From positions 5,766 through 69,765 of the forward strand of contig PBJO01000002.1 of NCBI GenBank assembly GCA_002720745.1: DNA of 64,000 bases, written 5' to 3'. Shown here piece by piece: positions 1 to 64,000 of the stretch. Position 1 is the first letter of the stretch, and each line of letters begins with the position of its first letter. The DNA comes from Balneola sp. GTDB lineage: Bacteria; Bacteroidota; Rhodothermia; Balneolales; Balneolaceae. Under the pieces are notes generated by a model. The model was not told where the DNA came from and ran no database searches. It saw only the letters and a list, made by a program, of their open reading frames with translations. The position numbers and the translations under genes are program-made.

Positions 1-637
1 ACCCAAACAATCCCACTGGCACCATTATTACTAACGAGGAGCTAGGGCTGCTCATGCGCACCTTGCCTGAACAGGTGATGTTGATTCTCGACGAAGCCTA
101 TGTTGAATTTACCCGCGGAAACCCTCTTTATCCTGATTCGCTACCAATTATCAACCAAGAGAATACGGCTGTACACCAGAATACTCTCATTCTGCGCACC
201 TTTTCGAAGGCGTATGGACTGGCCTCTTTATGAGTAGGTTATGCCCTTGGTCCAGCGCAATTAATAAAAACGCTTTGGAAAACTAAAAATACGTTTGAAC
301 CCTCCGGAATTAGTGAAGCAGCAGCTATTTCAGCGCTAGAGGATGATCATTTTCTAACCAAATCAATTCATCAGACCCAAAAAGCTCGCCGAGATTTAGA
401 GGCATTTTAACCCGTCATAATATTCCTCATGTTCCATCCTGGGCTAATTTTGTTATGTTATTGGCTCCTGATGAAACTCAGGCCCTTCTCATTACCGAGT
501 CTCTGCTTCGCTTGGGTGTAATCGTGCGCCAACTCTCGCCTTTTGGCATTCCCAATGGGATTCGTATAACACTGGGCTTGGAAGAAGAAATGGAACACCT
601 CAAACAGGCCTTGAAATGCTGTTGGATCACTAGTTAG
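1..637 (+). pseudogene. hisC: hisC-like aminotransferase, C-terminal part, broken
   Basis: Reading from base 3, the translation opens with the fold-type I aminotransferase motif NPNNPTG, followed by ILDEAYVEF (the Asp that binds the PLP pyridine nitrogen) and the PLP-lysine segment RTFSKAYGLASL. This order and the tail GVIVRQLSPFGIPNGIRITLG match histidinol-phosphate aminotransferase, which makes histidinol phosphate in histidine biosynthesis. Two lesions interrupt it. A TGA at 232-234 falls where the family normally has Arg (consensus L-R-V-G-Y), so one C-to-T change in CGA would explain it. A one-base deletion in the T run near 405-409 shifts the frame; restoring one T continues as LTRHNIPHVPSWANFVML. 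The 5' end lies outside the window. A sequencing or assembly error cannot be excluded. Confidence 0.82.
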
Positions 638-992
638 TGCAACCAGGTAGGGCAAGTGTAGTGGATATCTTATCTAGTCTATGGAGTATATCAAAAAATG
701 TTAGAGTTGAATTGAAGGCAAACCCAACAATGAAGACCTAATAGGTTCGAAGGGGCTCTATGACAGAGATTATAGTGTTTGGGGAGCGGGTTGTTATGGG
801 ACAACAATTTGTAGCTGTATAGTATAGAATTTATATTAAAATGGTGAATGCGAGGCATTATAAACCACATTTAGCTTAAGGTGGACTATAATTCTACTTC
901 ATGCAAGCGAAATTAAAGCAGATTACAAATCTATTTCCTGCTAACTAAGCATTAAAAACTGAAATCGATAACCTAAACCTAATCAATACATA
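638..992. other. Intergenic region, no gene seen
   Basis: This AT-rich 355 bp gap separates the broken hisC from the M24 peptidase gene. I see no open frame of convincing length, no tRNA fold and no strong terminator. A TATAGAAT-like hexamer region around 820-830 could belong to a promoter for the peptidase, but no matching upstream element is clear. Confidence 0.5.
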
Positions 993-2420
993 ATGAAAGC
1001 AGCTACAATAAAACATACAACGAATATTACGATCAACAACAGGAATCTACTGCTTTCAGCTTGTACTTTGTTGTTTGTAGTAATATGCAGCTTGCAGTCT
1101 GCGGAAACTGTTGCTCAAACGGGGGACCAGGTCTCAGAATCGGCTATTTTGTCGATGAAGGAACGAGCCAAGGTGATTGATGAAGTGCTGGCCGATCGAA
1201 TCAAAACAGTACTTCCAAATATAATGCAAAGGGAAGGAATTGATATGTGGATTATTATATCAAGAGAGTACAACGAGGATCCGGTGATTGAGACTATGTT
1301 GCCTGCGACATGGTTAGCGGCAAGGCGGAGAACTATACTAGTGATTTATGATCAAGGACTTGGTAAAGGCTTGGAGACCTTGGCTGTAGCGCGATATGAT
1401 GTGGGTGAGGTGTTTAAAAAGGCCTGGGATAAGGAAGTGGAGCCTGATCAATGGAAGCGGCTCAGAGAAATAATTGTGGAGCGGGATCCACAGCGAATTG
1501 GGGTGAATCGTTCGAAGTATTGGGGCTTAGCCGACGGAATTGTGGCAACGGATTATGAGCTTTTATTGGATAACATTGGCAGTAAATATGCTTCTCGGGT
1601 GGTTTCGGCTGAGAAAGTGGCCATAGGTTGGTTGGAAACACGTTCGGTCATAGAACGTGATCTTTACCCTCATATTGTGCGAATTGCTCATGGTATTTTA
1701 GAAGAAGCCTTTTCGGAGCGGGTTATTCACCCAGGTATTACATCTACCGAGGATGTGATATGGTGGTTGCGCGAGCGTGTTCGGGATCTAAATTTGATTA
1801 CCTGGTTCCATCCGAGCGTTTCAATCCAACGAGTTGACCCTGAGTCATTTGATCACTTAAGAAGCTTTGATTCTCGACCATCAGAGGATATCATAATGCC
1901 TGGGGACTTGCTTCATGTAGATTTTGGCATTACCTACTTGCGGCTAAATACAGATACACAGCAGCATTTTTATATGCTTAAACCGGGAGAAACTGAAGTA
2001 CCAGCCTACCTAGTTGACGCATTTGATCGTGGAAATAGATTACAGGATATTTTCACCAATAACTTTGAAGAAGGTCGTACCGGGAATGAGGTGTTAGCGA
2101 TGTCTAGAGCTCAGGCCATAGAAGAAGGCATTAAACCGTCTATCTATACCCATCCTATTGGCTATCATGGCCATGCTGCAGGGACAACCTTGGGTATGTG
2201 GGATTCGCAGGGGGGAGTGCCGGGAACTGGAGATTATCCGCTCCATTTGAATACAGCTTATTCCATCGAGTTAAATGCAGCTAGTTATATTCAGGAGTGG
2301 CAAAAAGAAATTCGAATCATGCTAGAGGAGGATGCCTATTTCGATGAGCGTGGAGTTTGGTATTTGGATGGTCGTCAGAAATCGATTCTGACCATTCCGA
2401 GAGTAGCTGCGACGCAATAG
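993..2420 (+). CDS. Exported M24 family metallopeptidase (Xaa-Pro peptidase-like)
   Basis: This 475-residue protein has a hydrophobic N-terminal segment (about residues 18-42, ending AETVAQ) that looks like a signal peptide, so it probably acts in the periplasm or envelope. Residues about 220-460 form the pita-bread fold of M24 peptidases. The metal ligands are all visible: D310 (HVDFG), D321 (NTDT), H387 (THPIGYHGH), E426 (YSIELN) and E445/E446 (IMLEED). Residues about 60-210 form the creatinase-type N-terminal domain. The family cleaves N-terminal Xaa-Pro bonds; the substrate here is unknown. It stands alone, with no same-strand partner, and no Shine-Dalgarno precedes the ATG. Confidence 0.9.
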   Translation: MKAATIKHTTNITINNRNLLLSACTLLFVVICSLQSAETVAQTGDQVSESAILSMKERAKVIDEVLADRIKTVLPNIMQREGIDMWIIISREYNEDPVIETMLPATWLAARRRTILVIYDQGLGKGLETLAVARYDVGEVFKKAWDKEVEPDQWKRLREIIVERDPQRIGVNRSKYWGLADGIVATDYELLLDNIGSKYASRVVSAEKVAIGWLETRSVIERDLYPHIVRIAHGILEEAFSERVIHPGITSTEDVIWWLRERVRDLNLITWFHPSVSIQRVDPESFDHLRSFDSRPSEDIIMPGDLLHVDFGITYLRLNTDTQQHFYMLKPGETEVPAYLVDAFDRGNRLQDIFTNNFEEGRTGNEVLAMSRAQAIEEGIKPSIYTHPIGYHGHAAGTTLGMWDSQGGVPGTGDYPLHLNTAYSIELNAASYIQEWQKEIRIMLEEDAYFDERGVWYLDGRQKSILTIPRVAATQ

Positions 2421-2533
2421 GAGCTGGTTTGTTGCAACCAGATATAAATACAAGTTATTTATATAGTTACTAAAAGTTATGTTTTTTATTCAAAATACCT
2501 ATATAAAATGTTCAAAGAATAAAATTGCCATGC

Positions 2534-3355
2534 CTAAACCCAATTCCCAATAATCAACCGGCTCATCAGGCGGGAAAAATCATCTTTTCGCGCATTGGCT
2601 ACTTCTTTGACCTCATCATGATTTAAGGCTTTTCCGGTAATTCCAGCAGCAGCATTGGTGATAAGTGAAATACCCACAGTCGGTAAGCCTAAGAGGGTGG
2701 CTTCCATCAACTCGGCGGCAGTACTCATTCCAATGGCATCAGCACCCATTGTCCGGTATGCATGAATTTCGGCTTTAGTTTCGTAATTAGGCCCAAATAC
2801 ATAAAGATAATTGCCACGGTGTACTGGTAAGCCCAAATTCTTCGCCGTTTCAAAGGCCAGATCAGCATAGTTTTTCATATTCCAACTCCACTTAGATGAT
2901 TGCTGCATCATTCGGCGATGGGGCCGAATAATGTGATCAATCACCATGAGATCACCAACCGAATATTTTAAATTTATGCCTCCTGCAGCATTGGAAATCA
3001 ACAGTTTGTCCGCTTTAAGTGCATTGGTTAATCGGACTGGAATGAGCGTTTCTTCAAACGCATACCCCTCATAAAAATGAAAGCGTCCTGAAAAGGCCAT
3101 TACCTTAAGACCCTGGAGTTCACCAAAAATAAGTATTCCAGAATGACCTTCAATCGTTGATTGTGGAAAAGAGGGGATATCAGAATATGGTATGGTATGT
3201 GTGATGCTAAGCGCCTTGGTATACTCCCCGAGCCCTGAGCCTAGAATTATTCCAGCATGGATCTGCCTTGGGCAACCCAGTTCCTGCAAATGGCCAAGAA
3301 TAATTTCCAAATTGGATCCTAAAGCATTAAAGCTACTTCCTAACCAAGCACTCAT
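2534..3355 (-). CDS. punA: Purine nucleoside phosphorylase (trimeric, PNP-I type)
   Basis: The 273-residue product carries the phosphate-binding GSGLGEY near the N-terminus, NAAGGIN, GPNYETKAEI and GADAIGMSTAAELMEA, all diagnostic of the trimeric inosine/guanosine phosphorylase family. It splits purine nucleosides with phosphate into free base and ribose-1-phosphate in the cytoplasmic purine salvage pathway. Length matches the family. Its ATG overlaps the stop of the upstream MBL hydrolase gene by four bases, so the two are probably translationally coupled. It is the last gene of the rpe-phoH-MBL-punA run. Confidence 0.93.
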   Translation of the reverse strand: MSAWLGSSFNALGSNLEIILGHLQELGCPRQIHAGIILGSGLGEYTKALSITHTIPYSDIPSFPQSTIEGHSGILIFGELQGLKVMAFSGRFHFYEGYAFEETLIPVRLTNALKADKLLISNAAGGINLKYSVGDLMVIDHIIRPHRRMMQQSSKWSWNMKNYADLAFETAKNLGLPVHRGNYLYVFGPNYETKAEIHAYRTMGADAIGMSTAAELMEATLLGLPTVGISLITNAAAGITGKALNHDEVKEVANARKDDFSRLMSRLIIGNWV

Positions 3356-4149
3356 GACTGCCCTCCACGTACTGGCTCGGTCACATACCCCAGCTTGGGG
3401 TCATGACGTACGATTCGAAACATCGAGCACTCTTTGTCATGATAGGCCAAAATCGTAGATCCTTTCTCATAAGCCTTACGAGCTAAACGTACCCGCTGCA
3501 GTTTACTTTGCTCGGGATCATAATCATACTTAGCAGTAAATACCCGATTTACCTGCGTCCGGGTCGCCATCACATCGCCGGCCATCATCAAATTCAAATC
3601 CTCATCTTTGTACCAAAGAGCCTGATGAAATTGCGTATGCCCCCCAATGCGTTCAACTCGAAGTTCAGGGTATGGTTGGTCCTCTGCTTCCAAAAAATGT
3701 ATGTTTGCTCGAGCATTCAAAAAAGAGATAAATTCGGTTTTTTCGGCGTCATAAAACTCTTTTTTGGCTGTCACTCTGAGCCAGTCGTCCTTGCTTACCC
3801 ACAATTTAGCCTCGGGAAAGCTAAGCTCCCAAAACCCTGAATTCTGATGGGCTAAGCCACCCATATGATCATAATGTAGATGACTCATAAATATATCGGT
3901 CACTTCATGATTGGCAAATCCATGGCGCTCAAGATTCTCAAACAATCGCTCAACTCCAGTATCTTCCCCAAAAGATCCAATTCCCGTATCGATGAGCATT
4001 ACGCGATGTTCGTTAACCACTAAAAAAGGATTCAACGAAATTTTTAGAGCACCTTTTGCAGCATTACCACCCCTTGGGATAGAAAAAAACTTTTTATCCA
4101 TGCCTACTGAAAATGTTCCTTCATATAGAGGGGTACACCAACTTTTCAT
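3352..4149 (-). CDS. MBL-fold metallo-hydrolase
   Basis: The 265-residue protein has the metallo-beta-lactamase signature SHLHYDHMGG, giving zinc ligands H90, H92, D94 and H95, with a later His (GGHTQFHQA) and Asp (MMAGDVMA) in the expected order. No signal peptide is present, so it is probably cytoplasmic. Family members hydrolyse many ester-like bonds (lactones, glyoxalase II substrates, phosphodiesters); the sequence does not fix a substrate. It lies 12 bp after phoH and overlaps punA. A second MBL protein of related layout lies at 56243-57202. Confidence 0.88.
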   Translation of the reverse strand: MKSWCTPLYEGTFSVGMDKKFFSIPRGGNAAKGALKISLNPFLVVNEHRVMLIDTGIGSFGEDTGVERLFENLERHGFANHEVTDIFMSHLHYDHMGGLAHQNSGFWELSFPEAKLWVSKDDWLRVTAKKEFYDAEKTEFISFLNARANIHFLEAEDQPYPELRVERIGGHTQFHQALWYKDEDLNLMMAGDVMATRTQVNRVFTAKYDYDPEQSKLQRVRLARKAYEKGSTILAYHDKECSMFRIVRHDPKLGYVTEPVRGGQS

Positions 4150-4161
4150 GTGGGCTAGAGT

Positions 4162-5196
4162 CTAATCACTGTTTTTTTTTGAAGAGCTCAGTTTCATGCT
4201 AACTGGTCTAACTTCTTCAGGTATATACTGGTCATAGGCATTAATTATATCCTTTACCAATTTATGCCGAACAACGTCACCATCATCTAGATAAACAAAA
4301 TCGATGCCGTTTATACCCTGTAATATTCGTTGAATGGAGATCAATCCTGATTCATATTTTTGGGGTAAGTCAGTTTGGGTCACATCGCCTGTGATAATAG
4401 CTCTAGAATTGAATCCAATTCGCGTCAGAAACATCTTCATTTGAGTTTTGGTGGCATTTTGTGCCTCATCCAAAATAACAAAAGCATTATTTAAGGTTCG
4501 TCCGCGCATATAGGCGAGTGGAGCGATCTCGATAATGTTTTTTTGTAGGTTAAGATTCAGTTTTTCTTGATCCAACATATCCTCTAAAGCATCGTATAAT
4601 GGGCGCAAGTAAGGATCAATCTTCTCACGTAAATCACCCGGTAAAAACCCGAGAGTTTCGCCAGCTTCTACCGCGGGTCGGGCCAAAATAATCTTTTGAA
4701 CCTTGCGTTCTTTTAGTGCTTTTATAGCCAAAGCAACAGAGGTATAGGTCTTTCCGGTTCCGGCAGGACCTATAGCGAATACTATGTCATGTTTCGCTGT
4801 GGAAGTAAACATCTGAATTTGTCCAGAAGTCTTCGCTCGAACAGGTTCACCACGATGAGTGTACAAAATAACATCACCTTTTCCAGTATAAGGATCTATC
4901 GTTAATGCTTTTGGAGTTTTACCATTGAGACGGATTAAGGTTTTAACATCACCCTCAAGAACATCTTTACCTCTAATAGCTACCTCGACCATTCCTTTGA
5001 TAACAAGTCGAGCTTGGGCAATTTGCGTATCAGGGCCATTTAACTTGACTCGCTCCCCTCGAGCATTAAAACGTGTTTCTGGGAAGGCTTGATCGAGTAG
5101 GCGCAGATTTTCATCATTTAAACCGAAAAGTTGGACATGACTAACGCCCTCGGTCGAGATTTGGTCTTCGGAATATGAGCGGGTGTTTTCTGTCAT
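4162..5196 (-). CDS. phoH: PhoH family ATPase
   Basis: This 344-residue protein contains a PhoH-type NTPase domain with Walker A GPAGTGKT at residues 143-150 and Walker B VILDEAQN around 240-247, followed by LTRIGFNSRAIITGD, typical of the family. The N-terminal 110 residues form the KH-like region usual for PhoH/PhoL proteins. The family is linked to phosphate or stress responses and RNA metabolism; the exact biochemical role is not settled. The start overlaps the rpe stop by four bases (ATGA), which supports both the start choice and co-transcription with rpe. Confidence 0.93.
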   Translation of the reverse strand: MTENTRSYSEDQISTEGVSHVQLFGLNDENLRLLDQAFPETRFNARGERVKLNGPDTQIAQARLVIKGMVEVAIRGKDVLEGDVKTLIRLNGKTPKALTIDPYTGKGDVILYTHRGEPVRAKTSGQIQMFTSTAKHDIVFAIGPAGTGKTYTSVALAIKALKERKVQKIILARPAVEAGETLGFLPGDLREKIDPYLRPLYDALEDMLDQEKLNLNLQKNIIEIAPLAYMRGRTLNNAFVILDEAQNATKTQMKMFLTRIGFNSRAIITGDVTQTDLPQKYESGLISIQRILQGINGIDFVYLDDGDVVRHKLVKDIINAYDQYIPEEVRPVSMKLSSSKKNSD

Positions 5197-5876
5197 TTAC
5201 TCTTAAAATTCGAAAGGCGACTCTGTAGTTCTGTAACTTTATTGGTAATATTTTCTGCGGAAAAAACAGCGTTTCCTGCAACTAAAACATCGACTCCAGC
5301 CTGTGCAATATGAACGATATTCTTGGAATTTACGCCCCCATCAATTTCGATGAGGAAAGATAGTTCATGTTTTTCTCGCAGAGCAACCAGTTGTTCCACT
5401 TTCTTTAGGGTGGCTGGGATGAACTGTTGGCCGCCAAAACCAGGATTTACGCTCATCAAGAGTGCCAAATCAACCTCGGTTAACATGGGTTCGATAGCTG
5501 AAATAGGAGTGGATGGATTAATCACAACTCCAGTCATGGCTCCGTGGGAGCGGATGAGTTGAATGGTCCTGTGTAAATGAATACAGGCTTCTAGGTGTAC
5601 CGAGATAAGATCGGCTCCCGCGTCACAAAAACTTTCTATGTACTGATCTGGATTCTCAATCATCAAGTGAACATCTATGAATGCCTCATTCGAGATTTGT
5701 GAGACTGATGCTACAACATTGGGCCCAAAACTAATATTTGGAACGAAATGCCCATCCATTATATCACAGTGAATCCATTGGGCACCGCCATCGAGCACTG
5801 CTTGAACCTGAGTGCCAAGTTGAGCTTTGTCAGCGGCTAAAATAGAAGGAGCTAAAATCGGTAATTTAAAATTCAT
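5193..5876 (-). CDS. rpe: Ribulose-phosphate 3-epimerase
   Basis: The 227-residue TIM-barrel protein shows the family hallmarks APSILAAD, HCDIMDGHFVPN, VHLMIENP, VNPGFGGQQF and IEIDGGVN, including the conserved His/Asp pairs that bind the metal and act as general acid/base. It interconverts ribulose-5-phosphate and xylulose-5-phosphate in the pentose phosphate pathway. Length matches the family. It heads a compact minus-strand run into phoH (4 bp overlap). No Shine-Dalgarno precedes its ATG. Confidence 0.96.
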   Translation of the reverse strand: MNFKLPILAPSILAADKAQLGTQVQAVLDGGAQWIHCDIMDGHFVPNISFGPNVVASVSQISNEAFIDVHLMIENPDQYIESFCDAGADLISVHLEACIHLHRTIQLIRSHGAMTGVVINPSTPISAIEPMLTEVDLALLMSVNPGFGGQQFIPATLKKVEQLVALREKHELSFLIEIDGGVNSKNIVHIAQAGVDVLVAGNAVFSAENITNKVTELQSRLSNFKSK

Positions 5877-5980
5877 ATGGATGAAATATCACGAATTAAT
5901 GAAAAAAAATTATTTTATATGTGACTTAATCAAATAATATTGATTGAATTCGAATGTATGCTTCGTCAAAAGCGCTATCC

Positions 5981-6799
5981 CTAATTTTCATTGTTTTGCA
6001 GATTTTTTTCAACGTTGGTAGAATCAGTGAATACCGCACCACCTTCATTTTCCTCTACGGCATTAAAGCGTTCAGAAACTATCAAATTCAGTGATTCACC
6101 TTCAACAAGTTCGCTTACTTTTGGGCTGAAATCAAGCACGGTATTAGGTATTCGTCCCTCGGTGGGTTGAAATCGTATTTCCCCTACTCGAAGTCCTACT
6201 TCGCGAAGCTTTAGCTGAGCATTAGGCAATAAAAGACCTACTATTTCTGGTACAACCACCATTTTATCTCCTAGACCATCACTTACAATCAAATTTATAA
6301 CCGCCCCCTTATCCACCGCCTCGCCTGCTGTTAAGGATTGCTGTAGCACCACATTTTTAAATCGAGAGCTTTCATAGCTAATAGTGCCCACTACGAGTCC
6401 ATAGTTTTGAAGTTGCACCTGAGCATTTCGAAGGGATAAACTAGTAACATTAGGAACAATCACCGTTGGGCGAACAGCCGCATTTACCGTTAAATAAACC
6501 TTTCGGTTGGGTTTGACAATGGTATTTGCGCCGGGCGCCTGATCCAATACATAATTAGCAGGAAAGGCAGCATTTGATCGACGATCAGATACCTCATATC
6601 GTAGCCCTAGCAAGCGAATGGTCTCAGCTGCCTCCTTCAAAGAAACCCTAGTTAAATCGGGAACTGTTATTCCTTGGTTGTACAGGGTGTATTGAGGCAT
6701 TAGAACTTTATCAAAAACTAACAATCCTAGTGCACCTATGAGAATAACTCCGAGGCTAAGTAGATAAAAATATTTGTTGGTAAGCAAACTTCGAATCAT
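5981..6799 (-). CDS. Membrane-anchored PASTA-repeat protein
   Basis: The 272-residue protein has a short cytoplasmic N-terminus, one membrane helix (about residues 9-30) and three PASTA repeats (about 40-107, 113-180 and 185-247), each starting with a VP-x-hydrophobic motif followed by an A-x-x-x-L-x-x-x-G-L helix. PASTA domains bind peptidoglycan fragments or cell-wall precursors. In Firmicutes and Actinobacteria they usually form the outer half of a Ser/Thr kinase or a penicillin-binding protein, but no kinase or transpeptidase domain is fused or adjacent here. The C-terminal 25 residues are acidic and Asn-rich. It probably has its own promoter, given the 139 bp gap upstream. Confidence 0.88.
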   Translation of the reverse strand: MIRSLLTNKYFYLLSLGVILIGALGLLVFDKVLMPQYTLYNQGITVPDLTRVSLKEAAETIRLLGLRYEVSDRRSNAAFPANYVLDQAPGANTIVKPNRKVYLTVNAAVRPTVIVPNVTSLSLRNAQVQLQNYGLVVGTISYESSRFKNVVLQQSLTAGEAVDKGAVINLIVSDGLGDKMVVVPEIVGLLLPNAQLKLREVGLRVGEIRFQPTEGRIPNTVLDFSPKVSELVEGESLNLIVSERFNAVEENEGGAVFTDSTNVEKNLQNNEN

Positions 6800-6866
6800 A
6801 TAGATGTTGTAGAAATTATGTTGAAATGATTAAACTGTTTTCAATACTTAATAAAATACGGCGATT

Positions 6867-6930
6867 TAGCCACAAATAAACTATTGGCTCTAAAAATGCT
6901 GTTTATCACAACGAAATAGCTGCAAATAAA
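6867..6930. repeat. Two copies of a 14 bp direct repeat upstream of the PASTA gene
   Basis: The sequence TAGCCACAAATAAA (6867-6880) recurs as TAGCTGCAAATAAA (6917-6930), 12 of 14 bases identical, 50 bp apart. On the coding strand of the PASTA gene these read TTTATTTGnnGCTA. They lie in its upstream region, so they could be paired regulator or sigma-factor contacts. Chance similarity in AT-rich DNA is possible. Confidence 0.35.
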
Positions 6931-6938
6931 TCACCCCT

Positions 6939-8063
6939 TCAAAAATGCCAAACCAAAGCTACAGCCCGCTCTGAAAGCACCGATCCGGTCTGTATCTGCA
7001 ATCTAGACTCTCTGAGTTTCGCACTAAAATAAGCGTCAAAAGCCGAGATCATATGATTGACAAGTAGCAGTTTTAACACATTACCTGCATTCCGGTACTG
7101 GTTGTTGAATTCCTCCGCTCGATCGCGCCCCTCAATAAATCGTTCGCTAAGCATGGTAGCATCCCATGAATATTGATATACATGCGTAGCTCCCTGGGCC
7201 AAACGCTGCTCATGAAAGTCCTGCCAACCCGGCTGAAACTGATAATACTTACTCATGAGCTCATAATACTGCTGCGATCCAAAATTTTGGAGTACATGCG
7301 AAAACTCTGACCTAGTTACGCAGGAGGGGGGCTCAAAACTTCCACAGCCTTCCGGTATGTTGAAAATAAATCGCGTACGCACTTCCACGGCGCGTATGGC
7401 CTCCTCGGTAATTTTCCCCCAGTCCTGGGTCGTCTCCCCAAAAGCCGGAGTTAGTCCACCTACCATGGCATCTAGAGCCTCGTAGCCATTCACTAAATTA
7501 TTGGCTTTGGAATAATCAACCAACCATTGCGCGTAAGCCACAGGGCTCCAATAAGTGTTCCCATATTGCTCATATGCTGATTCATTATACTTGGCTAGCT
7601 GCTGTCTCTTACTATAAAATACCCAAGCTGCGATCTCTGTAGTCGCAAAAATTGCTGTACGTCCCCAATAACCCAGCAAAGCCTGCCCAGAACCCGGTGC
7701 AAGGGCCGAAGACCAAAAAGCTAACCCGGGTGAGGGATTACGACTGGGTTCAAGCAACCGGTTTTGCTGCCATATTGGTCTCGTAGGACTTGATAATTGA
7801 GCCCTTAAAAGCTTTTTGCCTTGTGGATTTACACCGGTATAGCGTACATTCTGCAGAGGCAGTAAAGAAGGTCGGACTCCCTCAACAACTCGGAATTCGT
7901 CTCCCGAGCTACTCACCCGAACATCTAATTGGGCTTCCACTCTGGTTGATGATACTGCAAACAGCCCAAAAAAGCCAGCCAGAATAAAACTTATGCCTAG
8001 TTGCTTGGCTAATCTTAGTTTGGAATCCGGCGGTGCCACGATATGTATCCACTTGCGGATCAC
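6939..8063 (-). CDS. Unrecognised exported protein coupled to the MA-peptidase/barrel gene
   Basis: I do not recognise this 374-residue protein. The first 44 residues have a positively charged start and a hydrophobic core ending in VEAQ, like a signal peptide. Residues about 110-160 hold a hydrophobic, Gly/Ala-rich stretch (LAFWSSALAPGSGQALLGYW, then IFATTEIAAWVF) that could be a membrane segment or a DUF5683-like region. The rest is rich in aromatic residues and Gln, with two cysteines close together (GCGSFEPPSC). The start is GTG, sitting in a GTGA overlap with the stop of the upstream gene, which argues for translational coupling and a shared envelope function. Confidence 0.8.
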   Translation of the reverse strand: MIRKWIHIVAPPDSKLRLAKQLGISFILAGFFGLFAVSSTRVEAQLDVRVSSSGDEFRVVEGVRPSLLPLQNVRYTGVNPQGKKLLRAQLSSPTRPIWQQNRLLEPSRNPSPGLAFWSSALAPGSGQALLGYWGRTAIFATTEIAAWVFYSKRQQLAKYNESAYEQYGNTYWSPVAYAQWLVDYSKANNLVNGYEALDAMVGGLTPAFGETTQDWGKITEEAIRAVEVRTRFIFNIPEGCGSFEPPSCVTRSEFSHVLQNFGSQQYYELMSKYYQFQPGWQDFHEQRLAQGATHVYQYSWDATMLSERFIEGRDRAEEFNNQYRNAGNVLKLLLVNHMISAFDAYFSAKLRESRLQIQTGSVLSERAVALVWHF

Positions 8064-11000
8064 AACAATTCAAAATCAAAGGTTAAGCCAAAGTGAAACA
8101 ATAGTTCACCCCCGTAATTGACTCGATTCCCTGTTGCAGGGGTCACAAAATCGTTCGGAAGTTCGACCGAGAATCGATCGAATCCATAGGCTCCACTAAC
8201 AAAGAACTTAATGGGGAATAGATAATAGGCAGATGTTGCAATTCGAAGCTCGCCGCCGATTCCACTTTTGAGGCGAGGCCCGCTATCAATTATGTCAGGT
8301 ACGTTGTTGGAGTCTCCTAAATACCAGCCGTTGCCCGTTTCAAAAAAGAGCCTAGCATACATTTTGTCAAAGGTATAGGGACCAATTTGACGGTTTATTT
8401 TTTTGCGGATGGGCACAAACCAGCTAAGAGAGGTCATGGCCGTCGTGCTTCCACCTATGGCAAAAAATGGATAGCTCCGTAGCCCTAAGAATCCACCCAC
8501 ATAGTCGGTATAAAAGGAATCCTTGGGGTTGTTGAAATAACTAAATCCACGAACTCTGGCCTGAAAAGCCTGCTGTCCGAAGGTGCGAAATCCATAACGA
8601 AGGTGTAGTTCGGTAGAGTGGTTACGCGAATTTTTAAAGATGGGGACCAGTGAACCCTCTTTTATTTCGTACTCTTCCAAGAGCTTTGAGGGTTGATACT
8701 GATAGCGTAGATACCCTTTGAAGCCCAGTGGAGCAATATCGGAATCGGTACTGTAGCTGTAATAATTAAAGCTATAAGCAGCTGATAGGGTTGTCCCTTT
8801 GAAGTATTCGGAAGATGATCCAGTTATGAAGGCTTTTAGTTCCCTAGAATAAAAGTTATCGGTACTCACGCGATAAGGAGAATAGCCTACTCCAAGTTCA
8901 AGAAGACTATAACGGGATAATTTTGACCTAAGGTATACATCAGCCTGCCAAATTTCATAGCCAATATCGACTCGAGCGGTATCGGGTAGGCAGGAGGTGC
9001 AGGGGTATTCGGTAATGGAAAGCCCGTCGTCTACATTGCGGTGAAGGTTAAATATTTCGATAGATACAGTAGGGGACCAACTACGCTGAATGAAAGGGAG
9101 TCCACGATATTCTGCCTGGAAAAAGATGTCTCGATCTAGTTCAATAATACGATTCGGCTGAAAAAATTCACCAATGGTGCTAGCACTTTTAGAGCCTAAA
9201 CCAACCATAATTCCACCAAATATCGATAGGCGATCGATAACATCACGAGAAGCCATATACACCCCTGGTTTCATATCACGCCACAAATTTTGACCTAAAT
9301 CACCCAATTGACCTGCTTTTAGAAGCTGTCCGTTACGGCCATTGAGTTGAGTGTAATTGTCGAGGCGAATAAGAGGGAAGAAAGAGGTTTGAGTATAGGT
9401 GTCGGTGTAGCGGCGTAGAGACCGTTCATCGGGTTGCCCTATAGTAGGTAGATCAAATGAAAAAGAACCCGTGTCGACGTAGGCCCACGCTACTTCTGGG
9501 ATAGTAGTAAGGTCCGAATCATCAAAGTAGTTCAGTGCTGCAATGGTAGACAGGCTGCCTTGAGTATCTGGGACCCTTGCTGGTTGAATAAGCTGAGTAT
9601 TGGGTTCTTGGCTAGTTTCATTATACCCAAACCAATTAAAGCCCAACTCATTTTCTGAGATCGAAACAGCGCGAATGGGACGAGACCGTAGCGTATATCC
9701 GTTGGCTATGTATTCGGAATAATAGAGTCGGTCATTGTACTCAACCGGCATAAATGCACCTCCAATTACATCGGTGAGCTGTTCCATACGATCTGGAATA
9801 GGAAAACCTTTCGAATTGAGAACTACCCTATAAATGTTAAACCGACCATTTGGAGCGGCGCTGAAATACAAGTATGAACCAGAGGCATCTACATAGGGAT
9901 CTCGCAGATCAAAAGAAGCGTCGGTTAATGCGTAAAATGCATCTTCCTCAGGATCAAAACTAAAGAGTTGCCGTTCACCTAAATAAGCGTAAGCACCATA
10001 TACTCTTTGACCATTGGGATGCCAAACAGGGCTAAAGATGGTTTGTCCATCTTCAAAGGAGGTCCATTTTTCCCACTTATCCAGTATGATTTCAGGGCTA
10101 TTTGATTCGACTGCTTGGGCGACTTGTTCATTCCAATAAGCTGAATCAGGTAAAGATATCCAAACCAGATTTTGAGTTCCTTTAGATTGTTGCACTGCAA
10201 GCAATCCATGACCTTGTGGGTGCCATGCTGGTGATTCTGCTCGGGCAGACTGGCTTAAGCGAATGTCTGTTTTGCTGGTAATATCGTGGATGAAAAGGTC
10301 TCGATAATCCTCGCCATACCTGTTGTACTTGTTTACAGCGTAAACGAGTTGTTTATCAGATGGGCTCCAATCAAATGACGTATTTATATAGTTTACCTGG
10401 GGTTCTAATTCGTGCATGTGGGCATGACCAGTAATCGCTGGTCGAAAGCTTGGCTCATTCATGTTATCAACAATCTGCCTCGCCGCACCCAGACCTGAAT
10501 TAGTACCCAAGTTTAAAGCATCTTGTTCCTCACCCAACGCATCTAGTTTACGGATATAGAGCGACATTCGTGAAGTTGCTCGTTCGCGATTAGAAACATA
10601 GGCAATCGTACCCGATTCAGGGTGGATACGTGGGAAAAAATTAAAAAATCCACCGCTTTCAACCGGCCAAACCTCTGCGCTATCCGCGGCCCATGGTGAT
10701 TTGTTAACTTGGGATTCTACCACCGAATACTCTTCTTTCAAACGGCTAATCCAATCCTCAAAAACCTGTTCCCCCGGAATGCCGGTGGCTGTCCCGATGG
10801 CTTCTGCCACATCGAACACCTGATCTTGACCCAAGGCCAGACTTATGTCTTTGAGAACAACCTCTCCGAAGCGTTCGGCCATGTACCGAGTAAAGGCAAA
10901 ACCCTGATTGTAAACAGTTTCTCGTTCAATGGACGTCTTGGAAGTAAAAGTACCCATTTCCGGTAGATTAAGATAGCTGTCTGAAAGTACTCGGTTACGT

Positions 11001-11671
11001 AAAACCATATCTCGATGAGCATCCCATTTATCATAGCTTAATTCCTTGCGTTGATACTGTGCAGTTCCTTCAGCCAGCCAGGCGGGTATGTTGAGCGAGG
11101 CAAAAGGCAAGGAGGCAATCCCATTAGGAAATCCATAAAGCACATCGGGTCGGCGTACTTTTTCGTATGATAACCATTGTAGATAGGCCGCAGGTGTACG
11201 CCGTTCTCGCTTAAGGCCAACCTGTATCTGAATTATATGGGTAAATTCGTGAGTGATCACATTACGCATCCAGTTGTGCGTACCACGTAGGGGAGCATCC
11301 AAGGCAGGAATCCAAATATCGATTTTGTTGTCAAAAAAGTAGGCGGCCCCATTGGAATAGTCTTCTCTGTCCTTGAGTACAATACTGACTTTTTCATCAG
11401 GCTCGTGCTCATACAACTCGGTGATGGGTCCATAAATCTCTTCAGCAATTCGGGACACCACCTGTGCACTGCGATCGTTACCCTCCTGGAAATGCACCGT
11501 AAAATGCTCACTTTCCATGGTAAACCAGTCCAAATGATTGTACGAGTAATCGTAGTACATAGGATTGGTCTGAGCGAACACCGTCGAATTACCGAAGTAA
11601 GAACTGCCCAGCAGGCTGTTCCCGAGGAGAGCGAGAAATAAGCTGGTGATATGGAGAAATGATTTGTGCAC
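8060..11671 (-). CDS. Peptidase MA / TolB-like propeller / Omp85-like barrel protein
   Basis: This 1203-residue protein begins with a signal peptide (to about residue 34, VFAQ). Residues about 45-320 form a peptidase-MA (gluzincin) domain with H141-E-F-T-H145 and a downstream glutamate E201 (WLAEGTAQY). Residues about 330-680 contain repeated TolB/WD40-like blades (SPAWHPQGHG, SPVWHPNGQR, DPYVDASGSY). The C-terminal ~400 residues are amphipathic beta strands resembling a surface-antigen (Omp85) barrel, with a GLRSYPF loop motif and a barrel-like FDFELL end. It is thus probably an outer-membrane protein with periplasmic catalytic and propeller parts. The start is GTG. It lies 16 bp after the M6-like gene in the porU-porV run. 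Its substrate is unknown. Confidence 0.85.
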   Translation of the reverse strand: MHKSFLHITSLFLALLGNSLLGSSYFGNSTVFAQTNPMYYDYSYNHLDWFTMESEHFTVHFQEGNDRSAQVVSRIAEEIYGPITELYEHEPDEKVSIVLKDREDYSNGAAYFFDNKIDIWIPALDAPLRGTHNWMRNVITHEFTHIIQIQVGLKRERRTPAAYLQWLSYEKVRRPDVLYGFPNGIASLPFASLNIPAWLAEGTAQYQRKELSYDKWDAHRDMVLRNRVLSDSYLNLPEMGTFTSKTSIERETVYNQGFAFTRYMAERFGEVVLKDISLALGQDQVFDVAEAIGTATGIPGEQVFEDWISRLKEEYSVVESQVNKSPWAADSAEVWPVESGGFFNFFPRIHPESGTIAYVSNRERATSRMSLYIRKLDALGEEQDALNLGTNSGLGAARQIVDNMNEPSFRPAITGHAHMHELEPQVNYINTSFDWSPSDKQLVYAVNKYNRYGEDYRDLFIHDITSKTDIRLSQSARAESPAWHPQGHGLLAVQQSKGTQNLVWISLPDSAYWNEQVAQAVESNSPEIILDKWEKWTSFEDGQTIFSPVWHPNGQRVYGAYAYLGERQLFSFDPEEDAFYALTDASFDLRDPYVDASGSYLYFSAAPNGRFNIYRVVLNSKGFPIPDRMEQLTDVIGGAFMPVEYNDRLYYSEYIANGYTLRSRPIRAVSISENELGFNWFGYNETSQEPNTQLIQPARVPDTQGSLSTIAALNYFDDSDLTTIPEVAWAYVDTGSFSFDLPTIGQPDERSLRRYTDTYTQTSFFPLIRLDNYTQLNGRNGQLLKAGQLGDLGQNLWRDMKPGVYMASRDVIDRLSIFGGIMVGLGSKSASTIGEFFQPNRIIELDRDIFFQAEYRGLPFIQRSWSPTVSIEIFNLHRNVDDGLSITEYPCTSCLPDTARVDIGYEIWQADVYLRSKLSRYSLLELGVGYSPYRVSTDNFYSRELKAFITGSSSEYFKGTTLSAAYSFNYYSYSTDSDIAPLGFKGYLRYQYQPSKLLEEYEIKEGSLVPIFKNSRNHSTELHLRYGFRTFGQQAFQARVRGFSYFNNPKDSFYTDYVGGFLGLRSYPFFAIGGSTTAMTSLSWFVPIRKKINRQIGPYTFDKMYARLFFETGNGWYLGDSNNVPDIIDSGPRLKSGIGGELRIATSAYYLFPIKFFVSGAYGFDRFSVELPNDFVTPATGNRVNYGGELLFHFGLTFDFELL

Positions 11672-11687
11672 GGATTAATGGAACACC

Positions 11688-14600
11688 TTATTTGGCGACG
11701 GCTATTTTGACTAGTTTACTACTTGTTTTACCAGCAACAGCTACCTTAACTAATGCAATATACGCACCCGAGGGCCATTGAGAGGTATCAATTTCAATTT
11801 CTTCAGGACTAACTCCTTTACTTTGAACCTGCAGCTCATAAATTATTTGACCACCAAGGTCTATAATCTGAATCTGAACCTGCCCAGCCCCGGAGGTTTG
11901 AAAGCGCAACATCGTCCGATCTCTGGCTGGGTTAGGCCAGTTATAGGTTTCCGAGCCTATCAACACCGATTGTTCATCTCCGCCTCTAGGCGAGTTCAAT
12001 TCTTCCTCGGTTTGATGCGCCCGATTCCAACCCCAAGGCCCCATTCGAGAAGGCCAGTCGGCACTGCCCATGTTCGGAAATTCCCAAATGGATAATTCTC
12101 CCGAAGGCGCTATGGCCGTTACAAAAGATCCGACTATCCCGTGTTCGTGTATCTGCGAACCTTGATCCACATCCAAACTACCTGAAACATCCGAGTTAAA
12201 ACCACCGGTACCTATCAGTAAAGGAAATCTCTGCAAAGGTTTAGCTTCAAGGGTATAGCCATAGAGCATGGTGGCATAAGGATTTTGCCCAACCATAAGC
12301 AGATTTTGCTCCCCATCCCCGTCAAGATCGGCCAACAGAGGACTGCCTGCCCAGCGTACCGAGTCGGGAGCAGGAAGTGGAAAGTAATCCAACACAGCTC
12401 CATTTAGATAGTATCCTTCGAGGGTATTATGGCTGTTATTAACTCGAAAAACCTGTCCTTTTTTGGAGATTGCTGGCCATAAAGCGGCTACTTCTCTAGA
12501 CTGGGTACTATATAATAAGGTATAAACATTAGCTGCATTGGGGTCAAATAACCCCACTTCGCTTTCACTAATTCGGAGAAGACGTACTGATTCACCTTGG
12601 GCTAAGGGAATCCATTGGACAGCTTCTGCAGTGCCTAATAATCCACTTTGTTCCAGAGCCAAAATTTCATCTACGCTCCATCCATCAACTTTAATCTCAT
12701 CGTTATTCCACCGCCCTTGAAACCATCCGGCTAGCATATCCTCAGAATTTTTAAGCTCAATCAAGGCTGTTTCTGTTAGCCAATTGCTGCCTGTAATCTG
12801 TCCTTCCATATCCATTTGTATGCCTAATAATTCAAGTAAAATAGTCCGCTCTGCGCCACCGGTACTGCTCAGGTAGCCTAGCTGTTCCCCAAAGCCAATA
12901 CCACTTAATTCCGAGTTTATGGTTTGTTCCCATCGTTGCACCAAGCTATCATCTCCAGGGGTATAGTTCCAGGATCGAATACGCAATTGTGAATCATTAT
13001 CCCTACGCTCGCCGGTAATTATCCGGTCTTCTAAAACCGGCTGCACCGATCCTTCCATGTCCGCAAGCTGTATCCAATCTTCAGTGGTTATATCCTGCTT
13101 GGTCTTTAAATCGTTCAAGCTTAGCAGCTGAAGTATTTTCTCTGCTTGCACTACTACTAACGTGTCAGAAGGAGTATCTACATACCCGCCTAATGCATTA
13201 ACTCCTTGTGCACCAACAATGACTCGTCCAACCGAAAGAGGATAAGAAGGATAATACCCATCATCCGAAGTTAAACCATTCGGAAGAAAATCTTGAATGT
13301 TCACTGCTAGGCGGGCTTCGTTGTCTTCAGGAGCGGCATAACGAATAGAAAACTGAGCAGTCGCCCCGGTGGCTTGTATATCATAGAGCTCAAAAAATTG
13401 CGGGGTACCTACATTGCTTGAATTATTTGGATATGTTTCTGGGCCAAATTCGTTGTTAGGATTCAGGTTAATACTGCCATTTTCGGTTACGACCCGATAG
13501 TTATTGCCTTCCCACCAAAAGTCATAGGCATAGCCAAAGCTAGGTGAATTATCCAATAACCCAGCATCCAAACCAATATCCTGAGCCCCATCAGCCTCTT
13601 CCAGATCTACCCCCCGATAATACGGATCTTCATTTACTCCACGATCGATCCCTTGAGCTTGTGCGTTAAAAGCGCGTTGAATAACCCCATCATCAATGTG
13701 CCAAATAAGTAGTCCGCCATTGAGTTCACGATCGTCTTCGGTGCCTTCTTTTTCATCAGGACCAAGATCCAGCCCGCCTGGTAAACTCCAATCAAAATTA
13801 CTTACATTTAGTAGTGTTCCAGCAGATAATAAGGTATCAAACCCCGCATATTGATAAATAAAATCAGTATCGTAGTTGGTAAATTGCTGGTATACTCGTC
13901 CTCCATCGGGTTGACGGATGGTAAGCTCGACTCCGCCTGCGTTTAGGTCCCGTTGGCGGTACTCAATCATGAAATATTCGCTACTTGAAATATCCCATCG
14001 GTAGAGTTGTGGGTGATTGGCATTCCTATCCATAGAAGCAGGGGATAAAGTGAAGGGGCCAATGCTACCCTTGCTTTTCAATGCACCTGCCGATTCGGTG
14101 ATGTTCAACGGTTCTATCCAACCTAGTGTAGCCTTTTCCCAAGCCGAGGGCTCTGGAGGTATGAGACCGTTATAGGAAAAAAAGCCAGCACCGTCCATAA
14201 GTCCAAATCGTCCAATAGCAGGAGAACCATCCGATGTATTAAATAAATCAGGCAGACCTAGATGGCTTCCAATAGAGGCGCAAAGCAGACCATTAATCGA
14301 TAGCGGAAAGACAACTTCATTTCCTCCAATATCCTCTCCCCGGCGGCTTTGAGTCCGCGGAATAATCATCGAGTTATTTACGTGAAAGGCTCCATTATTC
14401 ATAGAAAATCCTTCAAAAGTGGGTTCATTCAATAAGCTAGCGAGTTGATCTTGCTTCAAATAAATGGAGGGTAAATCATAGGGAGTAATGTCTAGACTGG
14501 TACCGGTTAACTCAATATCCCGACCAACTCCTGCGTGGAAAATAACGAAAGCAGTCTTTGCAGGATCCAATCCGGTGGCATCGAACTGCCCGAATTCATC

Positions 14601-15083
14601 TACTTTGGCCCACACATGCTCCAGCAAAACCGCTATCTTTTCCAAGGTGAATTCTTCGCCAATGGGTGAATAAAACGACATAGGATTATCAAGTTGTACC
14701 ACCTCAGGAAGTACCTGATAGTCTAACTCTAACTGCCCATCGGATGCTTTGAGGTAATAATTACGGGCAAATTCAAGATGAGCCTCAAAATAGGATTGAT
14801 CATGGGGAAGTGGATCAATGCGCGGATCCTCTTGACGGGCTAGGTAATCCAAACCATCGAAGCCGTAAGGGCCAAATACCCCTGTTCCGGAGGTTAGCTC
14901 AGAAGTATCGGACAAAAATTCTACTCGCACTGCAATCAAATCAATTTGTCCGACAGCGGGTCGAATGACCTGCGCAGTGAGCCCTGAAGTACCCAGGATT
15001 TCTAGGCATAGCAAGAAACAGAGTATTACAATGCTGGAACAACCAGACAAACTACTTGAATAAGGCCAGCGATTTGGCAGCAT
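11688..15083 (-). CDS. M6-like T9SS cargo protein with degraded catalytic motif
   Basis: The 1131-residue protein has a signal peptide (about 1-38, LTAQ), an M6 (immune-inhibitor-A-like) peptidase fold over about residues 45-480, a region with a calcium-binding-like DLDGDGEQN, and a C-terminal type A T9SS sorting domain starting at NWPNPA and ending in a Lys-containing strand. It should therefore be exported through T9SS and released or anchored at the cell surface. In active M6 peptidases HEFGH precedes xLGLPDLY; here the aligned residues are A269-S-I-G-S273 before HLGLPDLF, so both zinc histidines and the catalytic Glu are missing, while GLMDG and the surrounding fold motifs remain. It is probably a non-catalytic surface protein. 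It starts 5 bp from porV. Confidence 0.9.
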   Translation of the reverse strand: MLPNRWPYSSSLSGCSSIVILCFLLCLEILGTSGLTAQVIRPAVGQIDLIAVRVEFLSDTSELTSGTGVFGPYGFDGLDYLARQEDPRIDPLPHDQSYFEAHLEFARNYYLKASDGQLELDYQVLPEVVQLDNPMSFYSPIGEEFTLEKIAVLLEHVWAKVDEFGQFDATGLDPAKTAFVIFHAGVGRDIELTGTSLDITPYDLPSIYLKQDQLASLLNEPTFEGFSMNNGAFHVNNSMIIPRTQSRRGEDIGGNEVVFPLSINGLLCASIGSHLGLPDLFNTSDGSPAIGRFGLMDGAGFFSYNGLIPPEPSAWEKATLGWIEPLNITESAGALKSKGSIGPFTLSPASMDRNANHPQLYRWDISSSEYFMIEYRQRDLNAGGVELTIRQPDGGRVYQQFTNYDTDFIYQYAGFDTLLSAGTLLNVSNFDWSLPGGLDLGPDEKEGTEDDRELNGGLLIWHIDDGVIQRAFNAQAQGIDRGVNEDPYYRGVDLEEADGAQDIGLDAGLLDNSPSFGYAYDFWWEGNNYRVVTENGSINLNPNNEFGPETYPNNSSNVGTPQFFELYDIQATGATAQFSIRYAAPEDNEARLAVNIQDFLPNGLTSDDGYYPSYPLSVGRVIVGAQGVNALGGYVDTPSDTLVVVQAEKILQLLSLNDLKTKQDITTEDWIQLADMEGSVQPVLEDRIITGERRDNDSQLRIRSWNYTPGDDSLVQRWEQTINSELSGIGFGEQLGYLSSTGGAERTILLELLGIQMDMEGQITGSNWLTETALIELKNSEDMLAGWFQGRWNNDEIKVDGWSVDEILALEQSGLLGTAEAVQWIPLAQGESVRLLRISESEVGLFDPNAANVYTLLYSTQSREVAALWPAISKKGQVFRVNNSHNTLEGYYLNGAVLDYFPLPAPDSVRWAGSPLLADLDGDGEQNLLMVGQNPYATMLYGYTLEAKPLQRFPLLIGTGGFNSDVSGSLDVDQGSQIHEHGIVGSFVTAIAPSGELSIWEFPNMGSADWPSRMGPWGWNRAHQTEEELNSPRGGDEQSVLIGSETYNWPNPARDRTMLRFQTSGAGQVQIQIIDLGGQIIYELQVQSKGVSPEEIEIDTSQWPSGAYIALVKVAVAGKTSSKLVKIAVAK

Positions 15084-15088
15084 GGCGA

Positions 15089-16255
15089 TTAAAAGTTCAG
15101 GAGCACACTAAAGCGGAGCGTATTCGCCAAGGGGTGATCCGATTCAAGGGTCTTGATGTAACTAAAGTCGATACCAAAGGCGTTGTAGCGGAGTCCAGCA
15201 CCAAAGGTGATGTATTTACGGTCGCCGTTGTTGGGATCCTCGTAATAGAATCCACTGCGCAGAGCAAAAAGATCGTTGTACCAATATTCCAAACCAGCGC
15301 CAAACATTAACTGCTGAAATAAACTCACATCTACATATTCCTGACCGTCGAATCGTTGAAAGGTGTCCCATGAGCTAAATAAAGCTTCAATGGCACCAGC
15401 AGCAACATATGAGGTATCGGATACCCCAGCTTGGGTGGAGATAACTTCTTTTTTACGGGCCATAATTTTAGAGATATCGGTTGCAAGGGTAATGCTGTTG
15501 TATCCTTCTGGGTCAAGATCGAATTCGAGAGCAAAACCAGCGCGCAACGTTGTTGGTAACGGATCTTTTTGGGCATTGTCGGTGTATTGCATGCCAGGCC
15601 CTATGTTGGAGAGGTTAAAACCGGCTGAGAAACGAGCTTTGTTTTCACCCAAGATAAGGGGATTGGTTTTGTACAATAGCGCCAAATCAACGCCAATACT
15701 GTTTCCTGGGTTTACCTTCTGCTGACTTACCGTAGTTCCGGAGGCCAGAGAAGAGTAGATGAGCCGGAGACTGGTACCCAAGGCGAGATTTTTGTTCACC
15801 TCAAAACCGTAGGAAAGCCCAAGAGCCAATTCATAGGAGTTGAATTTAGAGATGATATCGGGACTGTCTTCGTTAGTTTGAATCTGTTCTCCAAGGTTTA
15901 GATAGGTCAGATGAGCTCCGATGGTTCCAATTCCTTCCACATTATATTTACCTACCAAATAATCATAGAATAAATCATCCACATTAAAGTTAGCAAGCCA
16001 GTTTGAGTGGGTTATACTCGCTTGGTTGCCTTGCTGAAAAGCCAAGCCAGCAGGGTTCCAAAATATAGCCGATGCGTTATCGGCGATTGCCACTCCGGTA
16101 TTTCCCATGGCAGCGCCACGAGAATCGGGTTCAATTTGTAAAAAAGGGACAGCGGTGATAGCCACCTGAGCTTGAGTAGTATAAGATAAGCCCACTAGCA
16201 AAAATAAGCTCATGGAAAACTCTAAAAAACGTGTTGAAAACAATGATTTTTTCAT
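15089..16255 (-). CDS. porV: T9SS outer-membrane protein PorV
   Basis: The protein of about 388 residues belongs to the PorV/PorQ (UPF0164-like) family of 14-stranded outer-membrane barrels. It starts with a clean signal peptide (MKKSLFSTRF to TTQAQ), then AVPFLQIEPDSRGAAMGNTG, AIFWNPAGLA and a repeated beta-strand pattern ending in a terminal Phe (SVLLNF). PorV carries T9SS cargo from the translocon to the PorU sortase. The open frame extends upstream to a TTG at 16348, but the ATG at 16255 directly precedes the signal peptide and is preferred. Position right behind porU fits the conserved porU-porV pairing. Confidence 0.9.
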   Translation of the reverse strand: MKKSLFSTRFLEFSMSLFLLVGLSYTTQAQVAITAVPFLQIEPDSRGAAMGNTGVAIADNASAIFWNPAGLAFQQGNQASITHSNWLANFNVDDLFYDYLVGKYNVEGIGTIGAHLTYLNLGEQIQTNEDSPDIISKFNSYELALGLSYGFEVNKNLALGTSLRLIYSSLASGTTVSQQKVNPGNSIGVDLALLYKTNPLILGENKARFSAGFNLSNIGPGMQYTDNAQKDPLPTTLRAGFALEFDLDPEGYNSITLATDISKIMARKKEVISTQAGVSDTSYVAAGAIEALFSSWDTFQRFDGQEYVDVSLFQQLMFGAGLEYWYNDLFALRSGFYYEDPNNGDRKYITFGAGLRYNAFGIDFSYIKTLESDHPLANTLRFSVLLNF

Positions 16256-16350
16256 AGTGTATATAATTCTCACAAAATTCGATTTGGGAATATAATGAGT
16301 CTGGTTCATTAAATATGATTTTTTACGTGTAGAATACTTGTTTTGCAATT

Positions 16351-16389
16351 AGCGATTCGACAAGTAGCGATTCGGTATATTTCGATTCA
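16351..16389. repeat. Three 15-bp-spaced direct repeats between porU and porV
   Basis: AGCGATTCG occurs at 16351-16359 and again at 16366-16374, and a related TTCGATTCA at 16381-16389, giving an exact 15 bp period. The array sits between the porU stop and the porV start. It could be a small tandem-repeat expansion or a set of protein-binding iterons. Confidence 0.6.
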
Positions 16390-16400
16390 GTAAATTGCAT

Positions 16401-19400
16401 TTAGCGAATAACCACTAATTTTTCAATTTGTTCGATTGTTTTTCGGCCTTCGGGAGTTTCTGTTGATACCCTAAGCACATAAACATAAGTACCGTTACCC
16501 AGGCGATCAAAATCCCGGTCACGGCCATCCCATGGGATACTGGCATATGAACTGTTTCCTATTATTGTTTCTTGTATTTGTTGTACAGGGGCCCCGGCGA
16601 GAGTATAGATTCGGATACTCACGTCTAAAGGGTTTCCTTGCTGATTGTGTTCGAAAACGAACTGTGTAAAATTATTCATTGGATTTGGGTAGTTGTATAA
16701 ATCACGGATCACCAAATCCTCATCGGATTGTACCTCAAAAGCAATACTCTGTTCCGATGGATTATTATGTACATCCCATGCTCGAACTTTAAGGATGTAG
16801 GTACCTTCAGGAATATCCTCTAATGGATATTCTATGCGTCCCTTTGTAAAGTCATTAAGTTCTCCTTCATAAAAGTCATTTAAAACGAACTCACGTGGGG
16901 GTTGGGTATCGAGTGTGGCAATAATTTCGTGGCCAATACCGGTACCCGTGGTGTTTATCCCCGAACTGTCGCTTAATTCTACAAATACCGTAGGGTTAGA
17001 GTTCATCAAACTGCCGTTAAAAAATGAAGGGTCGTTCAAATAGAGATCCATTTGCGGGCCCTGCCCGTCATTAACGGCATCGGGATTCACTCCAGAAAAA
17101 CGAAGCTTGGTATAAGAACCCCCGGCCGTCTCCTCCGAACTCTTAGCAAACACAAGCATACGAGAAGACTCAGGTGAAAAACTCATATCTTTAGGTAAAA
17201 TGAATTGGGTAGAAAAACGCCCATTCTGTACTTCGGCTTTCCCCCGAAATAATACATCACTTTCGACTTCATAGGTACATTCAAGCTCGGTTCCGCGATT
17301 CAAATAGCACCCATAACTAGATATCCATTCTCTATCCTGAGGAATGCTCACTCGGCGTTTAGCATCGAACAAAGTGAAAACCGCCTCGCCATTAAAACTG
17401 CTATGGCGCTGCCCATTAGGTAAGAGAATCTCACCCTCCAACTCAACCGTATCCAGCGCACGTAAGCTCAGTGGATCGCTTAGGGTATCTAATTTTACCT
17501 GGTTGATGTGTGTGAAGCTCCCTTTTCGGTCAGGCAGAGCTAATCGCAAGGCCGGATCTCCCAGCAGGATGAACTTTCGCGCATTAAGTTCATTGCCAAT
17601 AGAAGTGTTTTTGGTGCGTAGAAAAATATCACCCAGCCGGAGTGGACGCCCATCGGTATCTCGCTCTAGCATTTTTTGAGAGAGGGCGATATTTAATCCG
17701 AAATTCAAGGCGGAGGTGCTCGAAGAGGTATACACTACCCGCGTGGTTGTAAAGCTCGCAATGGCTCCACCGTTATCGGCCAATACCAATTTTTCAGCTC
17801 CTGATTGGGCATCAATATCGTCGTAGCGACCAAATTGACAGGTAGCCGTAACCACCAGGGCTAACTTATTTCGGTTATTAAGTTGGGGGATATAATCTGA
17901 GAGAAAAAGCTCTTCATCAGTCAGAGTTTGGGCGTTACCATGTCCAGAATAATTGAACACCAACATGCCCCGGTTAAAGGTATCGATAAGATCCTGAGTG
18001 GCCGCGGGGAGTTGACGCCCGGCCGCAGTAATTTCTTCAGGATAGGCAAATAGATAAATTTTCTTCAGGCGAGCACCGGGTTCGTCCAGATTCATACGGA
18101 TAGCGGTTCCATCGGCATTGAGTACATGTAAATCTCGATTTCGGTTGGGCTCTGGGAAATCATCGTCTCCGGCAAAAGTGAAGAGGTTTTGCCATTCTCC
18201 GGCATTGGCAGGGTCTTCGTAACGGTAGATTTTATCCAAGGCAATGCGAGCTTCGCTACGAGTTTGTGCCGAAATACGTCCTACTCCTAGATCGACCCGA
18301 TCCGAAGAGCCAAAAAGCCCCTCTCCATCATCCATATAAGCAAAATAATCGTCGGTACCATAACTATTGGTTCGATGGATAGATTCACTGCTTTGAAAGG
18401 TAATTACGTAGTTGGTGAAACCATTTTTAATATTTTTGGTGTCGAAAGTAGCGTCGCCAAATAGCAAAAGATGTTTTGGTAGTTGCTGACCTTGTGCTAA
18501 GGCACGATTCCAAAGATATTTAAGGAAATCACGAATGGTGGACGGATCGGCTACCCCACCCGAGAATTCATTAAAAATTTGCTCTTGAGTCACGACCAAT
18601 ACATCTAGACCTTGATCGGAGCGGTATTGAGCCAGCTCCTGCGCATAAGGTAAAAAGATAGGGGCGGTAACGACTATATAATTTGGGTATCCACTGAGAC
18701 CGCGTAGGTTTTGATTTTCTACTTTTCGCCCCATGAACGGCCTGTAATACCCGTTTTGTATCCAATAGCGATCCGAGGTTTCGCTGCCATGTTGAAAGGT
18801 ATGCGTCGCCGTGACACCGGTTCCAAAGCTATTGGTAATTGGGACCGTAACGGGTTCAACCGGGTTAGAGACCTCCAAGACTTGCGGTTGAGCTGTAAAC
18901 CCAGAGACGGTAAACGAGCGCACTGTCTGCCCATCGGCGTCAGTGGGCGCGAACATGGATATTTCACCGTTATCGGCATATTGTGCCCGAGTACTAGTCA
19001 CGCGCACATAATCCACAAAGGCCTCGGTCCCTGCATCCCCATTACTCATGGTCACACTTAGCTCAATCAACGCATCACCAGAGTTAATAAAGTCTGAACT
19101 ATTCAGGCTGAAAGGGATTTGACTAAAACTATAGGGCCTAGCCGATTCAAATTCATAAGAGTTATATCCCGAGGTAAGTGAATTTACAGAAAAGGTATTA
19201 ATCACTTCTTCGTTGGCTTTGAGTTGAAATATAGGCCTACTTTCTGAGCGCACATAGATTCGGCCAGAGAGCAGCAAAGGTTCCTCTGGATTCACCTGAA
19301 CCAAAGTATCTTTGTAAATGGATACATCTTTGCCCTGAGCGGTGGACGGGATTCGTTGACCTAAAAAATAACGACCTGTTTTTTGTCGAGTCTCAGATTT

Positions 19401-20516
19401 ATTAAGCTCCTGCTCCATCCAGTTGAAATCCTCGAACTGAACTTGGTTGGCGCAGGGCGCACAAAAATCGGTCTCACTTTTCATGCGAAGTCCTGGCTGT
19501 TCACCCACCGTCAAAAAAACAAAGGTAGAATCTGAATAGGGATGAATGCTATGCGAAAACTCTCCTAGATTTCGAATCTCTTTATGAGGTGAAAATCCAT
19601 AAAACAATAGCACGTCACTGGCATTAAACTGCCCATCGGCCTCTCCTTGAATTAAGATTGGAATCTGAGCAAAATCCGCCCTTACTGTATTGTTACGCTC
19701 CGGCAACACCTTCCCATCGGTACCCCACAGCTGTAGATTTCTGGGATCTATGCTATCAAGATCTAATCCTAATTCGTCCAGATAACTAACATCCAATCCA
19801 TGAATACCCTCACGAGAAATTGGGATTTTATACCACTGCCCATTGGCTAGTGGTGTGCTATCTTGCTGCTTTAACCTTACACCCATATGCGCATTATTCG
19901 TGGTGTTGCCTGGCCAAGATTGTGGCCGCCGATCCAATTGCGGGCCATCCCACTGGTCTATATCAGGCGACATAGCCGTTTTACCCACCCGTATGTGCAA
20001 CTCCCGAGTAATTTTGGTCGAGGCACCACCCCAGCTTGATGTTTTCGCGGCATTTCGCTCATTCGGTGAAAACCGTGCCATATGAACCACCACCGAGGCA
20101 ATATCTTGTCCACGAAATAATCCAACAAAACCTGTTTCTATCACCGGTACTAGGGTACTCTTCAATGCCCATGCTTTTGCTTGAATCGAATCAATAGGGG
20201 TGGGGATGCTACGCACTTGCTGCGATAAAATTTGAATGTCGGCACTCCCCTGACGAACAGCTACTGGTAGCTCAAAAGGAGGAAGAATCTGAAGTTGAGG
20301 ATTTGAAAGTTTATACTCGATATGCGTGGCAGTTTCAGCCACTTTGAGCAGTTGTACTCCTGTATTTTGTGCCCAAACTCCATCTCCATCCGCCACTAGA
20401 ACTCCCAAGCTAATGGCAAAACAAAGCCATCTTAGGGCTATTTGTCGCACAGAAAATAACCAAGCAGCTCGAATCTGATTCGCAGACTTTGTGTCTTCTC
20501 GATGTTGTTTAGGCAT
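16401..20516 (-). CDS. porU: T9SS sortase PorU (C25 gingipain-like cysteine peptidase)
   Basis: This 1371-residue protein has a long N-terminus with a signal peptide ending near residue 50 (GVWAQ). The C25 peptidase domain (about 600-1000) keeps the catalytic dyad: H859 in NYSGHGNAQT and C893 in VTATCQFGRYDD. The C-terminal ~85 residues form a sorting-type domain (NYPNPMNNFTQF, then a Gly-Asn-Gly-Thr-Tyr-Val-Tyr motif). PorU is the surface sortase that removes the sorting domain from T9SS cargo and joins cargo to lipopolysaccharide in family members studied. The M6-like protein encoded two genes downstream is a plausible client. It starts the minus-strand run 20.5 to about 2.5 kb. Confidence 0.94.
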   Translation of the reverse strand: MPKQHREDTKSANQIRAAWLFSVRQIALRWLCFAISLGVLVADGDGVWAQNTGVQLLKVAETATHIEYKLSNPQLQILPPFELPVAVRQGSADIQILSQQVRSIPTPIDSIQAKAWALKSTLVPVIETGFVGLFRGQDIASVVVHMARFSPNERNAAKTSSWGGASTKITRELHIRVGKTAMSPDIDQWDGPQLDRRPQSWPGNTTNNAHMGVRLKQQDSTPLANGQWYKIPISREGIHGLDVSYLDELGLDLDSIDPRNLQLWGTDGKVLPERNNTVRADFAQIPILIQGEADGQFNASDVLLFYGFSPHKEIRNLGEFSHSIHPYSDSTFVFLTVGEQPGLRMKSETDFCAPCANQVQFEDFNWMEQELNKSETRQKTGRYFLGQRIPSTAQGKDVSIYKDTLVQVNPEEPLLLSGRIYVRSESRPIFQLKANEEVINTFSVNSLTSGYNSYEFESARPYSFSQIPFSLNSSDFINSGDALIELSVTMSNGDAGTEAFVDYVRVTSTRAQYADNGEISMFAPTDADGQTVRSFTVSGFTAQPQVLEVSNPVEPVTVPITNSFGTGVTATHTFQHGSETSDRYWIQNGYYRPFMGRKVENQNLRGLSGYPNYIVVTAPIFLPYAQELAQYRSDQGLDVLVVTQEQIFNEFSGGVADPSTIRDFLKYLWNRALAQGQQLPKHLLLFGDATFDTKNIKNGFTNYVITFQSSESIHRTNSYGTDDYFAYMDDGEGLFGSSDRVDLGVGRISAQTRSEARIALDKIYRYEDPANAGEWQNLFTFAGDDDFPEPNRNRDLHVLNADGTAIRMNLDEPGARLKKIYLFAYPEEITAAGRQLPAATQDLIDTFNRGMLVFNYSGHGNAQTLTDEELFLSDYIPQLNNRNKLALVVTATCQFGRYDDIDAQSGAEKLVLADNGGAIASFTTTRVVYTSSSTSALNFGLNIALSQKMLERDTDGRPLRLGDIFLRTKNTSIGNELNARKFILLGDPALRLALPDRKGSFTHINQVKLDTLSDPLSLRALDTVELEGEILLPNGQRHSSFNGEAVFTLFDAKRRVSIPQDREWISSYGCYLNRGTELECTYEVESDVLFRGKAEVQNGRFSTQFILPKDMSFSPESSRMLVFAKSSEETAGGSYTKLRFSGVNPDAVNDGQGPQMDLYLNDPSFFNGSLMNSNPTVFVELSDSSGINTTGTGIGHEIIATLDTQPPREFVLNDFYEGELNDFTKGRIEYPLEDIPEGTYILKVRAWDVHNNPSEQSIAFEVQSDEDLVIRDLYNYPNPMNNFTQFVFEHNQQGNPLDVSIRIYTLAGAPVQQIQETIIGNSSYASIPWDGRDRDFDRLGNGTYVYVLRVSTETPEGRKTIEQIEKLVVIR

Positions 20517-20939
20517 ACGTTTTGTCGTCTATCAATGTGTTTTGGAAAGCCAAGGCTTCCATCCTTAAATAAGCCCGAAGGTGATCACAATTACTGTGTG
20601 GAATATTGTAGCGTTGTGTTATAGACGTTGTGGTTCGTTAATTCTTGTGGAATGCGCTCTAACCGCACTCAAATGTTCTTACAAAACGTACAGAAAATTA
20701 GCTTCCTGCCAGCTTAAAGTCAACTAAAAGACGAAAACTTGGCGCTTAAAAAGCACCTTATGTTTAGGGGGTGTTCAATTATGAAAAAGTCACCGCTTCG
20801 CACCAAAATAATGCGCAAACTCATGTGCCTCCGAGCCAAAATTAATATTACATTTCGGGTTGATGAGTTTTAAGCCTTTATGTGCAAATACCATTCCAGC
20901 CATCGCCCTATTGAGGCATACAACTCGCTTTAATGCTTT
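20517..20939. other. Intergenic region upstream of porU
   Basis: No protein gene or tRNA is apparent in these 423 bp between the thiolase 3' end and porU. A small imperfect hairpin (GGAAGC/GCTTTCC) at about 20544-20560 lies in the probable porU leader. The porU promoter must be here, since porU has no same-strand gene close upstream, but I cannot place it with confidence. Confidence 0.5.
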
Positions 20940-22118
20940 TTAAAGCCGCTCAATAACCATTGCAGAAGCGCCACCACCTCCGTTACAGATCCCGGCACAG
21001 CCATACTTTCCACCGGTTTGCAGGAGCGCATACACTAAAGTCACTAAAATACGTGCGCCCGAGCAACCAATTGGATGCCCCATACTTACGGCACCACCGT
21101 GAATATTAACTTTAGTAGGGTCTAAATTAAGTTTCTGCTCATTCACTAGTGCCACAATCGAAAAAGCTTCATTAATTTCGAAAAGATCTATGTCTTGAAT
21201 ACTGAGCCCGGCTTTAGCGATAGACTTTGGCATTGCCTTGGAAGGAGCGGTGGTAAACCATTCAGGTTTTAAAGCTGCATTGGCATGACTGATGATGCGC
21301 GCGAGGGGCTGTATACCAAATTCGTTGGCTTTATCTTCACTCATAAGTAAAACCGCCGCTGCTCCGTCATTAATACTAGAGGCATTAGCTGCGGTAACCG
21401 TTCCGTCGGGCTGAAATACCGGACGTAATCTAGGAATTTTATCAAAATTGACTCGATCCAGTTCCTCGTCTTGGGTTATCTCAATGGTTTCGCCACGATG
21501 ACCTTTCACATGAATCTTGATAAGCTCATCTCTAAATAGGCCTTGTTTATAGGCGTCTAAAGCCCGCTTATAAGACGATATAGCATATTGATCCTGAGAC
21601 TCACGCCCAATTCCGCACTCCTGCGCGCAATGCTCGGCGGCATCCCCCATCATATATCCATTATACTCATCCCAAAGTCCATCCCTAATGATACCATCCT
21701 GAACCTCAACGTGCCCAAATTTATTCCCAAACCGCTGCTTGGGCAGGTAGTAAGGCACGTTGCTCATGCTCTCCATGCCGCCAGCAGCTACCACCTCGGC
21801 GTCCCCAAGTCGGATTTGGTCGAAGCCCATCATCACAGCTTTGAGGCCGGAGGAGCAGACTTTGTTGACAGTGGTGGCGGGCGTTCGCTCGCTCAAGCCC
21901 GCTTTCAAGGCTGCCTGCCTTGCCGGAGCTTGGCCAATGCCTGCGCTTAACACATTACCCATGACTACTTCATCAACCAAATCCATGGGGATTTTAGCAG
22001 ATTTTATAACCTCTAGTAGTGCAGTTGCACCTAATTCAGGGGCATTTAAAGAGGCAAGGCCGCCTCCAAAAGTTCCGATGGGGGTTCGCTTGGCGGCTAC
22101 AATGACAACGTTGTTCAT
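20940..22118 (-). CDS. Thiolase (acetyl-CoA C-acetyltransferase)
   Basis: The 392-residue protein has the full thiolase catalytic set: nucleophile C88 (NKVCSSGLKA), NEAFSIV, H348 (SMGHPIGCSG) and C378 (AGICNGGGGA). The length and motifs fit biosynthetic-type acetoacetyl-CoA thiolases (AtoB/PhaA), which condense two acetyl-CoA, though beta-oxidation thiolases share these motifs. It has no signal peptide. It appears monocistronic: a terminator lies upstream after metB, and the gap downstream to the next gene on this strand (porU) is 423 bp. Confidence 0.93.
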   Translation of the reverse strand: MNNVVIVAAKRTPIGTFGGGLASLNAPELGATALLEVIKSAKIPMDLVDEVVMGNVLSAGIGQAPARQAALKAGLSERTPATTVNKVCSSGLKAVMMGFDQIRLGDAEVVAAGGMESMSNVPYYLPKQRFGNKFGHVEVQDGIIRDGLWDEYNGYMMGDAAEHCAQECGIGRESQDQYAISSYKRALDAYKQGLFRDELIKIHVKGHRGETIEITQDEELDRVNFDKIPRLRPVFQPDGTVTAANASSINDGAAAVLLMSEDKANEFGIQPLARIISHANAALKPEWFTTAPSKAMPKSIAKAGLSIQDIDLFEINEAFSIVALVNEQKLNLDPTKVNIHGGAVSMGHPIGCSGARILVTLVYALLQTGGKYGCAGICNGGGGASAMVIERL

Positions 22119-22275
22119 GATATTTCCTGCTTTGGTTACTTCATAGGGTTCCCCGTAGCTATACTATCCGAATATGAACCAACAAAAGATAGCTTTAAGG
22201 TACTTTTTGGAAGAATAACGGCGAAAAAGGGCTTTAAAACAATGATCCAAGTGAATAGCGAGTAACTAAACCTAC

Positions 22276-22295
22276 AAAAAAGGCCTTTTCAAGGC
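22276..22295 (-). terminator. Rho-independent terminator after metB
   Basis: On the minus strand the sequence forms GCCTT-GAA-AAGGC followed by CTTTTTT. The five-pair stem, three-base loop and T run make a compact intrinsic terminator about 105 bp past the metB stop. Confidence 0.7.
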
Positions 22296-22398
22296 AATAT
22301 AGATGTTAATAAAACTGGGTGGTCGAATGGAGGTAAGGAGCTTACACATCTAGACAACTACTTCTGCATATAGCAGACAATTAAATTGGGAAAGAGGC

Positions 22399-23538
22399 TT
22401 AGGAAAAGGCGTCGTCTAAATCGGCCAATAGGTCTTCTACATCTTCAATTCCAACGGAAATTCGGATTAACGAATCTTTTAATCCGGCTTCTTCGCGCAC
22501 TTCTTTGGGGATAGAACCGTGGGTCATTGAGGCGGGATGAGATATCAAGGATTCTACACCACCTAGGCTTTCAGCTAAGGTGAAATAGCGAGTGCGAGCC
22601 ATAAAGGCTGTTGCTGCTTCTTGCGTATCATCGGATAATGTAAATGAGAGCATAGCACCAAAATCGTCCATCTGATCGCAGGCCAATTGATGCTGAGGAT
22701 GACTTACTAGGCCAGGATAATTTACGTGACCAACTTTGGGGTGATCCTCTAACCACTGGGTAATGACTTTAGTATTGGAAACAGACCTTTCAACACGAAC
22801 AGCGAGTGTTTTAATGCCCCTGAGGGTTAGGTAGCAGTCCATTGGCCCTGGGACAGCACCGGTAGATTTGACCTGAAAACGGAGTTGCTCTATGATGGTC
22901 GAATTGGAGCTGGCTACTGCACCATGGATGACGTCAGAGTGTCCGGCTAGATATTTTGTAGCCGAGTGTAGCACCGCATCTGCACCTAACTCGAGCGGTC
23001 GCTGCAGATATGGCGAAGCAAAAGTATTGTCCACAATAGATAAGGCTCCATGGTCACGTGCAATATCACTAAGTGCGTGGATATCCACAATACGGAGTAG
23101 GGGATTGGTAGGGGTTTCAATCCAAATCATTTTGGTAGAAGTATTTAAGGACTGCCGAATCAGAGAGAGATTGGTCATGTCCACGAAGGAAAAATCGATA
23201 CCAAAAGGCTGAAATACTTGGGTAAAAAGCCGGTAAGTCCCACCATAGAGGTCATTAGTGGCAATAACATGATCGCCGGGCCGGAGCATTTTTAGTAGGG
23301 CGTCCATAGCAGCCACGCCACTGGAAAAACAAGCACATTCATCAGCCCCTTCGAGGCCAGCGATAAGTTTTTCAAGTGCTGTTCGGGTCGGATTACCTGC
23401 CCGAGCATAGTCATAGCCTTGATGGTTGTTCGGCCCAGCTTGGGCGTAGGTCGACGTCTGAAAAATAGGTGGCATGACTGCCCCAGATGTGGGTTCGGGT
23501 TGCTGGCCTGCGTGAATGGCTTTAGTGTTAAATTTCAT
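22399..23538 (-). CDS. metB: Cystathionine gamma-synthase family PLP enzyme
   Basis: The 379-residue protein is a Cys/Met-metabolism PLP enzyme with YARAGNPTR, FSSGVAAMDA, a PLP-binding lysine K195 in HSATKYLAGHSD, and SLGGVESLISHPASMTH near the end. Sequence features (FQTSTYAQ at the N-terminus, ESLISHPASMTH) fit cystathionine gamma-synthase, which makes cystathionine from an activated homoserine and cysteine for methionine synthesis. Cystathionine gamma-lyase and homocysteine synthase activities cannot be ruled out from sequence alone. It starts only 3 bp after a TPR lipoprotein gene, so it probably shares that transcript. No SAM riboswitch is seen directly in front. Confidence 0.88.
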   Translation of the reverse strand: MKFNTKAIHAGQQPEPTSGAVMPPIFQTSTYAQAGPNNHQGYDYARAGNPTRTALEKLIAGLEGADECACFSSGVAAMDALLKMLRPGDHVIATNDLYGGTYRLFTQVFQPFGIDFSFVDMTNLSLIRQSLNTSTKMIWIETPTNPLLRIVDIHALSDIARDHGALSIVDNTFASPYLQRPLELGADAVLHSATKYLAGHSDVIHGAVASSNSTIIEQLRFQVKSTGAVPGPMDCYLTLRGIKTLAVRVERSVSNTKVITQWLEDHPKVGHVNYPGLVSHPQHQLACDQMDDFGAMLSFTLSDDTQEAATAFMARTRYFTLAESLGGVESLISHPASMTHGSIPKEVREEAGLKDSLIRISVGIEDVEDLLADLDDAFS

Positions 23539-23541
23539 CGT

Positions 23542-24717
23542 CTAGTAGGTGAAAAGGATAATGCGCAGTTCACCCAAATTTTCTGCTTTTTCAGCATAAT
23601 CCGCTTGATTGGGCCGGAGTTGTTCCATTCGCTTGTAGTAGGTTATGGCTTTGTCCAGATATTCGGCCGCTGAATCGCTCATCGTATCCACATGCTCGGT
23701 ATAGGCAACTTCTAGCATTTCGAGATATTTTGAGGTTAGATTATTGTAAAAAATAGCAAGACTTTCTACAAATGCGGTGTTAGAAATATCGTTTTGGTAG
23801 GCCTCGGTTAATTGACTTACTGCGCCTTCCATTATATCATCAATAGCCTGACGAAGACGCAATACTTCCACAGAATTGTCGTCTTTATATGCTTGGTGTA
23901 GTCGGCTCAGATAGCCATCTAGCACGATGTTAAGCTGTACACCATAGACATGGTTAATTTCGGTATCGTCAGGATAGCGCGTCAGTAAGCCAGATAAAAG
24001 TTCTACTGCTTTTAGGGATTCGCGACTAGAAATGTAGGCATTTACGAGTCCAAAGGCTGCATTTTTATTATTATTTATCTCAATAGAGCGCTGGTAAAAA
24101 TTGATAGCATCTTCGATTTTACCTTGTTCAAGCGATAAGAAACCTAGTTTTTCGTTAATCTGTGCATTTGGGGCATCCAGATTTTCTTGAGCATCTCTTA
24201 GTGTCTTCACTGCTAGTTTTATTTTTGCCGCCAAGTAATAGGCATTTGTAAGTGCTATATAAGAAGAAATTTCGTTGGGTTTAAGTGCTATCGCATTGCG
24301 AAGATGTGAAGAAGCTTCTCGAAGACGATCGGTGTATTCATCACTTTCCAGTGCATGTATCCCCGCATTGTGTTCCTGAGCCCAATAACGTTGAAGTAGG
24401 TCATCTATTTCGACATTCTGAGTAGAATCTATGCCGAGACGTCGAGCTTCTTCAAATGAATAGTAGGCTGTTTGGTAATGATAGGTACGCTGAATGGGCT
24501 CATCTGTTTCAGAATAAATTAGATGTATACGTGCTTGTTCAAGCCAGAGGAGTTGATTTTCTGGGCGTTTTGCTAATCCTTCTTCAAGTTTTTTTAATGC
24601 CTGAAAATAGGCTTCTTCTTCCACCAAAGAACCCACTATTTTAAGTGTATTTGAGCATCCTAAAAAAAAACTCATGGCAACTATTGTTGCCCATCGGGTG
24701 AAACTAATCATCTTCAT
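23542..24717 (-). CDS. TPR-repeat lipoprotein
   Basis: The 391-residue protein starts with a lipoprotein signal (VAMSFFLGCSN, lipobox Cys at about residue 21). The rest is alpha-helical, with several degenerate TPR motifs (for example around 140-250: LRNAIALKPNEISSYIALTN, INFYQRSIEINNNKNAAFGL). It should be membrane-anchored and act as a protein-protein scaffold; partners are unknown. It lies 68 bp after a second TPR lipoprotein of similar plan and 3 bp before metB, so the two scaffolds are probably made together. Confidence 0.85.
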   Translation of the reverse strand: MKMISFTRWATIVAMSFFLGCSNTLKIVGSLVEEEAYFQALKKLEEGLAKRPENQLLWLEQARIHLIYSETDEPIQRTYHYQTAYYSFEEARRLGIDSTQNVEIDDLLQRYWAQEHNAGIHALESDEYTDRLREASSHLRNAIALKPNEISSYIALTNAYYLAAKIKLAVKTLRDAQENLDAPNAQINEKLGFLSLEQGKIEDAINFYQRSIEINNNKNAAFGLVNAYISSRESLKAVELLSGLLTRYPDDTEINHVYGVQLNIVLDGYLSRLHQAYKDDNSVEVLRLRQAIDDIMEGAVSQLTEAYQNDISNTAFVESLAIFYNNLTSKYLEMLEVAYTEHVDTMSDSAAEYLDKAITYYKRMEQLRPNQADYAEKAENLGELRIILFTY

Positions 24718-24785
24718 CGAAAAAGATTTATGTGTTGCTAGGACTTTCCGTCTCAGCGGATTTTAGATTGGCATGTATGCCTAGG

Positions 24786-26066
24786 TTACATTCCTGCCTT
24801 TTTCATCGCTGCTTCTGCCTCATCAAGCATCCCGAGCGCGGTGTATAAGCGAAACAATGATTCCCAGTAGCTTGTGTTTTCTGGATCTAACTCAGCTGCA
24901 CGCTCATAATTTTCCATTGCAAGTGTAGCTTCTGCTTTCGCTAATTCATCTAAACGCATTGCCTCATCGTTGTCCATGGTGTTATTTCGCAGGTCAAACA
25001 ATGCGGCTGATTTGTTTTGATACACTACTCCAAGGGTGTTGAAGATCATTGGGTTTTCTGGCTCAATTTCAGCTGCGGTAATCAAAGCCGCTTCAGCCCG
25101 TGAAGTAAGTATTTCAATTTGCCCGCGCAATTCTTTATTAATTTCGTTTAGCTCCTCTACACGTACTATATCCTCATCCCGAAGGTCAAAGATAAGATCA
25201 CTGTTTGCACTTACAGAATCTGATAGAGTCATCACTCTTTGATAGATTTGGGTACCAATAACAAGCCGATATTGAGCATTAGTTGGATCATTTTCAATTA
25301 ATCCCTCGACCAGTTCTAGTGCCCGATCAGTGTCACCAGTTTGGAATAGACCATCAGCCATTTTTTGAATTAGAGAAGTGCTGTCTGGGTAGAGTGCTAA
25401 GCCTTCTTCAAGTGCGCTTACGGCTATATCTGGTTTGCCCATGAGGAAATTATATGAGGCATAACGATCATATTCAGAAGCCTCGCCTGGACTTTTAAGC
25501 TCAATAACTTTGGCCATAGCGGTTGCAGCTCCCTGGTAATTGCGATTCATGTAATATACTTGAGCGAGTACGTCATAAGATAGAGTAGAATCTGGGTTCG
25601 CTGTAGTCGCATTTATTAAATGCTGTATGGAGTATTCAATGGGGTTTTCAACGGTGGCCATAACTGAATCATCCAGTGCATATTCAATAGCTTTGTTATG
25701 CTCACGGCCCCAAGCGTTCAAGATAATATTATTTACTTGCTCAGCTTCTGCAGGAGTTTTTTCCATATCAGCAAAGGCGGCGCGTGCATCAGCCAAATTG
25801 GACCGCATTTCATTGTACAACGCTTCACGTGCACTGATATCGTCTGTTGCCCCAGCTTTCATATTCATCGCATAGCCGCGATAGTATAAAGCCATGGCAT
25901 TGGTTGGGTCAGTGAAAAGAGCAGAATCTGCAGCAACAATGGCTACTTCATAATTTTGGGCATCGATGCCGTCTTTAATAGGTTTGAGGAGTGGATCACC
26001 AGTACAACTGACAAAAACATAAACAGCCAGCGTAAGAAAAAACAGTCTTGTGAAAAGGATTTTCAT
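24786..26066 (-). CDS. TPR-repeat lipoprotein
   Basis: The 426-residue protein has a lipobox signal (AVYVFVSCTGDP, Cys about residue 21) followed by repeated TPR helices (DSALFTDPTNAMALYYRGYA at about 45-65; further pairs around 150-260 and 330-420, the last ENYERAAELDPENTSYWESL). It is rich in Asp, Glu and Met and shares its plan with the neighbouring TPR lipoprotein, suggesting an old duplication. Being first in the run, its promoter should lie in the 123 bp divergent region shared with ridA. Confidence 0.86.
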   Translation of the reverse strand: MKILFTRLFFLTLAVYVFVSCTGDPLLKPIKDGIDAQNYEVAIVAADSALFTDPTNAMALYYRGYAMNMKAGATDDISAREALYNEMRSNLADARAAFADMEKTPAEAEQVNNIILNAWGREHNKAIEYALDDSVMATVENPIEYSIQHLINATTANPDSTLSYDVLAQVYYMNRNYQGAATAMAKVIELKSPGEASEYDRYASYNFLMGKPDIAVSALEEGLALYPDSTSLIQKMADGLFQTGDTDRALELVEGLIENDPTNAQYRLVIGTQIYQRVMTLSDSVSANSDLIFDLRDEDIVRVEELNEINKELRGQIEILTSRAEAALITAAEIEPENPMIFNTLGVVYQNKSAALFDLRNNTMDNDEAMRLDELAKAEATLAMENYERAAELDPENTSYWESLFRLYTALGMLDEAEAAMKKAGM

Positions 26067-26189
26067 GGTATTAAAACTTGTGATAAAATTGAATTCTTTA
26101 CTGTTTTATAAAGTAAGTATATATAGTACTTTGTGCAATAATAACGCGAAAGCAATCTAATTCTTTAATATTCACTTAATTAGCTAGTT

Positions 26190-26591
26190 ATGGCCACTTT
26201 ACAGACCCAATCCGCGAAAAAAATTGTAGTTACAAATAGCGCTCCAGCAGCGATAGGACCCTACAGCCAGGCAGTTATTCATAATGATGTTATCTATTGC
26301 TCAGGACAAATTTCCTTAGATCCAGACACTATGGAAATAGTGGGTGAGGATGCCAAAACTCAGGCCCAACAGGTTATGAAAAACCTAGGTGAAGTGCTTA
26401 GTGCTGCAGGCTCAGATTTTTCTAAGGTAATTAAGTGCTCCGTTTTCTTAAATAGCATGGACGATTTTGGTGTAGTGAATGAAATCTATGGCATATTTTT
26501 CACTGAAAATCCACCAGCTAGGGAAACCGTAGCTGTGCAGACGCTCCCTAAACATGTACTCGTTGAAATTAGCTGTATAGCCTCAGTCTAA
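26190..26591 (+). CDS. ridA: RidA family enamine/imine deaminase
   Basis: The 133-residue protein has the YjgF/RidA pattern: AIGPYSQAVIHND, YCSGQISLDP, and PPARETVAVQTLPKHVLVEI with the conserved Arg (R111) and Glu (E126). RidA hydrolyses reactive 2-aminoacrylate-type enamines released by PLP enzymes, protecting other PLP enzymes. It is cytoplasmic and slightly longer at the N-terminus than E. coli RidA. It is transcribed divergently from the TPR lipoproteins and metB, itself a PLP enzyme. No Shine-Dalgarno is visible. Confidence 0.94.
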   Translation: MATLQTQSAKKIVVTNSAPAAIGPYSQAVIHNDVIYCSGQISLDPDTMEIVGEDAKTQAQQVMKNLGEVLSAAGSDFSKVIKCSVFLNSMDDFGVVNEIYGIFFTENPPARETVAVQTLPKHVLVEISCIASV

Positions 26592-26845
26592 GATACTTAG
26601 GGGTTAAATAGATGTATATTAAGGTCCAAATAGGTAGAAAATAGTTTATAAATTTAAGGGGTAAACTAGATTGTTTTTTTAGTTAGCTACTAAGCTACAT
26701 ACCTTATGAATGTGGTTCTGATGAATAATTTTATGTAAGTAAAAAATTAATTTTACCACGTTATTGCGCCAGATGGGTGATTTTTTTGAAGAACTAGATA
26801 AGAAATACTGGGAATATGTTGCTAGAATCTAAGTTGATGGAGGAA

Positions 26846-28861
26846 CTAGCGGATGATGTTTGTGGTCTGTCTTTCTACGCGATTACCAGCCCCGTCCTGA
26901 AGCTGATAGAATATTTCAAGTGTATCTCCTTTCGCGGCTGTCCAACCTGGCCGGTAATAAAGAATGGTGTCATCTTCGTAATCAAATTCAATAATTCCTG
27001 GCTGTTTATTTACAGTAATAGTAGATGCTTGTGTTATGATTCCAGAGTGTTCCTCATCATAGCGAAGTTGTACACCTGTAGTACCAAAGACAGTCGGTTC
27101 AACCTGAATACTATATGCAATTGGGGCTACTGTATCGGCCCATAATGTAAAAAGTCCGCTCCCGGAAATGCGTGCTCGGAGGATCCCACCATGAATATGT
27201 GATGAGATTCTATCGTAGCTCTGTTTGTCTGGATCATAACGGTATAGGCCAAGTTGCTCAGGTATTTGCCCATCTTGATCTCTATACCCTTCTAGGTAAT
27301 CGCCAATAAACCATTCTATGGTGATGGGTTTTTGTTGAGGCAGGGGTAGGGGCAATATCCCAAGAATAGGGATATTATATCCTGTACCATCTGCTGGGAG
27401 TATTTCATCATGATATACACCTAGGCTTAAAGTGTCTGAAAAACTATGTGGATGGGCATACCAGTGGATTCTCTGATCTTGGGTTTTGACTCGGTGTGGC
27501 TGTTCAGGATAAACTCTTCTAATGGTATGTATGGTTTCGTTTAGAAACCAGTATCCATTTTGGTTTTTATTGAATGGAGCAATTGGCCAGTCAGGCTTAT
27601 CTGCGTTCAACGACCAGCTAAGTGAATCGTTTATGGCGATCCAGTCTGGGTTCCACTGCCAATTACTAGGGTGGATATTCGAGGCATACTCATTGATGTC
27701 CGAATGATTATTTATTACCTGTTTATCCACTTCGAGTAGGTAGTTTGCTCGAGACTCATTACCAAAATAATCTTGGACTATAAGCTCGAAACGTCTAGCG
27801 CCTGAGATAGATGTACTTAAGGCTTGCCCTACACCTGGCCTTGATTTCATCGTTTTATAGAATGGTATATTAGGACCATCTTGTGGGAAAAAAGCTTGGA
27901 AACTCCGTCTTTTGGAAGAGTGAGGGGCCAATCGGTCAAAAAACATCGCTCCGCCATCGTCAAAATTCACGGCATCGAGTCTCTGATACACCACTGTATC
28001 TGTAAGGCTTGTGCTATGTTCTAGGCCATGATCAACCAACCATGCTTGGTAAAACGCATACTTATTATTAACCTCGTCGGCGCCATCAAAAATATCAAAG
28101 GCTACACCCACCGGTCCTTGAATAAGAATTCGTCCAAAATGAGTTTGGTTTGAAAATTCGGGATCAGCTGTGACGGAGCCGAATACCTTGCGTCGGGTAA
28201 GGCCTTCTACTCGGCTATTGGCAGCCAGTGGAACGACCATTAGCGAACGTATGGTAGGAGGTATCCGATCCTTAATGGATAACCCATATTCTAGAGCATT
28301 TAAGGCATGTTCCTGTGGGTCTCGAAGTTCAAAGTGAAGGTGAGGTGGACCAATTCCAGTAGATCCAGTGTAGGCGATGCGTTGTCCTCTTGAAACAGGA
28401 AATAAAGGTTTAGTGTTATTTCGATTCTGTGAGTTGGATGCGTAACCTAGGTCAATGTCGATTTCAAAGAGATAGCCTTGTACTATACGAACCGAGTCAA
28501 TATACGCCTGAAGCTCGGGTGAGAATCGTTGAAGGTGACCATATACACTGGTATAACCGTTAGGATGAGTTACATACAGGACTTTGCCATAACCACGGGC
28601 ACTTATAGCCATCCTACTGATATAACCCTTTTCGCTTGCAAACACGGGATATCCTTCGCGACCCCAGGTTTTGATATCTAGTCCACTGTGAAAATGAGTC
28701 GAACGGGTTTCTCCAAAAGTACCTGATAGATGTCGTGAGCCGTCAATGGGCCAGCGGTAATTTGGCACAAAAGAAGTATCAGCGCTGAATGCCCAGCCCA
28801 TTGCAGCTGCGGGAATACCGAAAATGAATAGAAAAATGATAATGGTGAGAAACTTGAACAT
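26846..28861 (-). CDS. Envelope M23 family metallopeptidase
   Basis: The 671-residue protein has an N-terminal hydrophobic signal or anchor (about 4-24). Residues about 45-185 are a LytM/M23 domain with H58 and D62 (HSGLD), YGHL, and H174/H176 (PPHLHFEL), the complete zinc set, so it is probably an active peptidoglycan endopeptidase. The remaining ~480 residues are beta-rich, with immunoglobulin-like stretches and many aromatic residues, longer than typical M23 proteins and of unknown role. It starts 7 bp after the fumarylacetoacetase-family gene and is the last gene of that run. Confidence 0.9.
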   Translation of the reverse strand: MFKFLTIIIFLFIFGIPAAAMGWAFSADTSFVPNYRWPIDGSRHLSGTFGETRSTHFHSGLDIKTWGREGYPVFASEKGYISRMAISARGYGKVLYVTHPNGYTSVYGHLQRFSPELQAYIDSVRIVQGYLFEIDIDLGYASNSQNRNNTKPLFPVSRGQRIAYTGSTGIGPPHLHFELRDPQEHALNALEYGLSIKDRIPPTIRSLMVVPLAANSRVEGLTRRKVFGSVTADPEFSNQTHFGRILIQGPVGVAFDIFDGADEVNNKYAFYQAWLVDHGLEHSTSLTDTVVYQRLDAVNFDDGGAMFFDRLAPHSSKRRSFQAFFPQDGPNIPFYKTMKSRPGVGQALSTSISGARRFELIVQDYFGNESRANYLLEVDKQVINNHSDINEYASNIHPSNWQWNPDWIAINDSLSWSLNADKPDWPIAPFNKNQNGYWFLNETIHTIRRVYPEQPHRVKTQDQRIHWYAHPHSFSDTLSLGVYHDEILPADGTGYNIPILGILPLPLPQQKPITIEWFIGDYLEGYRDQDGQIPEQLGLYRYDPDKQSYDRISSHIHGGILRARISGSGLFTLWADTVAPIAYSIQVEPTVFGTTGVQLRYDEEHSGIITQASTITVNKQPGIIEFDYEDDTILYYRPGWTAAKGDTLEIFYQLQDGAGNRVERQTTNIIR

Positions 28862-28868
28862 GACTATG

Positions 28869-29594
28869 TTATTTGACTACTGTTATCTTAACGTTTAAAT
28901 GAGACTCTAACTCGCCAGTATTACTCGTTAAGACAGCACGGCATTGGTCGCCTGCTTGGACTTGAGATACCCCTGCAGGAGTTCCAGTGAACAGTATGTC
29001 ACCTGGGCGGAGGGTAAAAAGAGTAGATAGGTAATGAACTAACTCTGGTAATGTGAACAACATGCTGGATAGTTTATCCTGTTGTCGAGTTTGGCCATTT
29101 ACAGTAAGTTCAAGTTCATAGTCTTCCAAGTGCATGGGAAAGAATGAAGTAGGTTTTGGTGCGAAACGACTTACTGGACCAAAGCCGTCAAAGCCTTTGG
29201 ATACCGCCCAGGGTTTCCCCGCTTTCTTGGCAGCGGATTGTAAGTCACGAGCAGTCAAATCAATGCCTACGCCCCAACCGGCAACATAATCCCAGGCCTC
29301 ATTTTTGGGAATGTTTTTACCGCCTTTATCCAAGGCAACCACCCATTCAACCTCATGATGCACATCATTGGATTGAGCGGGTAATTGAACGATTGCTTCC
29401 TCGCCCACCAATAAGGATCCTATGGGCTTAGTGAAAATAAGAGGTTCCTTCGGTATAGGGGAGTTCATTTCACAGGCATGTTCACTAAAATTGCGTCCAA
29501 CACAATAGACAGTCCCTGCGATTAACTCATTGCCGTTTCTGGTTTGTAAGCCACTGAGTTGTGGCCAAGTGGGGTGAAATGTATTTCTTGTCAT
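28869..29594 (-). CDS. Fumarylacetoacetate hydrolase family protein
   Basis: The 241-residue protein fits the short FAH family: GTVYCVGRNFSEHACEM, HHEVEWVVAL (metal-binding Glu), GVGIDLTARDLQ, KGFDGFGPVSRF and DILFTGTPAGVSQVQAGD. Members include fumarylpyruvate and acylpyruvate hydrolases and oxaloacetate decarboxylases; substrate is not evident here. It is cytoplasmic and immediately upstream of the M23 peptidase gene, with which it shares no obvious pathway. Confidence 0.9.
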   Translation of the reverse strand: MTRNTFHPTWPQLSGLQTRNGNELIAGTVYCVGRNFSEHACEMNSPIPKEPLIFTKPIGSLLVGEEAIVQLPAQSNDVHHEVEWVVALDKGGKNIPKNEAWDYVAGWGVGIDLTARDLQSAAKKAGKPWAVSKGFDGFGPVSRFAPKPTSFFPMHLEDYELELTVNGQTRQQDKLSSMLFTLPELVHYLSTLFTLRPGDILFTGTPAGVSQVQAGDQCRAVLTSNTGELESHLNVKITVVK

Positions 29595-29741
29595 ATGTTA
29601 AAAATACAAATCGCTAGTGAATCTTGAACATTTAAAGACTTAATCTCTGAGATATGTAAAGCTTTAAAAAATAGATTTATAATACAGACGGGCTTACAAA
29701 ACTGTGCTAGCACTTGAAAAGAGAACTAGAATGTCTTAACT

Positions 29742-29996
29742 TTAAATTGATCCTACATGTACGAAACGCCGTCCGCCTTTAGATTTGGAATAACTCACGG
29801 TACCTTCCGAAGTAGCAAACAATGTGTCATCACCGCCTCTCATTACGTTAGTACCTGGATGAAACTTGGTACCACGCTGTCGTACAATAATTCCCCCTGA
29901 GCGTACAAATTCACCACCAAATTTTTTAATTCCTAGTCGCTTTGAGTTCGAGTCGCGTCCATTTCTGGTTGAGCCTTGACCTTTTTTATGTGCCAT
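29742..29996 (-). CDS. rpmA: 50S ribosomal protein L27
   Basis: The 84-residue protein begins [20 protein letters not shown], the standard L27 N-terminus that reaches the peptidyl-transferase centre, and continues with [15 protein letters not shown]. There is no N-terminal extension needing cleavage as in some Firmicutes. It lies 27 bp after rplU, the near-universal rplU-rpmA pairing. Confidence 0.98.
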
Positions 29997-30023
29997 TGTC
30001 GTGTTCTTTTGAATCGATTACTC

Positions 30024-30518
30024 TTAACTTAAAAATTCGATTAACTCAGCTTTTTTCATGCTTGAGTATCCTTCAAGACCTCGCTTTTTAGCTAAAGCTT
30101 TAAGCTCAGCTACTTTCATTGTACCAAGATTTGCGGTTTCGTTGCTTACTGCTGGGGCAACTTCTACTTTGGATACTTCTTTCTGAGTTGTTGTTTTTTT
30201 GTTGGTTCCACCTAAGATAATGCTATCGATTTGAATTTGTGACAATACTTGACGGTGACCATTTAACTTCTGATATCCTTTGCGTCTTTTCTTTTTGAAG
30301 ACCAATACTTTATCGGCTTTTACTGTATCGAGTAGTGTGGCAGTAACCTCCGCTCCTTTCACCACAGGAGTGCCTATGTTCACGCCACTGTCATCTTTGA
30401 CTAAAAGTATCTGATCAAAGCTTAATTTGTTTCCTTTTATGTTTTGTTTGTCAACAAATAATTTATCGTTTTCGGATACTTTGTATTGGTGGCCACCAAT
30501 TTCAACAATCGCGTACAT
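30024..30518 (-). CDS. rplU: 50S ribosomal protein L21 with C-terminal extension
   Basis: Residues 1-103 are an ordinary L21 (YAIVEIGGHQYKVSEND, VLVFKKKRRKGYQKLNGHRQ). The protein continues to 164 residues: a Lys/Thr/Val-rich linker and a final ~35 residues (MKVAELKALAKKRGLEGYSS then KKAELIEFLS) that look like a SAP/Rho-N-type helix-loop-helix, a nucleic-acid-binding fold. L21 extensions of different kinds occur in Bacteroidota. L21 binds 23S rRNA during 50S assembly. It heads the rplU-rpmA operon. Confidence 0.97.
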   Translation of the reverse strand: MYAIVEIGGHQYKVSENDKLFVDKQNIKGNKLSFDQILLVKDDSGVNIGTPVVKGAEVTATLLDTVKADKVLVFKKKRRKGYQKLNGHRQVLSQIQIDSIILGGTNKKTTTQKEVSKVEVAPAVSNETANLGTMKVAELKALAKKRGLEGYSSMKKAELIEFLS

Positions 30519-30616
30519 GGTGTAGAGTTTTAGCTTGAGCGAATATTATAAAGAAAATATAAGAGATTCCTTCTATAAAAAAAAGCTTTTGCTATTAAAT
30601 TGTTCCCTTTTACCTG

Positions 30617-31270
30617 CTAAGCTACTTTGGCAGGGGCTCGTTGAAATCCTTGGCGATTTACATGGCCAATATACTTTCCGATAATGCGAACCTCCTCAAA
30701 TATATCAGGGGAGACATATATATCATCATATTCTTCGTTTGCAGCTTCTAATCGAAGGCCTTGATCATCCCAAAAAATACGTTTTAGAGTTGTTTCGCCA
30801 TTGTACAAGACCGCGCCAATATCCCCGCTATTTAATTCGGTGTCCATGAGCAGGACAAAATCTCCGTCATAGATATTGGCATCTTTCATACTGAATCCAG
30901 AGACGCGCAGAGCAAAAAGTTTATCTAAGTTTGGAAATAGGTTATTTATGGTTAGTTGCCCTAAATCCGCTTCTACTGCCTCTTGCAAGTATCCGGCTGC
31001 GATTAACCCACGAATAGGGATCCCCGTGCCATTAGTCTCGCCAAGAAGTTCTTTTTTATCGGGTGGTAATTCGTACTCCTCCCCTTCGCCTTTGACTAAA
31101 TATCCCTTCTTTAGGAGAGCTTGAATATTTTGAGTAACACTGTTGGGAGATTTGAAGCCGAAATGATCTGCTATTTCTCTGTACGTAGGCCAAATATCAT
31201 ATTCTTTTTTATACTCTACGATGTAGTCAAAGAATTCATGTTGCTTTCGTGTCAGATGTACTAAGTCCAT
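30617..31270 (-). CDS. lexA: LexA-type SOS repressor
   Basis: From the preferred ATG at 31270 the protein has 217 residues. The winged-helix DNA-binding domain (LTRKQHEFFDYI, TYREIADHFGFKSPNSVTQN) is followed by the S24 autoprotease domain: cleavage site A92-G93 (IAAGYLQEAV), nucleophile S127 (VSGFSMKDA) and K163 (GETTLKRIF). The complete set indicates RecA-stimulated self-cleavage. The frame extends upstream to 31342, but the ATG at 31270 aligns with the usual LexA start. The 5' region contains a perfect inverted repeat that could be its own operator. Confidence 0.92.
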   Translation of the reverse strand: MDLVHLTRKQHEFFDYIVEYKKEYDIWPTYREIADHFGFKSPNSVTQNIQALLKKGYLVKGEGEEYELPPDKKELLGETNGTGIPIRGLIAAGYLQEAVEADLGQLTINNLFPNLDKLFALRVSGFSMKDANIYDGDFVLLMDTELNSGDIGAVLYNGETTLKRIFWDDQGLRLEAANEEYDDIYVSPDIFEEVRIIGKYIGHVNRQGFQRAPAKVA

Positions 31271-31340
31271 GATGTAGGGCTTTTTATTTTTAATAGAAGT
31301 TTTCGTGCAAGCGGTAAATTTACTATGTCGCAAGTACATC

Positions 31341-31353
31341 ATACATAATGTAT
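31341..31353. promoter_or_regulatory. Candidate LexA operator (inverted repeat ATACAT-N-ATGTAT)
   Basis: A perfect 13 bp inverted repeat, ATACAT A ATGTAT, lies 71 bp upstream of the lexA ATG and 106 bp upstream of the divergent DUF1080 start. It overlaps AT-rich promoter-like sequence. LexA normally represses its own gene, so an autoregulatory site here is plausible, but the LexA box of this lineage is not known to me. Confidence 0.4.
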
Positions 31354-31458
31354 AATATATGTGTAAAAATCAACCAGAAATACTTCCATTTTTTCTTCAT
31401 ATTAGTTGTAGAGGCTTAAGTGCCTGCGAGACCCAGGATTGCAATATTTATATATACT

Positions 31459-32316
31459 ATGACATATCAAGCTTTAGGTATTAATCGCTTATCAAGGACT
31501 AATATTGGTTGGTTTGCAATCTTATCATGCTGTATTGTTGTAGGTTCTGTATGTAGTGTACATGCGCAGGGTGGGGCAGTAATTACCCCTGAATCAACCG
31601 AATTGTATGTGGATTTAGCAAAAATTAGCCCAGGCCTGACCGCGCAGATGCCTCCTTCGGATGCCACTGTTTTGTTTGATGGGACTGATTTGGCGAAGTG
31701 GCAGGCCATGCAGCTTCGAGTAGCAGGGGATATGCCTGGGATTCTGAAAAGTATAGCCGATTATGAACCTGGTAAAGTGACTCAGCCAGCGCAATGGAAG
31801 GTTGCCGATGGGATTATGACTGTGGAGCCGGGAACAGGTGCGATTGAAACCAAACGACACTTCGGTGATATGCAGTTGCATTTGGAATGGAATGCGCCGG
31901 TCGCTGAGGAGAAATCAGGGCAAGGGTATTCAAATTCTGGAGTATTTTTTATGGGTCTCTACGAGGTGCAGATTCTGAACTCTTATAAAAATACTACCTA
32001 TAATAATGGTCAGGCCAGTTCGGTGTATAAACAGCACATCCCACTGGTGAATGCTTCTCGAGCCCCGGGTCAGTGGCAAAGTTATGATATTATTTTCATG
32101 GCGCCACGATTTTCGGAAAAGGGAAGCCTTATTTCACCAGTTCGCCTCACGGTATTTCATAATGGTGTATTGGTTCAGAACAATGTAGAGCTACTTGGAC
32201 CCACTACCTATATTGGCGCCTCGCATTACACGCCGCATCCTGAAAAAATGCCCTTGGCTTTGCAAGATCACGGGGATCCGGTGCAGTTTCGAAATATCTG
32301 GATTCGAGAGTTATAA
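31459..32316 (+). CDS. Exported DUF1080 (3-keto-disaccharide hydrolase-like) protein
   Basis: From the ATG at 31459 the protein has 285 residues; a GTG at 31420 would add 13 more. A signal peptide (to about residue 37, SVHAQ) precedes a DUF1080 concanavalin-like beta-sandwich: VLFDGTDLAKWQAM, WKVADGIMTVEPG, IETKRHFGDMQLHLEW, SGVFFMGLYEVQILNSY and PVQFRNIWIREL. Family members bind or hydrolyse 3-keto-glycosides in the envelope; activity here is inferred only from the family. Its 3' end lies only 11 bp from a convergent gene. Confidence 0.87.
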   Translation: MTYQALGINRLSRTNIGWFAILSCCIVVGSVCSVHAQGGAVITPESTELYVDLAKISPGLTAQMPPSDATVLFDGTDLAKWQAMQLRVAGDMPGILKSIADYEPGKVTQPAQWKVADGIMTVEPGTGAIETKRHFGDMQLHLEWNAPVAEEKSGQGYSNSGVFFMGLYEVQILNSYKNTTYNNGQASSVYKQHIPLVNASRAPGQWQSYDIIFMAPRFSEKGSLISPVRLTVFHNGVLVQNNVELLGPTTYIGASHYTPHPEKMPLALQDHGDPVQFRNIWIREL

Positions 32317-32327
32317 TACCTGAATAT

Positions 32328-33563
32328 TTAAAGAATACGAAGATTAAATTGGCTCAGTATCCATTGTTGAAAATCGTACTGAAAGTCTTGTGAGTAGGAA
32401 GTTTTTTTTGGGCCTAGTCTGTTACTTTGCTCTGCTGGTGAATTCTCTTCCGGCTTCTCTTGACTTCTATTTTCAAGTTCAAGATCTGCACCTATGCAAA
32501 GGTTAGAAGTTGGCCTAAAGTCATGGTCAAGCCCGGGGAATACTTGAACGGTTGTATTTGCCGATTCTATACCTTCTTTTTGAGAAATATAAGTGGCTAA
32601 ATCTGCTTGTTCAAGCGCATTCACTGCCCATTCGACTGATACGTAATAGTCCAGCTCTGCAAAGGCAAAGTAAGAAGGTAGTTGAAGCTGTACTAGGTGA
32701 GGGGCAGGACTAAATTCACTAAGTTCGCTAAGATGGCGCCAGGTTTTAATGAGTGGGAAAGCATTTACCCAGTTTAAATCGGATATTGCTTTTTTTTCTG
32801 CCTTGTCGTGGGCAACTTTTTCTGGTTCACCGGAGCAGAGAAAGCCATTATAATACTCGTGGGTGAGCCGTCGTTTAGTGTCGTAGGTTGGGGCGGCTAA
32901 GGACGCGATAAAAGCAAGTGAATCTCCGTATAGATGCCCTAATACTTGAGCCACGGTTCCGCCTTGAGAATGCCCCACCACTCCGATACGCTTCGGATCA
33001 ATATTTGGTTGCTGCTGCAGAAATTTTACCGCAGATCGGGCATCATCGGCACGTTCGTATAAGTCGGTGCGGTGCCAACGTCCTTCTGATAAGCCAACAC
33101 CCCGTTTGTCAAAATACATTAAAGCCACGCCATGCAATAGGAAAATCTGTTCTAAATTTTCTCTCACAAAATTGGCATATAAACCGGTATGTGTAGAGTT
33201 TGGACCGCTGCCAACCAAAAATACAATAGCTGGGCGGGGTTGGATATTCGAATTGTGGGAAGCCTCATCTCTGGATTTTTCTGACTGCTGAGGCATGACT
33301 AATTCGCCATGCAGTTGATAGATCGTATCTTCATATTTTCGCTCAGCTTGACGGGGGGTCAGCGAAGTATCCTCTAGCGCTACCTTCTGGCTGAGGACAT
33401 TACTTGACTGAAACCATACTTCTTGACGTTGTTGAGCATAAACGTTCTTGGCCGTAAAGTGTAGAGTTTCAAATAAAAAAAAATAAAAAATTGCTACATA
33501 TAAGCTAAGAAGATGGTACAAATTGACATTTTTTAGAGGTTTCAAATTGATATTTCCAAACAT
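32328..33563 (-). CDS. Exported alpha/beta hydrolase
   Basis: The 411-residue protein has an N-terminal hydrophobic signal or anchor (about 14-43, NVYAQ) and an alpha/beta-hydrolase core with oxyanion region VFLVGSGPNS, YFDKRGVGLSEG, nucleophile elbow GHSQGG (S199), an Asp near FAELDYYVS and His in GLDHDFRP. It probably hydrolyses an ester, thioester or peptide outside the cytoplasm. It starts 8 bp after gcdH, so it is likely on the same transcript, though its predicted export separates it from GcdH. Confidence 0.85.
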   Translation of the reverse strand: MFGNINLKPLKNVNLYHLLSLYVAIFYFFLFETLHFTAKNVYAQQRQEVWFQSSNVLSQKVALEDTSLTPRQAERKYEDTIYQLHGELVMPQQSEKSRDEASHNSNIQPRPAIVFLVGSGPNSTHTGLYANFVRENLEQIFLLHGVALMYFDKRGVGLSEGRWHRTDLYERADDARSAVKFLQQQPNIDPKRIGVVGHSQGGTVAQVLGHLYGDSLAFIASLAAPTYDTKRRLTHEYYNGFLCSGEPEKVAHDKAEKKAISDLNWVNAFPLIKTWRHLSELSEFSPAPHLVQLQLPSYFAFAELDYYVSVEWAVNALEQADLATYISQKEGIESANTTVQVFPGLDHDFRPTSNLCIGADLELENRSQEKPEENSPAEQSNRLGPKKTSYSQDFQYDFQQWILSQFNLRIL

Positions 33564-33571
33564 ACTACCAA

Positions 33572-34777
33572 TTAATTTCCTTTCGGAGTGAATGCCTGAA
33601 TACCAGTGATTTCGCGGCCCAGAATTAAACCATGTATATCATAGGTCCCCTCATAAGTATTTACTGATTCTAGGTTGATCATGTGGTGAATGACTCGATA
33701 GTCTCCTGTTATACCATTACCGCCATGCATATCTCTAGCAATTCTAGCAATTTCTAATGCTTTACCACAATTATGTCGTTTAGCTAATGAAGTCATTGAT
33801 GGATGGTGACGTTCAGTGTCTTTTAATTGACCAAGCCGAAGAGCCAACAACTGCATTGATGTAATGTCCGTAAGCATATTAGCTAACTTGGTTTGTATCA
33901 ATTGATTTGCAGCCAGTGACTTACCAAACTGTTTTCGATTCATTACATATTTACGCGTATTCTGATAACAAAATTCTGCAGCACCAACCGTTCCCCATGC
34001 TATTCCATATCTAGCTGAATTTAAGCACATGAAAGGCCCTTTGAGACCACTAATATTTGGAAATACATTTTCGTCAGGTACAAAAACATCATCAAAGACT
34101 AATTCACCTGTTTCACTTGCACGCAGGCTAAATTTATGTTTAGTAGATGGAGCACTAAATCCTTTCATAGCTTTCTCTAAGATAAATCCACGAATAGTAC
34201 CGCTATCACTAGTATCTTCTTTAGCCACCGCCCAAACAATAGCTATATCGGCAATTGGAGAATTTGTTATCCACATTTTAGCCCCATTCATTATCCATCC
34301 ACCTTTAGTTTTAATAGCACTAGTTGTCATTGAACTAGGGTCAGAACCATGATCAGGTTCAGTAAGTCCAAAACAACCGATTAATTCTCCGCTAGCCAAC
34401 CGCGGGATGTATTTATTTTTTTGATTTTCAGTACCAAATATCGAGATTGGATACATAACTAATGAGGACTGCACACTCATAAAAGATCGGTAACCCGAAT
34501 CCACTCTTTCTACTTCTCGTGCTACTAATCCATAAGCAGTATTTGATGCTCCTGCTCCTCCATACTCTTGAGGAATATTTACACCGAGTAAACCTATTTC
34601 ACCCATCTCTTTTGCGATAGAAATGTCAAAAAGCTCTTCCGTATTTCCTCTTAATGCACGGGGTTCAAGAAATGTTTGTGCATAATCTCGGGCTGTTTCC
34701 ATTACAAGATTATCCTCTTCATTAAGTTCTGATTCAAATAAAAAACTATCGTTTATACTAAATAAATTTTTTGACAT
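33572..34777 (-). CDS. gcdH: Glutaryl-CoA dehydrogenase-like acyl-CoA dehydrogenase
   Basis: The 401-residue acyl-CoA dehydrogenase has YRSFMSVQSSLVM with the substrate Arg, CFGLTEPDHGSDPSSM, WITNSPIAD, the flavin-binding RDMHGGNGITGDY, and the catalytic Glu E376 in VNTYEGTYDIHGLILGR. The Arg plus the NTYEGTYDIH/TGIQAF ending are characteristic of glutaryl-CoA dehydrogenase, which oxidatively decarboxylates glutaryl-CoA to crotonyl-CoA in lysine and tryptophan breakdown and passes electrons to ETF. etfBA lie just upstream on the same strand, separated by 275 bp. Confidence 0.9.
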   Translation of the reverse strand: MSKNLFSINDSFLFESELNEEDNLVMETARDYAQTFLEPRALRGNTEELFDISIAKEMGEIGLLGVNIPQEYGGAGASNTAYGLVAREVERVDSGYRSFMSVQSSLVMYPISIFGTENQKNKYIPRLASGELIGCFGLTEPDHGSDPSSMTTSAIKTKGGWIMNGAKMWITNSPIADIAIVWAVAKEDTSDSGTIRGFILEKAMKGFSAPSTKHKFSLRASETGELVFDDVFVPDENVFPNISGLKGPFMCLNSARYGIAWGTVGAAEFCYQNTRKYVMNRKQFGKSLAANQLIQTKLANMLTDITSMQLLALRLGQLKDTERHHPSMTSLAKRHNCGKALEIARIARDMHGGNGITGDYRVIHHMINLESVNTYEGTYDIHGLILGREITGIQAFTPKGN

Positions 34778-35052
34778 AGAAAGTAGTTGATTTGACTAAG
34801 ATATTAGCTAGCACTAATCATAATATTTAAAATTTTAGTCTGTAATATAGAATATTTTTGTTTCACAAGACTGAAATTTAGTGCCAGTATTTTTTTAATC
34901 TTCTCTCTAAAGTAATTAAAACTCATTGGAAGTGGTATAATCATTGATCGTAGTTACAAATCTTTTATAGATTCTATACCAATCATTTATAGAGCTTATA
35001 TATGATTATACATATAGAAAGTATTCCTTCGATATTTATAATAATCTATATA

Positions 35053-36129
35053 TTATTTAGACTTAATTTTTTTTATTTCATCAATTAGAATTGGGATTAC
35101 CTTATTGAGATCACCTACTATACCATAATCAGCAATATCAAATATGGGTGCATTTTTGTCTTTATTTATAGCAATAATCATCTTAGAATTTAATATGCCT
35201 GAAATATGTTGCACAGATCCTGAAATACCTACAGCTAAGTAAAGTTGCGGTGAGACTACTTTTCCGCTTTGTCCTACCAAAACACTTGAATCATATATGC
35301 CACTTTGCGTAAGCGCTCTTGATGCTGCAATACCCGCATTAAGTACTTCTGCAAGATTTGCTATCAGAGTCTTGCCATTTTGGTCCTTAATTCCACGACC
35401 AGCCGCAACAATTATTCGAGCTTCATTGAGGTCAATAAAATCTTCAGTGGCATTAATAACTTGCTTTATCTGATTTTTAAGACTTATTTTATTGTTTGGA
35501 CTGTGGAGTCTATCATTCATATATTCGATTTCCACTTTTTTTGGAACAGTCTCTAAATCATTAACATCTGGTAGATTGTACGAACCTGGGCGCAAAGAGA
35601 TAATTATCTGTTTATCAATTACTTTGACATCAGCTAAAGCTTTTGATGTCATTACAGGACGAGTTGCCCTAATGTACAGTGATTTATCTTTCCTAGGAGT
35701 AAAATTATTGTCAGAGAATCCGAATTTTATGACGTCAGAAATGACGCTTGCATTTATATGTATTGCTAATCCGCCTAATATATCCTTAACTAACTCATTA
35801 GATTCCATCACTAATAGACTTGGAATGTTATATTTTTTTGTAGCTTCCTTTTGAGCGCTTGCAATGTATTTTATTAAGGCTTTATTTTGATCACAAATAT
35901 TGCCTTTTTTTGTGATCCAAATCTTATCGACACCATAAATCCCTAGTTCATTAGATAATTTTGACGAGTTCCACAGTGATACATTAGAGTTACAGATTAT
36001 AGCATGTAGTTCAGTATTTATACTATTTTTTAATAGATGATTTTTTAATTCTCTACATCTTGCTAAAATTTCAGCTGAAGCTCGATTAATACCATCTTTA
36101 TGAATAGTAAGAAGATGCGATAAAATCAT
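35053..36129 (-). CDS. etfA: Electron transfer flavoprotein, alpha subunit
   Basis: The 358-residue protein has the ETF-alpha layout: N-terminal alpha/beta domain and a C-terminal FAD domain with VAAGRGIK, GASRALTQSG-like AASRALTQSGIYD, VGQSGKVVSPQLYLAVGISG, SVQHISGILNSKMIIAINKD and APIFDIADYGIVGD. It is somewhat longer than usual. With EtfB it accepts electrons from acyl-CoA dehydrogenases. The ATG overlaps the etfB stop by four bases. Base composition is markedly AT-rich compared with, for example, porU. Confidence 0.95.
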   Translation of the reverse strand: MILSHLLTIHKDGINRASAEILARCRELKNHLLKNSINTELHAIICNSNVSLWNSSKLSNELGIYGVDKIWITKKGNICDQNKALIKYIASAQKEATKKYNIPSLLVMESNELVKDILGGLAIHINASVISDVIKFGFSDNNFTPRKDKSLYIRATRPVMTSKALADVKVIDKQIIISLRPGSYNLPDVNDLETVPKKVEIEYMNDRLHSPNNKISLKNQIKQVINATEDFIDLNEARIIVAAGRGIKDQNGKTLIANLAEVLNAGIAASRALTQSGIYDSSVLVGQSGKVVSPQLYLAVGISGSVQHISGILNSKMIIAINKDKNAPIFDIADYGIVGDLNKVIPILIDEIKKIKSK

Positions 36130-36908
36130 TGAAAAATATTTTTTTGATATAGAAATTCAGCTAACATTTTACTAGTTTTTTCTGCATCATCTTCTAATTT
36201 TTCACCTGCCTTACGCGATGGCAATGTCTTATACTCTATCAATTTAGTCTGTGGTTTATAGTCTCTTTCATTTATATGTAAATCTCTCAGATTTATTTTT
36301 TGCAATCTTTTTTTCTTAGAAGCTATTATACCTTTTAAGCTTGGAATTCGGGGTTCATTCATATTATTAGAACAGGTTATAAGGCAACTACTTGATGTTT
36401 TAATTATCTCTTGATTATTATCTGTTTGCCGCGTTATTACAAATTTATCATCTTCTTCACGCGTGATATTAATTGCATTTGATACGTAAGGAATATCCAA
36501 AATTTCTGCTACCATACTCCCTGTTAATCCAGCATCTGTATCTTGAGACTGTTTACCAAAAAAAAGAGCATCATAATATTGATCCTTATAGTAAACTGCT
36601 AAGATCCGTGCATAACTATATGAGTCAAACAAAAGTTCTTCTTCCATATTTTCAGTCGTTATATGGACAGCTGAATCAGCTCCCATTGCCATGGCTTTTC
36701 TCAAGGTTTCAGCAGCCTTAGCAGGCCCCACACTTACAACGACTACCTCACCAGCATATGCTTCTTTTAGCACTAGCGCTTCTTCTACTGCTGAGGCATC
36801 ATATGCATTTAGTACCGTTCGATCTGCGTCCATGATCAGCTCACCATTTTTTACCAGCATAGGCGCCGATACATCTGGTACCATCTTTACACTCACGAAA
36901 ATTTTCAT
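36126..36908 (-). CDS. etfB: Electron transfer flavoprotein, beta subunit
   Basis: The 260-residue protein carries the ETF-beta hallmarks: MKIFVSVKMVPD, NAYDASAVEEAL, VVSVGPAKAAETLRKAMAMG and GKQSQDTDAGLTGSMVAE, with a C-terminal extension that wraps around EtfA. It holds AMP structurally and docks dehydrogenases. It is the first gene of etfBA, divergent from metK, so its promoter lies in the 36.9-37.1 kb region. Confidence 0.96.
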   Translation of the reverse strand: MKIFVSVKMVPDVSAPMLVKNGELIMDADRTVLNAYDASAVEEALVLKEAYAGEVVVVSVGPAKAAETLRKAMAMGADSAVHITTENMEEELLFDSYSYARILAVYYKDQYYDALFFGKQSQDTDAGLTGSMVAEILDIPYVSNAINITREEDDKFVITRQTDNNQEIIKTSSSCLITCSNNMNEPRIPSLKGIIASKKKRLQKINLRDLHINERDYKPQTKLIEYKTLPSRKAGEKLEDDAEKTSKMLAEFLYQKNIFQ

Positions 36909-37040
36909 AGCATAGTCTGTTATATTTTTGTCAAGAAAACCGCTTTTTAGTATTACTTCGACTGCTTTTTGGTTGGTTAGTTATACTTATTCGAATATAC
37001 AAAAAGGAACGGATAATGCCTTTGGATTCTGGAAAAAACA

Positions 37041-37118
37041 CCTAATTATGTCAATGAAATTTTCAAATTAGTCCCCATGTTAGTTAAAACAAGTTTTAAC
37101 TAACCAAACATAATTGGG
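37041..37118 (+). promoter_or_regulatory. Nested inverted repeats in the metK leader (possible structured RNA or operator)
   Basis: A perfect 12 bp inverted repeat, GTTAGTTAAAAC (37079-37090) and GTTTTAACTAAC (37093-37104), is separated by two bases. It is enclosed by a second pair, CCTAATTATGT (37041-37051) and ACATAATTGGG (37108-37118), complementary over 11 positions if one G-U pair is allowed. Between the 5' arms is another small palindrome, TGAAA-T-TTTCA (37055-37065). As RNA this would be a long closing stem with an internal hairpin, 62 bases before the metK ATG; as DNA the inner repeat could be an operator for metK or the divergent etfBA. Confidence 0.55.
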
Positions 37119-37179
37119 CATTACAGAATACTGCTAAAAAAGTGTTATTTTTGTTATTTATTAAAACAAATTGTGGTAT

Positions 37180-38448
37180 ATGTCTTACTATTTTACGTCC
37201 GAATCGGTAAGTGAAGGACACCCCGATAAAGTTTCTGATCAAATTAGTGACGCCCTACTAGATAACTTTTTAGCTTTTGATCCTAGCTCTAAAGTAGCTT
37301 GTGAAACATTAGTTACTACAGGACAAATTGTGTTAGCTGGTGAAGTTAAGAGTGATACCTATGTAGATTTACAACAGGTCGCTAGAAACGTAGTTAATGA
37401 CATTGGGTACACTAAATCTGAATATCAATTCAATGGAGACTCTTGCGGGGTCATTTCCCTAATACACGAACAGTCGCAGGACATTAATCAAGGTGTTGAT
37501 CGTTTAAAACTGGAAGAACAAGGGGCGGGCGATCAAGGCATGATGTTTGGTTACGCAACAAATGAAACAGATAATTATATGCCGCTTGCGCTTGATATTT
37601 CTCATAAAATTTTGCAAGAATTAGCGGAAGAGCGCAGAAAAGAAGGAGGCATTCCTTATTTACGTCCCGACGCCAAATCACAAGTTACTATTGAATACAG
37701 TGAGGATCATATACCAATCAAAATTGATACAATTGTATTATCAACTCAGCATGATGCATTTGATGCGGATGATCATAAAATGCTCACCCAAATTAAATCG
37801 GATATAATTGTAAATATTATTCCACGAGTAAAAGCACACTATCCAGATTATGTTCAGAAACTATTTGAAGGAGATATCACCTATCACGTAAACCCAACGG
37901 GTAAGTTTGTGATTGGTGGCCCTCATGGAGATACGGGCTTAACAGGGCGGAAAATAATCGTTGATACCTATGGAGGTAAAGGAGCTCACGGCGGTGGAGC
38001 CTTCTCTGGTAAAGACCCATCAAAAGTTGACCGTTCAGCAGCCTATGCCACCAGGCATATTGCAAAAAATCTTGTGGCGGCAGGGGTTTGTGACCAAGCG
38101 TTGGTTCAGATTTCTTATGCCATAGGGATAGTAGAACCCACATCTTTATTTGTAGATACCTACGGGTCGTCTAAAATCAATCTAAGTGATAGCGAAATTG
38201 CACGAACGATTAAAGATAATCTGTCATTAACTCCATACCAAATAGAGCAAAGATTAAAGTTGCGTAATCCTATTTATTTGGAAACCGCGGCTTACGGACA
38301 TATGGGGAGGAAACCTCAAAGAGTCACAAAATTTTTTGAATCTCCTTATAATGGCAAGGTTCAAAAAGAAGTCGAATTATTTACATGGGAGAAGTTAGAT
38401 CTAGTAGAAACCTTTAAAACACTATTTAATATTACATCAAGTGCATAA
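37180..38448 (+). CDS. metK: S-adenosylmethionine synthetase
   Basis: From the ATG at 37180 (the frame opens with a TTG nine bases earlier) the 422-residue protein starts MSYYFTSESVSEGHPDKVSD, the normal MetK N-terminus with the ATP-binding His. Other signatures are GAGDQGMMFGYA, GPHGDTGLTGRKIIVDTYGG and GGGAFSGKDPSKVDRSAAY. It makes SAM from methionine and ATP and is cytoplasmic. An unusual A/T-rich leader with nested inverted repeats precedes it. No Shine-Dalgarno is seen. Confidence 0.97.
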   Translation: MSYYFTSESVSEGHPDKVSDQISDALLDNFLAFDPSSKVACETLVTTGQIVLAGEVKSDTYVDLQQVARNVVNDIGYTKSEYQFNGDSCGVISLIHEQSQDINQGVDRLKLEEQGAGDQGMMFGYATNETDNYMPLALDISHKILQELAEERRKEGGIPYLRPDAKSQVTIEYSEDHIPIKIDTIVLSTQHDAFDADDHKMLTQIKSDIIVNIIPRVKAHYPDYVQKLFEGDITYHVNPTGKFVIGGPHGDTGLTGRKIIVDTYGGKGAHGGGAFSGKDPSKVDRSAAYATRHIAKNLVAAGVCDQALVQISYAIGIVEPTSLFVDTYGSSKINLSDSEIARTIKDNLSLTPYQIEQRLKLRNPIYLETAAYGHMGRKPQRVTKFFESPYNGKVQKEVELFTWEKLDLVETFKTLFNITSSA

Positions 38449-38509
38449 TCTCCAAAACAGCTTTTTACCCTGTAAAGTTAAAGATATCTCTTTATAGAAC
38501 TATGAAATA

Positions 38510-39421
38510 TTACTGTAAATTTTCGTAATCGCTCAGATGAGCTTGGTCAGTCTCGCTTAGAATAGTATAAGCTGCCAAACGAATTTGGCTCTCTGCGTCT
38601 TTGAGCATCGCGGCAATTTCACGAGATTTTGAATCGAAAAACAGATCAAATAAAAAATTACTGGTCGATCGTCGTTTGGTCGTATGAATGAGCTCCAAAG
38701 CCTCCAAAGCGGCCTCCCTAGCCTGGTTTGGGTTCTGGGTAAAACCGTCCAAAGCCTCGCGATGATAGATATAGTATGCCTGACGCAAATCATCATAGCT
38801 GGAATTCATTAGATCGGCCACCAAAGTAAACCGGTTCCGCCTGTTGTTCGAGGAACGCGCCCACCCAATGGCATTTGAACTCTGCGCTAAATCGACTACA
38901 TCTTGTGCCTTCGCAAAATAATCGCTGCCACCTAGCTTGGCAAAACTATCAAAATCATAGCCCAGCATGAGATAGGCATAATAATCGATGAACCCAGTCA
39001 CTGCCTCAAAGGTCAATTCATCATGCACCAGACTTCGCCCTTCTGGATAGGAAAATTGCCAAGCCTGATCATTTAAAATAATTGAAGTGGTCTCTTGCAT
39101 AGTTCCATATATTGGTCTTCTTGCAGAAATCACCGCCTCCGCTGAATAGGTGTAATCCGTATTAGCTGATGTTAAAACGACGCTTATTTGACAATTGATA
39201 CGCTCATGCTCGAGCACCTCTGTTTCCGTCCACCGAAAGTCATTGATATAAGCGGTGAGCTCAGTAGCTAGGCTTTGTTTTATGTAATCGTAGGATGTCC
39301 CTTCTAGCTGCTCATCATTAATATTAACAGTGCAGTTGAACTCCTGAGCCACTCCCTTTACACTGATAAATAGGCTAAAATAGCACACAAAAGCCACAAT
39401 TAACTGTAAATCAAAGCGCAT
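38510..39421 (-). CDS. porD: DUF4835 / PorD-like T9SS accessory protein
   Basis: From the ATG at 39421 the protein has 303 residues with a signal peptide ending VKGVAQ. It opens FNCTVNINDEQLEGTSYDY and contains FRWTETEVLEHERINC, SARRPIYGT, FSYPEGRSLVHDELTFEAVT and YYAYLMLGYDFDSFAKLGG, the pattern of the DUF4835 family, which is named PorD in T9SS annotation. Its precise role in secretion is unclear. The frame reaches upstream to 39520 but the internal ATG directly precedes the signal peptide. It stands alone, convergent with metK and divergent from the Wzz-like gene. Confidence 0.85.
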   Translation of the reverse strand: MRFDLQLIVAFVCYFSLFISVKGVAQEFNCTVNINDEQLEGTSYDYIKQSLATELTAYINDFRWTETEVLEHERINCQISVVLTSANTDYTYSAEAVISARRPIYGTMQETTSIILNDQAWQFSYPEGRSLVHDELTFEAVTGFIDYYAYLMLGYDFDSFAKLGGSDYFAKAQDVVDLAQSSNAIGWARSSNNRRNRFTLVADLMNSSYDDLRQAYYIYHREALDGFTQNPNQAREAALEALELIHTTKRRSTSNFLFDLFFDSKSREIAAMLKDAESQIRLAAYTILSETDQAHLSDYENLQ

Positions 39422-39727
39422 ACTATAAAAACTAGTGTTTTTAGGATTATTATTTTTAAGCCCTATAATATAAAAGAATCCTAAAAAAAATATCTCAGAC
39501 TCTGGGCATGGGTCGGACATAGCTCAGCGCTTTGGAATTCATCATAACATGCTGAAATCACAAATGATTATGCATTGGAAGTAAAGGCTGTTATTTGACT
39601 TTTTTTACCATAAAGATTTTGCCAAATTCTACTATCTTTAGAATCATAGCATAAGATCATCGTAATACAGAAAAGCTTACGGTTGGTACAAAAAGTTTTT
39701 GAGGGTATATTTATGTAAATTTTAGGC
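39422..39727. other. Divergent intergenic region between porD and the polysaccharide genes
   Basis: These 306 bp are AT-rich and hold no convincing gene. They must contain the porD promoter on one strand and the promoter of the Wzz-Wza-WbpA run on the other. A loose inverted repeat (AGGATT near 39442, AATCCT near 39476) lies close to porD. Confidence 0.45.
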
Positions 39728-40918
39728 ATGGATAAACAAACAAACCAAGCATCATCATTGGAACCTAAACTGCCCCAGCTACCACAGGAATATAAAATTG
39801 TGCCAGCTGATTATGGGTATCAATATGACGAGGATGAAATTGACCTCTTAGAGCTTGCAAAGACTATTTGGATTAGGCGTATATTTGTTATTAAGGTAGT
39901 TGTCATTGGTACGATAGTAGGATTCTTAGCTGCCATTTTAAGTCCTAAAGAATACAAAAGTACAGCCACTTTAATGCCTGAGTATTCAACCGAAAGTCAA
40001 GGGAGTGCGAGTAGCTTATTACGCCAATACGGAGGCTTATTGGGCATGAGTGGGGGCACCTATGTCAGTAACAGTAATGCCATTCGTGTCGATTTGTATC
40101 CCAATATTGTTCAAAGCACTAATTTTCAATTAAAGTTGATGAACCAGCCTTTTTATTTTTCAGACATCGATGCAACGGCTACTTTGTTTGAATATTACAC
40201 GAAATTAAATTCACCAGGGGTAATTGGATTTCTCGCGGCATATACCATAGGCTTACCAGGAAAAATTCTAGGTGCTATTTTGCCGAAAAAAGAATTTAAG
40301 ACTTCGATGCCTGAAGATACTAAAGAATCTATGGTACTAAATCTCACTAAAGAAGAGGTGGACCTTGTCAGCTTATTACGGCAAAAAATAACCGCTACAC
40401 TAGATGAAGAATCGGGCATTGTTTCGGTATCAGTTACTCTTCCCGATAATATAGCTGCTGCTGCAGTCACCGAGTATACTATTACAGAATTAACCGAATA
40501 TCTTACAGAATACCGTACCGAAAAAGTACTTCGAGACTTAACCTTTGTAGAAGAACAACTTACTATGGCCGAAGCACGATTCGAAGAAGCTCAATTGACT
40601 TTAGCTGAGTTTAGAGATAGCAATCAGGGCATCTTATCAGCTAAAGCTCAGACCGAAGAGCAGCGATTAACATCTGAGTATCAAATTGCTTTCAATTTGT
40701 ATAATGGTTTGACCCAGCAATACGAAGAGGCTAAACTAAAAGTACAAGAAGAAACGCCAGTTTTTAAAACCCTTGAAGCGGTACAAGTACCTTTAGAAGA
40801 CGAAACTTCAGGATTCATGATCCTCTTAATCTTTATCATACTTTCTGGTATAGGTTCGATAGGCTGGATTTTTATCTATCCCCTGATTGAGCAGTTTAAA
40901 GCCGCTGTTGAAAAATAA
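39728..40918 (+). CDS. Wzz-type polysaccharide chain-length/co-polymerase protein
   Basis: The 396-residue protein has the Wzz plan: a cytoplasmic N-terminus, a first membrane helix (about residues 52-71), a large periplasmic domain starting SPKEYKSTATLMPEY, long coiled-coil helices (about 260-345) and a second membrane helix (about 358-382). A tyrosine kinase domain is absent, so it is a PCP-1/PCP-3-like rather than a full BY-kinase protein. It should set chain length or help export of a surface polysaccharide in the inner membrane. It lies 30 bp before the Wza-like exporter gene. Confidence 0.88.
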   Translation: MDKQTNQASSLEPKLPQLPQEYKIVPADYGYQYDEDEIDLLELAKTIWIRRIFVIKVVVIGTIVGFLAAILSPKEYKSTATLMPEYSTESQGSASSLLRQYGGLLGMSGGTYVSNSNAIRVDLYPNIVQSTNFQLKLMNQPFYFSDIDATATLFEYYTKLNSPGVIGFLAAYTIGLPGKILGAILPKKEFKTSMPEDTKESMVLNLTKEEVDLVSLLRQKITATLDEESGIVSVSVTLPDNIAAAAVTEYTITELTEYLTEYRTEKVLRDLTFVEEQLTMAEARFEEAQLTLAEFRDSNQGILSAKAQTEEQRLTSEYQIAFNLYNGLTQQYEEAKLKVQEETPVFKTLEAVQVPLEDETSGFMILLIFIILSGIGSIGWIFIYPLIEQFKAAVEK

Positions 40919-40948
40919 CCGTATGGGCATCAAAATTAGAAGAATTAT

Positions 40949-43693
40949 ATGAAAGCATTTCAAATGTCACGCAACTTATTAGTTTTAGCATGTTTACTTT
41001 CGGTGGGACTGTTTCATCCTGTACAAAACCTACAAGCGCAAAGTATTGATGAACTCCTTCAATCACGAGGACTTAGTTTTGAGCAGGTGCAACGAATGGC
41101 CCAAAATGCGGGAATAGATCCTAATAACCCTGATGAATTAGCCACTTTTGCAAGGCAAAATGGGGTTCCTGAGAACCAAATTCAACTATATTTGGTACAA
41201 TTACGACAACTAGAAAATGAGGGTTTAGAGTCTACTAGTGTTACAGATTTTACAGAAACGGTGGTCGCTTCGGAAGATATCCAAGAGCAGCCAATCCCCA
41301 CTCAGGCGTCCAATCCTACATCACCCACAACCAATCCTCAAGACCAGGGTTTGACTTATTTTGGCTATAATATATTTAGTGGGGGTCCAGATAGTTTTCA
41401 GCCAAGCACACCTAGCCCAGTGGACGAAGGCTATATAGTCGGTCCTGATGACGAATTACGTTTAACGGTGTGGGGTGCCACTGAATTTCAGTACGAACTC
41501 AGAGTAGATATCGAAGGAAGAACCAATATCCCAAACATTGGTTTGATTACCGTTGCAGGAAAAACTCTAAAAGAATTACGTACTTCTCTAAAACTTCGTT
41601 TGGCTCAAAGTTACGCGGGCTTAGTTAAAACCCCTCCGACAATATTTATGGATCTTACAGTTACCCGGTACAAACCCATTGAAATTTTTGTTCTAGGTGA
41701 AGTGTCTAGTCCCGGTGCCTATACCGTTACCTCTAATGCCACCTTGTTTAATGTACTTTATGCGGTAGGTGGTCCAACCACGGCGGGATCCCTACGAGAT
41801 ATTCGAATCATTCGTGATGGGCGAGTTCTTCGAGCCCTCGATTTTTATGATCTACTTCTAGATGGTGTGCTGACTGAAAACATCCCCCTTCTCAATAATG
41901 ATCGAATATTTATCCCCCCTAGGAATAATGAAATTCGGATCCAAGGTCCTGTAAAGCGTCCGGCTATTTACGAACTTAAAGATGGGGAAGACTTTCAGGA
42001 CCTATTACGTTTTACAGCTGGGCTACAACCTGAAATCTACACCGACCGTTTTCAAATCAATAGGATCATTCCTATGGCAGAACGGAGTGATGCCAGTCGT
42101 GCACGTGAGATATTAGACTTCAATTTGAATGATGTACTTACTGGTAACATACCTATAACCTTAGTTGATGGTGATCGTATTCAGCTGTTTTCAATAACAG
42201 ATATTAATGATCAAGTGGTTGAAATTAATGGAGCTGTGGATCAACCAGGTACCTTTGAATTAAATCAAGAACTTCAAACCATCCGAGATTTAATTCTAGC
42301 TGCGGACGGTCTAAGTGAAAATGCTTATTTGGGACAGGCAGAACTCATCCGAACTAATGATGATTTAACACAGAGTTATTTTAACGTTAATTTAGCAGAA
42401 GCTATTTCTGGCAATGAGGCTGAGAATATAATGCTTCAGAGGAGAGATTTGTTGACCATTTACACCTTGAATGACATCCGTCAGATTGGTTTGGTAAGTG
42501 TTGTAGGTTACATTCGAAATCCAGCTAGTTACCCATGGAGAGAAAACCTAAGGGTGTATGATTTACTTTTTAAAGCAGGTGGACTCTTTGATGCTGAGTA
42601 TTTAGAGCAGGTTCATCTCGATCGAGCTGATCTTATTCGCCGAAATATCGATGGGCGAACTACGGAAGTCATCTCTTTCAATTTGGAAGAAGCCTTACAA
42701 GAAGAAGGCTTTGGTTTGGAGACTCTTCAGCCTTATGATAATATTCGAATCTATCCCAATACGGTTCAGTTGATTGCCGATAAGTTTGTGATCATTGAAG
42801 GTGCTGTCAAAAATCCAGGGCGATACACCTATGATGAAGGAATGAGCCTAGAAGATCTCTTGCTCAAGGCCCAAGGCTTTAATGAAAATGCTTTTATTGG
42901 ACGGGTTGAAGTTACTCGTATAGAGGAACCTATAAACGACCAACAAAAGGCTAAGCCTATAATTCATAATCTGATTAACAACTCTGCAGAACAATTTCAG
43001 TTTTATTCTAATGATTTATTTTGGTCTTTAATGGACAAAGCGGCTCAGTTTAACTTAAAGCATATGGACCGTGTACATGTTCGCATCAATCCTAACTTTG
43101 AATTCCAGCAAACTGTTCTAGTAAATGGTGAAGTTGAGTTTCCGGGGTCCTATGCTATTTTGAGTAGTAATGAATCACTGCGGTCAGTTATAGAAAGGGC
43201 AGGAGGACTTACCGATGAGGCCTATTCTAAAGGTTCTAGTGTTATTAGAGATAGTGTTAAAGTTATCATCGATTTTGAAGATAATTTAATGAGTGGAAAT
43301 AACAACTTCTTGATTCAAGCAGGAGACCAAATCAATATTCCTAAAAAACCCAGAGTTGTTCTCATAACGGGGAATACGGTAATGAACGGTTTCATTGAAT
43401 ACGAGCCTGGCAAAAGAATAAAGTATTATATGGATCGAGCCGGTGGTTTACAACCTAATACTTCTAAGTACCTCCAATTAACTCAGGCTAATGGAGCTGT
43501 TTTTAGGGTCAAACGGAAAGGTTTGTTTAAAAACAATCCAGTAGTAGATGAAGGAGCTATCATACGTGCTATTTTCGAGCAAGAACCAGAAAGAGAACCA
43601 TTTGATTTGCGAGAGATCATTGTTGAATTAACCGGTATCACCACTTCAGCACTAACCCTTTATTTCCTAATTGACCGTATTACAACGCAATAG
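40949..43693 (+). CDS. Wza-like polysaccharide export protein with multiple SLBB domains
   Basis: The 914-residue protein has a signal peptide (to about residue 31, LQAQ), a Gln/Asn-rich N-terminal helical region, a polysaccharide-export domain beginning VGPDDELRLTVWGATEF (about residue 167), and about six SLBB domains marked by repeats such as VLGEVSSPGAYTV, INGAVDQPGTFELN, VVGYIRNPASYPW, IEGAVKNPGRYTYDEG and VNGEVEFPGSYAIL. A C-terminal hydrophobic stretch precedes the end. It probably forms the periplasmic/outer-membrane conduit for capsule or exopolysaccharide. It is longer than E. coli Wza (about 380 residues), as is common in Bacteroidota. Confidence 0.9.
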   Translation: MKAFQMSRNLLVLACLLSVGLFHPVQNLQAQSIDELLQSRGLSFEQVQRMAQNAGIDPNNPDELATFARQNGVPENQIQLYLVQLRQLENEGLESTSVTDFTETVVASEDIQEQPIPTQASNPTSPTTNPQDQGLTYFGYNIFSGGPDSFQPSTPSPVDEGYIVGPDDELRLTVWGATEFQYELRVDIEGRTNIPNIGLITVAGKTLKELRTSLKLRLAQSYAGLVKTPPTIFMDLTVTRYKPIEIFVLGEVSSPGAYTVTSNATLFNVLYAVGGPTTAGSLRDIRIIRDGRVLRALDFYDLLLDGVLTENIPLLNNDRIFIPPRNNEIRIQGPVKRPAIYELKDGEDFQDLLRFTAGLQPEIYTDRFQINRIIPMAERSDASRAREILDFNLNDVLTGNIPITLVDGDRIQLFSITDINDQVVEINGAVDQPGTFELNQELQTIRDLILAADGLSENAYLGQAELIRTNDDLTQSYFNVNLAEAISGNEAENIMLQRRDLLTIYTLNDIRQIGLVSVVGYIRNPASYPWRENLRVYDLLFKAGGLFDAEYLEQVHLDRADLIRRNIDGRTTEVISFNLEEALQEEGFGLETLQPYDNIRIYPNTVQLIADKFVIIEGAVKNPGRYTYDEGMSLEDLLLKAQGFNENAFIGRVEVTRIEEPINDQQKAKPIIHNLINNSAEQFQFYSNDLFWSLMDKAAQFNLKHMDRVHVRINPNFEFQQTVLVNGEVEFPGSYAILSSNESLRSVIERAGGLTDEAYSKGSSVIRDSVKVIIDFEDNLMSGNNNFLIQAGDQINIPKKPRVVLITGNTVMNGFIEYEPGKRIKYYMDRAGGLQPNTSKYLQLTQANGAVFRVKRKGLFKNNPVVDEGAIIRAIFEQEPEREPFDLREIIVELTGITTSALTLYFLIDRITTQ

Positions 43694-43715
43694 ATTAGGG
43701 CTAAGCCCCTTTAAA

Positions 43716-45044
43716 ATGATAGAACAGTTACTTGCGAGAATTCATAATAAATCCTACATCGTAGGTATTGTAGGTCTTGGCTATGTTGGCTTACCTCTAA
43801 TGTGGACTTTTCATAAACAAGATTTACCAGTACTAGGATTTGATATAGACGAAGCCAAGGTGAAAAACCTAAAATCAGGTACCCCTTATATAAAACATCT
43901 TGGTAAGGAAATGATGCAAAGTTTGGCTGAGTCTGTTACTTGTGATGTCACCACGGATTTTTCGCGATTAAAAGAAGCGGACGCATTGCTGTTGTGTGTA
44001 CCGACGCCGTTAAATCAGTATAGGGAGCCGGATATGAGCTATGTTATTAGCACTACAGAATCGGTCGCACATTACCTTAGAGAAGGACAGTTGGTAATAT
44101 TAGAGTCCACCACTTATCCGGGTACTACTGAAGAAGTATTGATTCCACTCCTTGAAAAGTACTCGGGACTTACTGCAGGCAAAGACTTTTATGTGGCTTA
44201 TAGCCCGGAGCGAGAAGATCCAGGTAATCCTAATTTCAATACTGCTAAGATTCCTAAAGTGATAGGTGGGCATGGAGATGACGCACTGAAGTTAGCTCAG
44301 GCATTATATGATACAGCTATTGTACAGACCGTACCGGTCAGTGATACTAAGACAGCTGAAGCGGTCAAGATTACTGAAAATGTATTTCGCTCGGTAAACA
44401 TTGCTTTGGTGAACGAACTCAAAGTAGTCTATGCCAAAATGGGCATTGATGTACATGAGGTACTCGATGCCGCAGATACTAAACCATTCGGCTTCATGAA
44501 ATTCACCCCAGGCCCAGGTCTTGGAGGACACTGCATTCCGATTGATCCTTTTTACCTAACTTGGAAAGCGCGCGAATTTCAAGAAAACACTCGTTTTATT
44601 GAACTCGCTGGTGAAATTAATACTCATATGCCTCAATATGTGGTGGAGCAGACCAGCAAAGCGCTTAATACGCACAGAAAAGCAGTTAACGGGTCTAGGA
44701 TTCTGTTAGTAGGCTTGGCCTACAAGCCTAATGTGGACGATATGCGGGAATCACCGGCCATCGAGCTCATGCACCTCCTAGAAGAATTAGGTGCGGAAGT
44801 CGCCTATTATGATAGTTACATCCAAACCATACCACCTAACCGCGAGCATTCCGAATATACTGGTAGAAATTCGATAGAATGGAAGAAATCTACCATTAGT
44901 GAATTTGACGCGGTGCTGATTACAACTAATCACTCGGACATTAATTATCAAGAATTAGCAGACTGGTCGAGTTGTATTATTGACACCCGAAATGCGATGA
45001 AAGGTATACCACCTAAACAGGAATACCAAATCTTTAAAGCTTAA
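43716..45044 (+). CDS. wbpA: UDP-N-acetylglucosamine 6-dehydrogenase (WbpA-like)
   Basis: From the ATG at 43716 the protein has 442 residues; the frame extends back to a TTG inside the previous gene. It shows the NAD-binding GIVGLGYVGLPLMW, LESTTYPGTTEEVL, AYSPEREDPGN, and the catalytic Cys in GPGLGGHCIPIDPFYLTWKA, then GLAYKPNVDDMRESPA. The PFYLTWKA and YSPEREDPGN forms are typical of UDP-GlcNAc dehydrogenases, which make UDP-GlcNAcA. wbpB, wbpD and wbpE homologues nearby support that. Confidence 0.87.
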   Translation: MIEQLLARIHNKSYIVGIVGLGYVGLPLMWTFHKQDLPVLGFDIDEAKVKNLKSGTPYIKHLGKEMMQSLAESVTCDVTTDFSRLKEADALLLCVPTPLNQYREPDMSYVISTTESVAHYLREGQLVILESTTYPGTTEEVLIPLLEKYSGLTAGKDFYVAYSPEREDPGNPNFNTAKIPKVIGGHGDDALKLAQALYDTAIVQTVPVSDTKTAEAVKITENVFRSVNIALVNELKVVYAKMGIDVHEVLDAADTKPFGFMKFTPGPGLGGHCIPIDPFYLTWKAREFQENTRFIELAGEINTHMPQYVVEQTSKALNTHRKAVNGSRILLVGLAYKPNVDDMRESPAIELMHLLEELGAEVAYYDSYIQTIPPNREHSEYTGRNSIEWKKSTISEFDAVLITTNHSDINYQELADWSSCIIDTRNAMKGIPPKQEYQIFKA

Positions 45045-45203
45045 GATACTTAGCCAGTGGCTCAAAGTCTCACCCATTTGAAGCTGTGTTCTAAAAGGTT
45101 GGTTATTTTTGTATTTTGGTATAAATACTATGAGTTGTGGCTGTTGGCTCATGTAGGTTTGGATCTCCAGCTAGCTTCTTAGATGATTGTGATACGACTC
45201 TTT

Positions 45204-45233
45204 TTATTGGATATAACTTTATCCTTATTGGAT
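45204..45233. repeat. Direct repeat TTATTGGAT, two copies 21 bp apart
   Basis: The 9 bp word occurs at 45204-45212 and 45225-45233, a spacing of two helical turns, about 100 bp before the glycerate kinase gene. It could be a paired regulator site; the 281 bp gap holds no gene. Confidence 0.35.
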
Positions 45234-45325
45234 TGTGGGTTCTTATTCAATAACCGTTTATTTTGTTTCTATGATATTCTTGTTTTGGGTAGCAATTTTA
45301 TACGGTGACCAGAAAAAGTAGCTAG

Positions 45326-46642
45326 ATGGAGTCTACTTCAGAAAAACACAAACGAATTTTGAGTAATCATAAAGTGGTCCTTCATCAAGTGGTAGGAGCG
45401 ATAAATACTATATCCTTGAAACTTGATGTTGCTAAACTTCCAGATCAGCTTTATCTCTTAGCTATAGGCAAGGGGTCTCAAAAACTCTTAGAGGCCTTTA
45501 TTCACTATTACAAGGGTGAAATTTTAGATGGTATTGTACTCAGCCAAGAGCTGATTTCTTTCGAAAGAGATGAAGAACGACTCAGAAAATTGAGCTTTTT
45601 TACTGGTTCACACCCGTTACCTACCCTTGCAAACAAAGCCTCTACCCTTGAAATACTTCAGTTCATACATGACCTCCCAGTGGGTGGAACCCTTGTCTGC
45701 TTAATCAGTGGTGGCACTTCCTCTCTTTTATGTTTGCCCCCAGACCCTATTTCGATACAAGACTTGCAACAGACCTACCAAATACTGTTAGCATCAGGAG
45801 CTAGCATTGATGAGATGAATACGGTGCGAAAGCACCTTAGTCTGGTGAAAGGAGGGCATCTTGCTCAAAAAGCCCAACATCTTATGATGCATAGCTATTT
45901 ACTCTCGGACGTGCCCCATAATAAAGCCTCGGTGATTGGAAGTGGACCTACTGTTGCCGATTCGTCTACTTTTTCTGACTCGCTGCAGATACTAAATAAC
46001 CATAATCTTAGTCAAGAACTCCCTTCTTCAGTTCTTAACTATCTTCACCAAGGGGTCCAAGGCTTACACCTAGAAACCCCTAAACCTGGGTTGAACGATC
46101 ATCCGAAACAGAACATTCACCTAATATCCGGTGCCAAAAGCATGCAACCCTTTCTAAGTAGACTATTGGAACAACAAGGTTTTGGTGTTTACTGGGCCTC
46201 AGAGCCCATCCAAGCTTCGGTGAAAAAAGAAACTCAGCTTATCGCGACCGAAGTAATTTCGGTGCTTAATGGACAATCTGCGATTTCCTCAAAGATTCCG
46301 CATGCACTCGTTTATCATGGAGAATCCTACACGCAGGTCACCGGCTATGGAAAAGGTGGGCGTAATCAGGAACTTGCTTTGCTCCTGGCACTTTCACTCG
46401 AAGGCCAACATCCAGTATCTATTCTGACGTTTGCCACCGATGGGCTCGACGGACCTACCGATGCGGCGGGAGCCATCGTGAGTAGCTACACAACGTTGCA
46501 TGCCCGAAAACAAAATACTCCGCCAGAACCTTATATACAGCAAAACGACAGCTATCATTTTCATGAGCGATTGCAGACCCTGGTGAAAACAGGCCCAACT
46601 GGCAACAATCTCATGGATCTTTGCGTGGTTTTAATCGGCTAA
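45326..46642 (+). CDS. Glycerate 2-kinase (DUF4147/MOFRL family)
   Basis: The 438-residue protein has the two-domain class II glycerate kinase layout: N-terminal DUF4147 with LLAIGKGSQKLLEAF, GSHPLPT, CLISGGTSSLLCLPPD and MNTVRKHLSLVKGG, and C-terminal MOFRL domain with GYGKGGRNQELALLLAL, FATDGLDGPTDAAGA and GPTGNNLMDL. It phosphorylates glycerate to 2-phosphoglycerate in the cytoplasm. It is followed closely by a VWA protein and a HAD phosphatase. Confidence 0.91.
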   Translation: MESTSEKHKRILSNHKVVLHQVVGAINTISLKLDVAKLPDQLYLLAIGKGSQKLLEAFIHYYKGEILDGIVLSQELISFERDEERLRKLSFFTGSHPLPTLANKASTLEILQFIHDLPVGGTLVCLISGGTSSLLCLPPDPISIQDLQQTYQILLASGASIDEMNTVRKHLSLVKGGHLAQKAQHLMMHSYLLSDVPHNKASVIGSGPTVADSSTFSDSLQILNNHNLSQELPSSVLNYLHQGVQGLHLETPKPGLNDHPKQNIHLISGAKSMQPFLSRLLEQQGFGVYWASEPIQASVKKETQLIATEVISVLNGQSAISSKIPHALVYHGESYTQVTGYGKGGRNQELALLLALSLEGQHPVSILTFATDGLDGPTDAAGAIVSSYTTLHARKQNTPPEPYIQQNDSYHFHERLQTLVKTGPTGNNLMDLCVVLIG

Positions 46643-46679
46643 GCATTCCCTATTTCGCTTTAAATGTGTACCTTTGACT

Positions 46680-47735
46680 ATGGTTTGGGAACATTCTATT
46701 TATTTATACACCCTTGTTATCATACCACTTTTATTGCTAGCGGTACGGTTCAGAGTCAGGAGTATGCGCCAACGATCGGCTCACCACTTTGAAGCTGACC
46801 AAAAAGAACGACTTCAACTCGGGTATGCATCTACTCGTGCTACCATTAAACATGGTGTATTTCTGTTCGGTATGACGTTTCTGATCATTGCTCTAGCGGG
46901 ACCTAAAATTGGCACAGAAGTGCGCGAGATAAAACAGCGTGGGGTCGATATGCTCATTGCACTCGACGTATCGGCCAGCATGAATGCCGAAGATGTGCGA
47001 CCTAGCCGCCTTGAGAAGGCTAAGTTTGAAATTAACCGTCTCATCGAACGACTCGATGGTGACAGGGTAGGGCTCATTGTCTTTACAGGGGAAGCTTTTT
47101 TGCAAAGCCCGATGACCTTGGATTATTCGGCGCTTCGGCTATTCCTTGATATCGTGAGTACCGATCAGATGCCGAGTTCGGCCACCGATTTTACTTCAGC
47201 ATTGGAAGTCGCTGAGCAAGCCTTTAACGCCTTGGACTCCGAGGAGCAAGAAAATCCTAGTGCTAATACAGCCGCCCGTGTACTAATCATCATCTCCGAT
47301 GGGGAAGACCATCAGCAGGAATATTCAGACGAGCTGAACACCCTAATCGATGCCCAAGTATCTATTTATACCCTGGGCATTGGCACCACATCAGGTACCA
47401 CCATCCCTTTATACGAAGAAGATACCGGTGAATTAGTTGGGTATAAACGTGATCGTCAGGGAAAAGTGGTGACTACAGTACTGCAGCATGAGGCTCTTCA
47501 ACAAATGGCCGCTCAAGGAGGCGGAAGTTACTACCAGATCGATAGCGGAAATTCTGGCATCGATGCCTTTCTCGCTCGGGTCAATGAGCTTGAACAAGGT
47601 GAGTTTTCCTCTCAGGAGTACGCTGACTTTAAAGATCAATATCAGTGGCTAGCTGGTTTAGGCTTCGTTTTTTTCATCCTTGGTTGGCTCATTCCTAGTT
47701 ATACCAAATCAAAAAATCCACCTTGGGTTGATTAA
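46680..47735 (+). CDS. Bat-like VWA domain membrane protein
   Basis: From the ATG at 46680 (a TTG lies two codons earlier) the protein has 351 residues. Two N-terminal membrane helices (about 7-25 and 57-78) precede a von Willebrand A domain with an intact MIDAS metal motif DVSAS (within IALDVSASMNAEDVRPSRL), and a last helix (about 325-345). This is the BatA/BatB layout. Bat proteins are envelope proteins linked to stress tolerance in Bacteroidota and spirochaetes, usually in a moxR-DUF58-bat cluster; here none of those neighbours is present, although DUF4175, another frequent partner, lies at 52.7 kb. Confidence 0.87.
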   Translation: MVWEHSIYLYTLVIIPLLLLAVRFRVRSMRQRSAHHFEADQKERLQLGYASTRATIKHGVFLFGMTFLIIALAGPKIGTEVREIKQRGVDMLIALDVSASMNAEDVRPSRLEKAKFEINRLIERLDGDRVGLIVFTGEAFLQSPMTLDYSALRLFLDIVSTDQMPSSATDFTSALEVAEQAFNALDSEEQENPSANTAARVLIIISDGEDHQQEYSDELNTLIDAQVSIYTLGIGTTSGTTIPLYEEDTGELVGYKRDRQGKVVTTVLQHEALQQMAAQGGGSYYQIDSGNSGIDAFLARVNELEQGEFSSQEYADFKDQYQWLAGLGFVFFILGWLIPSYTKSKNPPWVD

Positions 47736-47771
47736 TCTCATACCCACACTAAGCTATTTATATCTTCGTCC

Positions 47772-48563
47772 ATGACCAATCAATCAACCAGCCCTCGCGC
47801 ACTACCTACTAAACCCATTCTGCTTTTTGTGACCGATTTGGATGGTTGCATGACCATGCCCTTCGAGATTCCGCACTGGCCGGATTACACGCAGATTCGT
47901 GCCTTGCAACTCCAGAGCCAGGATGATCCGAGTATCCCGCCCATGAGTATTTGTACTGGTCGCCCGATGCCTTATGCTGAGGCACAGGCCCAATTTTTGG
48001 GCATTCGGCATCCCTTTGTGTTTGAGAGTGGAGGCGGGTTGTATGATCTTACCACCAACACACTAACGTGGAATCCTACTGTTACCGATGCTTTAACATC
48101 GGATATTGAAGGCATTCGAGCATGGGCGTATGATGAAATCTTCCCCAATTTCCCTGGTTCGATTCCTGAATTTGCCAAATTTACTGATGTCGGGCTTATC
48201 CATCGCGACAAAATAGTTATTGATGAAATACATACCCTAGCTACCAAAAAAATATCCCAAGAGTACCCACATTTCGAGGTATACAAAACCGATGTTTCGG
48301 TGAACATTATTGTGAAAAAAGCCAACAAAGGAGAGGGCTTGGCGCATCTATCCAAGATGTTAGAGGTAGATTTATCTGAAATGGCGTACATTGGAGATTC
48401 CAGTGGAGATATTCCTGGTCTTGAACGAGTAGGAATGGCTTTTGCGCCCTCTAATGCTCATGAAACCGTAAAAGAAGTGGCTCATCTAGTGACTAGCAGA
48501 CCTTCAACGGCTGGGGTTTTAGAAGCTTACCACTGGATCATTCAACATAACTTACGAGTGTAA
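47772..48563 (+). CDS. HAD-IIB phosphatase, mannosyl-3-phosphoglycerate phosphatase-like
   Basis: The 263-residue protein has HAD motif I FVTDLDGC (D22 and D24), motif II in SICTGRP, a C2B-type cap, and motifs III/IV in [13 protein letters not shown] and [16 protein letters not shown]. The set resembles mannosyl-3-phosphoglycerate phosphatases and related sugar phosphatases; the usual GDxxND is GDSSGD here. Substrate is inferred only loosely. It begins 36 bp after the VWA gene and ends 14 bp before the wbpD-like gene, so it may share their transcript. Confidence 0.82.
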
Positions 48564-48577
48564 CTTTGGGAATCACT

Positions 48578-49162
48578 ATGAATGATATATTCATACATAA
48601 AACTGCCATTGTCGACCAACCTGCAGACATTGGATCTGCCACCACGATATGGCACTGGGTGCATGTCATGTCCGGCGCAAAAATAGGGGAAGGTTGCGTA
48701 CTTGGCCAAAATGTCTATGTTGGAGGAAAAGCTGTCCTTGGCAACAACGTCCGTGTTCAGAATAATGTATCCATTTACGACCGAGTGATCTTGGCTGATG
48801 ATGTTTTTTGCGGCCCTAGCATGGTATTTACCAATGTGATTAACCCTCGAAGCTCGGTTGATCGTAAGGATGAATATATCGAGACATACGTGGGCAAAGG
48901 AGCCAGTATAGGTGCTAATGCCACTATTATTTGCGGTAATAATATCGGCGAATACGCTTTTATCGGTGCGGGGAGTGTGGTAACCAAACCTGTACCTGCG
49001 TATGCCCTTATGGTGGGTAACCCTGCCAAACAAATTGGATGGATATCCAGAGTGGGACTTCGATTAGAATTTGATGATGAAGGGGTGGCGATTTGTGGGG
49101 AGACGCGGGAGAGGTACAAAAAAACAGAAAATATAACCGTCTACTTAGGTAATAAAACATAA
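48578..49162 (+). CDS. wbpD: UDP-3-amino-GlcNAcA N-acetyltransferase (WbpD-like)
   Basis: From the ATG at 48578 (a TTG start would add four residues) the protein has 194 residues and is a left-handed beta-helix acyltransferase with hexapeptide repeats ([60 protein letters not shown]). The IWHWVHV opening and FTNVINPRS segment are typical of WbpD/WlbB, which acetylate the 3-amino group of UDP-2-acetamido-3-amino-2,3-dideoxyglucuronate. It completes the set with wbpA, wbpE and wbpB in this region. Confidence 0.88.
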
Positions 49163-49172
49163 TCGATTAAGC

Positions 49173-50345
49173 ATGAAACTAGCCATAGCCGGCACTGGAT
49201 ATGTAGGACTTTCTCTCGCCGTTCTTCTTGCTCAAAAGAGTGAAGTGGTTGCCCTGGACATCATCCAGGAAAAGGTGGACCTTATAAACAGTAACAAGTC
49301 ACCTATCACCGATTCAGAAATTGAGCATTTTCTAAATAACGAAATCCTCAATCTCAAAGCGACCATTGACCCAGAAGAGGCGTATGAAGATGCTGAATAC
49401 GTCATCATAGCCACACCCACCAATTACGACCCAGATACCAATTACTTTGATACTTCCTCTGTGGAAGCGGTCATTAAGCAAGTTATGTCCATTAATCCAG
49501 ATGCTGTTATGGTCATTAAATCGACCATACCGGTAGGTTATGTGCAGCGAACTAAAGAGGAATTTGGAATCGAGAATTTACTCTTTTCCCCTGAATTTTT
49601 ACGTGAAGGTCAGGCTCTCTATGACAACCTGTATCCATCCCGAATCGTAGTGGGAGAACAAACCGAACGGGCTCATACATTTGCGGATTTGCTCATCGGA
49701 GGAGCTAAAAAGCCGAAAGAAGACATCCCGGTTTTGTTTACCGACAGCACCGAAGCAGAAGCCATTAAGCTGTTTTCCAATACTTACCTAGCCATGCGGG
49801 TGGCTTATTTCAACGAACTTGATTCTTATTGTGAGTCGCATAGACTTAGCGCCAAGCAGGTCATTGAAGGGGTTGGTCTAGATCCGCGCATTGGCAACCA
49901 TTATAACAATCCTTCTTTTGGGTATGGAGGTTATTGCTTACCTAAAGATACCAAACAGCTATTGGCAAATTTCAAGGATGTGCCCAACAACATTATTGGG
50001 GCTATAGTAGATGCCAACTCAACCCGAAAAGATTTTATTGCGCGTCAGATCTGGAGTCGAAATCCTAAGGTGGTAGGGGTTTATCGTTTGGTTATGAAGG
50101 CCAGCTCAGACAATTTCCGGCAATCGGCCATCCAGGGTATTATGAGACGAATCAAAGCAAAGGGTATCGAAGTGGTGGTGTATGAGCCATACCTAAAACA
50201 GGATGAATTTTTCCGGTCTAAAGTCATTAATGATCTGGATGAATTCAAGAAAATGTCTAATATTATCATCTCCAACCGAATGGTGGATGAAATACTAGAT
50301 GTCGCTGGCAAAGTATATACTCGCGATTTATTCGGAAAGGACTAA
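49173..50345 (+). CDS. ugd: UDP-glucose 6-dehydrogenase
   Basis: The 390-residue protein is the short Ugd type: [79 protein letters not shown] and the catalytic Cys in [16 protein letters not shown]. It oxidises UDP-glucose to UDP-glucuronate for envelope polysaccharide. Length and the [15 protein letters not shown] form match E. coli Ugd (388 residues) rather than the WbpA-like dehydrogenase at 43.7 kb. Its TAA stop interlocks with the convergent wbpE stop. Confidence 0.92.
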
Positions 50346-51598
50346 GCAAGTAGTGATCCAATAGTTTCCACAACTCGGCGCTGATTATTTTTGCTGAGTT
50401 CGGGGTAGATAGGGAGGCTGAGTGCCTGACTAGCCGCACAAACGGCATTCGGACACAGTTCCTCGAACCCAGCATATCCTAAGTCCGAAAAGCACTCTTG
50501 TTGGTGTAAACACAGAGGATAATACACCGAGTTTCCAATACCAGCATTTGTTAATCCTTTGGCAATCGTATCCCTTTCCTTGACCCGGATTGTGTATTGA
50601 TGGTAAATATGAGTACCACCATTACACGCAACGGTTTCAGTTGGTAAGACCACACTCTTTCCGAGCCAATTACATACACTTTTACAGTCCCGATCCCAGC
50701 AATGAGGAGCCTCAGAAACTAAACCAGCCTTGGCAAATAGTTCATTATATACCGTGGCTTTTTCCTGACGAGCAGCAGACCAAGAATCCAAGTAGTTCAG
50801 CTTTACCCTGAGAATAGCCGCTTGCAGTGCATCGAGCCTCGAGTTAATCCCCACCATTTGGTGGTAGTATTTGGGTTTAGAACCGTGTAGTCGTAATATG
50901 CGTACCTTTTCAGCGAGTTCAGGGTTGCGAACGGTAATCAGTCCACCATCCCCGAGGGCTCCGAGATTCTTGGAAGGGAAAAAGCTAAAACAACCGAAGT
51001 CTCCTTCTGTGCCCGCGCCAACTATGCGGCCATTGGAAAAAGCTTGTTCAGCGCCAATAGCTTGGGCGGCGTCTTCTACCAGTGGTATTGAAAACTCCTG
51101 GGAAATCGCTAAGAATTCCTCTATGTCAGCCATTTGTCCATACAAATGAACAGGGATGATGGCCTTAACTTGTTCGGGGCGTATGCCAAGGGCTTGGTAG
51201 CGGGTATCGGAGCTTTCGAGAAAGTGTCGAACGCCGGCTGGGTCTAGGTTATAATCAGCGGGTCGGATATCCATAAATATTGGGATAGCCCCGAGTCGGG
51301 TAATGGCGCCACCGGTGGCAAAGTAGGTGAAGGGCGATGTGATCACCGCATCACCTGGTCCGATATCTAAGGCCATGAGGGCCAATAAAAGAGCATCCGA
51401 GCCGGAGGCGCAGCCAAGGGCATGTTCGACGCCAAGGTAGGAGGCGATATCCGATTCGAATTGAGCTACGGTCCTTCCCATAATATACTGACCGGAACGC
51501 ATGAGCCCAAGGGCGGCAGCCTCTAATTCGTTGGCAATGCTATTGTATTGAGCTTGAAGGTCGAGTAGGGGGATGGGTTTGTTATCGGGCGGCGTCAT
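50342..51598 (-). CDS. wbpE: UDP-3-keto-GlcNAcA aminotransferase (WbpE-like, DegT/StrS family)
   Basis: From the ATG at 51598 (a TTG would add four residues) the 418-residue PLP enzyme has [50 protein letters not shown] and the PLP lysine in [16 protein letters not shown]. It fits sugar aminotransferases that convert the 3-keto sugar nucleotide made by WbpB to the 3-amino form. About 20-30 extra residues around 300-330 with three Cys ([13 protein letters not shown]) are not in the usual family core. It overlaps the wbpB 3' end by 17 bp, supporting co-translation. Confidence 0.88.
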
Positions 51599-52613
51599 AG
51601 ATGCGCTCAATCATTTGCACCACTTTGAGCCCTTCAAAGGCGGTGGCGGTAATTTCGGTTTGGCCAGTAAGTACGTCGATCACATTTTGGAACACATAGT
51701 GATGGTTGGCGGCGCTACCCTTATAAGGTCCGTAATCGTTTGGGGGGTTGGTTGGGGGAAGTGTGGGAAATTCGTAGTTTTTGACTTGGCAATATTCCAC
51801 CTTGTTTATGTACTGCCCACCTACCTTGACCGAGCCCTTGGTGCCCACTACGGTAATGCTGCTTTCCATATTGGTATCCCAGCAGGAAGTCGAATAATTG
51901 ATGCTGCCTATGCCTCCGCGAACAAATTCAAACTGCGCAAAACCGGAATCGTCAAAATCTTTGAGATTGGGATGGGTAAAATTGCGAATAATACTTTTGG
52001 GTTGTTGAATATCGCCGAATACCCAGTACATGAGATCCACAAAATGGCTGAACTGCGTGTACAGGGCCCCGCCATCCTGATCCAAGGATCCTCGCCAGGG
52101 ACTGGTCGAGTAGTAACGCTGATCGCGGTTCCAGTAGCAGTTGGTTTGCACCATAAGAATATCACCTAATCGGTCGGTTGCCACCATTTCTTTGAGCCAA
52201 ACCGATGGAGGAGAGTAACGGTTTTGCTTGACCACAAATACATGTTTACCCGTTTCTTTTTCAGCAATGAGCACCTCTTCGCACTCAGCGCTTTTGATTC
52301 CCATGGGTTTTTCGATGACCACATGATATCCTGCGCGAAGTAACTTCACCGCGTACGAGGCATGAAATCCATTGGGAGTGGCAATGGTGATCACATCCGA
52401 ACATTGCCCGCTTATTTGTTCGGCGGCGAGAAATGCATCCAAATCGTGATATTTGTTCACTTCGGGTAAGCCTAGTTCTTGGCAGTGGTCGAAATGCTTA
52501 GGCTCTATATCACATATCGATCGAAGCGTGCATTGCGCATGCTCGTGAATAATTTTGGCATGACGCTGACCAATACGTCCAAAACCGACAACCGAAAAAG
52601 AAATAGATGACAT
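51582..52613 (-). CDS. wbpB: UDP-GlcNAcA 3-dehydrogenase (WbpB-like, Gfo/Idh/MocA family)
   Basis: The 343-residue protein has an N-terminal Rossmann motif (VVGFGRIGQRHAKII), then the Gfo/Idh catalytic EKPMG (VVIEKPMGIK), VVKQNRYSPP, and GGGALYTQ-like DGGALYTQFSHFVDLMYW. The KQNR and GGAL...SHFVDL segments match WbpB/WlbA, which oxidises the C3 hydroxyl of UDP-GlcNAcA. wbpE follows with an overlap, so oxidation and transamination enzymes are made together. Confidence 0.88.
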   Translation of the reverse strand: MSSISFSVVGFGRIGQRHAKIIHEHAQCTLRSICDIEPKHFDHCQELGLPEVNKYHDLDAFLAAEQISGQCSDVITIATPNGFHASYAVKLLRAGYHVVIEKPMGIKSAECEEVLIAEKETGKHVFVVKQNRYSPPSVWLKEMVATDRLGDILMVQTNCYWNRDQRYYSTSPWRGSLDQDGGALYTQFSHFVDLMYWVFGDIQQPKSIIRNFTHPNLKDFDDSGFAQFEFVRGGIGSINYSTSCWDTNMESSITVVGTKGSVKVGGQYINKVEYCQVKNYEFPTLPPTNPPNDYGPYKGSAANHHYVFQNVIDVLTGQTEITATAFEGLKVVQMIERIYDAAR

Positions 52614-52692
52614 AAGCTAAGTTTTTGGGAAGATACGAAAATATGCGGTTATGGCTATAGCGAGGACGACACTTTTCGAACGGTAGAAGAAA

Positions 52693-55600
52693 CTAACTAT
52701 CCACCTGCTGCTGGCGAAGCATTTCAAAGTATTGTTGAATCAATTGCTGGTAATCAGGGGTAAAGGGGGTAAAGTTGGGGTCATTCAGCCGTTGGCGAAT
52801 GCGTTGCTCTAATTCTTCTAGGCTCATTGGTGGGCTTGGGCGGCTTAACGGGTCTTCTGCTGCGGTACCTTCCCGCTGCTCTTCCTCATCTCGCTCTTGT
52901 AGGGCATCCTCAGCTTGGAGCATGCGAGAGAGAATATTCTGCTGTCGCTCAATGAGTATAGGATCTATCACACCACCACGTAGATCATTAATGGTGTCCT
53001 CCATATCTTCGATCAAGCGCTGGAGTTCACTCCCGAGTTCATCACCAGCTTCAAGTCCACCGTTTTGCTGCATCTCCTGCAGTTGCTTTCGAATGGCATT
53101 TTGTTGGCGGGATAGCTGTTCTAGGCGCTGGCTTTGATCTTGCGTGAGTCTTTGCCCTTGCATGTCATTGATCATGTCTTGGATTTGCTGGTTAATCTGC
53201 TCTTGCTGATCTCCCATTTGCTGCATTTGTTCCATCATTTGTTGCATGGTCATCCCACCACTGCCGCTGCCCGAGCTGGGTTGAGAGTTTTGAAGTTGAT
53301 CCATGAGGTTGGCTAGTTCATAGCTAAGTTCGTTCAGCCCGCCAAAACTTTGGCGAGAGGCCAGACTGGCTCGATTTTGCTGCCGCTCGATCATTTGAGT
53401 GAGACTGGATTGGATACGCTGCTGGGTCTGTGCCTTTTGCTCATTAATGCGATTAGCAAATTGAGGGATTTCGGTGGAGAGTCTGTACAAAGAATCGGCT
53501 AGGCTATTGAATACCTGTTCGATACGCTGCTGCTGCCGTGCCATGTCCACGTAGGCCTGACTTTGGTTTTCGGTTTCCTCGGTGGCGGTCACCAGTTTCT
53601 CTTGTTCTAGTGATAAATTGAGTAGGCTCTGAAGAATGTACTGCAGCGCGGCAATATTGACATCCAATTGCTGCTGCCCCATCATCTGCATTTGTTCGCG
53701 AGTTTTTTGGGCCAGTTCTACGAAATTCTGCTCCAAATTGGGCTGGGATTCTCGTTGTAAGCGTTCTTTTATTTTTTTGAGCTTATCTTTGGAAAACTCT
53801 TGAAGTTCTTGGATGGATTCCTCGTTTTTTGGAGAGGTCTGTTCGGATAAGGCTTCATTTTGCTCCTGAAGACGGTCTAATTCTTCTTGTAGGGCTTGTT
53901 TTTGTTGTTCGGTAAGGGGAGTAGGTTTCTGGGGTTCGCTAGTGTTTTGGTTGGATTCTTGCTTCGTATTTTGTTTTTTGTTTTCATCAGAGTTTAGTTC
54001 TGATTGTTCTGACTTTTGTCGTATGCTCTCTTCAGCTTTTACTGTTTCTCTGTTCCGCTGAGCCTCCTCCTTGGCTAACTCCTCATAAGAACGAGCCAGT
54101 TTTTCCAAATCTGAAGTCAGTTTGAGCTGCTTAAAGAGTTCAATGCTGCGCTCGATCCGCTCTTTATAGCGCTCCTCGTTAAACTCAACATCCTCGAGAG
54201 CCTGCCGCATCTGCTCAGGGCTCATCTGTTGTAAATTTTCACGCAGCTGTTCTAAGGCCTCCCGAAAGGCAGAATCGTCAATTTCTTTCATGAGCTGCTC
54301 TAATTCCTCGTAAGCTTTCAATGTTTCTTCGGAAAGGAGATTTTTATCACTTAGCTCTTCTTTGATGGCTTCAAACTTTTCGTTCAATTCACTGATTTGA
54401 TCTTCAATTTCTCGTTGCTCTCTTTGCAGACCTTCGAGCTGTATTTGTTGCTCGTAATTACCCTCAGGTTGGTCAATTAGGTTTTCTTTAAATTCATCGT
54501 AGCGCTCTTGAATGGCCTCGAATGATTCTGAAATATTCTTCATATTGTTGCCGACCTCGTCTTCCTGTTCACCAATGTCATCGAAAAATTCGGTAAGGGA
54601 AGGGATGCGTAGTATGCGTTCGTCCGATTTTCCCCATTTAGGGCCATTATATCCGTCATTATCCCGAACTTCTATCCAAAACTTTAGCTCATCTTTGGGT
54701 CGTAGAGCCATTTCTTCAAGTCTCCAATCATATGATGCAATGGCATTTTGTCGTATCTGGCTAAGTGGGATGTTCACAGTATGTTTAGTATTGGTAAAAG
54801 GGCGATGCAGTACATAGCGGAGCCGGGTTTGACCGAGGCCATGATCGTCACTGGCCCGATATAGAATGGGCAACGAACTAGGGGCAACTTCACTTAAGTC
54901 TTGAGCGGGTTCCAATAGCGAAACTTTTGGGGGAGTATCAATAGCTGGGTTTAGAATGAATTGTATCATCTCAGCCTTGGACCGGCTGTTTTGTAAACCA
55001 CTGGTGTCTTGAAGGTTCAGTCGCAGGGTGTCGGCTTGTTTGAGCTGTAGGCTAGTAATACGAAATAAGGTATCTGCGGGCAGATAGCTTAGGGTGCTAA
55101 AAAAATTTGAGTCGATAGGCAGGCGGCGCAGATCTCTGCGAAATAGCTGTAAGTCTGCAGCTGGTTTGTTTAAGGCTCCAAGAAGTTCAAGTTTGGTACC
55201 TTGGTATCCATTTAACTGGGCAAATGGATAGTGCAAGGTGTCGGTGGGTAGATCGGTGTAATTTGGAGGAGTAAGCACGGCTAAGAGATCTAGGAAGCGA
55301 GGCCGGGTTTGTACATCCGTTCGGTAGAGGGGACTGCGGAAACCATCCATATTCAGGTAATAGCTTAGTGCATTATTGAGATCTAAGCTAGGGGCGACAT
55401 AAGTAGCTGTATAGGATACAGTATGGGTTGTAGAGTTTGAGCTTATAGCGTTTGGAGAGTTCCTTAGCTCAGTCAACATTCGGCTTCGATATTCGGATTC
55501 AATATCAGTTTTAAAGTAAAGGATAAGCTTATCTGGTGCCTTACCTTCAAAGCCTATACTGACAGTAAATTCACTGCCTTGCTCCACGGTAGTGTTGCCA

Positions 55601-56235
55601 GGAAACACAGTGTATTTATACGGATTAGGTTTTTCGTAGCTTTTCCAAAAGCTTAGGAGACGCTGGGTACCATCCGAAAAATTAAATATCGTAAAGCTGC
55701 CAAGTATTAAGAATATACTTACCCACTGAAGGCGTTTTCGGATCATGCGGGCAGTGGGTAGGTTGCTAATGTACTCTTCCAAGGCAGTTGTGAGCTTGGA
55801 CTGAGGCACATGCTCCAGGTTTTGCAAAATCGCAGCGTCAATAAAGGCTTGCTGAATGGGTGTACCAGATGTAGTGTCAGCCTCCCCCTTTGCATACTCC
55901 ATCTGCATTAAATCTACCGCATACCGAAGTTCTTCGAGGCCCGATTGGCGGCTAAAGTGACGGTAAAATTCTTCGAAACTTAACTGGGGCCCCTGTTGGC
56001 GAGTCCACCAAAGGTAGCATACCGTCGTAGCCGCAATTGCTAATAAGCCTAAGCCTTTGGTCCAGGGAGATAAATAGAACTGTTGCTCCAAAAACAATAA
56101 AACTAAAAAAGAAATAAGACTAGCTAGGCCAGCATTCCATAGCCCTAAGCCAGTTCGTTGTCTTATGGACTTATCATGCGCCTTAAGTAAGCTTTTGATC
56201 AATTGGCTGTGAGTATTAGGTAGAGTGTTGGACAC
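52693..56235 (-). CDS. DUF4175 family membrane protein with long coiled coils
   Basis: The 1180-residue protein begins with a GTG start, has two N-terminal membrane helices (about 30-50 and 58-75) and a third at about 168-188, then beta-rich domains to about residue 560. From about 560 to 1130 it is a Gln/Glu-rich coiled coil with stretches such as MTMQQMMEQMQQMGDQQEQI. This matches the DUF4175 family of Bacteroidota, whose function is unknown; genes of this family often lie with Bat/VWA genes. It follows the MBL hydrolase gene by 7 bp at the end of the cytochrome oxidase run. Confidence 0.88.
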   Translation of the reverse strand: MSNTLPNTHSQLIKSLLKAHDKSIRQRTGLGLWNAGLASLISFLVLLFLEQQFYLSPWTKGLGLLAIAATTVCYLWWTRQQGPQLSFEEFYRHFSRQSGLEELRYAVDLMQMEYAKGEADTTSGTPIQQAFIDAAILQNLEHVPQSKLTTALEEYISNLPTARMIRKRLQWVSIFLILGSFTIFNFSDGTQRLLSFWKSYEKPNPYKYTVFPGNTTVEQGSEFTVSIGFEGKAPDKLILYFKTDIESEYRSRMLTELRNSPNAISSNSTTHTVSYTATYVAPSLDLNNALSYYLNMDGFRSPLYRTDVQTRPRFLDLLAVLTPPNYTDLPTDTLHYPFAQLNGYQGTKLELLGALNKPAADLQLFRRDLRRLPIDSNFFSTLSYLPADTLFRITSLQLKQADTLRLNLQDTSGLQNSRSKAEMIQFILNPAIDTPPKVSLLEPAQDLSEVAPSSLPILYRASDDHGLGQTRLRYVLHRPFTNTKHTVNIPLSQIRQNAIASYDWRLEEMALRPKDELKFWIEVRDNDGYNGPKWGKSDERILRIPSLTEFFDDIGEQEDEVGNNMKNISESFEAIQERYDEFKENLIDQPEGNYEQQIQLEGLQREQREIEDQISELNEKFEAIKEELSDKNLLSEETLKAYEELEQLMKEIDDSAFREALEQLRENLQQMSPEQMRQALEDVEFNEERYKERIERSIELFKQLKLTSDLEKLARSYEELAKEEAQRNRETVKAEESIRQKSEQSELNSDENKKQNTKQESNQNTSEPQKPTPLTEQQKQALQEELDRLQEQNEALSEQTSPKNEESIQELQEFSKDKLKKIKERLQRESQPNLEQNFVELAQKTREQMQMMGQQQLDVNIAALQYILQSLLNLSLEQEKLVTATEETENQSQAYVDMARQQQRIEQVFNSLADSLYRLSTEIPQFANRINEQKAQTQQRIQSSLTQMIERQQNRASLASRQSFGGLNELSYELANLMDQLQNSQPSSGSGSGGMTMQQMMEQMQQMGDQQEQINQQIQDMINDMQGQRLTQDQSQRLEQLSRQQNAIRKQLQEMQQNGGLEAGDELGSELQRLIEDMEDTINDLRGGVIDPILIERQQNILSRMLQAEDALQERDEEEQREGTAAEDPLSRPSPPMSLEELEQRIRQRLNDPNFTPFTPDYQQLIQQYFEMLRQQQVDS

Positions 56236-56242
56236 AGTGGTT

Positions 56243-57202
56243 CTAAAATACTAAATCGTTTAACGTACTAGTAGCAATAACCTTCCAACGTCCGTCGATG
56301 TTCCCAACTTGTATGCATTCATGAAAGCGATCATGTTCCATCAATAACCACCACTGCTCTGCTGTAGCCTGTTCTAAAATAGTGTGCTTTTCTTTCAAGG
56401 TTTGAGTAGGAAACATATCGTAGCCCATTATCCAAACCAAGGGCAGATGCTGGGCGGTAGGGAATAAATCGGCTACAAAAACCAGGTGCTGGTCTCCACT
56501 AGTAATTTTAGGGAGTTGCTGGCCAAGGGTATGCCCGTTCATAACTAGGGCATCGAGGCCAGGCTCATAAACGGGATGGTTTACATTATCTCTGGACACA
56601 TTAAGCAGATAAAGTCGTTCGCAAGCAGAAGCTATAGGTCCAATATTGTCGGGGAGGAAGCTAGCCTGTTCACGGGGGTTTGGCTTGGTGGCGGTACGAA
56701 AGTGATCGGGGTGCACGTGATAGCATGCGTTAGGAAATACATGCGTTAAGGTACCATCCACATAGTCGGTGGTGCCGCCACAGTGGTCGAAATGCAAGTG
56801 CGTAAATATGAGGTCGGTGATTTCGGAAGGCTGCACCCCTGCGCGGGCCAATGAAGATTCGAGCTGTTTTTCGCCCTTCGCCCCATAGGAAAGGCCATAG
56901 ATGCTCGTCATTTTTTCGTTGAATTTGTTGCCAGCTCCGTTGTCAACTAGGTATAATCGTCCGGTAGTAAGGGAGCGAATAAGCAGGCACCGCATAGTCA
57001 TTGGGATGCGGTTTTTGTCGTCGGGGGGGAGTTGTCGAGCCCAAAGGGTTTTAGGAACGATACCGAACATTGCTCCACCGTCAAGCCAAATATCGCCGGT
57101 TTCAATCCAGTGCAACTCAAAGGAGCCGAAGCGCACCCATCTATGATCCTGAATGGCGCCTGCAGAAGGAAGACTTAGGTCAATGGGGCGTGAGGTGTCC
57201 AT
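56243..57202 (-). CDS. MBL-fold metallo-hydrolase in the oxidase run
   Basis: The 319-residue protein has the zinc-binding FTHLHFDHCGG (H135, H137, D139, H140), later NGHTLGQQLP (His) and VFVADLFP (Asp), and HDRFHE near the end. It has no signal peptide. The overall pattern resembles lactonase/AHL-type MBL proteins and the hydrolase at 3352-4149, but substrate is not identifiable. It ends 7 bp before DUF4175 and begins 1 bp after the oxidase subunit IV gene. Confidence 0.88.
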   Translation of the reverse strand: MDTSRPIDLSLPSAGAIQDHRWVRFGSFELHWIETGDIWLDGGAMFGIVPKTLWARQLPPDDKNRIPMTMRCLLIRSLTTGRLYLVDNGAGNKFNEKMTSIYGLSYGAKGEKQLESSLARAGVQPSEITDLIFTHLHFDHCGGTTDYVDGTLTHVFPNACYHVHPDHFRTATKPNPREQASFLPDNIGPIASACERLYLLNVSRDNVNHPVYEPGLDALVMNGHTLGQQLPKITSGDQHLVFVADLFPTAQHLPLVWIMGYDMFPTQTLKEKHTILEQATAEQWWLLMEHDRFHECIQVGNIDGRWKVIATSTLNDLVF

Positions 57203-57203
57203 C

Positions 57204-57518
57204 TTAGAAGGATGGAACTACATCGTCGCGGTAGAGCGTATCGAGTAAGGTAATACTGACCATTAGTATAAAGAAAGCCAGTGCCCCGATGAGCAGCATG
57301 GAGTTAAATTTGGTGTCCCAATAAAGGCCCATAAAAAACGCGGCAACTAAAAAAGCTTTAGTGAGGGCAATGGTCATGGCCATTAGTATGTCGAAAGGAG
57401 AAGGAAGGCCCAATCCGGCTACAGTGACCGTTAAGACAGTCAGAATTAATAGGGCTATTCCAATGCCCCAAAGTTGCTTGGCCGATGCGACATGATGTCC
57501 GTGATGTTCACTCATCAT
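57204..57518 (-). CDS. caa3-type cytochrome c oxidase subunit IV
   Basis: The 104-residue protein has a His-rich N-terminus (SEHHGHHVA) and three membrane helices (about 14-36, 42-64 and 72-94), with ALTKAFLVAAFFMGLYWDTK, the pattern of prokaryotic oxidase subunit IV. It stabilises the CuB site and assembly of the aa3 core. It follows the subunit III gene by 62 bp. Confidence 0.9.
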   Translation of the reverse strand: MMSEHHGHHVASAKQLWGIGIALLILTVLTVTVAGLGLPSPFDILMAMTIALTKAFLVAAFFMGLYWDTKFNSMLLIGALAFFILMVSITLLDTLYRDDVVPSF

Positions 57519-57580
57519 TGTATAATTTCGGGGTTTTGTGTGTTGAATATTAAATTAGGTTTAGGGGGTATAAGCGCGCA

Positions 57581-58246
57581 TTATTCTATTAAGTATAAGA
57601 GTGGAAATAGGAAAATCCAGATTAAATCTACTAAGTGCCAGTACAGTCCGGTTATTTCGACCGGGGTGTAATATTCGGAGTTGAAATGCCCTTTGCGAGC
57701 TCGTAAATACAACCAAACCATGAGGACAATTCCAATTATAACATGCAATCCATGCACTGCTGTCATCATGTAGTAAATCCCGAAAAAGATATTTGCTTTC
57801 GGGTGGTCTAGGACAGCTGCGATTTCAGGAGTGGGGTTCCAAAACGAACCAGGGGCAATCCCAAGGTGCAGTTTGTGCTCGTACTCGAAGTACTTAATAA
57901 CCAAGAATACGCAGGCTAACAGAATGGTAATGAGCAGGTTAATTTCCAGACCACGCTTTTGGTTGTTTTGCGCAGAACGTATAGCCATGGCTACGGTCAG
58001 TGAACTACCGATCAGTACCACAGTATTAACTGCGCCCCAAAAGGTATTAAGCTCTAGGGCTGCTTGGGTAAAGAGTTCGGGATACCAGGCCCGGAATACA
58101 ATATAAGCGCAGAAAAGCCCGCCAAAGAATAAGATCTCGTTCACCAAAAAGACCCACATTCCCAACTTGGCTGACTCGAATTGTTGATTGGAGTCCACAA
58201 AGTGGTGATGAACGTGCTTAGGATGGGTTGCTGAATGATTCGCCAT
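57581..58246 (-). CDS. ctaE: Cytochrome c oxidase subunit III
   Basis: The 221-residue membrane protein shows subunit III motifs: SAKLGMWVFLVNEILFFGGL, YIVFRAWYPE, FFGIYYMMTAVHGLHVIIG with the conserved His, and YWHLVDLIWIFLFPLLYLIE at the C-terminus. It has five membrane helices, the short prokaryotic form. It stabilises the oxidase and may help proton uptake. It lies between subunits I and IV. Confidence 0.95.
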   Translation of the reverse strand: MANHSATHPKHVHHHFVDSNQQFESAKLGMWVFLVNEILFFGGLFCAYIVFRAWYPELFTQAALELNTFWGAVNTVVLIGSSLTVAMAIRSAQNNQKRGLEINLLITILLACVFLVIKYFEYEHKLHLGIAPGSFWNPTPEIAAVLDHPKANIFFGIYYMMTAVHGLHVIIGIVLMVWLYLRARKGHFNSEYYTPVEITGLYWHLVDLIWIFLFPLLYLIE

Positions 58247-58282
58247 GCGTTTATTCGTCTATTTGGTCGGTTAAGCTCATAA

Positions 58283-60055
58283 TTAGGCTTCGGTTGTTTC
58301 GGTAGCCGAGGATGCATGCGCTTCAGCAGCTACTTTATCCTGCTCATCGCCGTACTCATGATCTACAGCCAGTCCTAGTTGGAATTCTTCCATAGGTTGG
58401 TGATAATCATAAGGACCATGAATAACCACAGGAGTATGTGAGAAATTGTGGAAATCTGGTGGCGAATTACTTTGCCACTCAAGTCCGCGTGAGTTCCAAG
58501 GATTTGGTCCTGCTTTTTGACCTTTAATCAAAGAATGCACTAAGTAAAATAGTATAACGAGAAAACCTACAGCGAGTATATAAGAGCCGATGGTCGAGGT
58601 TTGGTGGAATGGGGTAAATTGGTCAATGTAGTTGTAGTATCGGCGTGGCATTCCTTGCGCACCCATGATAAATTGTGGCAAAAAAGTCACGTTAAAGCCG
58701 ATGAAGATGAATATGGCAGCAGTTTTAGCTAAGGGCTCATTATACATTTTACCCGTCATTTTTGGCCACCAGTAGTGCAGGCCAGCTAGTAGAGCAATCA
58801 GGGTACCTCCCATCATCACGTAGTGGAAATGCGCAACTACGTAATAGGTATCATGTAAGTGTATATCCACAGATAGTGCACCCAGCATAATTCCGGTAAA
58901 CCCACCGATCGAGAATAAGAAGATAAAGATGAACACATATAACATCGGAGTTTTCATGGAGATAGAGCCTCGATACAGTGTGGCTACCCAATTGAAGATT
59001 TTGATACCTGTTGGAATACCAACCAAAAACGTGAGGAAGGAAAAAATAGTTGTGGCTACCGCACTTTGACCAGAAGTAAACATGTGGTGTCCCCATACAA
59101 GAAAGCCTATAAAGGCAATGGCTAAAGAAGATAGGGCGATGGCCCAGTATCCGAAGATTGTCTTTTTTGAGAAGGTGGTAATGACTTCCGAAATAATACC
59201 GAATCCTGGAACAATCATGATATATACCGCAGGATGAGAGTAGAACCAGAAAAAATGCTGGTATAGCACCGGGTCGCCTCCTAGGGCTGGATCGAATATT
59301 CCAATATCCAAGATATTCTCCATGGCTAGAAGCAGAATAGTAATGGCCAATACAGGAGTAGCTAATACTTGAATAATTGAAGTGGCATATAGAGCCCATA
59401 CATTTAATGGTAAACGGTCCCATGAAATACCTGGAGCGCGTAGTTTGTGAATAGTGGTAATGAAGTTGGTCCCCGTGAGAATGGAGGAAAAACCCAAAAT
59501 AAATACCCCAAGGGTTACCCAAATTATTCCAGCGGAGTTAGTGTCTGAACTGTAAGGTGTATAAAAGGTCCATCCGGTATCAAATCCATTATTAGCAAGT
59601 GAGAGGAATGTAAATATGGCACCAAATGCATAAATATAGAAACTAGCTAAATTCAATCTTGGGAAGGCCACATCTTTAGCCCCAAGTTGCATGGGTAAGA
59701 TAAAGTTACCTAGCGCAGCAGGAATCGAAGGCACCAAGACGAAGAATACCATCATGGCTCCATGGAGAGTAAAAAGCTGATTATAGGTGTCTGCTTCGAT
59801 GAAAGTTTTTGCAGGAGTCCACAGCTCGGTTCGTAACGCGATAGCTAAAAAACCAGCGAGAGCAAAGAAAAAAGCTACCGCACCGAGGTACATAAGTCCG
59901 ATTTTCTTGTGATCCACGGTCGTTAACCATGCCCATATACCCTTTTCATCGGTTAAATAGGTATTGATTGGGTTTTCTAACGGTACAAATCGTTTTACTT
60001 TTAATTTTTTAGGAGTTATTTGTGCAGTATTTTCAGTCTTAGATAAACTTGCCAT
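58283..60055 (-). CDS. ctaD: Cytochrome c oxidase subunit I
   Basis: From the ATG at 60055 (a TTG lies 12 bp earlier and would overlap ctaC) the protein has 590 residues and twelve membrane helices. Heme and CuB ligands are in [26 protein letters not shown] (His and the cross-linked Tyr), [10 protein letters not shown] and [17 protein letters not shown] (heme a3 and heme a His). It reduces oxygen and pumps protons. The last 80 residues are a hydrophilic extension. It is the core of the caa3 set with ctaC, ctaE and subunit IV. Confidence 0.97.
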
Positions 60056-60059
60056 ATCG

Positions 60060-61001
60060 CTAATCAATAGTTTTTAAATATTCAATGATCTTAGTGATTT
60101 CCTCATCGTTGATACGTCCTTCATATGGACTCATTACATTTTGATATCCTTCTGCAATTTTTTCACCGGGATATAAAATAGATTCTCTTATATAATTTTC
60201 ATCGATGATTATAGTATTTCCATCTGCTAATTTTCGTTCACGATTCCAAATACCTTTAAAACTGGGTCCTATAATTTCAGTCCCATCTACAGAGTGGCAT
60301 GCTTGACACCCTTGAAGCGTTACGAGTTGTTGACCTTGTTCAATAGGGGATCCAGTAGGTCCACCTGCATTTTCATCTAACCATGTTTGAAAGTCTTCTG
60401 GTTCATGAACAATTACTTTTGCTAACATGTTAGAATGGCTACTTCCGCAGTATTCTGTACAAAATATTTGTGATTCTCCGGTTTCTTCAGGTTGAAACCA
60501 AACATAAGTATATCGATTAGGTATTACATCATGCTTTACACGATATTCGGGCACAAAGAAAGAGTGTAACACATCGCTTGATGTCATAACTAATTTAATT
60601 GGTACACCTTTAGGTACATGAATTTCATTGATAGTTTGGGCTCCATTTTCATAATTTATATTCCAGCTCCATTTAAACCCAGTTACCTGAATCTCATAAG
60701 CATCATTGGGTACAGTTTTTAAATTCAACCAACCTGAATAACCCAAACCAAAAACAACAAAAGTTAATAGTAAAGGAATGACTGACCAGGTGATCTCCAA
60801 AGTATTATTATGCGTAATTAACGGTGTTTTGTCATCTTCTGATTTTCGTCTGTAGCGAATTGCAAAGTATGTCATCGCAAATATGACGCCAAGAAAAATA
60901 ACTAGACTAGTTTCATTAATGAAATTAAACAACAAGTCGGTAGAGTCAGCGGTTAGTGGTGACTTATTTTCCGGGAGCATAAAATCAAATAGTCTTCCCA
61001 T
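60060..61001 (-). CDS. ctaC: Cytochrome c oxidase subunit II with C-terminal cytochrome c domain
   Basis: The 313-residue protein has two N-terminal membrane helices (about 26-48 and 66-88), a cupredoxin domain with the complete CuA site (H146, C181, E183, C185, H189, M192 in the span [12 protein letters not shown]), and a C-terminal mono-heme cytochrome c with C232-Q-A-C-H236. The fused cytochrome defines a caa3-type oxidase. No lipobox signal is obvious. Its heme domain strikingly resembles that of the cytochrome at 63637-63999. Confidence 0.97.
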
Positions 61002-61018
61002 AGAAAGAGCCTAGAAAT

Positions 61019-61951
61019 TTAATTAGTAATTGAGTGAGTTTTACGTGATTCACGAAACCAAAGATACCCTATAAAGATACCAAGAAAAATGAGCGTAGCC
61101 AAACCTCCTAAGCTCATAATTTTCTTTGCCACCGGGGCATAAGAATTAGAATTTGCGTCGTACTGATAGCAGTACATTATTAGCTTGTCTATGGTATTTC
61201 CAATTGTGCCTTCCGAAGCCTCCAAGATGGCGGTACGCAGATCGAATGATTCAAATCGCAAGCCATATAAATAACGTGTAACTATGCCATCGGGGCTTAG
61301 AAGGATAATTGCAGAGCTATGTGCAAAGTCTTTTGTTCCTGGGATTGGAGCAATACCAAAACCTACAGCGGAGGTTAGCGAGTCAATCGTTGGTTGATTT
61401 CCGGTGAGAAAAGACCATCCTTTGTTCACTTGTGCAATGGTCGCGGCATATTGTTCAGAACCTTTCGTAGCACCCCAGCTTTCATTGCCGATGTATTCTT
61501 TTTTTACGCGGGCAGCTAAACTATCTTTTTCGGTGGGGTCTATGCTCAACGAGATGATATCAAATTCTTTTCCCGGTTGCCAAGCAAGGTTTTGTACGGC
61601 ATCGAAAAGTCCATCGATGATGAGCCCGCAAAGCATAGGGCATTCATAGTACAAAAGGTTTAAAATGATCGGTCGCCTTGACGAGAGTAGATCTGCTAAG
61701 CGGACGGAGTCGCCATTGGCCTTAGCAAAAGTTAGTTCGATAGGGATGCGTACTCCAAGCTGTTCGTTTATACCTATGTCTTGTATAAATGCAGATTCTT
61801 GATTGGGTCTGTCTAAGTAAGCGCCTGAATTACTCGAGTTGGTCGGATTATGACTACTTTGGCCAAATAAATTATCATGATTAGAATTTCCTAGAAGTAA
61901 GAAGATACCGACAATAAGTGATTTTGATAATGTTTGCAAATAGTGTTTCAT
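61019..61951 (-). CDS. SCO family copper chaperone with C-terminal membrane helix
   Basis: The 310-residue protein has a signal peptide or anchor (about 10-22), a thioredoxin-like SCO domain with copper-binding C104-P-M-L-C108 (YYECPMLCGL) and a later His (KDFAHSSAIILL), and a C-terminal helix (about 283-303) with a short basic tail. SCO proteins deliver copper to the CuA site of oxidase subunit II, which is encoded 18 bp downstream. The C-terminal anchor is a feature of Bacteroidota/Rhodothermota SCO proteins. Confidence 0.92.
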   Translation of the reverse strand: MKHYLQTLSKSLIVGIFLLLGNSNHDNLFGQSSHNPTNSSNSGAYLDRPNQESAFIQDIGINEQLGVRIPIELTFAKANGDSVRLADLLSSRRPIILNLLYYECPMLCGLIIDGLFDAVQNLAWQPGKEFDIISLSIDPTEKDSLAARVKKEYIGNESWGATKGSEQYAATIAQVNKGWSFLTGNQPTIDSLTSAVGFGIAPIPGTKDFAHSSAIILLSPDGIVTRYLYGLRFESFDLRTAILEASEGTIGNTIDKLIMYCYQYDANSNSYAPVAKKIMSLGGLATLIFLGIFIGYLWFRESRKTHSITN

Positions 61952-62019
61952 ACTACAAAGTCATAGTAACTTATTTAAAATATTGGGCCTTTACTATAGA
62001 AAAGTAGATAGCTGTGGGT

Positions 62020-62409
62020 CTACTCATCTTTTGTCAACTTATCGATGGCGACATCGATCGGGATATGATAGACTCCCTTTTCATTGTCTAAAACTCCAAA
62101 CGATTGAATATGAGTATTTGCATCATCAGTTAGCTTTTCAATCGCATAGTAGGTGCCTGTAGCGGTGGCATTTGCCTTGGATTGCTGAAAAAGTATTTGA
62201 GATGTAAAAACCCAAATTATTACAAGACTTGCTACAATTCCGACTCCAAGGCTAGACCAGAGTATCAATTTCTTAACGTCAAAAGTATCATTATTTACAC
62301 CAATAGTTATTGCTTGGACCAATTCTTGATCAGAGGTTTCGATTGAAACATTATCTTTTTTGTTTATCGATACCCTAGTTTGTGAGAATTTCTTTTGATC
62401 TAAAGACAT
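62020..62409 (-). CDS. Small single-pass membrane protein in the act-cox run
   Basis: The 129-residue protein has a charged N-terminus, one membrane helix (about 48-70) and a periplasmic domain of about 55 residues ending in KLTKDE. I do not recognise it. It lies 15 bp after the ActF-like gene and 68 bp before SCO, where small accessory subunits of alternative complex III are sometimes encoded, so it may be a subunit or assembly factor; this is inference from position. Confidence 0.75.
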   Translation of the reverse strand: MSLDQKKFSQTRVSINKKDNVSIETSDQELVQAITIGVNNDTFDVKKLILWSSLGVGIVASLVIIWVFTSQILFQQSKANATATGTYYAIEKLTDDANTHIQSFGVLDNEKGVYHIPIDVAIDKLTKDE

Positions 62410-62424
62410 GTAAAAATATATGTA

Positions 62425-63621
62425 TTATTGGTGATAACTTTTTTCTAGACAAGCACCCAGTTTTGGATCTTTTTCTGGAATCATACTATTTTGTTTAAAT
62501 CTCTGAAAAAACATACCAAAAAAGATACCGCCTAATCCTATCAAGGTACTAAAATCAATCCAGCTAAAGTGGATGCCATGCGCGCTTAAAGTAGGCATGG
62601 CAATCCAATAAATTTCTAAAAAGTGCATGATCAATACTAAAATACTTACATACGTAAGTATCTTTCGGTCATGTTTTTGCTCGCGATTCAAAAGAACTAG
62701 GAAAGGTAAGGTAAATCGAAGTAGTAATAATCCGTACGCTATGAATTTCCAACTTCCTTCTAATCTGTGGTAAAACCATAGTGTTTCTTCGGGAAGATTG
62801 GCGTAATAAATAAGCAAGAATTGGGCGAATGCTATGTAAGCGTAAAAAACAGTAAATGCAAATAGCCAAGCACCCATATCATATACATGTACTTTTCCTA
62901 TGGTATTTTTTAAATATCCATTTCTCTGTAAAAAAAATACCATCAAAATCATTACTGCCCAAAATGACTGGAATGATATGGCAAAGAAGTATACTCCAAA
63001 CATGGTGGAAAACCAGTGTGGATCTAAAGACATTAACCAGTCAAAAGAGGCAAAGGCTATACTTAACCCAAATAACGGTATAGCAGGTGCACTAATTCTT
63101 CTCATTAGGGAACTAATTCCCCAGTCACCAGTAATATCCATATCGATAGATGCTTTGTAGAGCTTGTGGCCAACAAAGCCCCATATCACGAAATAAAGTA
63201 TTTGGCGAATAATAAAAAATGGAGTATTTAGATACGCAGATTTACCTTTTAATATTTTATCAGCAGCAACGGCATCTTCATGGCTCCAGTGGTAGAGATT
63301 GTGAATACCAAGTAAAATAGGTATGGCAAAAAATGCCCAAACTCCAAGGTTGGCACCAAATGTCTCGGGAATCCTGCGAATAACAACACCCCATTTTGAC
63401 TTGGTTATATGATGGAACATAACCATAAAGACTGAGGCTATTGCAATGCCGGTAAAAAAAGTAAAGCTAACCAAGTATGAAAAGAAGAATTGATTTGCAT
63501 CGGCAAAGTAACCATATGCGCTAATTAGTAATCCGATAATTCCAATACCAAATAGTATTTGAGGTAGTTTAGAATCGGCTGAAAGTTGAAGATTGTCGGT
63601 AATCGTAGGCTGATGACTCAT
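62425..63621 (-). CDS. actF: Alternative complex III membrane subunit ActF-like
   Basis: The 398-residue protein has about ten membrane helices, with a long loop near IRRIPETFGANLGVWAF, LYHWSHEDAVAADKILKGKS and WDWGISSLMRR-like GDWGISSLMRRISAP, SFDWLMSLDPHWFSTMFG and WFYHRLEGSWKFIAYG. These features match the quinol:cytochrome c oxidoreductase subunit family (ActF, related to NrfD/ActC). ACIII oxidises menaquinol and passes electrons to cytochrome c or directly to a caa3 oxidase, and the oxidase genes follow here. Its partner ActE-like gene precedes it. Confidence 0.88.
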   Translation of the reverse strand: MSHQPTITDNLQLSADSKLPQILFGIGIIGLLISAYGYFADANQFFFSYLVSFTFFTGIAIASVFMVMFHHITKSKWGVVIRRIPETFGANLGVWAFFAIPILLGIHNLYHWSHEDAVAADKILKGKSAYLNTPFFIIRQILYFVIWGFVGHKLYKASIDMDITGDWGISSLMRRISAPAIPLFGLSIAFASFDWLMSLDPHWFSTMFGVYFFAISFQSFWAVMILMVFFLQRNGYLKNTIGKVHVYDMGAWLFAFTVFYAYIAFAQFLLIYYANLPEETLWFYHRLEGSWKFIAYGLLLLRFTLPFLVLLNREQKHDRKILTYVSILVLIMHFLEIYWIAMPTLSAHGIHFSWIDFSTLIGLGGIFFGMFFQRFKQNSMIPEKDPKLGACLEKSYHQ

Positions 63622-63636
63622 AAGTATTTCTACCTT

Positions 63637-63999
63637 TTAATTATCACTTAAACTTTTTATATATTCTATTAAAGACTGCAAATCATTCTTCGATAATGCG
63701 CCGTAAGCATCAGCCATAAGCGGATCATATCCGTCAACAATTTTTGCATAAGGATTAACAATAGACTCGATAAGATACTCATCTTCTTTGATCACATTTA
63801 TTATTTCTCCATCTTCAGTGGTTACCTCTCCTTCACTACCATATAAGTTTTTCCAAGAGGGGCCAATTATGGCAGTCCCATCAGAAGAGTGACAGGTTTG
63901 GCATGCATACATAGTTGATATTTCCATTCCCCGTTCAACTGTTGCAACGATTTCGACTTGATTTGCTTCTTTTTCAGCACGTGCTTCAGCAATAATCTT
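63637..63999 (-). CDS. c-type cytochrome, likely ActE, N-terminus beyond window
   Basis: The frame is open to the window edge; the ATG at 63927 is internal, because upstream codons keep reading KIIAEARAEKEANQVEIV and the heme domain begins VERGMEISTMYACQTCH. A single CxxCH is followed by GTAIIGPSWKNLYGSEG and a conserved Met-containing loop (DGYDPLMADAYG). Position before ActF suggests ActE of alternative complex III. It is the first visible gene of this long minus-strand run and is partial. Confidence 0.85.
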   Translation of the reverse strand, partial: KIIAEARAEKEANQVEIVATVERGMEISTMYACQTCHSSDGTAIIGPSWKNLYGSEGEVTTEDGEIINVIKEDEYLIESIVNPYAKIVDGYDPLMADAYGALSKNDLQSLIEYIKSLSDN

Positions 64000-64000
64000 T

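Follow-up and report, generated by a model that had tools for sequence, protein, structure and literature searches.

What are three large exported-protein genes doing beside porU and porV, the genes for the sortase and the shuttle of the type IX secretion system (T9SS)? The five genes form a tight series on the minus strand, at 6939-20516 among the open reading frames of a 64,000-nucleotide stretch of a Balneola sp. genome (contig PBJO01000002.1), hereafter the window. The series begins with porU (16401..20516), encoding a C25-type sortase (NF033707, 1014 bits; PF01364, 4.3e-93), and continues with porV (15089..16348), encoding the shuttle barrel (NF033710, 290 bits at a cut-off of 250; PF19572, 1.6e-35). 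The third gene (11688..15083) encodes a protein, here M6i, with a dead M6-fold domain, a propeller-like region and a type A sorting tail, and is assigned by NF052323. The fourth (8060..11671) encodes PPB, which has a signal peptide and in which family profiles and an HExxH motif point to an MA-clan metallopeptidase, a PD40 propeller and a putative Omp85-like barrel. The fifth (6939..8063) encodes UEP, an exported protein of 374 residues that is DUF5683-like by remote similarity; its gene and the end of the PPB gene share 4 bases. Open reading frames and profile matches thus bear out the five tightly spaced minus-strand genes of the original prediction, and its gaps of 5, 16 and -4 bases (porV-M6i, M6i-PPB and PPB-UEP, respectively) are correct on the ORF coordinates. 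Its figure of 145 bases between porU and porV holds if the in-frame ATG at 16255, probably the start of the signal peptide, is taken as the PorV start, but falls to 52 with the TTG at 16348. The run is preceded by a 423-base gap upstream of PorU and followed by 139 bases downstream of UEP. A promoter and terminator scan of the run gave no excess, with counts below shuffle level, which is compatible with one transcript or several. Further downstream, PASTA, RPE, PhoH, MBL-fold and purine phosphorylase genes occupy 2534-6799 of the window, also on the minus strand.

M6i is a full-length member of NF052323 (936.8 bits, cut-off 600), whose record name is ‘T9SS-dependent M6-like inactivated metalloprotease’; this name, on which our comparison is based, gives dependence on T9SS only and neither partner nor function. 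The type A sorting domain at the C-terminus is matched by TIGR04183 (34.4 bits, 1.6e-08) and PF18962 (38.7 bits). None of 120 M6i sequences has HExxH at the aligned site, and a single unrelated HEMAH lies elsewhere in one of them (locus L097). Positions 729-931 of the family profile match the BamB/YfgL chain 4imm in a PDB profile search (1.1e-5), and the tail matches chain 5m11, which we take to be PorZ, at an insignificant E of 0.061. PDB sequence searches with a single M6i or PPB sequence returned no matches. AlphaFold models of M6i and PPB built from four-sequence alignments reached a pLDDT of 28 and 24, respectively, and are not used as evidence. Named public contigs yielded just five M6i relatives: four belong to Balneola/Balneolaceae, and the fifth, a weak match (6e-4), to Clostridiales.

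PPB consists, within approximate limits, of a metallopeptidase domain at residues 35-330 (HEFTH at 141-145, EGTAQY at 201), a PD40 propeller at residues 330-750 and an Omp85-like barrel at residues 750-1203 (GGFLGLRSYP at 1059). The window protein alone gives weak Peptidase_MA_2 and PD40 matches; across the family these domains are found in 25 and 23 of 26 members, respectively. The HExxH motif is intact in all 107 full-length PPB sequences and the downstream glutamate, E201, is invariant in the 26-row alignment. By these two features PPB is a predicted gluzincin metallopeptidase of the MA clan, and we expect it to be active. The protease domain is also the best-conserved part of PPB, with a mean column identity of 63% (24 rows) compared to 48% for the barrel (26 rows). 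The Omp85 profile PF01103 matches 4 of 26 barrel segments, at best with 1.2e-5, and does not match the window protein. The barrel segments carry a GG..G.(R/K)(G/S)YP motif that presumably corresponds to the Omp85 RGF/Y motif. PDB profile searches with the barrel and protease profiles of PPB gave chance-level matches only.

The window UEP alone has no Pfam or NCBIfam match at 0.01. DUF5683 (PF18935) matches 24 of 26 members of the UEP family, the best at 2.6e-10, and reaches the window protein at 0.042 and 14.3 bits, which lies below the Pfam gathering cut-off of 26.7. UEP differs from DUF5683 by an extra conserved half (FSH..QQYYELIGKY.QF.PGW) beyond the matched part.

Is the neighbourhood a feature of this genome only, in which case the link to porUV would be accidental? 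NF052323 is present in 99 of the 116 genomes of the window's order, 97 of them over the cut-off. We compared 60 neighbourhoods of 9.8-20 kb from this order, picked to span most genera. Together with the window these give 61 loci, several of which stop at contig ends; PorV occurs in 61, PPB in 60, UEP in 53 and PorU in 43. Gaps lie within -300 to 400 bases for PorV-M6i in 60/61, for M6i-PPB in 60/60 (median -1) and for PPB-UEP in 52/53 (median -4). The downstream PASTA, RPE, PhoH, MBL and PNP genes are conserved across the order as well, and conservation at this level therefore does not by itself prove a functional link.

A further 60 neighbourhoods came from other orders: 20 belong to the same class, and the remaining 40 lie elsewhere in the phylum. 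These contain PorU in 56, PorV in 59, PPB in 50 and UEP in 49 loci; all five genes are present in 49, and in every one of these they are colinear. The adjacency of the three followers to porUV, which the original prediction treated as accidental should it occur in this genome only, thus extends far beyond it. PASTA, RPE, PhoH, PNP, thiolase, CGS and the two flank families o23 and o26 were each found in 0/60 of these loci; flank gene o24 was found in one and a metallo-beta-lactamase-fold relative in 15. Eight of the ten gene families flanking the run in the window are therefore missing outside the order. Since the five genes stay together despite this exchange of flanks, general synteny does not account for their order, and an accidental neighbourhood is ruled out. 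Some loci have inserted genes, for which one member of each of two groups was scanned: in 15 of the 20 same-class loci (L108, L109, L111-L123) an AhpC/TSA-thioredoxin-family membrane protein separates PPB from UEP, and in 6 of the 40 rest-of-phylum loci (L126, L128, L148, L149, L154 and L161) M6i is separated from PPB by a lipoprotein-like protein that is some 220 residues long and includes a FlgD-like segment.

Co-occurrence was followed in an even, phylum-wide sample of 394 genomes from 170 genera, in which M6i is present in 151 genomes and 86 genera. A 26-row PPB profile, built from M6i-linked loci, was searched over the same 394 genomes, and the matches fall into two sets, 151 genomes at an E of 1.4e-210 or stronger and 61 at 1.2e-49 or weaker. 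With the stronger set, both proteins are present in 151 genomes and neither in 243, and there is no genome with M6i only or PPB only. The 61 genomes of the weaker set, all without M6i, carry distant PPB-like proteins (E 1e-21 to 1e-49) that are possibly propeller-Omp85 or peptidase paralogues. UEP, at an E of 1e-32 or stronger, occurs in 150 of the 151 M6i genomes and in 5 genomes without M6i; at the looser threshold of 1e-8 its profile reaches 201 genomes, the extra ones presumably holding other DUF5683 proteins. The pairing of M6i with PPB is strict, that of UEP with the two is looser.

The pair is also kept where the genes are not adjacent. In 10 of the 60 outside-order loci PPB lies away from M6i but elsewhere in the genome (L104, L129, L130, L139, L140, L150, L152, L153, L158 and L162), although for L153 this may be due to a contig break or end. 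Displaced PPB and UEP lie together in three of the cases inspected (L175, L176 and L177) and apart in others. In three of the loci with displaced PPB (L150, L152 and L162) M6i is followed by a gene of 365-370 residues, glycosyltransferase-like as judged from its sequence. Joint absence was found in genus g7, in which seven genomes lack M6i: in all five whose locus was read, M6i and PPB are both absent beside an intact porV, two having the order thiolase-PorV-UEP-PASTA, with UEP retained (G055 and G066), and three having thiolase-PorV-PASTA, with UEP also gone (G064, G071 and G083). Another genome of this genus without M6i (G088) also has no good PorV match and no PorZ, and here loss and a missing contig are equally likely explanations. 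The distance correlations (partial r 0.34 for M6i-PPB, 0.51 for PorU-M6i, 0.38 for PorV-PPB and 0.35 for UEP-PPB) do not single out M6i-PPB.

Does the trio work with the sortase? PorU is present in 257 of the 394 genomes, 135 with M6i and 122 without it, and the trio is therefore dispensable for T9SS as such. Sixteen M6i genomes, all of the window's family, lack PorU at an E of 1e-60 (G022, G034, G044, G047, G058, G062, G065, G068, G069 and G073-G079), and these keep porV-M6i-PPB-UEP. PorZ was found in none of these 16 (searched as 2 + 14), compared to 53 of 55 PorU-bearing M6i genomes tested (37/38 + 16/17); the presence of PorZ tracks PorU, not M6i. SprA and PorV are each present in 16/16. 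PorU2, considered as the sortase of these genomes, had no match in any of the 16. They retain 5-32 sorting-tail matches per genome, compared to 32-48 in four PorU-bearing relatives, and their PorV-family paralogues are mostly gone (1-2 matches vs. 4-7). As far as gene content allows such a reading, 16 Balneolaceae genomes have a T9SS without any recognised sortase. Because all 16 genomes without PorU and PorZ keep the trio, M6i, PPB and UEP are independent of PorU and PorZ. One sorting-tail match (G000:C10:7637-7864) contains two in-frame stop codons and is possibly a decayed cargo gene.

We are highly confident that M6i, PPB and UEP beside porV form one functional module. M6i and PPB are probably an obligate PorV- and SprA-dependent pair, in which we infer an outer-membrane protease with a pseudoprotease subunit that is exported to the surface. 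The proposed locus would have two parts that share PorV. The first would be the known sortase branch, PorU acting with a PorZ that is encoded elsewhere, and the second would be M6i-PPB-UEP. SprA and PorV would export M6i by means of its C-terminal sorting tail, and on the surface M6i may serve as a non-catalytic binding subunit, with its dead M6 domain and propeller. PPB would reside in the outer membrane, its Omp85-type barrel carrying a TolB-like propeller and a zinc metallopeptidase that works. Together the two proteins may form one protease complex whose substrate would be either T9SS cargo or M6i itself, and UEP may assist as an envelope protein. A domain preceding an Omp85 barrel is normally periplasmic; for this reason the PPB active site is more likely to be periplasmic, where it would touch M6i in transit or through the barrel. 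For the conserved five-gene locus with its two parts and this mechanism, taken overall, we see slightly better than an even chance, while the specific outer-membrane protease mechanism for the three proteins is tentative and, in our judgement, has somewhat less than an even chance of being right.

Could PPB instead be a processing or release protease, with M6i and other T9SS cargo as its substrates, which in lineages without PorU replaces the tail removal by the sortase? The invariant HExxH motif and the high conservation of the protease domain would suit such a role, as would the retention of PPB where PorU was lost and 5-32 sorting-tail proteins remain. However, PPB is present in PorU-bearing genomes too, five genomes without both PorU and PPB still have 4-9 sorting-tail matches, and the expected place of a protease that precedes an Omp85 barrel is the periplasm rather than the surface. 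We regard this explanation as unlikely. A second alternative draws on the BAM complex of Bacteroidota, which combines an Omp85 barrel with a FadL-family barrel and an extracellular propeller, the FadL homologue being BamG and the propeller BamI (PMC12578637). By analogy, PPB, UEP and M6i could be an assembly or quality-control device for outer-membrane parts of T9SS, with PorV in the FadL role, and the Omp85-like barrel of PPB and the BamB-like propeller region of M6i fit this picture. The likeness is one of fold only, however, and five genomes without M6i and PPB retain porV and SprA, and so we consider a BAM-like device to be quite unlikely. Plain synteny, by which the genes stay together by descent and have no common function, could appeal to the PASTA-RPE-PhoH-MBL block that is likewise conserved in the window's order, but it is highly improbable given the replacement of the flanks outside the order, and it is contradicted for M6i and PPB, which co-occur when unlinked and are jointly absent. 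That M6i replaces PorZ in the attachment complex, as its propeller, sorting tail and the match to 5m11 might suggest, is scarcely credible and is contradicted by PorZ following PorU.

Against this background, the module of M6i, PPB and UEP can be compared with published systems, of which the nearest kinds, in the literature searched, are the T9SS attachment complex and the WD40-Omp85 subfamily. The PorU-PorV-PorQ-PorZ attachment complex of Porphyromonas gingivalis, as described in PMC8545088, shares the porU-porV pair and includes a propeller protein that bears a sorting tail; M6i, PPB and UEP lie outside that complex as it is described there, and genomes devoid of PorU and PorZ still keep them. 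The WD40-Omp85 subfamily has a propeller before the Omp85 barrel, an arrangement that PPB would share, and PPB, compared with it by description, would add an N-terminal MA-clan metallopeptidase; the ‘Metallo’ Omp85 group of the same paper has PF00149, a domain other than that of PPB (PMC4104836). In C. hutchinsonii, a gene annotated as a zinc protease follows porV (PMC8564354). We found no description of the trio in the open-licence literature searched. The original prediction that the followers are not standard T9SS genes therefore stands for the trio in the T9SS literature searched, but M6i is already named T9SS-dependent by NCBI. Its suggestion that the trio may extend the pathway agrees with the linkage of the locus, but the trio is not tied to PorU, as the 16 genomes show, and an extension in function is conjectural.

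Most work on T9SS comes from a small number of species, belonging in the literature consulted to Porphyromonas, Flavobacterium and Cytophaga. It is possible, although we think it rather doubtful, that M6i-PPB-UEP represents an ancient second, sortase-independent type IX arm, in which a T9SS-exported pseudoprotease on the surface and a membrane-embedded live metalloprotease would be one machine across the outer membrane. Such an arm would be present in about half of the sampled genera and absent in many other T9SS lineages, and in some Balneolaceae it would have outlived the sortase. If the pair is a real arm of T9SS, then in 86 of the 170 sampled genera the system has parts that the accepted list does not contain. 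Lineages with the translocon and the shuttle and without the sortase would then be natural experiments that separate export from attachment, and the strict pairing of M6i and PPB offers a direct two-gene test.
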